Shown here: in pieces, positions 1 to 44,337 of the stretch
How the letters are laid out: every line of letters begins with the position of its first letter
Numbering within the stretch: the stretch's first letter is position 1
Assembly (NCBI RefSeq): GCF_000381045.1
Contig: NZ_KB905746.1
Span: forward strand, 1 to 44,337
Length of the DNA: 44,337 bases
Reading direction: 5' to 3'
Source: Thermus scotoductus DSM 8553
GTDB taxonomy: Bacteria > Deinococcota > Deinococci > Deinococcales > Thermaceae
Translations under genes and position numbers: made by a program
The notes under the pieces: model-generated
What the model saw: the letters and a program-made list of their open reading frames with translations, nothing else
Database searches by the model: none
Told to the model about the DNA's origin: nothing

Positions 1-236
1 GGTGGACACGGATTGGGTACAATGTTCTTGGGGACAAAGTTCCCCGTGGACCTTGAAACTTGGAGTAGGGGGTTCCATCGGGTAGTCCGATGGGTAAAAC
101 TCCAAACGAACACCCGTGGCAGAGCCAGAAGCATTGCGCTCGCCTGCCGATACGGAGCCAAGGTCTTTCTGGGCCTGGACGGGGCCTTCGGGAGCAGTCC
201 CGAGAAGCCCCGGACTTTAGTCCGGGGAGTCGTCAC
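1..236 (+). repeat. Structured repeat, copy 1 (left part outside the window)
   Basis: This is about 95% identical to 18872-19134 and to the reverse complement of 44055-44337. It ends at the right with a 9-bp hairpin (CCCCGGACT, loop TT) followed by AGTCGTCAC, a layout typical of IS200/IS605 right ends. It contains the nested stem TTGGAGT/ACTCCAA enclosing CCATCGG/CCGATGG, and the stem CGGGA/TCCCG at 189-202 with loop GCAG. Compared with the other copies it lacks a 27-nt hairpin module just after position 202. An open frame crosses it on the plus strand, but the frame shows no known protein motif and is better explained by scarce stops in GC-rich DNA. Confidence 0.85.
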
Positions 237-248
237 GGTTTCTGGGGT

Positions 249-281
249 CCCCGCTGGGGTGCTTAGCCCCAGCGGGGTTTT
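249..281 (+). terminator. Rho-independent terminator just downstream of repeat copy 1
   Basis: An 11-bp perfect stem, CCCCGCTGGGG (249-259) pairing with CCCCAGCGGGG (267-277), has a 7-nt loop and is followed by TTTT at 278-281. The U-tract is on the plus strand, so it stops rightward transcripts. These come either from a gene left of the window or from the repeat itself. The stop codon of the minus-strand permease lies immediately beyond it. Confidence 0.75.
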
Positions 282-1238
282 CTAGGCGCGCACCTCCTGC
301 CGCTGGAAGGCCACGTAGGCCAGGGTGAAGAGGAGGATCACCAGGGCCATGAGCCCGGTGAGCTGGGGCCAGATCAGGAGGAGGCTTTGGGAGAGGGGAA
401 GGGGGGTTCCCAGCACCGCTCCCTCCAGCTGGGTGATGAGGATGGGGCCCAAGGAGCGCACCGCCGGGTTAAGCACAGCGGTGAGGGTTTCCGCGTAGAG
501 GGTGTTGGGGGAGAGGCGGGAGATCCAAAGGGCCAGGTTGGCCTGCCTGAGCTGGCTTTCCGGGTCAAAGGGGTCGGCCTGAAGGAGAAGGGCGCTTGCC
601 GCCAGGTCGGTGAGGATGGGGAAGAAGACGGCGAAGAAGAGCCAGACCCCGATGGCGGCTAGGGCGGCGGTGGCCGGCTGGCGAAAGAGGACGGAGAAGA
701 GGAGGCCCAAGGCCAGCCAGAAGCCCGCATAGGCCAAGGTGGCCAGGAGAAAGAGGAAGGCCCGCCCCATCTCCTCGCCCTCAGGAGGCACTCCCAGGGT
801 GAAGAGGCCGAGGCCCACCACCAGGAGGAAGAGGGCGGTGAGGAGCACGGCCAGGGTGCCGAGCCCCGCCAGGAACTTGCCGAAGAGGAGGGCGTCCCGG
901 TAGATGGGCTGGGAGAGGATACGGGAAAGCGTTCCCCTGGCGTACTCCCCGTTCACCGCATCGAAGGCCAAGGCAATGGCCGCCAGGGGTACGAAGAAGG
1001 AGAGGAAGCCCACGAAGGAGGGCAGGGGGTCCTGGGCGGTGGTGAGGAGTTTCAGGTAGAGGTAAGGGTCCTCCCCCACGGTCTGGCGCAGGGTCTGGGT
1101 GCCGGTGTACACGGCGGCCAGGGCGGAAAGGAGGATCAATCCCTCCAGAATGCGCATCCTCAAGCCCGTGAGATGGTCGGCCATCTCCTTGAAGAAGACC
1201 GCCCAAAGCCCGGTCCAGGGGGAACCTTCACGCCGCAT
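282..1238 (-). CDS. ABC-2 type transporter permease
   Basis: The protein has 318 residues and about six hydrophobic spans, with an N-terminal cytoplasmic start typical of ABC-2/NosY-like permeases. The first span lies near residues 30-50. A large extracytoplasmic segment separates spans 1 and 2, and the last span ends just before a short charged tail. It is the membrane partner of the ATPase encoded just upstream, whose 3' end overlaps its start by 11 nt, so the two are translationally coupled. With the NEW3 protein it forms a three-gene operon. NosY-like permeases usually move lipids, peptides or copper-related cargo; the cargo here cannot be read from the sequence. Confidence 0.9.
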
Positions 1239-2151
1239 GGGCCACCTCCTTGAAGTAGTGGGCGTAGACCTCGTCCAGGCTGGGACGGCGGAGGGAGAGG
1301 CTTAGAAGCTCGCCCTGCTCCACGGCTATCCGGGCCAGCTCCGGCCGGAGGTCCCGGCTGGAGAGAATCCGGTACCGTCCTCCCTCCGCTGCCACCCGGG
1401 CCACGCCTTCCAGGCGGCGGAAGGCCTCCTCGAGGCCCGGGCTGGCCTCCACCAGGATCTCGTACCCACCCCCTAAGACCCTTAGCGCCAACTCCTCCAC
1501 GGTGCCCAAAAGGGCGAGGTGCCCCTTATGGAAAAGCCCCACCCGGTCGCAGACCTCCTGGACCTGGTGCAGGAGGTGGCTGGATAGGAGGATGGTGATG
1601 CCCTCCGCCTTCAGGCCCTTGATGAGCTCCAGAAACTCCCGGGCGGCCTCGGGGTCCAGGCCCAGGGTGGGCTCGTCCAGGATGGCCACCTTGGGCCTCT
1701 TCAAAAGCACCTCCGCAAGCCCGAGGCGCTGCCGCATCCCCCGGCTGAAGGCGGAAACCCGCCGGTCCCGCACCTCCCACAGGCCCATGCGCTTGAGCAC
1801 CTCCTCTATGCGGGCCTTGGCCTCCGTCTCCGGTAGCCCCAGGAGCCTTGTGGTGTAGCGCAGGTTCTCCCAGGCGGTGAGTTCCCCGTAAAACCCCACC
1901 TGGTCGGGGAGATAACCCACCCGGCTTTTCACCTTCAAGGGTTCCCGCATGGGGTCTAAGCCCAGCACCCGGGCCTCGCCCCGGGTGGGTTCGGTGAGGC
2001 CCAGGAGCATGAGGATGGTGGTGGTCTTCCCCGAGCCGTTAGGCCCCAGGAGGCCGAAGACCTCCCCTTCCTGCACCTCCAGGTTCAGGTCCTCCACGGC
2101 CACCACCCGTCCGTAGCGCTTGGTGAGGCCATGGGTTTCGATGACCGCCAT
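1228..2151 (-). CDS. ABC transporter ATP-binding protein
   Basis: This 307-residue protein has a single nucleotide-binding domain and a C-terminal extension of about 90 residues, as in NosF/CcmA-type exporters. Walker A is GPNGSGKT at residues 36-43. The Q-loop Gln is near residue 84, the signature motif is at 135-142, Walker B is VAILDEP at 155-161 and the H-loop His is near 192. The signature reads FSRGMRQR rather than LSGGQ, a variant common in this exporter group. The ATG start has a GGAGGT box that sits across the stop codon of the NEW3 gene, from which it is separated by 1 nt. It powers the permease encoded downstream. Confidence 0.93.
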
Positions 2152-2152
2152 G

Positions 2153-3304
2153 CTACCTCCGGCCGAAGCGGTTCACGGCGAAGCCCAGGACCAGAAGGGC
2201 CACGGCCATGATGCCCACCCCCACCAGGCCCCAAAGGCTGGAGCGCACCACGGTGGCCCGGTAATCCAGGCTCTCGGAAAGGCCATCGGACCCGGAAAGG
2301 CTGAGGGTCACCATGTAGTCCCCCGTCACCGCCTTGGGGGAGGGCTTGATGCGGGCGGTTACCTCCTGTTCTTGGCCGGGTTCCAGGGCGTCCAGCTTCT
2401 CGGGCTCAAACTTCACTTCCCAGCCCGAGGGCTCCATGGCGCTGAAGGACAGGTTCTTGGCCGGGGCGCTACCCTCGTTCTTCACCACAAGCTTCACCGC
2501 GTTTTCCCGGCCCGCCACCACCTGTCCGGAAAGCCGCCCCTCCTTGGTGGTGAAGCGCACCTCGGGCCGGCCCGTGACCTCGAGGGTCAAGGCCAGTTCC
2601 GCCTTGGCTTCCCCGGCGGCTGCCCTCAAGGTGAGGCCATAGGTGTCCGCCTTGGTGTCCTTGGGCAGGGAAACCTCCACGTCCAGGTCCTTGCTCTCCC
2701 CGGCCTTGATGGGCAGGCTGGTCACCTGCTGGCTGGAGAAGGCGGGGGTGAAGGTCACCTGCCAACCCTTGGGGGCCTCGTACTCCAGGGAAACCAATAG
2801 GTCGCGGTCGGACTCGTTTTTCAGGGTCACCCGGTAGCGGAAGGAGCTGGTGGGAGGACCCTTGAGGATGGGGAGCTCCGCCTCGAGGCTAAGCCTCTGG
2901 GGTAGGCCCTGCCCCACCACCAGGCCGATGGGAAGGCTGGCGGTATGGCCAAGCCCCTCAGCCCGCACCAGGAAGCGGTAGGTGCCGGGCTTCACCTCCT
3001 TGGGAGGCTGGAGGCGAAGGGTAAGGGTAGCCTCCCCGTCGGGGGCCAGGTAGACCGCCCGCACCAGGCGACCCCCGCCGATGAGGCTTGCCTGCCAGCC
3101 TTGCGGGGCCTCGGCCACCTGGACCCGCACCACCCCGGGGGGAAGGCCATAGTTCTTGAGGGTGAGGGTCAGGTTGACGCTCTCCCCGGGTTGCACCCCG
3201 ATCTCCGGATAGGAGGTGCCTAGGGAAAGACCGCGAAAGCCCTGGGCTTGGGCTAAGGCCACGCCGAATCCCAGAAGAACCAGGGTGAGTAGCTTGCGCA
3301 CCAT
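2153..3304 (-). CDS. Secreted, membrane-anchored NEW3 (Ig-like repeat) protein
   Basis: The protein has 383 residues. A cleavable-looking signal peptide (residues 1-20, ending ALAQA) is followed by three consecutive beta-rich modules at roughly 25-130, 135-240 and 245-355. Each contains the NEW3-style pattern of an LKN(Y/E)G stretch and a later GxYxLxL-type strand. One C-terminal transmembrane helix (about 357-376) ends in a short basic tail. This suggests an extracytoplasmic protein anchored at the C-terminus. NEW3 proteins next to an ABC-2 exporter are a recurring arrangement, and the protein may present or receive the exported cargo. SD AGGAGG precedes the ATG. Confidence 0.85.
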
Positions 3305-3319
3305 ACCTAAGCCTCCTCC

Positions 3320-3348
3320 TATAAGCTAGAGAGGAAGGATGAGTCCAA
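3320..3348 (-). promoter_or_regulatory. Possible promoter of the NEW3-ABC operon
   Basis: On the minus strand TTGGAC (3343-3348) lies 17 nt from CTTATA (3320-3325). The start point predicted from this -10 would fall very near the Shine-Dalgarno box, so the -10 could instead be TAGCTT, 3 nt upstream. This is a weak call. Confidence 0.35.
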
Positions 3349-3352
3349 AATG

Positions 3353-3374
3353 AAAACCCCGGGGCAAACCCGGG
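3353..3374 (-). terminator. speD terminator
   Basis: On the minus strand, CCCGGG, a 5-nt loop (TTTGC) and CCCGGG are followed by a G and then TTTT. This lies about 18 nt downstream of the speD stop codon. Confidence 0.6.
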
Positions 3375-3391
3375 AAAGGGGGGCAGTTTTC

Positions 3392-3825
3392 CTAGCTCAC
3401 CCGGGCCTCGAGGTACTCCCGCTCCCCCAGGACAATCTTCCGGGCCAGCTCGGGGTCCTTGGGGAACTCCTTGCCCCGGTTGATCATGTAGGTTTCGTAG
3501 CGGCCGATCTCAAAGACAGCAGTGAGCTTCCTCAGCACCTGGGCCATGTCAAAGGCCTTGCAGGAGAAGATGTCGATGGAAAGGAAGCGCTTTTTGGGGA
3601 AGGTGTGGATGGCGATGTGGCTTTCGGCGATGATCACCACCCCGGTCACCCCGTCCTCCCCCTCGGGGCCGTAGCTGTAGACGAAGGGGGGAAGCACCTT
3701 GGTCATCTCCATCTCCTCGGGGAGCTCGTCCAGGACGCGGCGCACCAGCTCGGCGTCCCGGAGCTTTTCGGGATTGGCGTCGTAGCCGTCCACCATCAGA
3801 TGCGGTCCGAATCCAAAGAGTTCCA
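3392..3825 (-). CDS. speD: S-adenosylmethionine decarboxylase proenzyme
   Basis: This 143-residue protein makes decarboxylated AdoMet, the aminopropyl donor for the polyamines that are abundant in Thermus. It is the small prokaryotic type: the proenzyme cuts itself between Glu68 and Ser69 (motif AESH), and Ser69 becomes the pyruvoyl group. His74 and Cys89 (FSC) match the known processing and catalytic residues. The ATG at 3825 is chosen because AAGGAGG lies 8-9 nt before it; the in-frame GTG 10 nt upstream overlaps that ribosome-binding site. It stands alone, divergent from sdhC, with a strong promoter and its own terminator. Confidence 0.95.
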
Positions 3826-3843
3826 TCCTGACCACCTCCTTCC

Positions 3844-3873
3844 CGTGCCCCCCGGGGTATCCCCCGCGGCACG
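3844..3873 (-). promoter_or_regulatory. Hairpin at the predicted 5' end of speD mRNA
   Basis: On the minus strand CGTGCC (3873-3868) pairs with GGCACG (3849-3844), and inside it GGGG/CCCC closes a GATA loop. The hairpin begins about where transcription should start (7 nt after the -10) and ends directly before GGAAGGAGG. It may stabilise the message or modulate access to the ribosome-binding site. Confidence 0.55.
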
Positions 3874-3879
3874 CCCCCC

Positions 3880-3908
3880 ATTATGCCCCCCCCTCCCCCC
3901 CCTGTCAA
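3880..3908 (-). promoter_or_regulatory. speD promoter with a G8-A-G8 spacer
   Basis: On the minus strand a perfect TTGACA (3903-3908) is followed by exactly 17 nt and then CATAAT (3880-3885). The 17-nt spacer is eight Gs, one A and eight Gs. Confidence 0.75.
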
Positions 3909-4075
3909 TACCTTGTCCCCTGGCGGGAAAACCCCCTTTTGCTCCCCCTGGGGGTGGCCCCGGGGAAGGGGGGAAGGGGAGGTGGAGGGAAGCTCCCTTC
4001 CATGCGCCTCTTATACGGGGATGGGGTATGGATGGGGAGGAAATAAGCCCCAGACGGTGGTTTCCTTAAGAAAGG

Positions 4076-4084
4076 TGGTATGAT
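4076..4084 (+). promoter_or_regulatory. sdhCDAB promoter (extended -10)
   Basis: TGG followed by TATGAT (4079-4084) makes an extended -10. No good -35 is visible 16-18 nt upstream. The leader is only about 14 nt long and carries AAGGAGGT before the sdhC ATG. Confidence 0.55.
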
Positions 4085-4104
4085 GTCCCCGGCAAGGAGG
4101 TGCC

Positions 4105-4470
4105 ATGTACAGGGGAAGAGAAGGGCAGTGGGCGTTTTACCTGCACCGGATCTCGGGCCTGGGCATTCTGGTCTTCCTCATGCTCCACGTGGCCAACATC
4201 GCAAGCGCCATGTGGGGCCCGGAGGTGTCCAACGCCCTCATGAAGTTCTACCACCAGCCGGTTTTCCAGATAGGGCTCCTTCTTCTCATCGCCGGGGTGC
4301 TTTACCACGGGTTCAACGGGCTCAGGATCATCCTCATGGACTTCACCGCCTGGGGGGTGCGCTACCAGCGGCAGCTTTGGTACGGGGTCTGGGTTCTTTT
4401 CGTGATCTTCTACCTTCCCTTCCTTTTGAAGATCGGAGGGGGGATCCTGGGAGGTGGCCATGGCGATTAA
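4105..4470 (+). CDS. sdhC: Succinate dehydrogenase cytochrome b556 subunit
   Basis: This 121-residue protein with three transmembrane helices (about 16-36, 52-72 and 92-112) is one of two membrane anchors of complex II. It binds heme b and quinone. The LYHGFNGLR motif around His68 is the typical heme-ligand region. AAGGAGGT lies 4-11 nt upstream of the ATG. It is first in sdhCDAB, and its 3' end overlaps sdhD by 11 nt. Confidence 0.93.
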   Translation: MYRGREGQWAFYLHRISGLGILVFLMLHVANIASAMWGPEVSNALMKFYHQPVFQIGLLLLIAGVLYHGFNGLRIILMDFTAWGVRYQRQLWYGVWVLFVIFYLPFLLKIGGGILGGGHGD

Positions 4471-4855
4471 GTCCAAGCGTTATGAGGAAGCCCGCCTCGA
4501 GGCCAGCACCAACCTGGAGCTTTACTGGTGGGTCTTCATGCGTATCTCCGGGGTGGTGTTGGTCTTCCTCCTCATCGGCCACATGTGGATGAACGCCATC
4601 CTAATAGACCTGAACCAGATTGACTACAACTATGTGGCTAAGAGACTTTCCCAGACCACCTGGAAGGTTTATGACTGGCTGATCCTGGCCTTGGCCCTCC
4701 TCCATGGGGGGAACGGGCTCCGTTATGTCCTGGACGACTGGGTGCGGCACCCGGTGAGGCGTTTTTGGACCAAGGTGGTGGTCTACAGCCTCATCGCCTT
4801 CCTTTTCTTCCTGGGGAGTCTTTCGCTTTTCAATCACGATTTCGGGGTGAAGTAG
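4460..4855 (+). CDS. sdhD: Succinate dehydrogenase hydrophobic membrane anchor subunit
   Basis: This 131-residue second membrane anchor of complex II has three hydrophobic spans near residues 25-45, 70-90 and 105-125. LLHGGNGLR near residue 80 mirrors the heme-ligand motif of SdhC. The ATG at 4460 is preferred to the in-frame GTG at 4454 because GGGAGG ends just before it. It overlaps sdhC and is followed after 1 nt by sdhA, so the operon is tightly coupled. Confidence 0.92.
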   Translation: MAIKSKRYEEARLEASTNLELYWWVFMRISGVVLVFLLIGHMWMNAILIDLNQIDYNYVAKRLSQTTWKVYDWLILALALLHGGNGLRYVLDDWVRHPVRRFWTKVVVYSLIAFLFFLGSLSLFNHDFGVK

Positions 4856-4856
4856 T

Positions 4857-6590
<1,734 letters not shown>

Positions 6591-6598
6591 GAGGTGCC

Positions 6599-7297
6599 AT
6601 GCAGGTAACCCTGAAGATCCTTCGCTTTGACCCCGCCAAGGACCAGAAGCCCACCTGGCACACCTACCAGGTGGAGGCCGAACCGTGGGACCGGGTTTTG
6701 GACCTCCTCCACAAGGTGAAGTGGGACCAGGACGGCACCCTGGCCTTCCGCCGGAGCTGTGGGCACGGCATCTGCGGCTCCGACGCCATGCTCATCAACG
6801 GCAGAAACCGCCTGGCCTGCAAGACCCTGGTGAAGGACCTGGGGAACGTGATCACCGTGGAACCCATCCGGGGCCTGCCGGTGGAGAAGGACCTCATCGT
6901 GAACATGGAGCCCTTCTTCGCCGCCTACCGGGCGGTGAAGCCCTACCTCATCAACGACGAACCCCCGCCCGCCCGGGAGCGCCTGCAAAGCCCTGAGGAG
7001 CGGGAGCGGTTTGACCAGGGTACCAAGTGCATCCTCTGCGCCAGCTGCACCACCAGCTGCCCTGTCTTCTGGGTGAACGGGACGTATCTGGGTCCTGCCG
7101 CCATCGTGCAGGCCCACCGCTTCATCTTTGACTCCCGCGACCGGGGAAAAAGGGAGCGCTTCAAGGCCCTGGGCTCGGGAAGCGGGGTTTGGCGCTGCCG
7201 CACCGCCTACAACTGCACCGAGGCCTGCCCCCGGGATATCCCCGTAACCCAGCTCATAGAGGAGGTCAAGCGGGCCATCCTCTTTGACCGCTTCTAA
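6599..7297 (+). CDS. sdhB: Succinate dehydrogenase iron-sulfur subunit
   Basis: This 232-residue protein carries electrons from FAD to quinone through three clusters. The [2Fe-2S] ligands are Cys54, Cys59 and Cys74, with Asp62 in place of the third Cys as in the E. coli protein. The [4Fe-4S] ligands are Cys144, 147 and 150, with Cys210. The [3Fe-4S] ligands are Cys154, Cys200 and Cys206. GGAGGT precedes the ATG. It is last in the operon, and a strong terminator follows. Confidence 0.97.
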   Translation: MQVTLKILRFDPAKDQKPTWHTYQVEAEPWDRVLDLLHKVKWDQDGTLAFRRSCGHGICGSDAMLINGRNRLACKTLVKDLGNVITVEPIRGLPVEKDLIVNMEPFFAAYRAVKPYLINDEPPPARERLQSPEERERFDQGTKCILCASCTTSCPVFWVNGTYLGPAAIVQAHRFIFDSRDRGKRERFKALGSGSGVWRCRTAYNCTEACPRDIPVTQLIEEVKRAILFDRF

Positions 7298-7310
7298 AGG
7301 CGATAAAGGG

Positions 7311-7340
7311 CGCGCCCCGGGGAACCCCGGGGCGCGTTTT
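7311..7340 (+). terminator. sdhCDAB terminator
   Basis: A 10-bp stem, CGCGCCCCGG (7311-7320) pairing with CCGGGGCGCG (7327-7336), is followed by TTTT. The next gene converges on it and may use it from the other side. Confidence 0.8.
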
Positions 7341-7351
7341 GGTCCTGGGAT

Positions 7352-7906
7352 CTAGGCTACGCCTTCCTTTAAGAGGCGGATAAAGGCCTTGAGGACGGCG
7401 GGGTTGTCGGGCCATGCCCGGCCCGTGACCAGGTTGCCGTCTACCACCGGAGCATCGTCTACAAAGGTGCCGCCCGCTATTTCTACGTCGGGTTTGAGCA
7501 CGCCGTAGGCCGCCAGGCGGCGCCCCTTCACTACCCCGGCGGCGGTGAGAACCAAAGGGCCGTGGCAGAGGGTACCCACGGGTTTGTTGGCTTGGAAGAA
7601 GTGACGGACGATCTCCAGGGCTTTGGGCTCTGTGCGGATCCACTCCGGAGCGCGTCCGCCCGGGATGTAGAGGCCTTGGTAGGCCTCGGGATCCACCTCT
7701 GCGAAGCTGAGGTCTGCTTGCAGGCGGTAGCCCAGCTTTTCCGTGTAGGTTTCCATAAAGGGTTCAAAGTCGTGGACCACCGTTTGAATGACCTTCTTCC
7801 GGGGCGCGGCCACGTGGACGGTGAACCCCTCTTCTTGAAGCCTTTGGATGGGGTAGAAGGTTTCTAAGGCTTCCGCGGCGTCTCCAGCGAGGATCAGGAT
7901 CTTCAT
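7352..7906 (-). CDS. DJ-1/PfpI family protein
   Basis: This 184-residue protein has the class I glutamine amidotransferase-like fold of DJ-1/PfpI. The nucleophile elbow TLCHGP has Cys114 followed by His115, as in PfpI-type proteases and glyoxalase III-like enzymes. GGRAPEWIR at 84-92 is the loop that usually meets the active site. It is longer than many PfpI proteins because of an insert near residues 45-65. The reaction (peptidase, deglycase or methylglyoxal hydratase) cannot be decided here. AAGGAGGT precedes the ATG. It is probably monocistronic, lying between aspS2 and the sdh terminator. Confidence 0.88.
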   Translation of the reverse strand: MKILILAGDAAEALETFYPIQRLQEEGFTVHVAAPRKKVIQTVVHDFEPFMETYTEKLGYRLQADLSFAEVDPEAYQGLYIPGGRAPEWIRTEPKALEIVRHFFQANKPVGTLCHGPLVLTAAGVVKGRRLAAYGVLKPDVEIAGGTFVDDAPVVDGNLVTGRAWPDNPAVLKAFIRLLKEGVA

Positions 7907-7989
7907 GCCTACCTCCTTCCGGCTCTTCAGAGCCTGCTTTTATCCTAGCTTTTCCCGGGCCCACCTATTGGGGTCGCGATTACCTTGCC

Positions 7990-9258
7990 TCAGGGCGTGA
8001 GCCGGTGCCGGTCCCGGGGGAAGGCCCGGGCGTAGCGGACGTTGGGGAGGCCCAGAAGCTTCTGGGTGAGGCGCTCGGCCCCGATGGCGAAGCCCCCGTG
8101 GGGGGGCATGCCGTACTTGAAGACCTCCAAGTACCCCTGGAAGGCCTCGGGGTCCATGCCCTTGGCCTTTAGGCTTTCCACCAGGTCCGGGTAGCGGTGG
8201 ATCCTCTGGCCCCCGGAGGTGATCTCCAGGCCCCGGAAGAGGAGGTCAAAACTCCTGGTGGTGCCGTTTTCCTCGGGGTAGGTATAGAAGGGCCTAAGGC
8301 TTCGGGGGTAATGGGTGATGAAAAGCCAGTCCGAACCCCAGCGCTCCTTGGCGTACTGGCCGAGGAGGCGCTCCGCTTCCTCGGAAAGGTCCTGGCCCAC
8401 GGGATAGCCCAGTTCTTCCTTCAGGATTCTCCTGGCCTCGGCATGGGTCAGGCGGGGGATTTCCTTGGGGAAGGAGGGCCACTCGGCTTCCAAAAGCCGG
8501 ATCTCGTTTCCGGCGCTGGAAAGGGCTTCCTCCAGCATCTCCTGAAGGAGGTTTTCCTCAAGCCGCATGAGGTCCTCCTCCCCCTCGATGAACCCCATTT
8601 CCACGTCCAGGGACAGGTACTCGTTCAGGTGGCGGCTGGTGTTGTGCTCCTCCATGCGCCAGACCGGGGCCACCTCGTAGACGCGCTCAAACACCCCCAC
8701 CATGATCTGCTTGTAAAGCTGGGGGGACTGGGCCAGGTAGGCCCGGTACTCAAAGTAGTCCACCCCGAAAAGCCCCGAGCCTCCCTCGGCCCCGGCCCGC
8801 ACCACCTTGGGGGTGAAGATCTCCGTGAAATCCTGCCGGTCTAGATAGCGCCTAAAACCCCGCACCAAGGCGGCCTGCACCCTGAGGGGGGCGCGGGCCT
8901 TCTCCCCCCTTAGGGTGACGTAGCGGTATTCCAGAAGGGTGTCGGGGCTTGCCCGCCATTCCTCCTTGGGGATCTCCACCGGGGTGGGCTCCAGGGCAGG
9001 GGAGAGGATCTCTATTTCCTTTGCCTGCACCTCGAGGCCCCCCGGAGCCTTGGGATTCTCCACCACCCGGCCCCTTACCCGCAGGCTGCTTTCCGGCAAG
9101 GGGAGTTTCTGCCCACCGGTCACCACCTGCACAATGCCGCTTCGGTCCCGTAGCAGAAGGAACTGCACCTTGCCCAGGTCCCGCCGCCAGTGGAGAAAGC
9201 CCAAAAGCTCCACCTCTTCGCCCGCATGCTTCTTCAAGTCCCGTACCAGAACCCGCAT
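7990..9258 (-). CDS. aspS2: Aspartyl-tRNA synthetase, archaeal type (AspRS2)
   Basis: This 422-residue class II synthetase has an N-terminal OB-fold anticodon-binding domain (about 1-100) followed directly by the catalytic domain. It lacks the GAD insertion of the usual bacterial AspRS, so it is the archaeal type. VVRAGAEGGSGLF, QSPQLYKQ and the C-terminal HGGFAIGAERL (motif 3) are visible. From memory, Thermus has two AspRS enzymes; the shorter is non-discriminating and feeds the tRNA-dependent route to Asn. The length fits that enzyme. AAAGGAGGAGAG precedes the ATG, and an 11-bp hairpin sits in the leader. Confidence 0.93.
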   Translation of the reverse strand: MRVLVRDLKKHAGEEVELLGFLHWRRDLGKVQFLLLRDRSGIVQVVTGGQKLPLPESSLRVRGRVVENPKAPGGLEVQAKEIEILSPALEPTPVEIPKEEWRASPDTLLEYRYVTLRGEKARAPLRVQAALVRGFRRYLDRQDFTEIFTPKVVRAGAEGGSGLFGVDYFEYRAYLAQSPQLYKQIMVGVFERVYEVAPVWRMEEHNTSRHLNEYLSLDVEMGFIEGEEDLMRLEENLLQEMLEEALSSAGNEIRLLEAEWPSFPKEIPRLTHAEARRILKEELGYPVGQDLSEEAERLLGQYAKERWGSDWLFITHYPRSLRPFYTYPEENGTTRSFDLLFRGLEITSGGQRIHRYPDLVESLKAKGMDPEAFQGYLEVFKYGMPPHGGFAIGAERLTQKLLGLPNVRYARAFPRDRHRLTP

Positions 9259-9277
9259 CTCTCCTCCTTTAAGCTTT

Positions 9278-9309
9278 GGCCCCCCCGGCCATAGGGGACC
9301 GGGGGGGCC
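9278..9309 (-). promoter_or_regulatory. Hairpin in the aspS2 leader
   Basis: An 11-bp perfect stem, GGCCCCCCCGG with CCGGGGGGGCC, has a 10-nt loop and lies about 20 nt before the aspS2 start codon. No U-tract follows on either strand, so it does not look like a simple terminator for the upstream gene. Confidence 0.5.
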
Positions 9310-9371
9310 AGGCGGTTATGCCCCCCGTCTAGGCGTCATTAAGACAAGACGGGCGCATATTGCCCTTGAGT

Positions 9372-9671
9372 TTAGGGGGTTTCTTCCCCTAGGTCAAGGC
9401 GCTCAAAGGCCAGGACCAGGCTGGGGAGGTCCTGAGGGTCCGCCACAGCGAAGAAGTTCTCCTCCACCTGGTACCGGGCTGCCCACTCCCCTGCCACCCC
9501 GGCCAGGTTCAAGGGCTTTGCCTCTTCCCTCAGGAAGCGGAGGCGCCTTAGGCGAAGGTCCCCCGCCTCGGAGTAGAAGACCTGGTAGAGTACGCCCCCT
9601 CGGCGCTTCTCCCCGTAGAAGCCCCCTTCTATGGGGCTTACCTCGTAGCCCAGGGCCTTAAGGGCTTCCAT
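9372..9671 (-). CDS. Hypothetical protein, 99 residues
   Basis: I do not recognise this family. The protein is small and soluble-looking, with mixed charge and no signal peptide or membrane span. Its start overlaps the end of the PLD-like gene by 14 nt, which indicates translational coupling and a real gene. About 110 nt separate it from aspS2 downstream. Codon use resembles that of its neighbours. Confidence 0.7.
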   Translation of the reverse strand: MEALKALGYEVSPIEGGFYGEKRRGGVLYQVFYSEAGDLRLRRLRFLREEAKPLNLAGVAGEWAARYQVEENFFAVADPQDLPSLVLAFERLDLGEETP

Positions 9672-10956
9672 CCAGCACCTCGAGGGCCGAGGGATCCTCC
9701 AGTATGATCTCGTAATACCCGGCGTAGAGGACGATGCGTCCTTTGGCCCTTACCTTCTTACCCAGATAGCTTTGCGGGAAGGGCTGTTGGAAGAGGCCGT
9801 AGTTTCTGGGGAAGACCACCAGCCTCAGGTCGCTTTCCCCGGGGCCAAACCGGAGGAAGGCCACGGTGCCCCGGTCCTCCACCTGCTGGATGAGGCCTTC
9901 CACGGTGGCGATGCGGCCAAAGTACCTGGGGGCTTCCTGCCAAGGGATGATCTCTTCCAGGGGGGGCAGGGCAAAGGGGTTTTCGGTAAGCCCTGCCTGG
10001 AAGTCCCTTTCCATCACGGAAAGGAGCCTGGCGAAGGCCTCGGGGGCCTCCTTGCGGGTGAAGCGCACGGCAAGCTCCCGGTTGGCGTTTATGGAGTTGG
10101 CGCTTAGGTTCAGGCTTCCCACCAGGGCCACCTCCCCGTCCACCACCAGGGCTTTGGCGTGCACGTAGGGATCGGGTAGGAAGCGGAGATCCGCCCCGGC
10201 CCGCCTTAGCTCCTCCGCTCCTGCCAGGAAGTAGGTGTCCCCGGGCTCCTGCGGGCTTCCCACCAGGCGGACCCGGATCCCTCTGGCCAAGGCTTCCTGG
10301 AGGGCGGCCACCACCTCGGGGTCGGCCATGGCCTGGTGCTCCAGCAGGATTTCCTTTTTGGCCCCTTGGATAAGGCCTAGGAGGGCTTCGCGGGCGCTGC
10401 CTTCTTTGACCCCTCCTAGGGTTCGGCTTGGAGCCCAGACGAGGAGGCTTCGGGATAGGTCCAGCCTCTTACCTTCCCAATCGGCCTCAAACACCCGCAC
10501 CACCTCGGCCACCTGCTTGGGGTCATCCAGGATGAGGGCGTACTCCCGGTTGGCGGTAAAGGAGCTTCCCGTGAGGTTCATGGTACCCACCCAGGCCAGC
10601 TTCCGGTCCACCACCAGGCTTTTTTCGTGGACGAAGACGAAGCGGAAGGGGGTGGTGAGCTTGACGTCCACGCCCCGTTCCTTCAGGGCCTGAAACACCG
10701 TGAGGTCCACCCGTCCCCCGGAGGGCTCCCGCTCCAAAAGGACCTTTACCTTCACGCCTCGGGCCACAGCCTCCCCCAAGGCGTCCACCACGTCCAGGCG
10801 GCTTGGGGTCCAGAGGTACATCTTCACCAGGATCTCCTCCCGGGCCGAGGCGATGAGGTCCAGTAGCGGCTTGACCCCATCGTCCGGCTCCACCACCAAC
10901 TTGGGGGCAGCCAAGGCGGTTAGGAGGAGGAAGAGAAGTAAAAAGAGCTTTCTCAT
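9658..10956 (-). CDS. Secreted phospholipase D-like protein with C-terminal OB fold
   Basis: This 432-residue protein starts with a signal peptide (1-17, ending ALAAP). Two HKD motifs of the PLD superfamily follow, with His110/Lys112/Asp117 and His266/Lys268/Asp273. The second continues into GSLNLSANSINANRE. A C-terminal domain (about 345-432) with RATVEG-like beta strands resembles an OB fold. PLD-superfamily enzymes hydrolyse phosphodiesters in lipids or nucleic acids; with an OB fold and export signal, extracellular or periplasmic nuclease action is possible but unproven. I prefer the ATG at 10956 because the ATG at 10968 overlaps a CATAAT -10 box. Confidence 0.85.
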   Translation of the reverse strand: MRKLFLLLFLLLTALAAPKLVVEPDDGVKPLLDLIASAREEILVKMYLWTPSRLDVVDALGEAVARGVKVKVLLEREPSGGRVDLTVFQALKERGVDVKLTTPFRFVFVHEKSLVVDRKLAWVGTMNLTGSSFTANREYALILDDPKQVAEVVRVFEADWEGKRLDLSRSLLVWAPSRTLGGVKEGSAREALLGLIQGAKKEILLEHQAMADPEVVAALQEALARGIRVRLVGSPQEPGDTYFLAGAEELRRAGADLRFLPDPYVHAKALVVDGEVALVGSLNLSANSINANRELAVRFTRKEAPEAFARLLSVMERDFQAGLTENPFALPPLEEIIPWQEAPRYFGRIATVEGLIQQVEDRGTVAFLRFGPGESDLRLVVFPRNYGLFQQPFPQSYLGKKVRAKGRIVLYAGYYEIILEDPSALEVLDGSP

Positions 10957-10966
10957 ACCGCCTTTC

Positions 10967-10972
10967 ATTATG
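10967..10972 (-). promoter_or_regulatory. Likely -10 box of the PLD-like gene
   Basis: CATAAT on the minus strand ends 10 nt before the chosen ATG and overlaps the alternative upstream ATG. The -35 is poor; CAAGCT lies 17 nt upstream. Confidence 0.4.
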
Positions 10973-11012
10973 ACCCATGGGGGTCAGGAAGCTTGCAAAC
11001 AGAGGGGGTGGG

Positions 11013-11768
11013 CTATGTCCAGCGGAAGCAGGTTTCCGCGTTCTGGTCGGAGACGGCCTCCATCTCTTCCCAGGCCAGGCCCCTTGCCTCCGCAAGCTTT
11101 TCTAAGGTGTGCCGCACGTAATGGGGAAGGTTGCGCTTTCCCCGGTGGGGCTCTGGGGGCAGGAAGGGGGTGTCGGTTTCCACCAGGAGCCGGTCTAGGG
11201 GAAGCCTTTGGGCCGCTTCCCGGAGGGCCTGGTTTTTCTTGTAGGTGAGGGGGCCTGCCAAGCTGAAGTAGGCTCCCACCTCGAGGCCCGCTGCCTCGAG
11301 GGCCGGGTGCCCGCCAAAGGCATGGAGGACCACCCTTTGGGGTCGGTGGGCGAGGAGCCAGGCGGCCAGGTCTTCCTCCGCTTGCCCATCCTTGCTCCGC
11401 ACGTGGAGCACCAAAGGTAGCCCGAACTCCTCGGCCAGGGTCGCTTGGAACTCCAGGGCCTTGAGCTGGGCGGGCTTGGTTTCGGGGGTCCAGTAATAGT
11501 CCAGGCCGCTTTCCCCAACGGCTCGCACCCGGGGGTGACGGGCGTAATACCTTAAAGCCTCTTCCACCTCGGGGGAAAGCAGATGGGCCGAGGTGGGGTG
11601 GAGGCCCACCGCGGCGTACACATTTTCCTGGGCCAGGGCCAGGGTCCTTTCCCAGCGGGTTGGGTCCACCCCCAGGGTGAGGATGGCCCTGAGTTCCGGA
11701 AAGTGGGCTTTGGCGTCTTCCAGCTCGGCTTCTTCCAGGAAATCCAGGTGGGCGTGGGTGTCGGTCAT
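11013..11768 (-). CDS. tatD: TatD family metal-dependent DNase
   Basis: This 251-residue TIM-barrel hydrolase starts MTDTHAHLDF, whose two His residues (H5, H7) are metal ligands. GESGLDYYW, LHVRSKDG and VETDTPFLPP are the other family signatures. TatD proteins are 3'-5' exonucleases or D-aminoacyl hydrolase relatives acting in DNA repair or RNA turnover. The start overlaps the stop of the 48-residue gene upstream (ATGA). Confidence 0.93.
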   Translation of the reverse strand: MTDTHAHLDFLEEAELEDAKAHFPELRAILTLGVDPTRWERTLALAQENVYAAVGLHPTSAHLLSPEVEEALRYYARHPRVRAVGESGLDYYWTPETKPAQLKALEFQATLAEEFGLPLVLHVRSKDGQAEEDLAAWLLAHRPQRVVLHAFGGHPALEAAGLEVGAYFSLAGPLTYKKNQALREAAQRLPLDRLLVETDTPFLPPEPHRGKRNLPHYVRHTLEKLAEARGLAWEEMEAVSDQNAETCFRWT

Positions 11769-11911
11769 GCGTTCTCTTCGTCCTCTACCAGGATCCAGAT
11801 GCGCTTAAGGGGCAGTTCGGCCTTAAGCTCCTCAGGCAGACGTTCGTAGCTCTCCAGGCAAAAGGCCTCTGTTTCTCCGCTCTTTCCCGCCCGCACCAGC
11901 CAAAGGGCCAT
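11765..11911 (-). CDS. Small protein, 48 residues, upstream of tatD
   Basis: This short gene overlaps the tatD start by 4 nt (ATGA). The start MALWLVRAGKSGE resembles, from memory, the N-terminus of a PUA-like/Mrr-type restriction protein domain (xLWxVRAGxxGE). The rest is only 35 residues ending VEDEENA, so it is either a stand-alone mini-protein or a remnant. A -10-like TAGATT lies 6 nt before the ATG with no ribosome-binding site, which fits a leaderless start. The clean overlap with tatD argues that it is translated. Confidence 0.65.
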   Translation of the reverse strand: MALWLVRAGKSGETEAFCLESYERLPEELKAELPLKRIWILVEDEENA

Positions 11912-12020
11912 GTCTTCAATCTAGCATGGGAGGTCCCCCACCCTGGCCACCCGGACCGGTTGTGTGGATTGAACCCATGCAGTGGCTTTGCCGCTTGTTG
12001 ACTGCTTGTGCCCTCCACGG

Positions 12021-12146
12021 GTGGGGGTGGGGCTACACTTCGTTTCCCTGGACCGCTGGAAAAGCCCCTTGGGCTGCACGTATGTGCTGGCGTGGCCCCT
12101 CGAGGGGCCGGTGATGGAGCTTAAGGGCTACCCCGTCCTGGCCTAG
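12021..12146 (+). pseudogene. Probable gene remnant (C-terminal 41 codons)
   Basis: A frame that starts at GTG 12021 and ends at TAG 12146 has protein-like composition, including FVSLDRW and YVLAWPLEGPVMEL. It continues open upstream to a stop at 11970 without a convincing start or ribosome-binding site. I do not recognise the family. It may be the tail of a lost gene. The surrounding interval 11912-12229 otherwise holds only promoter signals. Confidence 0.35.
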
Positions 12147-12170
12147 GGGATGGGAGTTTGTGGCCGGACC

Positions 12171-12200
12171 TTGGCGGCCTTGGAGTGCGCGTGCTATGCT
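12171..12200 (+). promoter_or_regulatory. Promoter of the FMN-reductase-like gene
   Basis: TTGGCG (12171-12176) lies 18 nt from TATGCT (12195-12200). The predicted start falls inside the upstream in-frame ATG (12203), which supports the ATG at 12230 as the real start codon. Confidence 0.5.
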
Positions 12201-12229
12201 AAATGAGGTTTAGTGCGTGGGTGATATTT

Positions 12230-12883
12230 ATGAGTCTACGCGTGCTCGGCGTCAACGCATCGGCACGAACGGATGGGTTTACGGCGGAGTTGTTGGACGA
12301 GGTTCTGGAAGCGGCCAGGCAGCAAGGGGCCACCACCGAGCGCCTGGACCTGGTGCGGTACCCCTTTCCCTTTTGCGTGGGGAACTACTCCCAAGACCCT
12401 ACTTCCTGCGGCCCGGACACCTGCGTGCAGGGACCCTGGGATGGCTTCGGTAAGATAGCGGACAAGCTCGTCCAGGCGGACGCGGTGGTTTTCGCCACGC
12501 CGGTCTACTGGTTTAGCGTTTCCGCCCGGATGAAGGCCCTTTTGGAGCGCATGACCTCCATGGAGAACCAGGGCCTCTTAAACCTGGGCAAGCCCATGGT
12601 CCTGTTGGCGGTAGCCGAGGAGGAAGGGGCCAGCCAGGCGCTTTCCCAGATGCTCCTGCCCCTTTCCTACATGGGGTTTGTCCTGGCGCCCCTGGGGTTG
12701 GTCTACGCCCATCACCGGGGTGCCGTGAGCCTCAAGGGGAACACCGAGCTCATGGAGGATGCCCGCATTGCCGGGGAGAACCTGGTGCTGATGGCGGAAA
12801 AGCTTAGGGGAACCGCTTTCCGGGAACCCCTTCCCAGTTACCAGTACCGTCTGCCCAGGCTGCCAGGAGTGGCGGCGGACTAG
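12230..12883 (+). CDS. NAD(P)H-dependent FMN reductase family protein
   Basis: This 217-residue flavodoxin-like protein starts MSLRVLGVNASARTDGFT, whose GxNASxRxxG loop binds the FMN phosphate in this family. FATPVYWFSVSARMKALLERM at about 90-110 is the second flavin-binding loop. A cysteine-rich stretch near residues 47-65 (CVGNY...SCGPDTC) resembles the Cys region of iron-sulfur flavoproteins, but spacing and number are not diagnostic. The electron acceptor is unknown. The ATG at 12230 is chosen because GGGTGAT lies just upstream and the predicted transcription start excludes 12203. It converges on tsaB. Confidence 0.88.
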   Translation: MSLRVLGVNASARTDGFTAELLDEVLEAARQQGATTERLDLVRYPFPFCVGNYSQDPTSCGPDTCVQGPWDGFGKIADKLVQADAVVFATPVYWFSVSARMKALLERMTSMENQGLLNLGKPMVLLAVAEEEGASQALSQMLLPLSYMGFVLAPLGLVYAHHRGAVSLKGNTELMEDARIAGENLVLMAEKLRGTAFREPLPSYQYRLPRLPGVAAD

Positions 12884-12893
12884 CAGGGACGCT

Positions 12894-13448
12894 TCAAAGG
12901 TACAAGGGCTCCACCCCATCCCTGGCAAAGGGCAGAAGCTCGTAAAGAGCCCTGGGGTCTGGGGGCGCGTCCAGGAGAAGGTGGCTACCCTGGAGCTGGG
13001 CCCTTGAGATCTCTGGGGCTTTGAGCTTCCTGGGAGGCTCGAGCACAAGCGGCTTCCCCTCACGCCTGGCATAGGTGGCCCCATAGTAGAGCCCGTTTCT
13101 GGCGGTGAAAAGGGCGGTTAGGGGAGGCCCACCTTCCTCCAAAAAGGGCCAGCAGGCGGCAAGGAGGGAGCTTACCCCAAACACCTTGGCTCTATGGGCT
13201 AAAGCGATGCCTATCCCTGCTGCCAAAGCGATGCGAAGGCCCGTGTAGGAACCCGGGCCCTCCCCCAGGACCAGGGTGCCGATCTCCTCCCGCTCCACGC
13301 CCACTTCCCTTAAGAGGTCGTCCAGTAAGCCGAACAGGGCTTCCTCGTGCTTACGGCCCAGCCGCACCACCCGGCCCACTCCCTCTTCCCCGCGGAAAAG
13401 GCCCAAGGAAAGGTAGGGAGTGGCGGTGTCCAGGGTGAGGGTCCACAC
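12894..13448 (-). CDS. tsaB: tRNA threonylcarbamoyladenosine biosynthesis protein TsaB
   Basis: This 184-residue protein of the ASKHA fold supports TsaD in making t6A at position 37 of ANN-decoding tRNAs. The hallmark GEGPGSYTGLRIA lies near residues 63-75, and the N-terminal LTLDTATPYLSLGL is the first phosphate loop. It is a little shorter than E. coli TsaB at the C-terminus. It starts with GTG and lies divergent from the ABC permease; the two starts are 28 nt apart with overlapping AT-rich -10 candidates (CTATATACT at 13458-13466). Confidence 0.93.
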   Translation of the reverse strand: MWTLTLDTATPYLSLGLFRGEEGVGRVVRLGRKHEEALFGLLDDLLREVGVEREEIGTLVLGEGPGSYTGLRIALAAGIGIALAHRAKVFGVSSLLAACWPFLEEGGPPLTALFTARNGLYYGATYARREGKPLVLEPPRKLKAPEISRAQLQGSHLLLDAPPDPRALYELLPFARDGVEPLYL

Positions 13449-13456
13449 CCTTCCAT

Positions 13457-13466
13457 CCTATATACT
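13457..13466. promoter_or_regulatory. Overlapping divergent -10 boxes (tsaB and ABC permease)
   Basis: Plus strand: TATACT at 13461-13466, 10 nt before the permease ATG. Minus strand: TATAGG (13457-13462) or TATATA (13459-13464), 8-10 nt before the tsaB GTG. Neither side has room for a leader of more than a few nucleotides. Confidence 0.5.
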
Positions 13467-13476
13467 CCGGCACGGG

Positions 13477-14670
13477 ATGCGGACCTTTCCTCTCCATGCC
13501 CTTCTGTCCTTGGGGGCGCTCCTTGCCCTGGGTGTGTACGCCTTCCGGCTCGGCTTTCTCCCGTGGGCCTGGGTGGGGGTGGGGCTTGGGCTTTACGCCC
13601 TTCTCGTCCTGTGGGGGCTTCGTTTCGGTCGGCACCATGCCCTTTTGGGGCTTGGGCTTTTTGCGTACTGGTTCCCACCCCTGGCCTTTCTGGCTCCTCT
13701 CTTGTTCGCCCTCTTGTTTGGCCGGGGCCTGAGGCAAAAGGAGCAGGCAGCCCTCTACGGCTGGGCCTTGGTTTGGCCGGCCTTAGCCCTCCTTCTGGTC
13801 TGGCATGTTTTCCCCACCTTTTACGCCTTTTACCTGAGCCTCTTTGAACGGGTTAACTTCCTGCGCCCCGCGGCCTTCGCTGGCTTGGAGAACTACCGTA
13901 TTCTCCTCCAGGATCCTCTTTTCTGGAAGGCCTTGGGGAACACCTTCTGGTACGTGGTCTTTACCGTGCCGGTGGGCCTTCTCCTGGCCACAGGGGTGGC
14001 CATCCTCCTGAACACCCAGGTGGCCTTCCTGGGGTTCTACCGCACCCTTTACTTTCTCCCCTACATCACCGCCCTCACGGCGGCGGCGGCGGTGTGGCGC
14101 TGGATCTACCACCCGGAGTTCGGTTTTCTCAACTGGCTTCTTGGTACCCCGGGTCTCGACTGGCTGAACACGCCTAAGGGTGTCTTCGCCCTGCTCCTCG
14201 AGCCCCTGGGAGTTCAGCCCCCGGGTTTTTGGGCGGGGCCCAGCCTGGCCTTTGTGGCCATCATGGTCATGAGCGTGTGGCACTTTCTGGGATACCAGGT
14301 GGTGATCCTCCTGGCCGGGCTTCAGGCCATTCCCAAGGAGTATTACGAGGCGGCGGAGCTGGATGGGGCGAGCTTTTGGCAGAAGCACCGGCTCATCACC
14401 TGGCCGCTTCTTTCCCCCACCACCTTCTTTCTCTTCACCTTGGGGCTCATCGGGGCCTTCCAGGTGTTCACCCAGGTTTACGTCCTGACCCCCACGGTCG
14501 GGGTGTTGCAGGATACCCTTACCCTGGCTTTCTACCTCTACAACAAGGGTTTCCGCGACTCGGATTTCTCCTACGCCAGTGCCATCGCCATGGTGACCTT
14601 TCTCCTCATCCTGGTCCTCACCCTGATTCAAAGGCGGGTGTTGGAGAGGCGGGTGAACTATGAGATTTAG
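13477..14670 (+). CDS. Sugar-type ABC transporter permease, first subunit
   Basis: This 397-residue MalF-like protein has several N-terminal hydrophobic spans (about 10-100) that extend the usual six-helix core. The EAA loop reads EYYEAAELDGASFWQKHRLI, where the ATPase docks. The ATG at 13477 is preferred because TATACT lies 10 nt upstream; the longer frame starting at 13420 would run through tsaB's promoter. Its 3' end overlaps the second permease by 11 nt. No ATPase gene is nearby, so it probably shares one encoded elsewhere, as many CUT1 sugar importers do. Confidence 0.9.
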   Translation: MRTFPLHALLSLGALLALGVYAFRLGFLPWAWVGVGLGLYALLVLWGLRFGRHHALLGLGLFAYWFPPLAFLAPLLFALLFGRGLRQKEQAALYGWALVWPALALLLVWHVFPTFYAFYLSLFERVNFLRPAAFAGLENYRILLQDPLFWKALGNTFWYVVFTVPVGLLLATGVAILLNTQVAFLGFYRTLYFLPYITALTAAAAVWRWIYHPEFGFLNWLLGTPGLDWLNTPKGVFALLLEPLGVQPPGFWAGPSLAFVAIMVMSVWHFLGYQVVILLAGLQAIPKEYYEAAELDGASFWQKHRLITWPLLSPTTFFLFTLGLIGAFQVFTQVYVLTPTVGVLQDTLTLAFYLYNKGFRDSDFSYASAIAMVTFLLILVLTLIQRRVLERRVNYEI

Positions 14671-15853
14671 GCCCGGTGTCCTGTTCGTGCACCTGCTCCT
14701 CCTCCTGGGGGGGCTCGTCATGGCCTTCCCCTTCTACTGGATGCTGGCCACCAGCCTGAAAAGCCCCCAGGAGGCTCTACAGGCCAAGCCCGTCTGGGTT
14801 CCCGAGCGCATGAAGCCGGGAAACTGGCTCAAGGCGGCAAGGCTGGGGGATAGCCCCCTATGGGGGGGCTTGGCACCTGGAAGGAGCGTGGAGTTGGTTT
14901 TCCCTGGGAGGGAAGGGCATCCCCCCAGGGCCTTGGTACCCCGTACCCCCGGGGCCTTCTTTGACCCTCGGGCGGATGGCACTCGGGTGGAGGTGGTGTA
15001 TCGGGAAGGGGCTTGGCGGGTGCGGCTGACCAACGCCACGGAGGAAGCCTTCCGCTTTTTGCCCCTGGTGGTGCTCTGGCCCAAGGAAGTCCCTCTGGCG
15101 GCACCCTTGCCCCCCGACGCCATCCGCTCCCAGGGGGAGTACTGGCGGCTGGAGTGGGTGAATGCGGTGCCCGGGGCCTTGGGCTACGTGCTCCACAACT
15201 ACCTCGAGGCCTGGCATGCGGCTCCCTGGGGGCGCTACTTCTTCAACAGCTTCTTCACCGCCTTGACCCAGGTGGCGGTGGGGCTTTTCCTGGCGGCCCT
15301 GGCGGCCTTTGCCCTGGCCCGCATTCCCTTTCCCGGCAAGGAGGCGGTGTTCGTGCTCATCCTCGCCACCATGATGGTGCCGGGGGAGGTGCTCCTCATC
15401 CCCAACTACGTGCTTCTGGCCAGGCTGGGCTGGCTGGACACCTACTACGCCCTTATCGTGCCCTGGCTGGCCTCGGTGTTTGGCATCTTTCTCCTTCGGC
15501 AGTTTTACCTCTCCTTGCCCCAGGACCTCTTTGATGCGGCCCGCATAGACGGGGCCGGGTACCTGACCCAGCTTTTCCGCATCGCCTTGCCCTTAAGCCT
15601 TCCGGGATTGGTGTCCTACGGGATCTTCACCTTCCTGGGGGCCTACAATGCCCTCCTTTGGCCCCTCATCGTTACCCAGAGCCCGGAGATGCGCACGGTC
15701 CAGCTGGGCCTGCAGGCCTTTGTTTCCGAGGCGGGGTCGGACTACGGGGCCCTGATGGCGGCCAGCACCTTCGTGATCCTCCCCGTGATCCTGGGGTACT
15801 TCTTCGCCCAGCGCCAGTTCATCCAGGGCATCGCCCGCTCGGGGCTCAAATAG
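14660..15853 (+). CDS. Sugar-type ABC transporter permease, second subunit, with an extra external domain
   Basis: This 397-residue MalG-like permease is longer than the usual 270-300. After the first membrane helix (about 7-30), a segment of roughly 110 residues (about 50-165) is hydrophilic and beta-rich, with no membrane span. The five-helix core follows. The EAA loop LFDAARIDGAGYLTQLFRI is intact. The insert should face the outside of the cytoplasmic membrane, near the binding protein. The gene overlaps the first permease. Confidence 0.9.
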   Translation: MRFRPGVLFVHLLLLLGGLVMAFPFYWMLATSLKSPQEALQAKPVWVPERMKPGNWLKAARLGDSPLWGGLAPGRSVELVFPGREGHPPRALVPRTPGAFFDPRADGTRVEVVYREGAWRVRLTNATEEAFRFLPLVVLWPKEVPLAAPLPPDAIRSQGEYWRLEWVNAVPGALGYVLHNYLEAWHAAPWGRYFFNSFFTALTQVAVGLFLAALAAFALARIPFPGKEAVFVLILATMMVPGEVLLIPNYVLLARLGWLDTYYALIVPWLASVFGIFLLRQFYLSLPQDLFDAARIDGAGYLTQLFRIALPLSLPGLVSYGIFTFLGAYNALLWPLIVTQSPEMRTVQLGLQAFVSEAGSDYGALMAASTFVILPVILGYFFAQRQFIQGIARSGLK

Positions 15854-15860
15854 CCTGACC

Positions 15861-15887
15861 TTGGCTTGACACCAGGAGGGATATACT
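15861..15887 (+). promoter_or_regulatory. Possible promoter of the binding-protein gene
   Basis: TATACT at 15882-15887 is a good -10. The perfect TTGACA at 15866-15871 is only 10 nt away, too close for a standard pair; TTGGCT at 15861-15866 gives a 15-nt spacer. An internal promoter here would let the binding protein be made in excess over the permeases. Confidence 0.4.
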
Positions 15888-15906
15888 TAGTCTGGAGGTT
15901 TTGGGT

Positions 15907-17160
15907 ATGCGAAAAGCGCTTTTGTTGGCGGCGGTTTTGGGGCTAGCCCTTGCCCAGCAGGCCAAGCCCGAGGACGTGATCAAGGAGCAGTGCGCCAAGG
16001 CCAAGGTGGTGGCGGAGCTCTGGCACGGCTTCACCGGCGGGGCACCCAAGGCCGCCTTGGAGAACCTGGTGGTGGAGTTCAACAAGACCCAGCAGGGCCG
16101 GTGCGTGCGTCCCGTGCCCCAAGGGGGGTACCGGGACCTTTCCACCAAGATCAAGGCGGCCTTCGCCGCGGGGAAGGTGCCGGCCATGGCCCAGGCCTAC
16201 GAGAACAACATCGCCCTGTACCTCGAGGCCAAGGCCCTACTGCCCATTGAGTCCTTGGGGGTGAAGCTCCAGGGGGTGAACCTGGCTTTCCTGAACGCCG
16301 TGCGCTTCGGGGGGGTGGTCTACGGGGTGCCCTTCAACAAGAGCATCCAGGTCCTCTACTACAACAAGGACCTCCTGAAGAAGCACGGGGCCAAGGTGCC
16401 AGCTACCCTCGAGGAGTTCGTGGCCTTAAGCAAGAAGCTTTCCCAGGCGGAAGGAGGACCTGTCTACTGGTTCCAGCCGGATGCCTCCACCTTCGCCTAC
16501 TTCTTCTTCAACCTGGGGGGGAGCTACCTGAAAAACGGCAAGCTGGTCCTGAACTCCAAGGAGGCGGTGGAGGCCCTCACCCTGCTGCAAAACGGGGTGA
16601 AGGAGGGGTGGGCCAAGGCCATCACCTCCGGCTACATCAACCAGAACCTGGGCTCCGGCCCCTACGCCTTCAGCGTGGATACCTCTGCTGGCTACACCTA
16701 CTACCGCCAGGGAGCCAAGTTTGACCTGGGGGTGGCCACCCTGCCGGGCCGCACCAAGGGCCAGCCTGGGTTTGGTCTAGTCCAGGGCACCAACCTGGTG
16801 GTCTTCCGCCAGGCCAGCAAGGAGGAACAGGCGGTGGCCAAGGACTTCCTGCAGTTTGTCCTCTCCCCCAGGGCCCAGGCGGTCTTTGCCACCGCCACCG
16901 GGTACGTGCCGGTGACCGAGGGAGCCCTGAAGGATGCGGTCTACCAGACCTACGCTACCGAGAACCCCCACTTCGCCACCATCGTGCGCCAAAGCCGCTA
17001 CGCCAAGTTTGAGCCGGCTTTGGCGGAGTGGGAGCAGATCCGCTTTGACATCCTGGGCCAGGCCATCAAGGAGGCCATTTTGAACAAGGCGGATCCCAAG
17101 TCGGTCCTGGACAAGGCCCAGAAGCTGGCCGAGGACCTCCTTTCCGGCAAGATCCGTTAG
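15907..17160 (+). CDS. ABC transporter sugar-type solute-binding protein
   Basis: This 417-residue extracellular binding protein has a signal peptide (1-17, ALAQQ). It has the two-lobed fold of the MalE/UgpB cluster, with LWHGFTGG near the N-terminus (close to the LWH(S/A) motif of UgpB-like proteins). YGVPFNKSIQVLYYNKDLL marks the first hinge, and QGTNLVVF and the C-terminal helices are typical. The ligand is probably a sugar or glycerol-phosphate-like compound but cannot be fixed. The ATG at 15907 has GGAGG 8 nt before it. No lipobox Cys is present. Confidence 0.92.
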   Translation: MRKALLLAAVLGLALAQQAKPEDVIKEQCAKAKVVAELWHGFTGGAPKAALENLVVEFNKTQQGRCVRPVPQGGYRDLSTKIKAAFAAGKVPAMAQAYENNIALYLEAKALLPIESLGVKLQGVNLAFLNAVRFGGVVYGVPFNKSIQVLYYNKDLLKKHGAKVPATLEEFVALSKKLSQAEGGPVYWFQPDASTFAYFFFNLGGSYLKNGKLVLNSKEAVEALTLLQNGVKEGWAKAITSGYINQNLGSGPYAFSVDTSAGYTYYRQGAKFDLGVATLPGRTKGQPGFGLVQGTNLVVFRQASKEEQAVAKDFLQFVLSPRAQAVFATATGYVPVTEGALKDAVYQTYATENPHFATIVRQSRYAKFEPALAEWEQIRFDILGQAIKEAILNKADPKSVLDKAQKLAEDLLSGKIR

Positions 17161-17191
17161 GGCCACGGCCCCTCCCCGCCCCGGGATTGCC

Positions 17192-17866
17192 CTAGATGGG
17201 CTCCAAAACCCCTTGGCGCAGGAGGGCGGGGAGGGGAGGCTCCCCCACCCTTAAGAGGGCGTACCGCCCCCGAAGAAGGGCGAGGAGGCGGAGGGCTTTT
17301 AGGTGCCCCTCGAGGGCCTTTTGGTATGCCCTTACCTCCTCCGGGCCCACGGGGAGGGTTTCCCCGGTTTCCACGTCCTTGAGGAAGGCTTCCTCGAGGG
17401 GCGGGGCCAGCTCCAGGGGCGCCAGGACCTGGACCAAGACCACCCGTTTCGGAAGGATCCTGGGCCAGGGCAAGGGGTCTAGCCCATCGGTGATGAAGAC
17501 CAGGGTGCCCCGGCCCGGGCGAAGGGCTTCCGGTCTGCCCCGTTCCAGCCGGGCCAGGGCGTCCTCCTGGCGGGCGATCCCCAGGAGGAGCCTCGCCACC
17601 TCCTCCCCGTAGGCCAGCTTGCCGAAGAGGCGCATGCTTTCGCTTTCGTCCAGGTAGATGCGGAAGCGGCTTCGCTCGGGTGTGGTTTCCAGGCGGGTGT
17701 AGAGCCTTCCCGTCTTCCCGTAAGCCCGCCAGTGGACCCGCCTTATTTCGTCCCCAGGGGCATAGGGGCGGAGCTCGTAAAACTCGCCTCCCAGGCCCTT
17801 CCTGCGGGCCAGGCGCTCTCCCGGGTAGGGAAGGTAGGGCCGGGTGGCGATGCGGTAGCGGGTCAT
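17192..17866 (-). CDS. DUF58 (vWA-like) domain protein
   Basis: This 224-residue protein carries the DUF58 core GDEIRRVHWRAYGKTGRLYTR, followed by a vWA-like half with IYLDESESM (degenerate MIDAS: DxSxS) and VFITDGLDPL. DUF58 proteins often act with MoxR ATPases, but none is nearby. The ATG at 17866 overlaps the stop of the reductase gene (ATGA). The shared start gives tight coupling to a gene with no obvious functional link. Confidence 0.88.
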   Translation of the reverse strand: MTRYRIATRPYLPYPGERLARRKGLGGEFYELRPYAPGDEIRRVHWRAYGKTGRLYTRLETTPERSRFRIYLDESESMRLFGKLAYGEEVARLLLGIARQEDALARLERGRPEALRPGRGTLVFITDGLDPLPWPRILPKRVVLVQVLAPLELAPPLEEAFLKDVETGETLPVGPEEVRAYQKALEGHLKALRLLALLRGRYALLRVGEPPLPALLRQGVLEPI

Positions 17867-19233
17867 GCCGTCCGGCAGAAGGTGCAGACCCCCACCGGGG
17901 GCAGGGGTTCGATGACTTCCTCCCGGCTTCCCTCCCGGAAGACGGTGATGCCCTTGCACCCCTCCTTCCAGGCGGTGAGGAAGAGGTTTTCCACCACCTC
18001 CTTGGGGGTTTCCCGGGGGAGGTTCACCGTAGAGGAGATGCTTTGGTCCACGTGGCGTTGTAAGGTGGCCTGGAGGTGTACCCTCTGGAAAGGATCCACG
18101 GTATGGGCCGTGGGCCAGTCCGGCACCTCGCCTCCTCGTTCCCTGCGGTACCGCTTCAAGAGGGGATGTTCCGCCAAAAACACCTGGTGCTCCCGGGGTG
18201 TGGTGAAGGAAAGCGCCCAGGGTTTGTCGGCCAAGGCGGCTTGTAAAAAAGCGTCCGTGGCCCTTAGGGAGATGTTGGCGTGGCGAACCCGGCTTCGCTC
18301 GGGGTCGGTTTTGACCTGGAGGAAGTCCAGGAGGTCGGGATGGGTGTCGGAGAAGGTGAGCATCAAGGCACCCCGCCGGCCCCCGCTGGCCCCCATGACC
18401 CCCGCCAGGGTGGAGAAGAGCTCCATGAAGCTCACCGCCCCCGAACTCTCCATGCCTGCGTTGCCCACCTTAGCCCCCTTGGGCCTCAAGGTATCCGCAT
18501 TGCTCCCCACCCCGCCCCCGTAGGCGAAGATGCGGGCGGCCTCGTCCAGGAAGCGGGTAATCCCCTTCACCGAGTCCTCCCCGATGGGGATGTAGTAGCA
18601 GTTGAACAGGGTGGACCGGCGCCAGTTCCCCAGGCCGAAGAGGATCCGTCCCCCGGGGACAAAGCGAAAGTCGGAGAAGAGCCAGGAGAACTCCTGCGTG
18701 GCTCCCTTTTCCACCCGGGTGACTCCTTGGACGAGCCGCTGCCACATCTCCTCTGGGGTGGCTTCCAGGAGCCTGCCTTCCGGGTCCTTTAGAGAAAAGA
18801 GGGGGTGTGGGGGAGCTATAATCCCCCGGTTTTTAAACCGGGGATACATGGACTCCCCCACGTCCACCACGGGTGGACACGGATTTGGTACAATGTTCTT
18901 GGGGACAAAGTTCCCCGTGGACCTTGAAACTTGGAGTAGGGGGTTCCATCGGGTAGTCCGATGGGTAAAACTCCAAACGAACACCCGTGGCAGAGCCAGA
19001 AGCATTGCGCTCGCCTGCCGATACGGAGCCAAGGTCTTTCTGGGCCCGGACGGGGCCTTCGGGGGAAACCCCGCGTGCTTTCCCGCAGGGAAACACCCCG
19101 AGAAGCCCCGGACTTTAGTCCGGGGAGTCGTCACGGCGTAGCGGTGGAGGAACACGGAGGCCCTAAGCTCATCGCCCTGGAAGAAATCCAGGGCAAGCCT
19201 TAGGGCTTCTTCCCGGGCGTACCAGCGGGGCAC
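17863..19233 (-). CDS. nrdJ: Class II (B12) ribonucleotide reductase, internally deleted and carrying repeat copy 2 in frame
   Basis: The open frame codes for 456 residues. Residues 1-33 and 148-456 align by eye with NrdJ. Residues 34-147 (114 codons) are exactly the repeat. The first half keeps STLFNCYYIP (Cys212, the reducible active-site Cys), AYGGGVGSNADTLRPKGAKV and SGGRRGALML. The C-terminal part keeps LQRHVDQSISSTVNLP and GITVFREGS, plus a CTFC end. The central part with NPCGE (the radical Cys and Glu), the GSIN region and the PTGTI loop is missing between about residues 345 and 380. So this protein cannot be a normal reductase; it is a pseudogene or an altered paralogue. GTG start, with TAGACT 6 nt upstream overlapping the glpX stop. 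Confidence 0.8.
   Translation of the reverse strand: MPRWYAREEALRLALDFFQGDELRASVFLHRYAVTTPRTKVRGFSGCFPAGKHAGFPPKAPSGPRKTLAPYRQASAMLLALPRVFVWSFTHRTTRWNPLLQVSRSTGNFVPKNIVPNPCPPVVDVGESMYPRFKNRGIIAPPHPLFSLKDPEGRLLEATPEEMWQRLVQGVTRVEKGATQEFSWLFSDFRFVPGGRILFGLGNWRRSTLFNCYYIPIGEDSVKGITRFLDEAARIFAYGGGVGSNADTLRPKGAKVGNAGMESSGAVSFMELFSTLAGVMGASGGRRGALMLTFSDTHPDLLDFLQVKTDPERSRVRHANISLRATDAFLQAALADKPWALSFTTPREHQVFLAEHPLLKRYRRERGGEVPDWPTAHTVDPFQRVHLQATLQRHVDQSISSTVNLPRETPKEVVENLFLTAWKEGCKGITVFREGSREEVIEPLPPVGVCTFCRTA
18793..19134 (+). mobile_element. Structured repeat, copy 2 (complete, 342 bp), inserted in nrdJ
   Basis: Removing 18793-19134 restores an uninterrupted NrdJ frame (RYA-LKDPEG), which defines the ends. 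The left flank ends TTTAG and there is no target duplication, as in IS200/IS605 insertion. Near the left end is CCCCGGTTT-TT-AAACCGGGG (18824-18843); near the right end is CCCCGGACT-TT-AGTCCGGGG (19106-19125), 9 nt from the boundary. Between them are stems GTCCACC/GGTGGAC (18862-18878), GGGGA/TCCCC (18901-18916), TTGGAGT/ACTCCAA enclosing CCATCGG/CCGATGG, GGCCC/GGGCC (19043-19057) and CGGGG-GAAA-CCCCG (19060-19073). A TTTCCC/GGGAAA hairpin follows. No transposase is encoded. Confidence 0.85.
18817..18822 (+). promoter_or_regulatory. Perfect -10 box inside the left end of repeat copy 2
   Basis: TATAAT in the plus direction, just before the left hairpin, could start a transcript that runs through all the stems to the right end. 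No -35 is evident. The transcript would be antisense to nrdJ. Confidence 0.4.
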
Positions 19234-19242
19234 GCCCTTAGT

Positions 19243-20211
19243 CTAAACCCGAATGGTCACCCGGGCTCCGGTTTCAAAAAGATGAATGGAGTCTATGAAC
19301 CGAACGGTGCGGGTGGCGTGGCCCAGAACGATGGAATGGGTCCTGGCCCCGCCCCCGAAGAAGCGCACCCCCTGGAGGATATCCCCGTCGGTGATGCCGG
19401 TGGCGGCGAAGACAATTTCCCTTCCCGGGGCCAGGTCCTCGGTGCGGTAGATGCGGTTTTCGTCCCCTCCCATGGCCTTGAGCCGGGCTCGTTCCTCCTC
19501 GTTTTGGGGGGTGAAGCGGGCCTGGATCTCCCCGCCCAGGCACTTTAAAGCGGCGGCGGCCAAAACGCCTTCAGGGGCCCCGCCAATCCCCATCACCGCA
19601 TGCACCCCCGTGCCCCGGATGGCGGCGGCCAAGGCGGCGATCACGTCCCCATCGGAGATCAGCTTCACCCGGGCCCCTGCCTCCCGGATCTCCCGGATGA
19701 GGCGTTCGTGGCGGGGGCGGTCCAGGACCACCACCACCAGGTCCTCCACGGAGCGCTGGAGCGCCAGGGCTAAGGCCTTCAGGTTGGCGGAAACCGGCCA
19801 GGAAAGATCCACAAGCCCCGCGGCCGGGGGGGGAACGATGAGCTTTTCCATGTACATGTCGGGGGCGTGGAAGAGGCCGCCCTTCTCGCTGATGGCGATC
19901 ACGGTCACGGCGTTGGGCAGGCCCTTGGCGGCGGTGGTGGTGCCCTCCACGGGGTCCACGGCGATGTCCACCTCCACGCCCCCTTGGCCCAGGACCTCCC
20001 CGATGTACAGCATGGGGGCCTCGTCCATCTCCCCTTCGCCGATGACCACCGTGCCTTTTATAGGAAGCTCGTTCAGGACCCGGCGCATGGCCTGGGTGCC
20101 CGCCTCGTCCACGGCTTCCTTATCCCCCTTGCCCGCCAGGCGGCTTGCCGCCAGGGCGGCCTGTTCGGTTACCCGCACCACCTCGAGGACCAGTCGGCGC
20201 TCTATTTCCAT
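19243..20211 (-). CDS. glpX: Fructose-1,6-bisphosphatase, class II
   Basis: This 322-residue enzyme removes the 1-phosphate of fructose-1,6-bisphosphate in gluconeogenesis. [12 protein letters not shown] and [12 protein letters not shown] carry the metal-binding acidic residues of the Li-sensitive phosphatase fold. [21 protein letters not shown] is the GlpX-specific substrate region. ATG start with TATGAT 6 nt upstream and no Shine-Dalgarno, so probably leaderless. It lies 9 nt upstream of nrdJ and divergent from a small ORF. Confidence 0.95.
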
Positions 20212-20217
20212 GTTTCC

Positions 20218-20239
20218 ATCATAAGGGTTGGGCTAAGCT
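20218..20239. promoter_or_regulatory. Divergent -10 boxes for glpX and the 76-residue ORF
   Basis: TATGAT (minus, 20218-20223) lies 6 nt from the glpX ATG. TAAGCT (plus, 20234-20239) lies 6 nt from the ATG at 20246. Confidence 0.5.
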
Positions 20240-20245
20240 GGAAGC

Positions 20246-20476
20246 ATGACCGCCTTGGTGCCCGACGGCCCCTGGCTTTACCGAAAGGCCACCCAAAAGC
20301 GCTTCCTCCGCCTAAGGAGGTGCTACCTCCGGCGTTTGCGGCAGAAGGGCTTCACTGCTTACCTCCTGGGATGGATCCGCCTTCTCGGGAGGGTGGTCCT
20401 TCTGGAAGGAAGGCTCTGGCTGAGCGCTCCCGCCCAGGGGGGCGGCGCCAAGGCCAGGGGGAAAGGGGGTGCTTAG
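20246..20476 (+). CDS. Hypothetical small basic protein, 76 residues
   Basis: I do not recognise this protein. It is rich in Arg and Lys, with an amphipathic stretch ([20 protein letters not shown]) followed by a hydrophobic segment, [20 protein letters not shown] (about 36-55), and a Gly/Ala-rich tail. The leaderless-type -10 (TAAGCT, 6 nt upstream) supports a real gene. It converges on and overlaps the end of hisIE by 4 nt. It could be a small membrane-associated protein. Confidence 0.5.
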
Positions 20477-21108
20477 CTGGGCGCAGGGCCAACTGGGGGC
20501 CGGTGCCGCTCCCAGAGGGTCCTGGCCAGGTCCTCCGGGGTGAGCCCCAGTTCCGCCAGCACGATGAGGAGGTGGAAGAGAAGATCCGTGGCTTCCCAGC
20601 GCACCTCCTCAGGGCTTTGATTCTTGGCGGCGATGATGACTTCCCCGGCCTCCTCCCCAATCTTCTTCAGGATCCGGTCCAGGCCCGCCTGGTGAAGCTT
20701 GGCCACGTAGCTTCCCTCGGGGAGGGTCTTTAGGCGTTCCTGGATGGTGGAAAAAACCTGGGAAAGGACAAAACCCAGGGAGGGCTCACCCGGAAGGAGG
20801 GGGCGGTGGAAACAGCTTTGCTCCCCCGTGTGGCAGGCGGGGCCGTGGGGAAGGACCCGGTAGACCACCGCATCCCCATCGCAGTCCAGGAGGACCTCCA
20901 CCACCTCCTGGATGTTCCCCGAGGTCTCCCCCTTGCGCCACAGGGTCTTTCGGCTCCGGCTATAGAAGGTACTCCGCCTTGTCCTGAGGGTTTCCTCCAG
21001 GGCTTCCCGGTTGGCGTAGGCCAGGGTTAAGACCTCGCCTGTTTTGGCATCCTGCACCACCACGGGCACCAGGCCCTGTTCATCAAACTTCACTTGGGAT
21101 AGGTCCAT
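20473..21108 (-). CDS. hisIE: Bifunctional phosphoribosyl-AMP cyclohydrolase / phosphoribosyl-ATP pyrophosphatase
   Basis: This 211-residue fusion catalyses steps 2 and 3 of histidine synthesis. The HisI half (about 1-110) has [20 protein letters not shown] and the metal-binding [10 protein letters not shown], with Cys in [13 protein letters not shown]. The HisE half (about 115-211) is the MazG-like helical domain with [16 protein letters not shown]. Its start overlaps hisF by 26 nt, so the two are coupled. The protein ends in a short Pro-rich tail. Confidence 0.96.
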
Positions 21109-21862
21109 CTAGGCGCACCTCCAAGCCCTGTTCGGCCAGGAATCGCTTGAGTTCGGGTATGGGGATCTCGCCGAAGTGGAAGACGCTGGCGGCCAAGGCG
21201 GCATCGGCACCGGCTGAGAAGGCTTCCAGGAAGTGCTCCATTTTTCCTGCACCGCCGCTTGCGATCACCGGCACATTGACCGCCTGGGCCACCATGCGGG
21301 TTAGCTTAAGGTCGTAGCCCTCCTTGGTGCCGTCTTGGTCCATGCTGGTGAGAAGGATCTCCCCGGCGCCAAGCTCTACCCCCCTAAGGGCCCATTCCAC
21401 CGCGTGAAGCCCCGTGGGGATGCGTCCGCCGGCGATGTAGACCTCGGGGAAGTCCCCCTTCCAGCGGGCGTCAATGGCCAGGACCACCGCCTGGGAGCCG
21501 AAGTGGTCCGAAAGCTCCTGGATGAGTTCGGGGCGCTTCACCGCGGCCGAGTTCACGCTCACCTTGTCGGCCCCGGCCAGAAGAAGCCTACGGGCATCCT
21601 CCAAGGAGCGGACGCCTCCCCCCACGGTTAAGGGGATGAAGACCCTTTCCGCCACCTGGGCCACCACCTCCAGGAGGATGGCCCGCTCCTCGTGGGTGGC
21701 GGAAATGTCCAGAAAGACCAGCTCGTCGGCGCCAACCTCGTCGTAGGCTTGGGCAGCCTCCACCGGGTCCCCGGCGTCGCGGAGGTTTACGAAGTTGACC
21801 CCCTTCACCACGCGGCCCGCGTGGACATCCAGGCAGGGGATGATGCGCTTGGCCAGGCTCAT
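21083..21862 (-). CDS. hisF: Imidazole glycerol phosphate synthase cyclase subunit
   Basis: This 259-residue TIM barrel converts PRFAR and ammonia (from HisH) into imidazole glycerol phosphate and AICAR. The catalytic Asp lies in [15 protein letters not shown] (Asp12) and in [44 protein letters not shown] is the phosphate-binding half-barrel motif. AAGGTGG precedes the ATG. hisH is not in this window, so the his genes are scattered. Confidence 0.96.
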
Positions 21863-21958
21863 AGGGAATCCACCTTAAACCGGTGCCGCACCGCCATAGG
21901 GTCATTCTACCCGCCCTCGCCCTTTTCCCAAACCAGCCCAGGTGGTACCATCTAAGGG

Positions 21959-23272
21959 ATGGAACGGGTGACGGTGGTGGGCGGAGGCTTGGCGGGAAGC
22001 GAGGCCGCCTGGACCCTGGCGCGGCTTGGGGTTCCCGTGCGCCTTTATGAGATGCGCCCCAAGCGCATGACCCCGGCCCACGCCACAGAAAGGCTGGCGG
22101 AGATCGTCTGTTCTAACTCGTTGGGGGGCGAAGGGCCTGCGAACGCCAAGGGGCTACTGCAGGCGGAGATGCGCCGGGCGGGAAGCCTGGTCATGGAGGC
22201 AGCCACTAGGGCCCGGGTGCCTGCGGGAGGGGCCTTGGCCGTGGACCGGGAGGAGTTTAGCCAGTACATCACGGAGAGGCTTTCCCGGCATCCCTTGGTG
22301 GAGGTGGTGCGGGAGGAGGTGGCGGAGGTTCCTGAGGGCCTCGCCATCCTGGCCACGGGGCCTCTTACCTCCGACGCCCTCTCCGAGGCTATACGGCACC
22401 GGTTTGGCGACCACTTCCTGAGCTACTTTGATGCGGCAAGCCCCATCGTCCTGTACGAGAGCATTGACCTGGAAACATGCTTCCGGGCCGGGCGCTACGG
22501 CCAGGAGGCGGACTACCTCAACTGCCCCCTGACCGAGGAGGAGTACCGGCGGTTCTACCAGGCCCTCCTCGAGGCGGAGGAGCACACCCCCCACGAGTGG
22601 GAGAAGCGGGAGTTCTTTGAGGCCTGCGTGCCCGTGGAGGAGCTGGCCCGAAGGGGCTACCAAACCCTCCTCTTTGGCCCCATGAAGCCCGTGGGGCTCA
22701 AGGACCCAAGGACCGGCAAGGAACCCTTCGCCGTGGTGCAGCTTCGCCAGGAGGACAAGGCGGGGCGGATGTGGAGCCTGGTGGGGTTCCAGACCGGTCT
22801 TAAGTGGCCCGAGCAAAAGCGGCTCATCCAGATGATCCCGGGCCTGGAAAACGCCGAGATCGTGCGCTACGGGGTGATGCACCGGAATACCTACCTAAAC
22901 GCTCCCCTCCTACTCCAGGAGACCCTGGAGTTTAAGGAGCAGGAAGGGCTTTTCGCCGCGGGGGTGCTGGCCGGGGTGGAGGGCTACCTGGAAAGCGCCG
23001 CCACAGGATTCCTGGCAGGCCTGAACGCCGCCCGGCGCTACCGGGGGTTAAAACCCGTGGCCCCGCCGGAGGAAAGCATGCTGGGGGGATTGGTCCGCTT
23101 CCTGGCCACCGCCAACCCCAAGGGCTTCCAGCCCATGTACGCCAACTGGGGGCTGGTCCCTCCGGTGGAGGGAAGGATGGCCAAGAAGGAGAAGCGGGAA
23201 GCCATGTACCATAGGGGCCTTAGGGCCTTTGAGGAATGGGTGGCTTCCCTAGGGATGCTCGCCTCCACCTAG
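21959..23272 (+). CDS. trmFO: Folate-dependent tRNA (uracil-54-C5)-methyltransferase TrmFO
   Basis: This 437-residue FAD protein makes m5U54 (T54) in the T-loop of tRNA using methylenetetrahydrofolate. The N-terminal VVGGGLAGSEAAW is the FAD loop, and VCSNSLGGEGP is the family marker with the functional Cys. YANWGLVPPVEGRMAKKEKREAMYHRGLRA is the C-terminal signature. T54 modification matters for heat stability in Thermus. TACCAT lies 7 nt before the ATG with no Shine-Dalgarno, so the transcript is probably leaderless. The last 24 nt overlap the convergent murE. Confidence 0.96.
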   Translation: MERVTVVGGGLAGSEAAWTLARLGVPVRLYEMRPKRMTPAHATERLAEIVCSNSLGGEGPANAKGLLQAEMRRAGSLVMEAATRARVPAGGALAVDREEFSQYITERLSRHPLVEVVREEVAEVPEGLAILATGPLTSDALSEAIRHRFGDHFLSYFDAASPIVLYESIDLETCFRAGRYGQEADYLNCPLTEEEYRRFYQALLEAEEHTPHEWEKREFFEACVPVEELARRGYQTLLFGPMKPVGLKDPRTGKEPFAVVQLRQEDKAGRMWSLVGFQTGLKWPEQKRLIQMIPGLENAEIVRYGVMHRNTYLNAPLLLQETLEFKEQEGLFAAGVLAGVEGYLESAATGFLAGLNAARRYRGLKPVAPPEESMLGGLVRFLATANPKGFQPMYANWGLVPPVEGRMAKKEKREAMYHRGLRAFEEWVASLGMLAST

Positions 23273-24709
23273 GCCCAGGGCCGTTAGCCCCTCCAGGGCC
23301 ACCGCCTTCTCGTCCCAGGGCAGGGCCAGGGTACCCCTTTCCAGGGTGCGCTCGTGCCCCTTGCCGGCAAGGAGGACGGTATCCCCTTCCCGGGCCTCGG
23401 AAAGGGCGCGGAAGATGGCTTCCTTGCGGTCGGGGATGATCTCGTAAAGGCCCCCCTCCTCCCTGGCGGCCTTGGCCAGGGCCTCGAGGATGGCCTGGAG
23501 GTCCTCCGTGCGGTGGTCCTCCTCGGTGAAAAAGGTCTTGTCGGCAAGCCTCGCCGCCACCCGCCCGATATCCTCCCGCCTCCTCGGATCCCGTTCCCCG
23601 GCAGCCCCCACCACCAGAAGAAGCCTTCCCCGGGTGGTGGCCCGCAGGGTCTTTAGGGCCTCCTCCAGGCTCTTTCCCGTGTGGGCGAAGTCGATGACCA
23701 CCCGGAAGGGCTTTTTCTGCACCACCTCCATCCGTCCCGGCACCCCCCTAAAGGTGGCGAGGCCCTGAAGCACCTTTTCCAGGGAAAGCCCATAGGCCAA
23801 GGCGGCGGCGCTGGCGGCCAGGGCGTTATCCAGGTTGTACCTCCCCAGCATGGGCAAAAAGGCTTCCCCCGAGCCCCAGGGGGTATGCAGGGTAAAGCGG
23901 AGGCCTTCCTCCCCTTCCCGCAAGCCCTCCCCCCACACCTCCCCACCCGGTCCGAAGAGAAGATGGGGCCTGGGAAGAAGGCGCTTCAGATGGGGCAGGC
24001 GGGTGTTTAAAACGGCAAGGTGAGAGCGCTCCACCAAAAGGGCCTTGGTGGCAAAGTAGGCCTCGGCGGTGCCGTGCAGGTCCAGGTGGTCGTCGGGGTA
24101 GAAGCTCACGAAGACCCCGATGCGGTAGGAAAGCCCCTCCACCCGCTTCAGGGCCAGGGCGTGGCTGGAAACCTCCAGCACCGCAGCTTCCAGCCCCCTT
24201 TCCACGGCTTCCCGCAAAAACCCGTACACCTCGGGGGCCTCGGGGGTGGTGAAATGGCCGAGGTTAGGGCGGGCCTCCTTTCCCAGGCGGAGGCCCACGG
24301 TGGAGAGGAGGGCGGCGGGTTTTTCGCCGGCTTGCAGGAGGTGGTGAAGGAGGCTTGCCGTGGTGCTCTTCCCCTTGGAACCGGTGATGCCCAAGAGGGC
24401 CAGTTTCCGGTCGGGTTCGCCGAAGAAATGGCGGGCCAGGTGGGCCAAGGCCTCCCGGGCGTCCCCCACCCGCAGGTAGGGCACGGGAAGGCTTAACTCC
24501 CTTTCCCCCACCACGGCGATGGCCCCCTTGGCCAGGGCTTCGGGGATAAAGTCGTGCCCGTCCAAGGGCTTGCGGTGGGGAAGGGGCACCCCGGGCACGG
24601 CCACGAAGACATAGCCGGGTTCCACCCGCCTCGAGTCCAGGGTGAGGCCTAAGACCCTAAGGGGCGGGGCCTTGAGGCCAAAGGGGGCGAAGAGTTCCTC
24701 GAGGGTCAT
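23249..24709 (-). CDS. murE: UDP-MurNAc-tripeptide synthetase (MurE ligase)
   Basis: This 486-residue Mur ligase adds the third residue of the peptidoglycan stem peptide. The N-terminal domain binds UDP. GITGSKGKSTTASLL is the ATP loop, and the SSHALALKRVEG region follows. The site that reads DNPR in diaminopimelate enzymes and DNPA in lysine enzymes reads EDHR here (TEEDHRTED). Thermus murein has L-ornithine at this position, so an ornithine-adding enzyme is likely. The ATG at 24709 overlaps the stop of the dNK gene (ATGA); the GTG 12 nt upstream is less likely. Confidence 0.93.
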   Translation of the reverse strand: MTLEELFAPFGLKAPPLRVLGLTLDSRRVEPGYVFVAVPGVPLPHRKPLDGHDFIPEALAKGAIAVVGERELSLPVPYLRVGDAREALAHLARHFFGEPDRKLALLGITGSKGKSTTASLLHHLLQAGEKPAALLSTVGLRLGKEARPNLGHFTTPEAPEVYGFLREAVERGLEAAVLEVSSHALALKRVEGLSYRIGVFVSFYPDDHLDLHGTAEAYFATKALLVERSHLAVLNTRLPHLKRLLPRPHLLFGPGGEVWGEGLREGEEGLRFTLHTPWGSGEAFLPMLGRYNLDNALAASAAALAYGLSLEKVLQGLATFRGVPGRMEVVQKKPFRVVIDFAHTGKSLEEALKTLRATTRGRLLLVVGAAGERDPRRREDIGRVAARLADKTFFTEEDHRTEDLQAILEALAKAAREEGGLYEIIPDRKEAIFRALSEAREGDTVLLAGKGHERTLERGTLALPWDEKAVALEGLTALGLGGGEHP

Positions 24710-25314
24710 GGCTGGATCCACAGGCGGAGGGCGGCAAGAAGGCTATCGCGGTCCTCCGCCTTTTCCACGAAGTCTATCCGGTCCGCCTCCACCACGTAGA
24801 CGGGGGAGAGGTCCCAGGAGGCGATGAGTTGCTCGTAGAGGGCGTTGAGCCCGAGAAGGTAGCGGTCGGGGAGGTTTTGCTCAAAGGGCCTTCCCCGCTT
24901 TTTTATCCGCTCCCTTAAGGTGGGGAGGCTCGCCCGGAGGTAGATGAGAAGATCGGGCTTCCTAAGGGCTGGGGACACGCTCTGGAAGAGGTCCAGGTAG
25001 GTTCGCCAGTCCCGCTCCTTCAAGTGGCCTTCCCGGTAGAGGTTCTGGGCGAAGACCAGGGCGTCCTCATAGACCGTGCGGTCCTGCACCACGGCCCTCG
25101 CCCCGTTCACCTCCAGAAGGTGCTGGCGCACCCTTCTCGCCAGGAAGAAGACCTGGGAGTGGAAGGCGTAGGCCCCCATATCCCGGTAGAAGTCCTCCAG
25201 GTAGGGGTTTTCGCTCACCGCCTCGTACACCGGCTTCAGCCCGAAGGCCTCTGAGAGCAAAGCGGTGAGGGAGCTCTTGCCGCTACCGATGTTGCCGGCG
25301 ATGGCCAGATACAT
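24706..25314 (-). CDS. Deoxynucleoside kinase, first of two adjacent paralogues
   Basis: This 202-residue kinase phosphorylates a deoxynucleoside for salvage. The P-loop GNIGSGKSS lies at 7-15. VVQDRTVYEDA carries the DR(S/T) motif of the dCK/dGK family, and RIKKRGRPFEQ is the arginine-rich lid. It is 202 residues long, exactly like its neighbour. The partner upstream starts 14 nt away, and murE overlaps its stop. Which nucleoside it prefers cannot be read by eye. Confidence 0.93.
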   Translation of the reverse strand: MYLAIAGNIGSGKSSLTALLSEAFGLKPVYEAVSENPYLEDFYRDMGAYAFHSQVFFLARRVRQHLLEVNGARAVVQDRTVYEDALVFAQNLYREGHLKERDWRTYLDLFQSVSPALRKPDLLIYLRASLPTLRERIKKRGRPFEQNLPDRYLLGLNALYEQLIASWDLSPVYVVEADRIDFVEKAEDRDSLLAALRLWIQP

Positions 25315-25327
25315 GCTGGACCCTTCT

Positions 25328-25936
25328 TTAGGCGGTCCTGCCGTCCTGGGCCAGGTGGGTCTTCACCAGGGCCACCACCTGGTCCTGACCGGGGCCGGGT
25401 TGGCTATAGTCCAGCTGGTCCGCCTCGAGGACCAAAAGGGGATGGGCGTAGCGGGCAAAGTGGCGCTCGTAGGCTTCGGAGAGGGCCTCGAGGTAGGTGG
25501 GGTCCATCCCCTCCTCAAAGGGCCTGCCCCGTTTCCGGATGCGTTCCAATAGCACTGGCACCGGGGCCCTTAGGTAGACCGTGAGGTCGGGCGGGGGAAG
25601 CTTCAGGGAAAGCTCCCGGTAAAGGTCCAAGTAAAGGTCCCACTCGGGGCCCTCCAGGTTGAGGCTGGCGAAGATGGCGTCCTTGTCAAAGAGGTAGTCG
25701 GCCACCACCCCGCCAAAGAGGGGCCTTTCCCGAAGGCGGGAAAGCTGCCGGTAGCGGGAAAGGAGGAAGAAGACCTGGGTCTTGAAGGCGTAGCGCTTCC
25801 GGTCCTGGTAGAAAAGGGACAGGAAGGGATTTTCCTCCACCACCTCCAGAAGGGGCTCGGCCCCGAGCCTTTCCGCAAGGAGCCGGGCCAGGGTGGTTTT
25901 GCCCACGCCAATGGGTCCTTCTATGGCTACGTACAC
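25328..25936 (-). CDS. Deoxynucleoside kinase, second paralogue
   Basis: This 202-residue protein is clearly related to the first kinase. The P-loop GPIGVGKTT lies at 7-15 and the lid RIRKRGRPFEEG is conserved. The motif at the DR site reads VVADYLFDKDAIFA, a variant also found in family members that act on purine deoxynucleosides. The GTG at 25936 is chosen because GGAGGT precedes it by 4 nt; a longer frame upstream overlaps the protease gene. Two adjacent unequal kinases recall the dAK/dGK pair of lactobacilli, which works as a heterodimer. Confidence 0.92.
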   Translation of the reverse strand: MYVAIEGPIGVGKTTLARLLAERLGAEPLLEVVEENPFLSLFYQDRKRYAFKTQVFFLLSRYRQLSRLRERPLFGGVVADYLFDKDAIFASLNLEGPEWDLYLDLYRELSLKLPPPDLTVYLRAPVPVLLERIRKRGRPFEEGMDPTYLEALSEAYERHFARYAHPLLVLEADQLDYSQPGPGQDQVVALVKTHLAQDGRTA

Positions 25937-25956
25937 CCCTACCTCCGGAAGGTAGC

Positions 25957-27006
25957 CTAACGCCTGATAGGCCGGGCCACCATGGTCAAGGTGACCTCGA
26001 GCCTCCGTCCTTCCCGCCAAAGCATTAGCCGCACCCGGTCCCCAGGGCGGTAGCGGGCGATGAGGCGGACCACCTCCGCCTTGTCCTTGACCGCTTTGCC
26101 GTTCACCGCCAGAATCACATCCCCAAGGGCCAAAAGCCTCCCCTGGGCATCCCGCTGGGCTCCCCTTAGGCCGGCCCGGGCTGCGGGGCTTCCCGGGTCC
26201 ACCCGGTCCACCATGGCCCCCTGGGTGGTGGTGAGGCCCACCGCCCTGAGGAGCACCGGCGGAAGTTCGTCCAGGCTAATCAGGCTGGCCCCCAGCCAGC
26301 CCCGCTGGGGGATGCCGAACCGCTCCAGGTCCTGGACGCTTTGGGCCACGAGATCCGCCGGGATGGCCACCCCGATTCCTCCCACCCCCGAGGGTCCTCC
26401 CACCACGTCCGCCACCACCCCCACCACCTCCCCTTGCAGGTTCAGAAGGGGGCTTCCCGAGTTGCCCACGGTGAGGGGTGCGTCGGTGAAGAGGTATTCC
26501 CCCACCTCGGCTCCCACGCTGGGGTCGGGGGAGGGAACCTCGAGGGGGCCTATGCCGGAGAGAATCCCGTAGGAGGCCAGGGGCCCCTGGCCGAAGGGAA
26601 ACCCCACCAGCACCACCCCCATGCCCAGGGGAAGGCTGGTGCTGGGGGTCTTGCTGAAGGCCAGCACCCGAGGAGCCTGGAGGCCGCGTACCGTGAGAAG
26701 GGCGATATCGATCCCGGGGTCCACGGCGAAGCGCTCCGCAGGAAAGGTGCGCCCGTCCGCCAGGCGCACAGTGAGGTCGGCCAAGTCCTGGACCACGTGG
26801 TAGTTGGTGACCACCCGGAAGGGACTCACGAAGAACCCCGTGCCCACCACCTGGTTCTCCCCAGGGGCGGTTGGGGAGCCCTGGACCCGGACCACTGCGG
26901 GCAGGGCCCTTTGGATCACCTGGCTTCGGGCCACCTCCTCGGGGGAGACCAGGCGCTGGCCCAGGGCCAAGAGGGAAAGGAGGAGGGCAGCGAGGACGAG
27001 GCGCAT
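25957..27006 (-). CDS. Secreted trypsin-like serine protease with PDZ domain (HtrA/DegP type)
   Basis: This 349-residue protein has an N-terminal signal or anchor (1-16). The protease domain has His70 (TNYHVV), Asp100 (DPGIDIALL) and Ser183 in GNSGSP. The usual GNSGGP is changed at the second Gly, which is uncommon but tolerated in this family. One PDZ domain follows (about 250-340, GSPAARAGLR and LGDVILAVNGKAV). It should act outside the cytoplasmic membrane in protein quality control. It lies 4 nt downstream of argS. Confidence 0.93.
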   Translation of the reverse strand: MRLVLAALLLSLLALGQRLVSPEEVARSQVIQRALPAVVRVQGSPTAPGENQVVGTGFFVSPFRVVTNYHVVQDLADLTVRLADGRTFPAERFAVDPGIDIALLTVRGLQAPRVLAFSKTPSTSLPLGMGVVLVGFPFGQGPLASYGILSGIGPLEVPSPDPSVGAEVGEYLFTDAPLTVGNSGSPLLNLQGEVVGVVADVVGGPSGVGGIGVAIPADLVAQSVQDLERFGIPQRGWLGASLISLDELPPVLLRAVGLTTTQGAMVDRVDPGSPAARAGLRGAQRDAQGRLLALGDVILAVNGKAVKDKAEVVRLIARYRPGDRVRLMLWREGRRLEVTLTMVARPIRR

Positions 27007-27010
27007 GCCC

Positions 27011-28789
27011 TTACATTACCTCAGGGGCGGGGATACCCAGGAGGGAAAGCCCCGTCTTCAGGGTTTCTTGCAGGCTCCTCACCAGGCCAAGGCGGAGTTC
27101 CCTCAGGCCCGGGGGTGCCGTGAGCACCGGGGTGGCGGGCCTCCCGTCCTCCTTGGCGTTGTAGTAGGCGTTAAAGCTGGCGGAAAGGTCCAGCAGGTAC
27201 TGGGCTAGGACATGGGGGGTTTTCTCCTCGGCAGCTTCCAGCACCGCCTCCTCAAAGTCCAGGAGGGCTAAGGCCAGTTCCCGCTCGTACGGGGTGGCCT
27301 GGGCAAGGTCTATCTCCCCCCATTCCCTGGCCTTGCGCAGGATGCTGTGGGCCCGGGCGTGGGCGTACTGGACGTAGGGGCCCGTATCCCCTTCAAAGGA
27401 AAGGGCCTCGGCGTAGCGGAAATCGATCTGTTTCCTGGGCTCGGTCTTCACCATGGCAAAGCGGATGGCCCCCAGGGCTACCATCCTGGCCGCCTCCTCC
27501 TTGGCGGGGTGGTCGGGGTTTTTCTCCTCTATCACGGCAAGGGCCCGCCTTTCCGCTTCCTCCAGGACCTCATCCACGCTCACCGCCAGGCCCTTGCGCC
27601 CGGACATCTGCTTACCTTCCAGCAGTACGGTTTCATAGGCCAGGTGGAAGGCGCCCTCCGCCAGCTCAGGGTGCCCCGCCAGGGCCAGAGCCGCCCGCAC
27701 CAGGGCCTGGGGGTGGCTTTGGCGCACGTCGATGACGTTGATGGTTTCCCGGGCCCTGGGGGTGTAGGGTTCCCCCTGGGGGGCGCTGGTTCTCAGGGCC
27801 GGGTAGTAGGGGTTCTCGTAGGGCTGGAAGTACAACCCCTCCAAAAGGCCCATCTTCCAGAACTGGAAGGCGATGTCCTTGGCGTAGTAGGTGGCGGCTC
27901 CCCCGGAGCGCACCAGGACGAAGTAGGGGTCTTCCAGCCCGGGGATGAAGGGGCTTGCGTCCATGACCAAGGCCCCCGCGTACTTGCCCTCCGTGGGGCG
28001 GAAGACGTGGGGACTCTGCTCCAGGATCCTCAGGGCTTTTTCCAGAAGCCCCGCCCGAACGATGTCGGATTCCCAGACCAGAAGGTCGTAATGAGCGTTC
28101 AGGGCCTTCATGGTGGCCATCTGGGCCAGGAGGATGCGGTTGACGTCTTCCCTGAGTTCCCCCCGCTCCAGGGCGTGAAGGATTTCCTCTATGCCCCCCT
28201 GCAGGTTGGGGTACTCGGGATCCTGATGAAGGCGCACGTAGGCATTGCCGGCGAAGTGGTCGTACTTCTCCTTCCCGTCCCAGGTGAGGCCGTAGTGCCT
28301 TAGGGCGAAAAGGGTTTCCGCCGCCTGGCGGCCTGTGTCGTCAATGTAGTTCAGGACCAGGACCCTTCGCCCCGCATAGTCCAGGATGCGGGCCAGGCTG
28401 TCCCCGAGGGCGATATTCCGCAGGTGGCCCACGTGGAGCTCCTTGTTGGGGTTCACCGAGGTGTGCTCGATGAGCACCAGGCCTTCCCTCTTGGGAAAAG
28501 GCTCCTTGGGCCTCAGGGCCTCCTTGAGGAGATCCTTCGTGCGGATGCGAAAGTTCAAGTACCCCCCCACGGGGATGACTTCCTCCACGAAAGGGGGAAG
28601 GGCCAGGCGGGCCTTGAGCTCCTCGGCGATGGCCTGGGGGGGTTTCCTTAGCTCCTTGGCCAAGGCGAAGAGGGGAACCCCGTAGTCCCCGGGCTTGTCC
28701 TTGGGGGCCTTGGCCACCTTCAGGCGGAGGTCCAGGCCCATTTCCTTCAAGGCGTGGCGAATGGCTTCTTCCAGGGCGCGGCGCACCAT
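27011..28789 (-). CDS. argS: Arginyl-tRNA synthetase
   Basis: This 592-residue class I synthetase has the N-terminal Add-1 domain (about 1-75). The HIGH-type motif HVGH lies at 119-122, in HTSVNPNKELHVGHLRN. The KMSKS-type site reads QMSGRKG, typical of ArgRS that binds tRNA before ATP. The C-terminal DALR helical domain follows. It sits between uvrC (12 nt upstream) and the protease gene (4 nt downstream). Confidence 0.97.
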   Translation of the reverse strand: MVRRALEEAIRHALKEMGLDLRLKVAKAPKDKPGDYGVPLFALAKELRKPPQAIAEELKARLALPPFVEEVIPVGGYLNFRIRTKDLLKEALRPKEPFPKREGLVLIEHTSVNPNKELHVGHLRNIALGDSLARILDYAGRRVLVLNYIDDTGRQAAETLFALRHYGLTWDGKEKYDHFAGNAYVRLHQDPEYPNLQGGIEEILHALERGELREDVNRILLAQMATMKALNAHYDLLVWESDIVRAGLLEKALRILEQSPHVFRPTEGKYAGALVMDASPFIPGLEDPYFVLVRSGGAATYYAKDIAFQFWKMGLLEGLYFQPYENPYYPALRTSAPQGEPYTPRARETINVIDVRQSHPQALVRAALALAGHPELAEGAFHLAYETVLLEGKQMSGRKGLAVSVDEVLEEAERRALAVIEEKNPDHPAKEEAARMVALGAIRFAMVKTEPRKQIDFRYAEALSFEGDTGPYVQYAHARAHSILRKAREWGEIDLAQATPYERELALALLDFEEAVLEAAEEKTPHVLAQYLLDLSASFNAYYNAKEDGRPATPVLTAPPGLRELRLGLVRSLQETLKTGLSLLGIPAPEVM

Positions 28790-28801
28790 CAGGGGGTTAT
28801 C

Positions 28802-30580
28802 TTACCCCAGGGCCCCTTCCAAAGCGGCCTTCAGGGCCTCCGCCGCCTTGCGGTTCATGCCCGGCAGGCGGGCAAGCTCTTCCAAAGGTGCTTCCTTTAA
28901 GGCCTTAATCCCCCCGTAGCGCTCCAAAAGAAGGCGCCTTCTCGCCTCCCCGATGCCGGGGATGCCCTTTAGCACCTGGAAAAGTTCCTGGCTCCTTCGC
29001 TTTTGGTGGTAGCGGAGCCCGTTTTGGTGGGCCTCGTCCCGAAGGTGGATGAGGAGCTGGAGGGCCGGGTGGGTTAGGGGCAGGCGGATCTCCCGGCCCT
29101 CTTGGGTGATGAGGACCTCCTCCTTCTTGGCCAAACCCACCAGGGGAAGGCTCAGGCCGGCCCTTTCCAAAGCCCGGGCTGCTGCCCGCACCTGGCCTAA
29201 GCCCCCGTCAATAAGGAGGAGGTCGGGGAGGGGAAGATCCTTGAGGCTTCCCGTGAAGCGCCGGTATACCCCTTCCTCCATGGCGGCGTAGTCGTCGTTT
29301 CCCGACCCCAGGCGCATCCTGCGGTACTCCGCCCTCTTGGGCCTACCCCCCTCCAGGACGGCCATGGAAAAGACCCGGGCCTCCCCCTGGAGGTGGCTTA
29401 CGTCGTACCCCTCGAGGCGATAGGGCCTTTGGGATAGCCCCAGGATCTCCTGGAGGGCCTTTAGGGCGGGGTGGTCCCCCCGCCTTTCCAGTTGCTTGAG
29501 CTCGGTTTCCAGGGCCAGGCGGGCGTTCTTCTCCGCCAGCTCGAGAAGCCTTACCTTCTCCCCCTTTTTGGGCACCCTTAGCTCCACCCTCCGCCCGGCG
29601 CGGCGGTGAAGCAGGGCTGCTAGGCTTTCCAGGTCCTCCAGGGGGAAGGGCAGCAGGATCAGGGGGGGTAGGGGGGAAGCCTCCAGGTAGTAGTCCCGCA
29701 GGAAGGCCCAGAGGATTTCCTCAGGGCTCGCTTCCTCCTTTTCCACCACCCGGTTGATGCGTCCCAGGATCCGTCCTGAGCGCACCTGGTACAGTTGCAC
29801 CACTGCCAAAGGCCCTGCCTGGGCCAAGCCCAGGAAGTCCAGGTCCCCCATCTCCGGGTCAAAGGCTTGCTGGGCGGTGGAGAAGAAGGCCCTTAGGGCC
29901 TCCATTTGATCCCGGATTTCCGCTGCCCGCTCAAACTCTAACCTCTGTGCGGCTTCCCGCATCTTGGCTTCCAGCTCCCTTAGGAGCCCATCCACCTTTC
30001 CCTCCAGCACCGCCTCCACCTGCCGCACCACCTCCTGGTAGGCCTTGGGGTCGGCAAGGCCCACGCACGGGGCCAGGCAGCGGCCCATGCTGTAGTTGAG
30101 GCAGGGGTGGCGGCGCCTTTTCATGGGGTAGCCCGAGTTCTTGCGCAAGGGGAAGATGCGGTCAATCAGGGTCTTGATGCGGCGGAGGGCCCCCGCCTCG
30201 GGGAAGGGCCCGTAGTACTTGGCCCCGTCCTCCTCCACCCGCCGCACCACCAAAAGGGTAGGGAAGGGCTCCTTGGTGAGCTTGAGGAAAGGATAGTGCT
30301 TGTCGTCCTTGAGGAGGACGTTGTAGGGGGGGCGGTGGGCCTTGATGAGGTTGGCCTCGAGGAGAAGGGCCTCCACCTCGTCCCGGGTGGCGATGAAGTC
30401 CAGGCCTGTGGCCTCCTCGGCGATGCGCCTGGCCTTGCCCTCGGCGTGGAAGTAGCTCCGCACCCGGGCCCTCAGGCTTTTGGCCTTGCCCACATAGAGG
30501 ACCTCTTCCCCTTGCTTCCACAGGTAAACCCCGGGGGCCTCGGGAAGGGGAGGAAGCTCGGAAGGCCGCACGATCCCCAT
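28802..30580 (-). CDS. uvrC: UvrABC system protein C
   Basis: This 592-residue excision nuclease cuts DNA on both sides of lesions together with UvrB. The GIY-YIG domain (about 15-95) has PGVYLWK and VLYVGKAKSLRARVRSY. The Cys-rich PCLNYSMGRCLAPCVG region near 150-165 is the family iron-sulfur or structural segment. The UvrB-binding motif (about 200-235) and the RNase H-like 3' nuclease half (YDVSHLQGEARVFSMAV) follow. The C-terminal tandem helix-hairpin-helix has IPGIGEARRRLL and LPGMNRKAAEAL. It is the first gene of the minus-strand run and lies divergent from the dipeptidase. Confidence 0.97.
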   Translation of the reverse strand: MGIVRPSELPPLPEAPGVYLWKQGEEVLYVGKAKSLRARVRSYFHAEGKARRIAEEATGLDFIATRDEVEALLLEANLIKAHRPPYNVLLKDDKHYPFLKLTKEPFPTLLVVRRVEEDGAKYYGPFPEAGALRRIKTLIDRIFPLRKNSGYPMKRRRHPCLNYSMGRCLAPCVGLADPKAYQEVVRQVEAVLEGKVDGLLRELEAKMREAAQRLEFERAAEIRDQMEALRAFFSTAQQAFDPEMGDLDFLGLAQAGPLAVVQLYQVRSGRILGRINRVVEKEEASPEEILWAFLRDYYLEASPLPPLILLPFPLEDLESLAALLHRRAGRRVELRVPKKGEKVRLLELAEKNARLALETELKQLERRGDHPALKALQEILGLSQRPYRLEGYDVSHLQGEARVFSMAVLEGGRPKRAEYRRMRLGSGNDDYAAMEEGVYRRFTGSLKDLPLPDLLLIDGGLGQVRAAARALERAGLSLPLVGLAKKEEVLITQEGREIRLPLTHPALQLLIHLRDEAHQNGLRYHQKRRSQELFQVLKGIPGIGEARRRLLLERYGGIKALKEAPLEELARLPGMNRKAAEALKAALEGALG

Positions 30581-30594
30581 TGTAGAGTTCCCCT

Positions 30595-31557
30595 ATGGAG
30601 CCCGTCATGGTGGACGCCCACCTGGATTTGGCCTACAACGCCCGGATCCTGGAGCGGGACCTCTCCCTACCCCTGGACCGCCTTAGGGAGGTGGACCCCC
30701 ATCCCGAAACCCCCTTGGTGACCCTGGAAAGCCTTAGGGAGGCCCGGGTGGCGGTGGCCTTCGCCACCTTGTTCGTGGATCCCAGGGAAGGGGGGCAGGC
30801 CGACTGGCAGGATGAGGTGTATGCCCAGCTAGCCCTCTACGAGGCCTGGGAGGCCAAGGGCTGGGTGAGGATCCTCCGCCACGGAAGGGATCTGGAGGCG
30901 CACCTCGCCCGTCACCGGGAGGACCGGATCCTGGGCCTGGTGCTCCTCCTGGAAGGCGCCCATGCCCTCGCCTCCCCTGAGGAGTTGGCTCCGTTGCGGC
31001 AAAGGGGCCTCAGGATGCTTTCCCTCACCTGGGCCACCCGGAATGCCTACGCAGGGGGCAACGCCGAGGAGGCTCCCCTGACCGACTTGGGAAAAGCCCT
31101 TTTGCGGGAAATGGAGGGCCTGGGAATGGCCCTGGATCTCTCCCACCTAGCGGAGGAAGCCGCCTTCCAGGCCCTGGAGGTCTTCTCGGGCCCGGTGTGC
31201 GCCACCCACGCCAACGCCCGGGCCCTGGTGCCCTCCCCCCGCCACCTTTCCGACCGGCTCATGGAGGCCCTAAGGAAGCGGGAAGGGGTCTTGGGCCTGG
31301 TGCCCTTTAACGCCTTTTTGGACCCGGGCTGGAAGCGGGGGGATCCCAGGCTTCCCCTGGAGGCTTTTCTCCGCCACAAGGTCCATGCGGAAGCCCTCCT
31401 GGGCCCCAAGAGGGTGGGCCTGGGCACGGACTGGGACGGGGGGTTTGGCCTCGAGGCGGTTCCTTTGGGTCTGGACCGCCACCGGGACCTCAGGGCCTTG
31501 GGGGACGAGGACTTCCTGGGGAGGAACTGGCTTCGGTGGTTACGTTCTTGGTTCTAG
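30595..31557 (+). CDS. Membrane-dipeptidase-like metallopeptidase (family M19)
   Basis: This 320-residue zinc dipeptidase of the amidohydrolase fold has His8 and Asp10 in VDAHLDL and the metal-bridging Glu in LLEGAHAL. CATHANARAL carries the second metal His, and GLGTDWDGGFG is near the C-terminus. There is no signal peptide, so it acts in the cytoplasm. TAGAGT lies 6 nt before the ATG with no ribosome-binding site, so it is probably leaderless. The 3' end overlaps the convergent thioesterase by 18 nt. Confidence 0.92.
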   Translation: MEPVMVDAHLDLAYNARILERDLSLPLDRLREVDPHPETPLVTLESLREARVAVAFATLFVDPREGGQADWQDEVYAQLALYEAWEAKGWVRILRHGRDLEAHLARHREDRILGLVLLLEGAHALASPEELAPLRQRGLRMLSLTWATRNAYAGGNAEEAPLTDLGKALLREMEGLGMALDLSHLAEEAAFQALEVFSGPVCATHANARALVPSPRHLSDRLMEALRKREGVLGLVPFNAFLDPGWKRGDPRLPLEAFLRHKVHAEALLGPKRVGLGTDWDGGFGLEAVPLGLDRHRDLRALGDEDFLGRNWLRWLRSWF

Positions 31558-31944
31558 GGGCACCACCGCCAGGGTGCAACGGCTTGCCGCCACCAGCTTT
31601 CCCTCCTCGTCGTAGACCTTTACCTCCCACACCTGGGTGCTCCGCCCCACGTGGAGGGGCCGGCCTATGGCCCGGAGGGTCCCCGCCTGTTTCTTGCGGA
31701 TGTGGTTGCAGTTGATCTCCAGGCCGAAGGCGGCATGCCCTGGCGGGCAGTTGAGGAATCCCCCCACGCTGGCCACGCTTTCCGCCAGGGCCACGGTGGC
31801 CCCGCCGTGGAGGAAGCCGAAGGGTTGGTGCACCCTGGGGGTTACCTCCAGCTCGGCTACCACCTCCTCCTTTTCCAGCTTCAGGTAGCGCACCCCCAAG
31901 GTGGCATCCAGGGTTTCCCGCTGGGGAATGGTTTTTCCTTCCAT
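31540..31944 (-). CDS. Hotdog-fold thioesterase (PaaI type)
   Basis: This 134-residue protein has the PaaI-like pattern: QPFGFLHGGATVALAESVAS is the long helix with the HGG loop, and GLEINCNHIRKKQAG is the dimer strand. It should hydrolyse an acyl- or aryl-CoA thioester; the substrate is unknown. The ATG at 31944 has TATACT 7 nt upstream and no Shine-Dalgarno. The same AT-rich patch serves the divergent gene on the other strand. Confidence 0.9.
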   Translation of the reverse strand: MEGKTIPQRETLDATLGVRYLKLEKEEVVAELEVTPRVHQPFGFLHGGATVALAESVASVGGFLNCPPGHAAFGLEINCNHIRKKQAGTLRAIGRPLHVGRSTQVWEVKVYDEEGKLVAASRCTLAVVPLEPRT

Positions 31945-31951
31945 GCCTTGG

Positions 31952-31959
31952 AGTATAAA
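31952..31959. promoter_or_regulatory. Overlapping divergent -10 boxes, 21 bp between two start codons
   Basis: Plus: TATAAA (31954-31959) 6 nt before the GTG at 31966. Minus: TATACT (31957-31952) 7 nt before the ATG at 31944. The two boxes share four base pairs, so both promoters can hardly be occupied at once. Confidence 0.6.
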
Positions 31960-31965
31960 GGGGGC

Positions 31966-32598
31966 GTGGGCGAGATACGGCTTTTTCCTGGGCTTCTTTC
32001 CCCCCCGGCGGGGCTGGAGTTTTTCCTGGACCTCCCCTCGGAGGAGGGGCTTCACCTGATCGCCTTTGCGGAAGGGGCCCTTGCTGCCTTGAAGGTGGGC
32101 TTTCAGGAGGGGGCAAGAAGCCTGGTGCTCCTTTCCCCCATCCTGCGGCGGGATGCCCTTCTTTCCGCCAAGCTGGCCGCCCTCCGCTTTGGTTTGGAGG
32201 TGGGAGGGATGGAGGGGTTTGCCCGGGTGGGCCGGGCTCTTTTCTTTGGCCCCCGTGCGGCGGGAAGCGAGGAGATCTTCGCCGTCTGGAGGGAAGGGCT
32301 TTCGGAGAAAGGGGTGCAGGCCTGGCTGGCCCTTATGGAAGGGCTTTCCGATGAACGCCGCTGGCTTAGGGGCACGGAGGCCCGGATCCTGGTGGTCCAG
32401 GGGGCCTGGGATGCCTTTACCCCGCCTTTTTACGGCAGGGAGGTGGCGGACTTCGCCAAGGGGGAGGCCTTGCGCTTTACCCTGGAGGAGGCGGGTCACC
32501 TGGTGCCCTGGGAGGCTAGGGAGGAGGTGGTGGACCTGGTGGCGGATTTTCTCCTGGGGGAAGCTTTCCGTCCCTTGCCCGGAGGCCTTGCCCTATGA
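31966..32598 (+). CDS. Alpha/beta-hydrolase-fold protein lacking the nucleophile Ser
   Basis: This 210-residue protein has the hydrolase-fold order: a nucleophile-elbow strand LHLIAFAEGALAALKV, then SLVLLSP, then ILVVQGAWDAFTPP (Asp149) and EEAGHLVPWE (His178). At the elbow, where GxSxG is expected, it has FAEGA, with Glu36 in the nucleophile position. So it keeps the Asp and His but not the Ser. The GTG start is preferred because TATAAA lies 6 nt upstream. The stop overlaps the next gene (ATGA), which is also a hydrolase-fold protein without nucleophile. Confidence 0.8.
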   Translation: MGEIRLFPGLLSPPAGLEFFLDLPSEEGLHLIAFAEGALAALKVGFQEGARSLVLLSPILRRDALLSAKLAALRFGLEVGGMEGFARVGRALFFGPRAAGSEEIFAVWREGLSEKGVQAWLALMEGLSDERRWLRGTEARILVVQGAWDAFTPPFYGREVADFAKGEALRFTLEEAGHLVPWEAREEVVDLVADFLLGEAFRPLPGGLAL

Positions 32599-32960
32599 GG
32601 CGAACCGGGTACCTTCACCTCTATGGGCTCAACCTGGTTTTTGACCGGGTGGGAAGGGGGCCTGGGGTGGTTCTCCTGGCGGAGGAGGCAAGGGCTTGGC
32701 CCGAGGATCTTCCGGAAGGGTATACCTTCTATCTTTTGGACCTCCCCGGCTACGGGCGCACGGGTGGGCCTTCCATGGCCCCGGAGGAGCTGGCCGAGTA
32801 CGTGGTGGGCTTTTTGGTCATGCTCAACCTGGGCTCGCCCCCCATCCTGGTCCGGGGAATAGGGGAGGCGGTGGGTGAGGTGCTTAGGGATAGGGGGTAT
32901 CGGGTGTTTTCTGGAGATGCCTTAGATGAGGGCTTGAAAAGGGCCGTGAACATGGATTAA
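32595..32960 (+). CDS. Short alpha/beta-hydrolase-like protein, 121 residues
   Basis: It starts with the N-terminal strands of a hydrolase fold (YLHLYGLNLVFDRVGRGPGVVLLAEE, then FYLLDLPGYGRTGGP). It reaches the elbow strand, which reads PPILVRGIGEAVGEVL, with Ile where the Ser should be. The protein ends soon after, so the C-terminal half with Asp and His is absent. From memory a Thermus thermophilus structural-genomics protein of about 130 residues has the same start; the match should be verified. It is coupled to the preceding gene by ATGA. Confidence 0.75.
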   Translation: MRRTGYLHLYGLNLVFDRVGRGPGVVLLAEEARAWPEDLPEGYTFYLLDLPGYGRTGGPSMAPEELAEYVVGFLVMLNLGSPPILVRGIGEAVGEVLRDRGYRVFSGDALDEGLKRAVNMD

Positions 32961-32981
32961 CATGCCCATGGGAGGTGTTGT

Positions 32982-33422
32982 ATGCGGAGGATTCTGGGTG
33001 TTTTGGCGGTGGTATTGGGCTTAGGCTTGGCGCAGTTTTCCGTGGAGAACTTAAAGCCCTCCTTGGCGGTGGTGGGGGGTAGCCAGGGCTTTGGCCTCGA
33101 GGCCTCCTGGAACTGCCAGCTCTTCCAGCCCCCGGTGGGGGAGGTGCGGCCAGCCCTGGACCTCGCCTATAACGTGAACGGCAACTGGAACGGATCCTTC
33201 CTCTTCCGCTACCTCTACCCTGTGGCCGAGGGTCTAAAGGCCGGGGTGGGGCTTGGCGTGGTCATTCCGGGCTTCCAGTTTGCAAATACCGCCCTCTACT
33301 TCCGGGCCGATGCGGAGTATGACCTGGCGGCCAGCCTGGGGACGCCCCTTTTCCTGGGCGGGGACCTGGGCCTCGCCGGGGGTAAGTTTGCCGGGCAGCT
33401 GAAGGTGGGCTACCGCTTCTAA
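32982..33422 (+). CDS. Small exported protein, probable beta-barrel
   Basis: The protein has 146 residues: a signal peptide (1-17, GLAQ), then alternating amphipathic strands rich in Gly, Tyr and Leu, ending in the aromatic triplet YRF. A C-terminal Phe and such strands are typical of outer-membrane beta-barrels. Short repeats of the form (L/V)GxG and FRYLYP support this. No family is recognised. GGGAGGTGTTGT precedes the ATG. The gene is 22 nt after the hydrolase-like pair, and a terminator follows. Confidence 0.75.
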   Translation: MRRILGVLAVVLGLGLAQFSVENLKPSLAVVGGSQGFGLEASWNCQLFQPPVGEVRPALDLAYNVNGNWNGSFLFRYLYPVAEGLKAGVGLGVVIPGFQFANTALYFRADAEYDLAASLGTPLFLGGDLGLAGGKFAGQLKVGYRF

Positions 33423-33437
33423 CGGCTACCCAGGGCT

Positions 33438-33460
33438 GGGGGAGGGTTTAGCCCTCCCCC
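33438..33460. terminator. Shared terminator; truD stop codon lies in its loop
   Basis: GGGGGAGGG (33438-33446), a 5-nt loop TTTAG and CCCTCCCCC (33452-33460) form a 9-bp perfect stem. It serves the exported-protein gene from the left and truD from the right. The truD stop (TAA, minus strand, 33448-33450) lies in the loop. Confidence 0.6.
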
Positions 33461-34503
33461 AGGGCTTCTTCCTCTTCCGGGGCATCCACCTCCACCTTCA
33501 TCACCTCCCTTAGGAGGCTGGTGGCGTAGCTGCCCTTGGGCAGGAAGAAGGTTAGCCAAAGCCCTTCTGGGGTTTCCTCCAGGGTCCACTCCGTAAGGGG
33601 GATGCGGATGGGCCTCCGTGCCCCCCGGCGGGCGCGGAACTCCTCCCGCTTCAGGTCATAGCGGGCCAGGATCTTGTCCTCCAGGGCCCTGGCCTCCCCC
33701 TGAGCCTCCGGGTACTTCTTGCCGAAGAGGGGCCCGGTGGCGCTGATTTCGAGCTTTAAAGCCCTTTCCGCCTCCTCCTCTCGCTCCACCAGAAACTCCC
33801 CCCCGGTGGCGTGCTTCTTGGCCCAGTCCCCGGGGATGACCCGGTCGTAAAGCCCCCTTTCCATCCTTAGGGCCACCCAGTCGTTGAAGAGAAGGCTTTG
33901 CAGGCTTCCAATCAGGAAACGCTTAAGCCAGGGATTTCCCCTTCCCTTACCCTTCTTCACCAGCTCATAGCCCTTGACCGGGTTCTGCCCCCCGAGGCCA
34001 AAGCGCTGGGGGCCGTAGTAGTTGGGAATGCCCTTGGCCTCGAGGGTCTTCAGGATGGCCCGGGCCTGTTCCACGTGGTGGGCCCCGCGAATGAGAATGC
34101 GGAAGCGGTTTCCCTTGAGGTGGCCCGTGCGCAGCTTGTTGGTGTGCAGGTTGGCTTCCAGAAGCCGGGTTCCCTTAAGGTTTTCCAGCAAGCAGAGGGC
34201 ATCCTCGTGTTTGCGGGGGATGGAGAACCACTGGCGGGTTTGAGCGCGCTTGTCCTTCAGCCCCGCCACCCCGATCTCCTTTTCCGGGACCCCCACCTCG
34301 TCCCGCAGGAACTCCACCACCTGGCGGGTGGTGAGGCCTTCCTTCTCCAGGAGGAAGTAGAGGTGTTCCCCTTCCCCGCTGGGCAGGTAGGCGGGCACCT
34401 CCTCCACCTGGAAATCCTGGGGGAGAAGGCGGATAACCCCCCCCACGCCGGGAAGGTCCTGGGTGAGGTAAGGGTAACGCCCGGGGCGATAGACCAGGTC
34501 CAT
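33448..34503 (-). CDS. truD: tRNA pseudouridine synthase D
   Basis: This 351-residue enzyme makes pseudouridine 13 in tRNA-Glu and others. The catalytic Asp84 lies in AGLKDKRAQTRQW. PNYYGPQRFG and the TRUD insertion domain (about 150-280) follow. Residues HLKGNRFRILIRG are the RNA-contacting strand. The ATG at 34503 is preferred; a longer upstream frame runs through the pepF stop. It lies 14 nt downstream of pepF, in the same operon. Confidence 0.95.
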   Translation of the reverse strand: MDLVYRPGRYPYLTQDLPGVGGVIRLLPQDFQVEEVPAYLPSGEGEHLYFLLEKEGLTTRQVVEFLRDEVGVPEKEIGVAGLKDKRAQTRQWFSIPRKHEDALCLLENLKGTRLLEANLHTNKLRTGHLKGNRFRILIRGAHHVEQARAILKTLEAKGIPNYYGPQRFGLGGQNPVKGYELVKKGKGRGNPWLKRFLIGSLQSLLFNDWVALRMERGLYDRVIPGDWAKKHATGGEFLVEREEEAERALKLEISATGPLFGKKYPEAQGEARALEDKILARYDLKREEFRARRGARRPIRIPLTEWTLEETPEGLWLTFFLPKGSYATSLLREVMKVEVDAPEEEEALGEG

Positions 34504-34517
34504 CCCTTTATTTTGCC

Positions 34518-36230
34518 TTAGAGAAGGGCCTTTAGCCAAGACTCCAGGACCCCGAAGCCGTACTGGAAGAAGGCCTCGGAGGCCAGGTCCACCCCGGCTT
34601 GGGCCAGGATCTCCTTGGGGCTTTGGCTTTCCCCCGCCTCGAGGATCCCCAGGTACTTGGGCACGAAGGCCTTTCCCTCCTCCTGGTACTTGCCGTAGAG
34701 GGCCAGCACCACCAGATACCCGAGGGCGTAGCTGTAGGTGTAGAAGCGGTAATGGACGAAGTGGGGAATGCCGGCCCAGGCCGCTTGGTCCAGCTCCGTC
34801 CACTCCACGGCATCCCCGTAAAGCCTTCCCTGCTCCTCCTGCCAGATCCCGTGGAAGGCCTCGGGGGAAAGGGCGGCTTCCCGGCGGGCCTCGAGGCTCC
34901 TTCGCTCAAAGAAGGTGTACATGACCTGGCGGAAGAGGGTGTTAATGGCGTCCTCCACCCTTTCGGCCAGGAGGAGGGTGCGTTCCTCCGGGGAAAGCCT
35001 TTCCAAGAGGAGGTCGTCCAGGAGGATCTCCGCAAAGACGCTGGCGGTTTCCGCCAGGGGGGTGGAGGCCCCGAAGTTCAGGAGGCGCTGCTTCCTGGCC
35101 AGGTAGAAGTGCACCCCGTGCCCAAGCTCGTGGGCCAGGGTGTGGGCGGCGTCCAGGTCGTCGGTGTGGTTGAGGAGGACGTAGGGGTGGGTGGAGGGAA
35201 GCCCGCCAGAACAGAAGGCCCCACCCCGCTTCCCGGGCCTCGGGTACACATCTATCCAGCGCTTCTCAAAGAACTCCCGGGCGATTCTCTCCACCACCGG
35301 GGAGAAGTTGCCGAAGGCGGTGAGGACCAGATCCTTGGCTTCCTCAAAGGGGATCTTGGGCTTCTTGCCCAAAGGGGCCAGGAGGTCTTGGCTTGGCACC
35401 TTCTCTTGGCCCAGGCGCCGGGCCTTCCAGCGGTAGTAGGCCTCCACCAGGGGGTAGTGGGCCCGGGTGGCCTCGAGGAGGGCCTCGATGTCCTTTACCT
35501 CCACCTCGTCCCGGAGGGCCACGGGCTCCAGGGGATGGCGGTAACCCCGTAGGCGAAGGTCCTGGAGGTAGTCCAGGAACACCGCATTGAACACCGCGCT
35601 TAGGGTGGGGGCTTCGGCCATGAGCTTCCCGTATAGCTCCCGGTGCGCTTCCCGCCGCACCTTGGGGTCGGGGTCCCGCCTCAGGGCCCGCACCTCCATC
35701 TCGGTAAGCTCCCTTTCCCCCACCCGGAAGCGGAAGCGGCCGGTGTATTCCGTGTAAAACTGGCTCCAGGCGCTTCTTCCCACCAGGCCCTTGAGGTTTA
35801 GAAGCTCCTCCTCCCGCTCGGAAAGGGTGTGGGGGGCGAAGGCCCTCTGCCCTTGCAGGAAGTGGCGGAGATCGGCAAGGCCGGGGTGCTCCAGGAGGGC
35901 CTGGAAGGCCTCCTCGGGAAGCTTGCGCAGGGCCACCTCGAGGGGTACCAGGCGGTTTCGCACCTCGGTGTAGCGGTTCCTTACCCGGTCCAGAAGGGCC
36001 TTGGCCACGGGGTCCTGGGTGCGGGTGGCGAAGTAAAGGGAAGCGTAGTTCAAGGGCTTATAGGCTTTCTCCAGGGCTTCCTCGTAGCGCCGGAAAAGGC
36101 CTTCCGCCCGGCTGGGATGGAGGAGGTCCTTGGGGTCCAGGCTGCTGGCGAGGTTCAGAGCCTCGGCCAAGTCCCTTTCGAGGTTTGGGTCCTCAGGGCT
36201 AAGGTACAGGTCGGAAAGGTCCCACTCCAT
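34518..36230 (-). CDS. pepF: Oligoendopeptidase F (family M3)
   Basis: This 570-residue zinc peptidase has HELGH at 367-371 within AHTLAHELGHGVHFYL. ETASVFAEILL supplies the third zinc ligand. An all-helical N-terminal part precedes the catalytic domain. The size matches PepF of the M3B branch, cytosolic enzymes cleaving peptides of about 7-17 residues. The ATG at 36230 has TATAGT 7 nt upstream and no Shine-Dalgarno, so it is probably leaderless. It is divergent from the RNase II/R gene and followed by truD. Confidence 0.95.
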   Translation of the reverse strand: MEWDLSDLYLSPEDPNLERDLAEALNLASSLDPKDLLHPSRAEGLFRRYEEALEKAYKPLNYASLYFATRTQDPVAKALLDRVRNRYTEVRNRLVPLEVALRKLPEEAFQALLEHPGLADLRHFLQGQRAFAPHTLSEREEELLNLKGLVGRSAWSQFYTEYTGRFRFRVGERELTEMEVRALRRDPDPKVRREAHRELYGKLMAEAPTLSAVFNAVFLDYLQDLRLRGYRHPLEPVALRDEVEVKDIEALLEATRAHYPLVEAYYRWKARRLGQEKVPSQDLLAPLGKKPKIPFEEAKDLVLTAFGNFSPVVERIAREFFEKRWIDVYPRPGKRGGAFCSGGLPSTHPYVLLNHTDDLDAAHTLAHELGHGVHFYLARKQRLLNFGASTPLAETASVFAEILLDDLLLERLSPEERTLLLAERVEDAINTLFRQVMYTFFERRSLEARREAALSPEAFHGIWQEEQGRLYGDAVEWTELDQAAWAGIPHFVHYRFYTYSYALGYLVVLALYGKYQEEGKAFVPKYLGILEAGESQSPKEILAQAGVDLASEAFFQYGFGVLESWLKALL

Positions 36231-36237
36231 GCCGCTC

Positions 36238-36256
36238 ACTATACCCCGTGTATCCT
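36238..36256. promoter_or_regulatory. Divergent leaderless -10 boxes (pepF and RNase II/R gene)
   Basis: TATAGT (minus, 36243-36238) lies 7 nt from the pepF ATG. TATCCT (plus, 36251-36256) lies 7 nt from the GTG at 36264. The two genes are separated by 33 nt. Confidence 0.5.
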
Positions 36257-36263
36257 TAGGGGC

Positions 36264-38047
36264 GTGGCCGCGTTGGTGGTCTACAAGGGTAGGCCTGCTT
36301 TGGCGGTGGAAAAGGGGGACCGTCTGGAACTCACCCTGCCCGATGGGGCTCGGGTAAGGGTACGTCCCAAGGATGTCCTCTGGCTTCACCCCGGGCCCGC
36401 TTCCCTGGAGTTGAACCCGCCCGAGGGCGAGGAGGAGGCTGCCTGGGAGCTTCTTCAGGGCCAGGTGGTGGATCTCAAGGACTTGGCCGAGCTGGTCTAC
36501 GGGTCGTACACGCCCGAGACCGCTTACGGAGCCTATCTTCTGGCGCAAAGGGGGGAGCGCTTCCTCCTGGAGGGGGAAAGGGTCCGGGCCCGCACCCGGG
36601 AGGAAGTGGAGGCCCTCCTCGAGGCCAGGAGAAAGCGGGAGGAACAGGAGCGGCGCTTCCAGGAGGGGGTAAGGCGGCTTAGAGAAGGGGTGCCCGCCCC
36701 CGAGGACCGCCCCTTAATCCAGGAGGTGGAGGCCATGGCCCTGGGAGAAAGAAGGGAAAGCCGGGTGCTCAGAGCCCTGGGCCTTCCCGAAACTCCTGAG
36801 GCCGCCCACGGCCTTCTCCTGCGCCTCGGGGTGTGGCAGCGGCAAAACCCCCATCCCAGGCGGCTTGGGCTTATCCTCGTTCCTCCTGAGCTTCGCCTAC
36901 CTGCCCTTCCCCAGGAAAAGCGGGTGGACCTGACCCACCTCCCCGCCTACGCCATCGACGACGAGGAAAGCCAGGACCCGGACGACGCCGTCTACGCCGA
37001 AAGGGTACCCGAGGGTTTCCAGCTTTGGGTGCACGTGGCGGATGTGGCGGCCTTGGTGGAGCCTTTTAGCCCCTTGGACCAGGAGGCCATGCGCCGGGGG
37101 GCCAACCTGTACCTGCCCGAGGGGACGGTACCCATGCTGCCCCAGGAGGCCACCTGGGTTCTGGGCTTGGGCCTGAAGGAGGTGTCCCCGGCCCTGACTT
37201 TTCGCCTCAAGGTTTCCGGGGAAGGGGAGATCCTGGAGGAGGAGATTGTCCCAAGCTGGGTAAGGGTGAGGAGGCTCAGCTACCGGGAGGCCCTGGGGGT
37301 GGAGGAGCTTGCCCCTTTGCGGGACCTGGCCTTGGCCTTCCGGCGGAAGCGCCTGGCCCAAGGGGGGCTGGACCTCCGCCTACCCGAGGTGAAGGTGCGC
37401 TTGGAGGGCCAGGAGGTAAGGATCCGTCCCCTCGAGGCCTACGAAAGCCGCATCTGGGTCCAGGAGGCCATGCATCTCGCGGGTTATGCCGCCGCCCACC
37501 TGGCCCTCAGGGAGGGACTGCCCTTCCCCTTCGCCACCCAGGAGGCACCCAGTAGGCGGGTGGAGGGGGAGGGCCTGAGCGCCATGTGGGAACAGCGCAA
37601 GGCCCTGAAGAGGGCCCAGCTCAAGGCCGTGCCCGCTCCCCACAGGGGCCTGGGCCTTCCCCTTTACGCCCAGGTGACGAGCCCTTTAAGGCGCTACCTG
37701 GACCTGGTGGCCCACCAGCAACTGAGGGCCTGGCTAAAAGGGGAAAAGCCCCTTTCCCAGGAGGAGGTTTTGCAGAGGGTGGGGGCGGCGGAGTCCATGG
37801 CCGATTTGGTGCGGGAGGCGGAGAGGAAGAGCAAGCTCCACTGGATCCTGGTCTACCTGATGGAGAAGGGGTACGAGGGAAGGGGAATCCTGGTGGAGAA
37901 AAGGGGAGGGCAGGGGATTTTCCTCCTGCCGGAGCTGGGCCTGACTGCCCAGGTGGCCCTCAGCAAACCCCTACCCCTGGATGCTGAGGTCCGCCTCCGC
38001 TTTCTGGAGGCGGACCTCCCTCGCCTCGAGGCCCGCTTCACCCTCCT

Positions 38048-38051
<4 letters not shown>
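36264..38051 (+). CDS. RNase II/RNase R family 3'-5' exoribonuclease
   Basis: This 595-residue protein has an RNB catalytic domain (about 220-550) with [10 protein letters not shown] at 232-241 giving the metal-binding Asp residues and [15 protein letters not shown] following. [20 protein letters not shown] is the C-terminal RNB signature. A charged coiled-coil-like stretch lies at 110-140. At the end is a short S1-like domain (about 545-595). It is smaller than RNase R and lacks the long N-terminal extension, closer to RNase II. GTG start; 3' end overlaps icd by 4 nt. Confidence 0.92.
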
Positions 38052-39328
<1,277 letters not shown>

Positions 39329-39346
39329 GGCTACCCTCCGGGCCAT

Positions 39347-39383
39347 AGCATACCCTCTCTTTGGGGGAAGGGTGTCCTAGACT
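39347..39383. promoter_or_regulatory. Divergent -10 boxes (icd and FAD oxidoreductase)
   Basis: Minus: TATGCT (39352-39347), giving a short leader with a Shine-Dalgarno box for icd. Plus: TAGACT (39378-39383), 6 nt before the ATG at 39390, leaderless. Confidence 0.5.
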
Positions 39384-39389
39384 GGGAGC

Positions 39390-40502
39390 ATGCCGGATGC
39401 CCTGGTGGTGGGGGCGGGGATCGTGGGGGCGGCCTGCGCCTACCGTTTGGCCGAAGCCGGGCTAAAGGTGGTGGTCCTGGAAAAGGAGGCCACCTTTGCC
39501 CAGGGCTCCACGGGAAAGAGCGCCGCCGGGGTGCGGGTGCAGTTCTCCGAGCCCTTAAACATCCTTCTTTCCTACCACTCCATCCTGGAGTACCAAAGGA
39601 TTCCGGAGGCCAGCTACCGGCCCATCGGCTACCTCTTCCTGGTGCCGGAGGCCATGAGGGAAGCCCAGGAGGAAGCCTTGGCTACCCAGCGGGCTTTGGG
39701 GGTGCCTGTGGAGAAGCTTTCCCTAAAGAAGGCCCAATCCCACGTGCCCTTCCGGGAGGAGGGCCTGGCCTACGCCACCTTCGGTCCCATGGATGGGGTC
39801 ATAGACCCTCATGGGGTTACCGCCCACTACCTCAGGGAGGCCAGGCGGCTTGGGGCCAGGGTGCGCTTTTCCGAACCCTTGATCTCAGCTCGTAGGGAAA
39901 AAGGTGTCTGGCGGGCCAAAACCCCTAAGGGGGAGGTGGCGGCTTCCTTTCTCCTCCTTTGCACCGGAGCCTGGACGGGGGAGGTGGGGAAAAGGCTTGG
40001 CCTGGAGATTCCCATCCGGCCCGTGCGCCGCATGGTCTTCGCCACGGCCCCCGCTCCCTTTCCCCATGCCTTTCCCCTCACCATAGACCTGGCCATGGGC
40101 TTCTACCTGCGTTCGGAGGGGGCGAGGGTGCTCATGGGCCGGTCCAACCCGGATGAGCCCCCGGGTTTCTCCGAGGGTATGGACTGGAGATGGCTGGCTC
40201 CGACCCTCGAGGCGGGCCTTTCCCGCTTTCCCTTCCTGGAAGGGCTTGCCCTGGACCGAAGGGCCAGCTGGTGGGGCTACTACGAGATGACCCCGGATGC
40301 CAACCCCATCCTGGGTTTTGTGGAGGAGGGGCTTCTGGTGGCGGCGGGTTTTTCCGGCCACGGGGTCCAGCAGGCGGCCATGGTGGGGAGGCTTATGGCG
40401 GAGGAAGTGGTCCACGGGAAGGCGAGGAGCCTGGATATAACCCCGTTCCGCTTGGATCGCTTCCGGGAAGGGCGTTTCCTGAAGGAGAAGGGGATCGTGT
40501 AG
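39390..40502 (+). CDS. FAD-dependent oxidoreductase (DadA/sarcosine-oxidase family)
   Basis: This 370-residue flavoenzyme has DALVVGAGIVGAACAYRLAEAGLKVVVLEK as the Rossmann FAD loop. STGKSAAGVRVQF is the DAO-family segment, and DANPILGFVEEGLLVAAGFSGHGVQQA is the conserved C-terminal flavin motif. It probably oxidises an amino acid or a methylated amine; the substrate is not evident. Leaderless start (TAGACT, 6 nt). The stop codon TAG is itself part of another TAGACT box, which precedes a small frame. Confidence 0.9.
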   Translation: MPDALVVGAGIVGAACAYRLAEAGLKVVVLEKEATFAQGSTGKSAAGVRVQFSEPLNILLSYHSILEYQRIPEASYRPIGYLFLVPEAMREAQEEALATQRALGVPVEKLSLKKAQSHVPFREEGLAYATFGPMDGVIDPHGVTAHYLREARRLGARVRFSEPLISARREKGVWRAKTPKGEVAASFLLLCTGAWTGEVGKRLGLEIPIRPVRRMVFATAPAPFPHAFPLTIDLAMGFYLRSEGARVLMGRSNPDEPPGFSEGMDWRWLAPTLEAGLSRFPFLEGLALDRRASWWGYYEMTPDANPILGFVEEGLLVAAGFSGHGVQQAAMVGRLMAEEVVHGKARSLDITPFRLDRFREGRFLKEKGIV

Positions 40503-40613
40503 ACTGGGGGTGTCCTGCAAGGTCGCCTACGGGCCCACCGGGACGGAAGATTGGACCTTTTCGCCGAAGAAATCCTCCCCGACTTCATGGATCACATCGG
40601 CTTTGAACCTTGA
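40503..40613 (+). pseudogene. Possible remnant or microgene in frame after the FAD oxidoreductase
   Basis: Following the TAG stop, the same frame stays open for 36 codons and reads protein-like text, ending DLFAEEILPDFMDHIGFEP before TGA 40613. A TAGACT box sits exactly 6 nt before a GTC codon at 40512, the spacing used by the leaderless genes here, but GTC is not a start codon. It may be a decayed leaderless gene (GTG to GTC) or part of a readthrough tail. The -35 of the tRNA promoter overlaps its end. Confidence 0.35.
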
Positions 40614-40638
40614 CCGCTTGGGGGCCCTCCCCTAAGAT
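40610..40638 (+). promoter_or_regulatory. tRNA-Met promoter
   Basis: TTGACC (40610-40615) lies 17 nt from TAAGAT (40633-40638), about 22 nt before the mature tRNA. Confidence 0.7.
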
Positions 40639-40660
40639 GGGGATTGCCTGGTGCGCCCAT

Positions 40661-40737
40661 GGCGGCGTAGCTCAGGTGGTCAGAGCACACGACTCATAAT
40701 CGTGGTGTCGTGGGTTCGAGTCCCACCGCCGCCACCA
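40661..40737 (+). tRNA. tRNA-Met (anticodon CAT)
   Basis: The 77-nt cloverleaf has acceptor GGCGGCG/CGCCGCC, D-arm GCTC, anticodon stem CACGA/TCGTG with loop CTCATAA (anticodon 40695-40697) and T-arm GTGGG-TTCGAGT-CCCAC. The discriminator is A, and CCA is encoded. The first base pair is G-C, which rules out the usual initiator. The anticodon could also belong to tRNA-Ile2 (modified C34), but the sequence fits elongator Met better. Confidence 0.9.
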
Positions 40738-40758
40738 GCATCGGGATGCGAGGCTTAA

Positions 40759-40794
40759 CCCCCCGGTAACGTGGCCGGGGGGTGTGGCCTTTTG
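40759..40794 (+). terminator. tRNA-Met terminator
   Basis: CCCCCCGG pairs with CCGGGGGG around an 8-nt loop, followed by TGTGGCC and a short T run. Confidence 0.55.
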
Positions 40795-40853
40795 GGGGGC
40801 TCGAGGCTGAGGAATCCAGGGACCGAGGTTGGCCTTGAGGGCCTCGAGGTTGC

Positions 40854-40859
40854 TACACT
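40854..40859 (+). promoter_or_regulatory. Possible miaB -10 box
   Basis: TACACT. TTGGCC (40829-40834) lies 19 nt upstream and is the best -35 candidate. The interval from the tRNA terminator to 40904 holds nothing else. Confidence 0.35.
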
Positions 40860-40904
40860 GGAAACCACGGGGCCCGGGATCCCCCCGGCCGCCCCAGGAG
40901 GTTT

Positions 40905-42227
40905 ATGCGCGCCCACATCATTACCTTCGGATGCCAGATGAACGAGTACGACTCCCACCTGGTGGCCAGCGAGCTGGTGAGCCTGGGTTGGGAGTTGGTG
41001 GATTCGGTGGAGGAGGCGGACTTCGTCCTGGTGAACACCTGTGCGGTCCGCGGGAAGCCCGTGGAGAAGGTGCGCTCCCTTCTAGGCCAGCTTCGGAAGG
41101 AGAAGGATAGGCGAGGGCTCCTCATCGGGCTCATGGGCTGCCTGGCCCAGCTGGACGAGGGTCAGCAGATGGCCCGGAAGTTTGGGGTGGATGTTCTCCT
41201 GGGCCCCGGGGCCCTCACCTCCTTGCCCGAGGCCTTGAAGGGTAACCAGCGCTTCTGGGACCTCACCTTCAAGGACGATCTTTTGGACTACATCCCCCCA
41301 CCTCCCAGGGGAGCGCTTTCCGCCCACGTGACCATCATCCGGGGGTGCAACCACCACTGCACCTACTGCATCGTCCCCACCACCCGGGGCCCTGAGGTTT
41401 CCCGCCACCCGGACCTGATCCTGAAGGAGATCGAAACCCTGAAGAAGGCCGGGGTGGTGGAGGTGACCCTCCTCGGGCAGAACGTGAATTCCTACGGCAA
41501 GGACCAGCCGGGCTTCCCCTCCTTCGCCGAACTCCTGAGGATGGTGGGGCAGATGGGCATCCCCAGGGTGCGCTTCCTCACCAGCCACCCGGTGAACTTC
41601 ACCGACGACATCATCGAGGCCATTGCCGAAACCCCTGCCATCACCCGTTACATCCACCTGCCGGTGCAGTCTGGCTCGGACCGGGTGCTTAGGCGCATGG
41701 CCCGGGAGTACCGGCGGGCGCAGTACCTGGAAAGAATCGGGAGGATCCGCGAGATTCTGCCGGATGCCGTGCTTTCCACGGACATCATCGTGGGCTTCCC
41801 CGGGGAGACGGAGGAGGACTTCCAAGAAACCCTCTCCCTCTACGACGAGGTGGGCTACGACCAGGCCTACATGTTCATCTACTCTCCTCGGCCCGGTACC
41901 CCCGCCTACAAGCACTTCCAGGACCTGCCCCGCGAGGTGAAGGTGGAAAGGCTCCAGCGTCTCATTGAAAAGCAGAAGGAGTGGAGCTACCGCCGCAACC
42001 TGGAGTGGGTGGGGAAGACCGTGGAGGTTTTGGTGCGTGGGGTGGCCAAGGAGGAAGGGTACGTGCAGGGGCACGACCGCGGGAACCATCCGGTGCTGGT
42101 TCCCGCCCACCAGGCTCCCACCCCGGGGCTCTACCAGGTGGAGATCAAGCAGGCCACCCCGCACCTGCTCTTTGGGGAGGTGGTGGGGGCCAGGGAGCCT
42201 GCGCCCATCCCCTTGCCCGTGGCCTGA
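40905..42227 (+). CDS. miaB: tRNA-2-methylthio-N6-dimethylallyladenosine synthase
   Basis: This 440-residue radical-SAM methylthiotransferase adds the methylthio group to i6A37 in tRNA. The N-terminal domain carries one iron-sulfur cluster on Cys10, Cys46 and Cys79. The radical-SAM cluster is on Cys148, Cys152 and Cys155 (GCNHHCTYC). [15 protein letters not shown] and [15 protein letters not shown] are family motifs. A TRAM domain forms the C-terminus (about 370-435). CAGGAGGT precedes the ATG. Confidence 0.96.
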
Positions 42228-42236
42228 GGAGGTGGC

Positions 42237-42572
42237 ATGCGCCAGCGCTTCCTCCCCTTTAGCGGGGCCTTGGCCCTTTTCCTTCTCGTTTATGCGGCCT
42301 CCCGCTTCGCCCTTTGGGGGCTTGTCCTGGCAGCCTTTCTTGCCTATCTTCTGTATCTGGGCCTACTCCGCTGGCAGGGAAGGCTTTTGGCCAAGGGGCC
42401 TTCGCGGGTAGCCTTGGAGCGCCTGGCCATGAGGGAAGCCTGGCGGAAGGGGGGGTTCTTGAGTCCGAAGGATCTTGGAGCTTTCCTCCCCCAGGACGAA
42501 GCAGAACGCCTCCTAGAGGGCCTGGCGGCCAGGGGTTTGTGCCGGAGGGAGGGGGAGGGCTTTCGCTTCTGA
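42237..42572 (+). CDS. Small membrane protein, 111 residues
   Basis: The N-terminus has two hydrophobic helices (about 7-22 and 26-45) joined by a short loop. They are followed by a cytoplasmic helical part with a winged-helix-like rhythm (LSPKDLGAFLPQDEAERLLEGLAARGLCRREGEGFRF). No family is recognised. GGAGGTGGC precedes the ATG, and the gene is 9 nt after miaB, so it is likely cotranscribed. The C-terminal part may bind DNA or a partner protein. Confidence 0.75.
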   Translation: MRQRFLPFSGALALFLLVYAASRFALWGLVLAAFLAYLLYLGLLRWQGRLLAKGPSRVALERLAMREAWRKGGFLSPKDLGAFLPQDEAERLLEGLAARGLCRREGEGFRF

Positions 42573-42585
42573 CCCCCCGCAGGGG

Positions 42586-43497
42586 ATGAGGAAGGTGGAG
42601 GAAGCCGAGGCGGTAGTCCTGGGAGCCGGGGTGGCGGGGCTTACCGCCGCCTGGCTTCTCAAGGAAAGGGGCCTGAGGGTGCGGGTGGTGGCCCAGGGCC
42701 TGGGGGGGGCAAGCCGGGTGCCTGTGGCTCTGGTGAACCCTTTGCGGGGGAAGCGCTTTACCCTGGCGAGAAAGGGAGAGGAGGCCCTCGAGGCGGCCCT
42801 TCGCTTTTACAGCCGCTTCGTGCCCCTGCACCTGGGCGTCTATCGCCCGGTGCCGGAAGGGGAGAGGGAGAAGGTGGCCTCTCGGCTTGGCGGGCTGAAG
42901 CACACCTGGGACCAAGGGGGTGTCTTGCTGGAAGAAGCTTTCTGGCTGGAGCCCAGGCCCCTTTTGCAGAAGCTCTCGGAGGGGGTTGGCGTTCTCAGGT
43001 CCCGGGTTCTGGCCTGGGAGCCTCCCTACCTCTTCCTGGAAGGAGGAGGGCGGATAAGGGGGGAGGTGTTGGTCTACGCAGGAGGTGGGCAGGGAGCCCA
43101 TCTTTTGGGCCTGGAGGGGCGGCACATCCCGGGGCTGGTCCTCCTCCTGCTGGATTACTTCCCCCGGGCCATCAGCTACCGGGTCTACCTGGCGGGAAGC
43201 GCCCTAGGGGGAAGCTACCTCCCCCATCGTTCTGATCCGGAGGCTCCCCCTCCCACGGAAGGGGAGGTGGAATGGCTTCTAAGGGGTGCGGAAGACCTTC
43301 TGGGCTACCGCCCTTCGGTGGCCTCCGCATGGCGGGGAGTGCGCTTCCGGCTGGACCCCTCTCTTCCGCCTGGGGGTGTGGACCTTTCCTACCTGTTTCC
43401 CGTGGAAGGTGGCTTTGCCCTTACGGGCTTTGGCTCCACGGGTTTTCTCTACGCCCCCTGGCTGGGGGAAAGGCTTCTTGAGGTCTTAGAATGGTAG
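42586..43497 (+). CDS. FAD-dependent oxidoreductase (DAO superfamily)
   Basis: This 303-residue protein has the Rossmann FAD loop VVLGAGVAGLTAAWLLKERGLRV and a C-terminal GGFALTGFGSTGFLYAPW resembling the flavin motif of glycine-oxidase-like proteins. The overall plan recalls the oxidase half of MnmC. With miaB two genes upstream, a role in tRNA wobble modification is possible but not shown. The ATG at 42586 is chosen; a GTG at 42595 is an alternative. The gene is followed after 3 nt by mobA. Confidence 0.85.
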   Translation: MRKVEEAEAVVLGAGVAGLTAAWLLKERGLRVRVVAQGLGGASRVPVALVNPLRGKRFTLARKGEEALEAALRFYSRFVPLHLGVYRPVPEGEREKVASRLGGLKHTWDQGGVLLEEAFWLEPRPLLQKLSEGVGVLRSRVLAWEPPYLFLEGGGRIRGEVLVYAGGGQGAHLLGLEGRHIPGLVLLLLDYFPRAISYRVYLAGSALGGSYLPHRSDPEAPPPTEGEVEWLLRGAEDLLGYRPSVASAWRGVRFRLDPSLPPGGVDLSYLFPVEGGFALTGFGSTGFLYAPWLGERLLEVLEW

Positions 43498-43500
43498 GCC

Positions 43501-44058
43501 GTGTACTCGGGGGCGGTGATCGCCGGGGGGCTTTCCCGCAGGTTTGGGGAGGATAAGGCCCTTTACCCCTATCGGGGAAAGCCCCTGATCCAGTGGGTTT
43601 TGGATAGCCTAAAGGAGGCGGGGGAGCGGTTCATCGTGACCAACAGGCCCTATCCTGGCTTTGGCGTGCCCGTGTATCCCGACCTGCTCCCGGGGGCGGA
43701 TAGCCTTTCCGGCCTGCACTCCGCCCTCTTTCACGCCCGCTACCCCTGGGTGGCGGTGGCGGCCACGGACCTGCCCTTTCTGAGGCCGGAATACTGGGCC
43801 TTTCTTTATGAGCACGCCCTGGCCTCCCCTTACCCGGTGGTGGTGGCCTACAACCCGGAAGGCCACCTCGAGCCCCTCATGGCCTTCTACCACCAGGACT
43901 GCCTTCCCCAGGTGGAGTTGCAGATCCGGGAAGGGGATTTCCTCCTGAGGCGGGTGATGGAGGTGTTGGGGGCCACCTATATCCCAGCGGAGGAGGTGGT
44001 GGTGCGCTTCGGCGCCCAGGTCTTCCTGAACGCCAACCGCAAGGAGGAGCTTCCGTGA
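43501..44058 (+). CDS. mobA: Molybdenum cofactor guanylyltransferase
   Basis: This 185-residue nucleotidyltransferase attaches GMP to molybdopterin. AVIAGGLSRRFGEDKAL at 5-21 is the GTP-binding loop with the Lys that follows. VAATDLPFL carries the Mg-binding Asp, and HLEPLMAFYH is the family motif. The last codon (CCG) and the stop TGA come from repeat copy 3, so the native C-terminus, normally continuing a few residues past the FLN(A/V)N segment, may be trimmed. It starts with GTG, 3 nt after the preceding gene. Confidence 0.9.
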   Translation: MYSGAVIAGGLSRRFGEDKALYPYRGKPLIQWVLDSLKEAGERFIVTNRPYPGFGVPVYPDLLPGADSLSGLHSALFHARYPWVAVAATDLPFLRPEYWAFLYEHALASPYPVVVAYNPEGHLEPLMAFYHQDCLPQVELQIREGDFLLRRVMEVLGATYIPAEEVVVRFGAQVFLNANRKEELP

Positions 44059-44337
44059 CGACTCCCCGGACTAAAGTCCGGGGCTTCCCAGGGTGTTTCC
44101 CTGCGGGAAAGCACGCGGGATTGCTCCCGAAGGCCCCGTCCGGGCCCAGAAAGACCTTGACTCCGTATCGGCAGGCGAGCGCAATGCTTCTGGCTCTGCC
44201 ACGGGTGTTCGTTTGGAGTTTTACCCATCGGACTACCCGATGGAACCCCCTACTCCAAGTTTCAAGGTCCACGGGGAACTTTGCCCCCAAGAACATTGTA
44301 CCAAATCCGTGCCCACCTGTGGTGGACGTGGGGGAGC
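44055..44337 (-). repeat. Structured repeat, copy 3 (left part cut by the window end)
   Basis: This reads on the minus strand. It has the same order of stems as copy 2, with the extra TTTCCC/GGGAAA hairpin present. Differences from copy 2 keep pairing: GGTGGAC becomes GGTGGGC opposite GTCCACC, GGGGA becomes GGGGG opposite TCCCC, and CGGGG-GAAA-CCCCG becomes CGGGA-GCAA-TCCCG. The right end GTCAC lies inside the mobA stop codon. The left end, with the promoter and terminal hairpin seen in copy 2, is beyond the window. Confidence 0.85.

Follow-up and report, generated by a model that had tools for sequence, protein, structure and literature searches.

The window analysed here, a stretch of 44,337 nucleotides from Thermus scotoductus DSM 8553, is one whole contig (C18 of 84), and both of its ends fall within copies of the same repeat. 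This raises the question of what the repeat is and what it encodes. The original prediction described a mobile, protein-free element with a conserved RNA structure in three copies, and all three are present:

1..236, plus strand: copy 1, element positions 80-342 minus a 27-nt insert; cut by the contig start.
18793..19134, plus strand: copy 2, the whole element, 342 bp, 3' of CCTTTAG and without target duplication.
44055..44337, minus strand: copy 3, element positions about 60-342; cut by the contig end.

The contig begins and ends inside the repeat, where the assembly breaks, which leaves copies 1 and 3 incomplete; copies at contig ends are possibly assembly mixtures. Copy 2 begins with AGAAAAG at 18793 and ends with GTCGTCAC at 19134. 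The genome as a whole gave 51 BLAST matches to the element, ranging from full length to end fragments. One plus-strand frame is open in copy 2, but the indels between copies, which include +16, +17, -1 and -2 nt, break the frames, and a protein-coding remnant was rejected. No conserved protein gene was found in the element, as these indels are not multiples of three; the claim that the repeat does not belong to such a gene therefore held.

The joined 250-bp flanks of copy 2 are continuous in three Thermus genomes (G004, G023 and G008) at 97-99% identity, and comparison of these empty sites with the flanks of copy 2 revealed zero bases gained or lost. The site reads CCTTTAG/GGCGTAGCGG, with the insertion 3' of TTTAG. 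Other left ends are mostly preceded by TTAG and less frequently by TTAC, TTAT or TTAA. This insertion pattern is of the IS200/IS605 type. Copy 2 interrupts a ribonucleotide reductase gene (PF02867) and lies antisense to it. The interrupted reductase frame stays open because 342 is a multiple of three and the element has no stop in that frame. The reductase gene (window 17863-19233, minus strand) also lacks its central part in comparison with G004 and G023; it therefore looks dead and is probably a pseudogene.

The original prediction also pointed to IS200/IS605-like ends, and the left one contains the following features:

18793..18863, plus strand: left end (LE), common to tnpA/tnpB elements.
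18824-18843, plus strand: LE hairpin CCCCGGTTT..AAACCGGGG, within the outer stem GTGGGGGAG/CTCCCCCAC.

Two other elements of the same genome carry these ends (positions 1-71 and the final ~93): a tnpB-only element of 1.37 kb (L032/L046) and, with a weaker match, a tnpA+tnpB element of 1.72 kb (L033/L058). Because its ends are common to tnpA+tnpB and tnpB-only elements of its own genome, the element is a non-autonomous IS200/IS605 element (PATE/MITE). Full-length relatives with tnpA or tnpB between the same ends, which the original prediction had proposed to look for, thus exist in the same genome; its statement that there is no transposase is right for the element itself. The tnpB of L033/L058 encodes 402 aa and matches ISDra2 TnpB (8bf8, E=2e-56), and the RuvC D/E/D motifs IGIDLG, HEDLN and HRDVAAARN are, by eye, kept. 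Its tnpA encodes a 138-aa Y1 transposase, and an intact TnpA is thus present in the same genome. TnpA was detected in only 5 of the 27 Thermus genomes, and none was detectable in G001 and G002, though both hold many element matches. As a separate observation, the LE hairpin loop carries inserts of 24 or 45 nt (CCAAGATAGCCCT...CAGGCTGACC) in L005, L009, L022 and L032.

Between its ends the element contains a predicted promoter and a ~140-nt segment, termed the core, which extends from the -10 box to stem P7:

18889..18894, plus strand: -10 box TACAAT, preceded by TG-n (extended -10); predicted promoter.
18901..18916, plus strand: P1 hairpin GGGGA..TCCCC, boxB-like, with covariation; predicted 5' end of the RNA.
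18920..18929, plus strand: boxA-like GACCTTGAAA, immediately following P1 on its 3' side, an order also seen in Thermaceae 16S leaders.
18931..18976, plus strand: P3 (TTGGAGT/ACTCCAA), enclosing AGGGGGTT, P4 (CCATCGG/CCGATGG) and GTAAAAC.
18989..19019, plus strand: P6 module GGCAG..CTGCC followed by GATACGGAG; stands alone in short-core variants.

In nearly all copies a TACAAT or TATAAT box precedes P1 by 6-7 nt. A consensus scan requiring a -35 box found none, so the promoter would be of the extended -10 type.

The case for a conserved RNA had originally been made from the differences between the three copies. These were quoted correctly: stem 19060-19073 is CGGGG-GAAA-CCCCG in copy 2, CGGGA-GCAA-TCCCG in copy 3 and CGGGA-GCAG-TCCCG in copy 1, and the GGCCT/GGGCC pairing of copy 1 and the G-U changes of copy 3 are as described. 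Three copies prove little alone, and it is larger alignments, of 25 and 39 copies, that raise the covariation. The 25-copy alignment (Thermus, Meiothermus and viral contigs) contains 11 double-changed pairs versus 6.7 in shuffles, and 47 double-changed cells versus 15.6. In the 39-copy alignment of the core, 30 of 40 pairs show a double change, against a shuffle mean of 8.1 and 7-12 when the partners were slid by 1-3 columns, and paired cells make up 96%; because this alignment had been fitted to the model, its percentages favour the structure, and the slid control shows to what extent. Covariation is strong in P3 and P4. In L225 helix P3 is almost wholly replaced (TTGGAGT/ACTCCAA to TCAAGGT/ACCTTGA), while AGGGGGTT and GTAAAAC are kept. 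Indels between copies of the core are located in loops and are often not multiples of three. A further candidate stem, P5, was rejected because it conflicts with PK1. Palindromic inserts occur in core loops of Meiothermus.

Twenty Thermaceae genomes contain the core, as do the viral contigs L142, L143, L150 and L166. A class-wide model search (111 genomes) found, outside the Thermaceae, only one 16S leader from another family, and a pattern scan of GTDB gave matches in Thermus and Meiothermus only. Pattern matches on viral contigs L177 and L178 were discarded as coding sequence by eye, and no core was seen on viral contig L176. TnpB occurs in 19 of 20 core-bearing genomes versus 22 of 30 family genomes without the core; this co-occurrence is weak evidence because TnpB is so frequent among the latter. 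A search of eight Thermus tnpB elements with the core model did not detect the core, and its being part of tnpB was rejected, as was an origin antisense to tnpA/tnpB, since the core has no internal match to the tnpA+tnpB locus. The core is thus a separate RNA module that supplements the original prediction, in which its antitermination-like 5' part also went unnoticed.

The 3' domain has a different affiliation. Its last ~93 nt match the 3' ends of tnpB elements, including ones on non-Thermus viral contigs, and are organised as follows:

19043..19057, plus strand: P7 stem GGCCC/GGGCC with loop GGACG; scaffold start, common to tnpB elements.
19049..19052, plus strand: 5' strand GACG of PK2, pairing with CGTC at 19129-19132; analogue of ISDra2 (PMC10097598).
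19060..19100, plus strand: P8 stem CGGG/CCCG with a variable insert.
19106..19125, plus strand: P9, the right-end (RE) hairpin CCCCGGAC-TTTA-GTCCGGGG; double change in 6 of 7 counted pairs.
19126..19134, plus strand: tail AGTCGTCAC, the 3' boundary of the element, holding the 3' strand of PK2.
19135..19150, plus strand: predicted guide GGCGTAGCGGTGGAGG, in flanking DNA and identical in the empty site of three relatives.

An alignment of scaffolds from MITEs, minis, Thermus tnpB elements and tnpB elements of non-Thermus viral contigs gave one fold of P7, P8, P9 and tail, with 98.5% of cells paired and 8 double-changed pairs, mainly in P9. PK2 (GACG/CGUC) is 97-100% paired and nearly invariant; in the type-A scaffold the pairs of P7 and PK2 hardly vary, and PK2 adds no covariation of its own. 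That its strands can pair is indicated by analogy with ISDra2 and by a second type of tail. In L230 (G029, match 1501-1681, minus strand), the core is followed by an IS605 right end of another type, whose tail is GTGGTTTAC; an upstream GTAAACC can pair with this tail to give a pseudoknot GUAAACC/GGUUUAC. L230 has its 3' end in common with a tnpB element from Allomeiothermus silvanus. Because L230 joins the core to a second type of IS605 right end, the core behaves as a module.

In the cryo-EM structure of the ISDra2 omega-RNA, the tail pairs with a GGAC-type loop further upstream to form a pseudoknot, and beside the tail stands an RE stem capped by a UUUA loop (PMC10097598). The UUUA-loop RE hairpin, the loop-tail pseudoknot and the flank-derived guide of the ISDra2 TnpB omega-RNA (reRNA; PMC10097598, PMC8612924) all have likenesses in the element, and both have a short fixed motif on the LE side (TTGAT in ISDra2, TTTAG here). 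By this analogy, the flank GGCGTAGCGGTGGAGG is predicted to be the guide. Unlike ISDra2, the element does not overlap tnpB, its stem 1 is a short hairpin with a 5-nt loop, and the core precedes it. Because the 3' domain matches tnpB 3' ends and follows the scaffold layout of ISDra2, the last ~93 nt are most likely part of a stand-alone TnpB omega-RNA gene. An omega-RNA is by custom encoded at the 3' end of tnpB; the element is without tnpB, and TnpB would act in trans. The two readings offered originally, a stand-alone omega-RNA or an RNA-carrying MITE, both fit and appear to be one thing, of the TnpB type and not the IscB type that had been named beside it.

Variants of the element bear on whether this scaffold is expressed by itself. 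In short-core variants (L072, L279, L280, L282 and phage phiLo) a -10 box lies at a similar distance before P6, and in rare minis (L086, phiLo L095 and L157) it lies directly before P7, leaving a bare scaffold. Such fusions of promoter and bare scaffold were seldom seen, namely in 1 of 50 Thermaceae genomes, in one phage and on one viral contig. Judged from their sequences, the three kinds of element differ only in the length of the RNA leader between promoter and scaffold. This modular order of promoter, leader and scaffold is our best argument that the scaffold would be transcribed alone.

Our preferred reading, which we regard as probable, is that the repeat is a non-autonomous transposon of the IS200/IS605 type and that the one gene it carries specifies a stand-alone TnpB guide RNA with an antitermination-like leader. 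The promoter near the left end would start an RNA at P1, which would comprise the conserved core as leader, the TnpB omega-RNA scaffold up to the right end, and the flank as guide. TnpA and TnpB would be supplied in trans by full elements with the same ends; TnpA would move the element, and TnpB loaded with its RNA would cut chromosome copies with an empty TTTAG+guide site. Repair of the cut empty site from an occupied copy would restore the element. Thermus is polyploid and naturally competent, and retention by cut and repair could for this reason be effective. The boxB-boxA-like site may keep RNA polymerase going on the untranslated RNA, and P3, P4 and P6 may stabilise the RNA or bind a partner. 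A more far-reaching version can be put forward only tentatively, as a possibility somewhat short of even: a guide-RNA-only transposon with its own promoter and an antitermination leader that forms a new RNA family, modular before at least two TnpB scaffolds, borrowing transposase and nuclease and present also on viral genomes.

The alternative that survives best is a plain PATE/MITE, in which the terminal DNA hairpins, as sites for TnpA, are all that matters, while the scaffold is a remnant of tnpB deletion and the core a passenger RNA of unrelated function. Palindrome-associated transposable elements (PATEs) are non-autonomous IS200/IS605 derivatives (Halanaerobium, PMC7290912; Haloquadratum, PMC3119063) and, like the element, are short, protein-free and equipped with both hairpin-bearing IS605 ends. 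Ends-only derivatives with tnpB 3' remnants are known, the Halanaerobium PATE retaining the RE together with the final 58 nt of tnpB (PMC7290912). Here, too, the LE and RE hairpins are TnpA-type sites, and the shortest variants lack the core. However, the element adds to the PATE plan a promoter at fixed spacing and a conserved, covarying RNA core, which the tnpB elements examined lack and which spans Thermaceae genera and viral contigs. TnpA does not need core covariation. Between Thermus and Meiothermus, the core (identity 0.90), P7 (0.92) and the tail (0.97) are far better conserved than the spacer (0.56) and the P8 loop (0.44), and the variants hold the -10 box 6-7 nt before the first stem regardless of cargo. 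We therefore consider the plain PATE unlikely.

The RNA might instead be a decoy that loads TnpB unproductively and shields MITE copies or empty sites from the guide of the autonomous element. The many copies (51 matches) against few tnpB genes would suit such a role, and a core ahead of the scaffold could block activity. Yet the tail and the guide-providing flank are intact and the bare-scaffold variants resemble minimal active RNAs, which makes a decoy improbable.

In its 5' part the core has a hairpin with ACCTTGAAA after it, an arrangement similar to the boxB-boxA antitermination signal found in rRNA leaders of Thermaceae. Thermaceae 16S leaders start with a hairpin and then GGATCTTGAAAA, GGACCTTGAAAA or GAACCTTGAAAG, in place of which several Meiothermus leaders have CTTGACAAAG; the core has the P1 hairpin and then G[GC]ACCTTGAAAC. 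One Thermus rRNA leader (L243) shares GGACCTTGAAA with the core, and the layout is alike in most leaders. CTTGAAA lies 3' of P1 in nearly all cores, and both strands of the remaining window together contain it a single time. A weak match to the core model in the class-wide search (L229) turned out to be a 16S rRNA leader. Both the rRNA signals and the element have a promoter, a hairpin and (G)ACCTTGAAA at the start of a non-coding transcript, and the 5' part of the core thus looks like an rRNA-type antitermination signal. In the common (type-A) core, CCUUG of boxA can pair with a downstream CAAGG (P2), which would hide boxA; this CUUG/CAAG pairing is uncertain in our model. A known parallel is the occurrence of boxA sites before CRISPR arrays, as described where PMC7862264 cites Stringer et al. 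In contrast to the signals of rRNA and CRISPR leaders, that of the element is located in a transposon-borne omega-RNA leader with conserved P3, P4 and P6.

The same hairpin and boxA, together with the position of copy 2 within a gene, could mean that the core is mainly a processive-antitermination RNA that eases the polarity of insertions on host operons, with the omega-RNA part incidental. However, copy 2 is antisense to the interrupted gene and therefore cannot protect that transcript, and the conservation of the scaffold equals that of the core; we rate this explanation as very improbable. An IscB/HEARO-type guide RNA, which the IS200/IS605-like ends might have suggested, is extremely improbable, as there was no HEARO match at E<=5 and the homologues of the scaffold are the 3' ends of tnpB genes.

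The originally proposed Rfam search with HEARO and omega-RNA models thus gave no match, and neither gathering nor relaxed thresholds yielded anything in the window beyond one tRNA and chance matches. The tRNA gene (40661-40734, plus strand) was the sole match at the gathering threshold. PMC literature searches found no description of the element. Stand-alone omega-RNA loci have been reported for IscB. These and the element are alike guide RNA genes without an adjoining nuclease gene; the element differs in that its scaffold is of the TnpB type and its predicted guide lies at the 3' end. If our reading is true, a TnpB guide RNA can exist as a selfish gene of its own that exploits a transposase as well as a nuclease; this would be a step in the direction of the split guide/effector layout of CRISPR-Cas12, and boxA protection of a guide RNA would extend beyond CRISPR arrays and rRNA. 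The many natural guides in cultivable thermophiles would also offer a testable system.

Several further observations concern the scaffold and its carriers. Five viral contigs (L152, L154, L161, L162 and L167) hold non-Thermus tnpB elements with a GGCCCGGACGGGGCCT..GAGTCGTCAC scaffold, a widespread TnpB omega-RNA type that had no Rfam match in the search of the window. A small insert of palindromic sequence, GTGCTTTCCCGCAGGGAAACAC with a near copy reversed, occupies the P8 loop (window about 19073-19100) and is also present inside the tnpB of L032; palindromic inserts of this kind are possibly tiny mobile hairpins. In Thermus phage phiLo (MH673673; L172-L175, e.g. 84091, 150634 and 45678), several tnpB elements occur beside a bare-scaffold mini, an element with a short core and a deletion derivative, and every one of them has a guide of its own.
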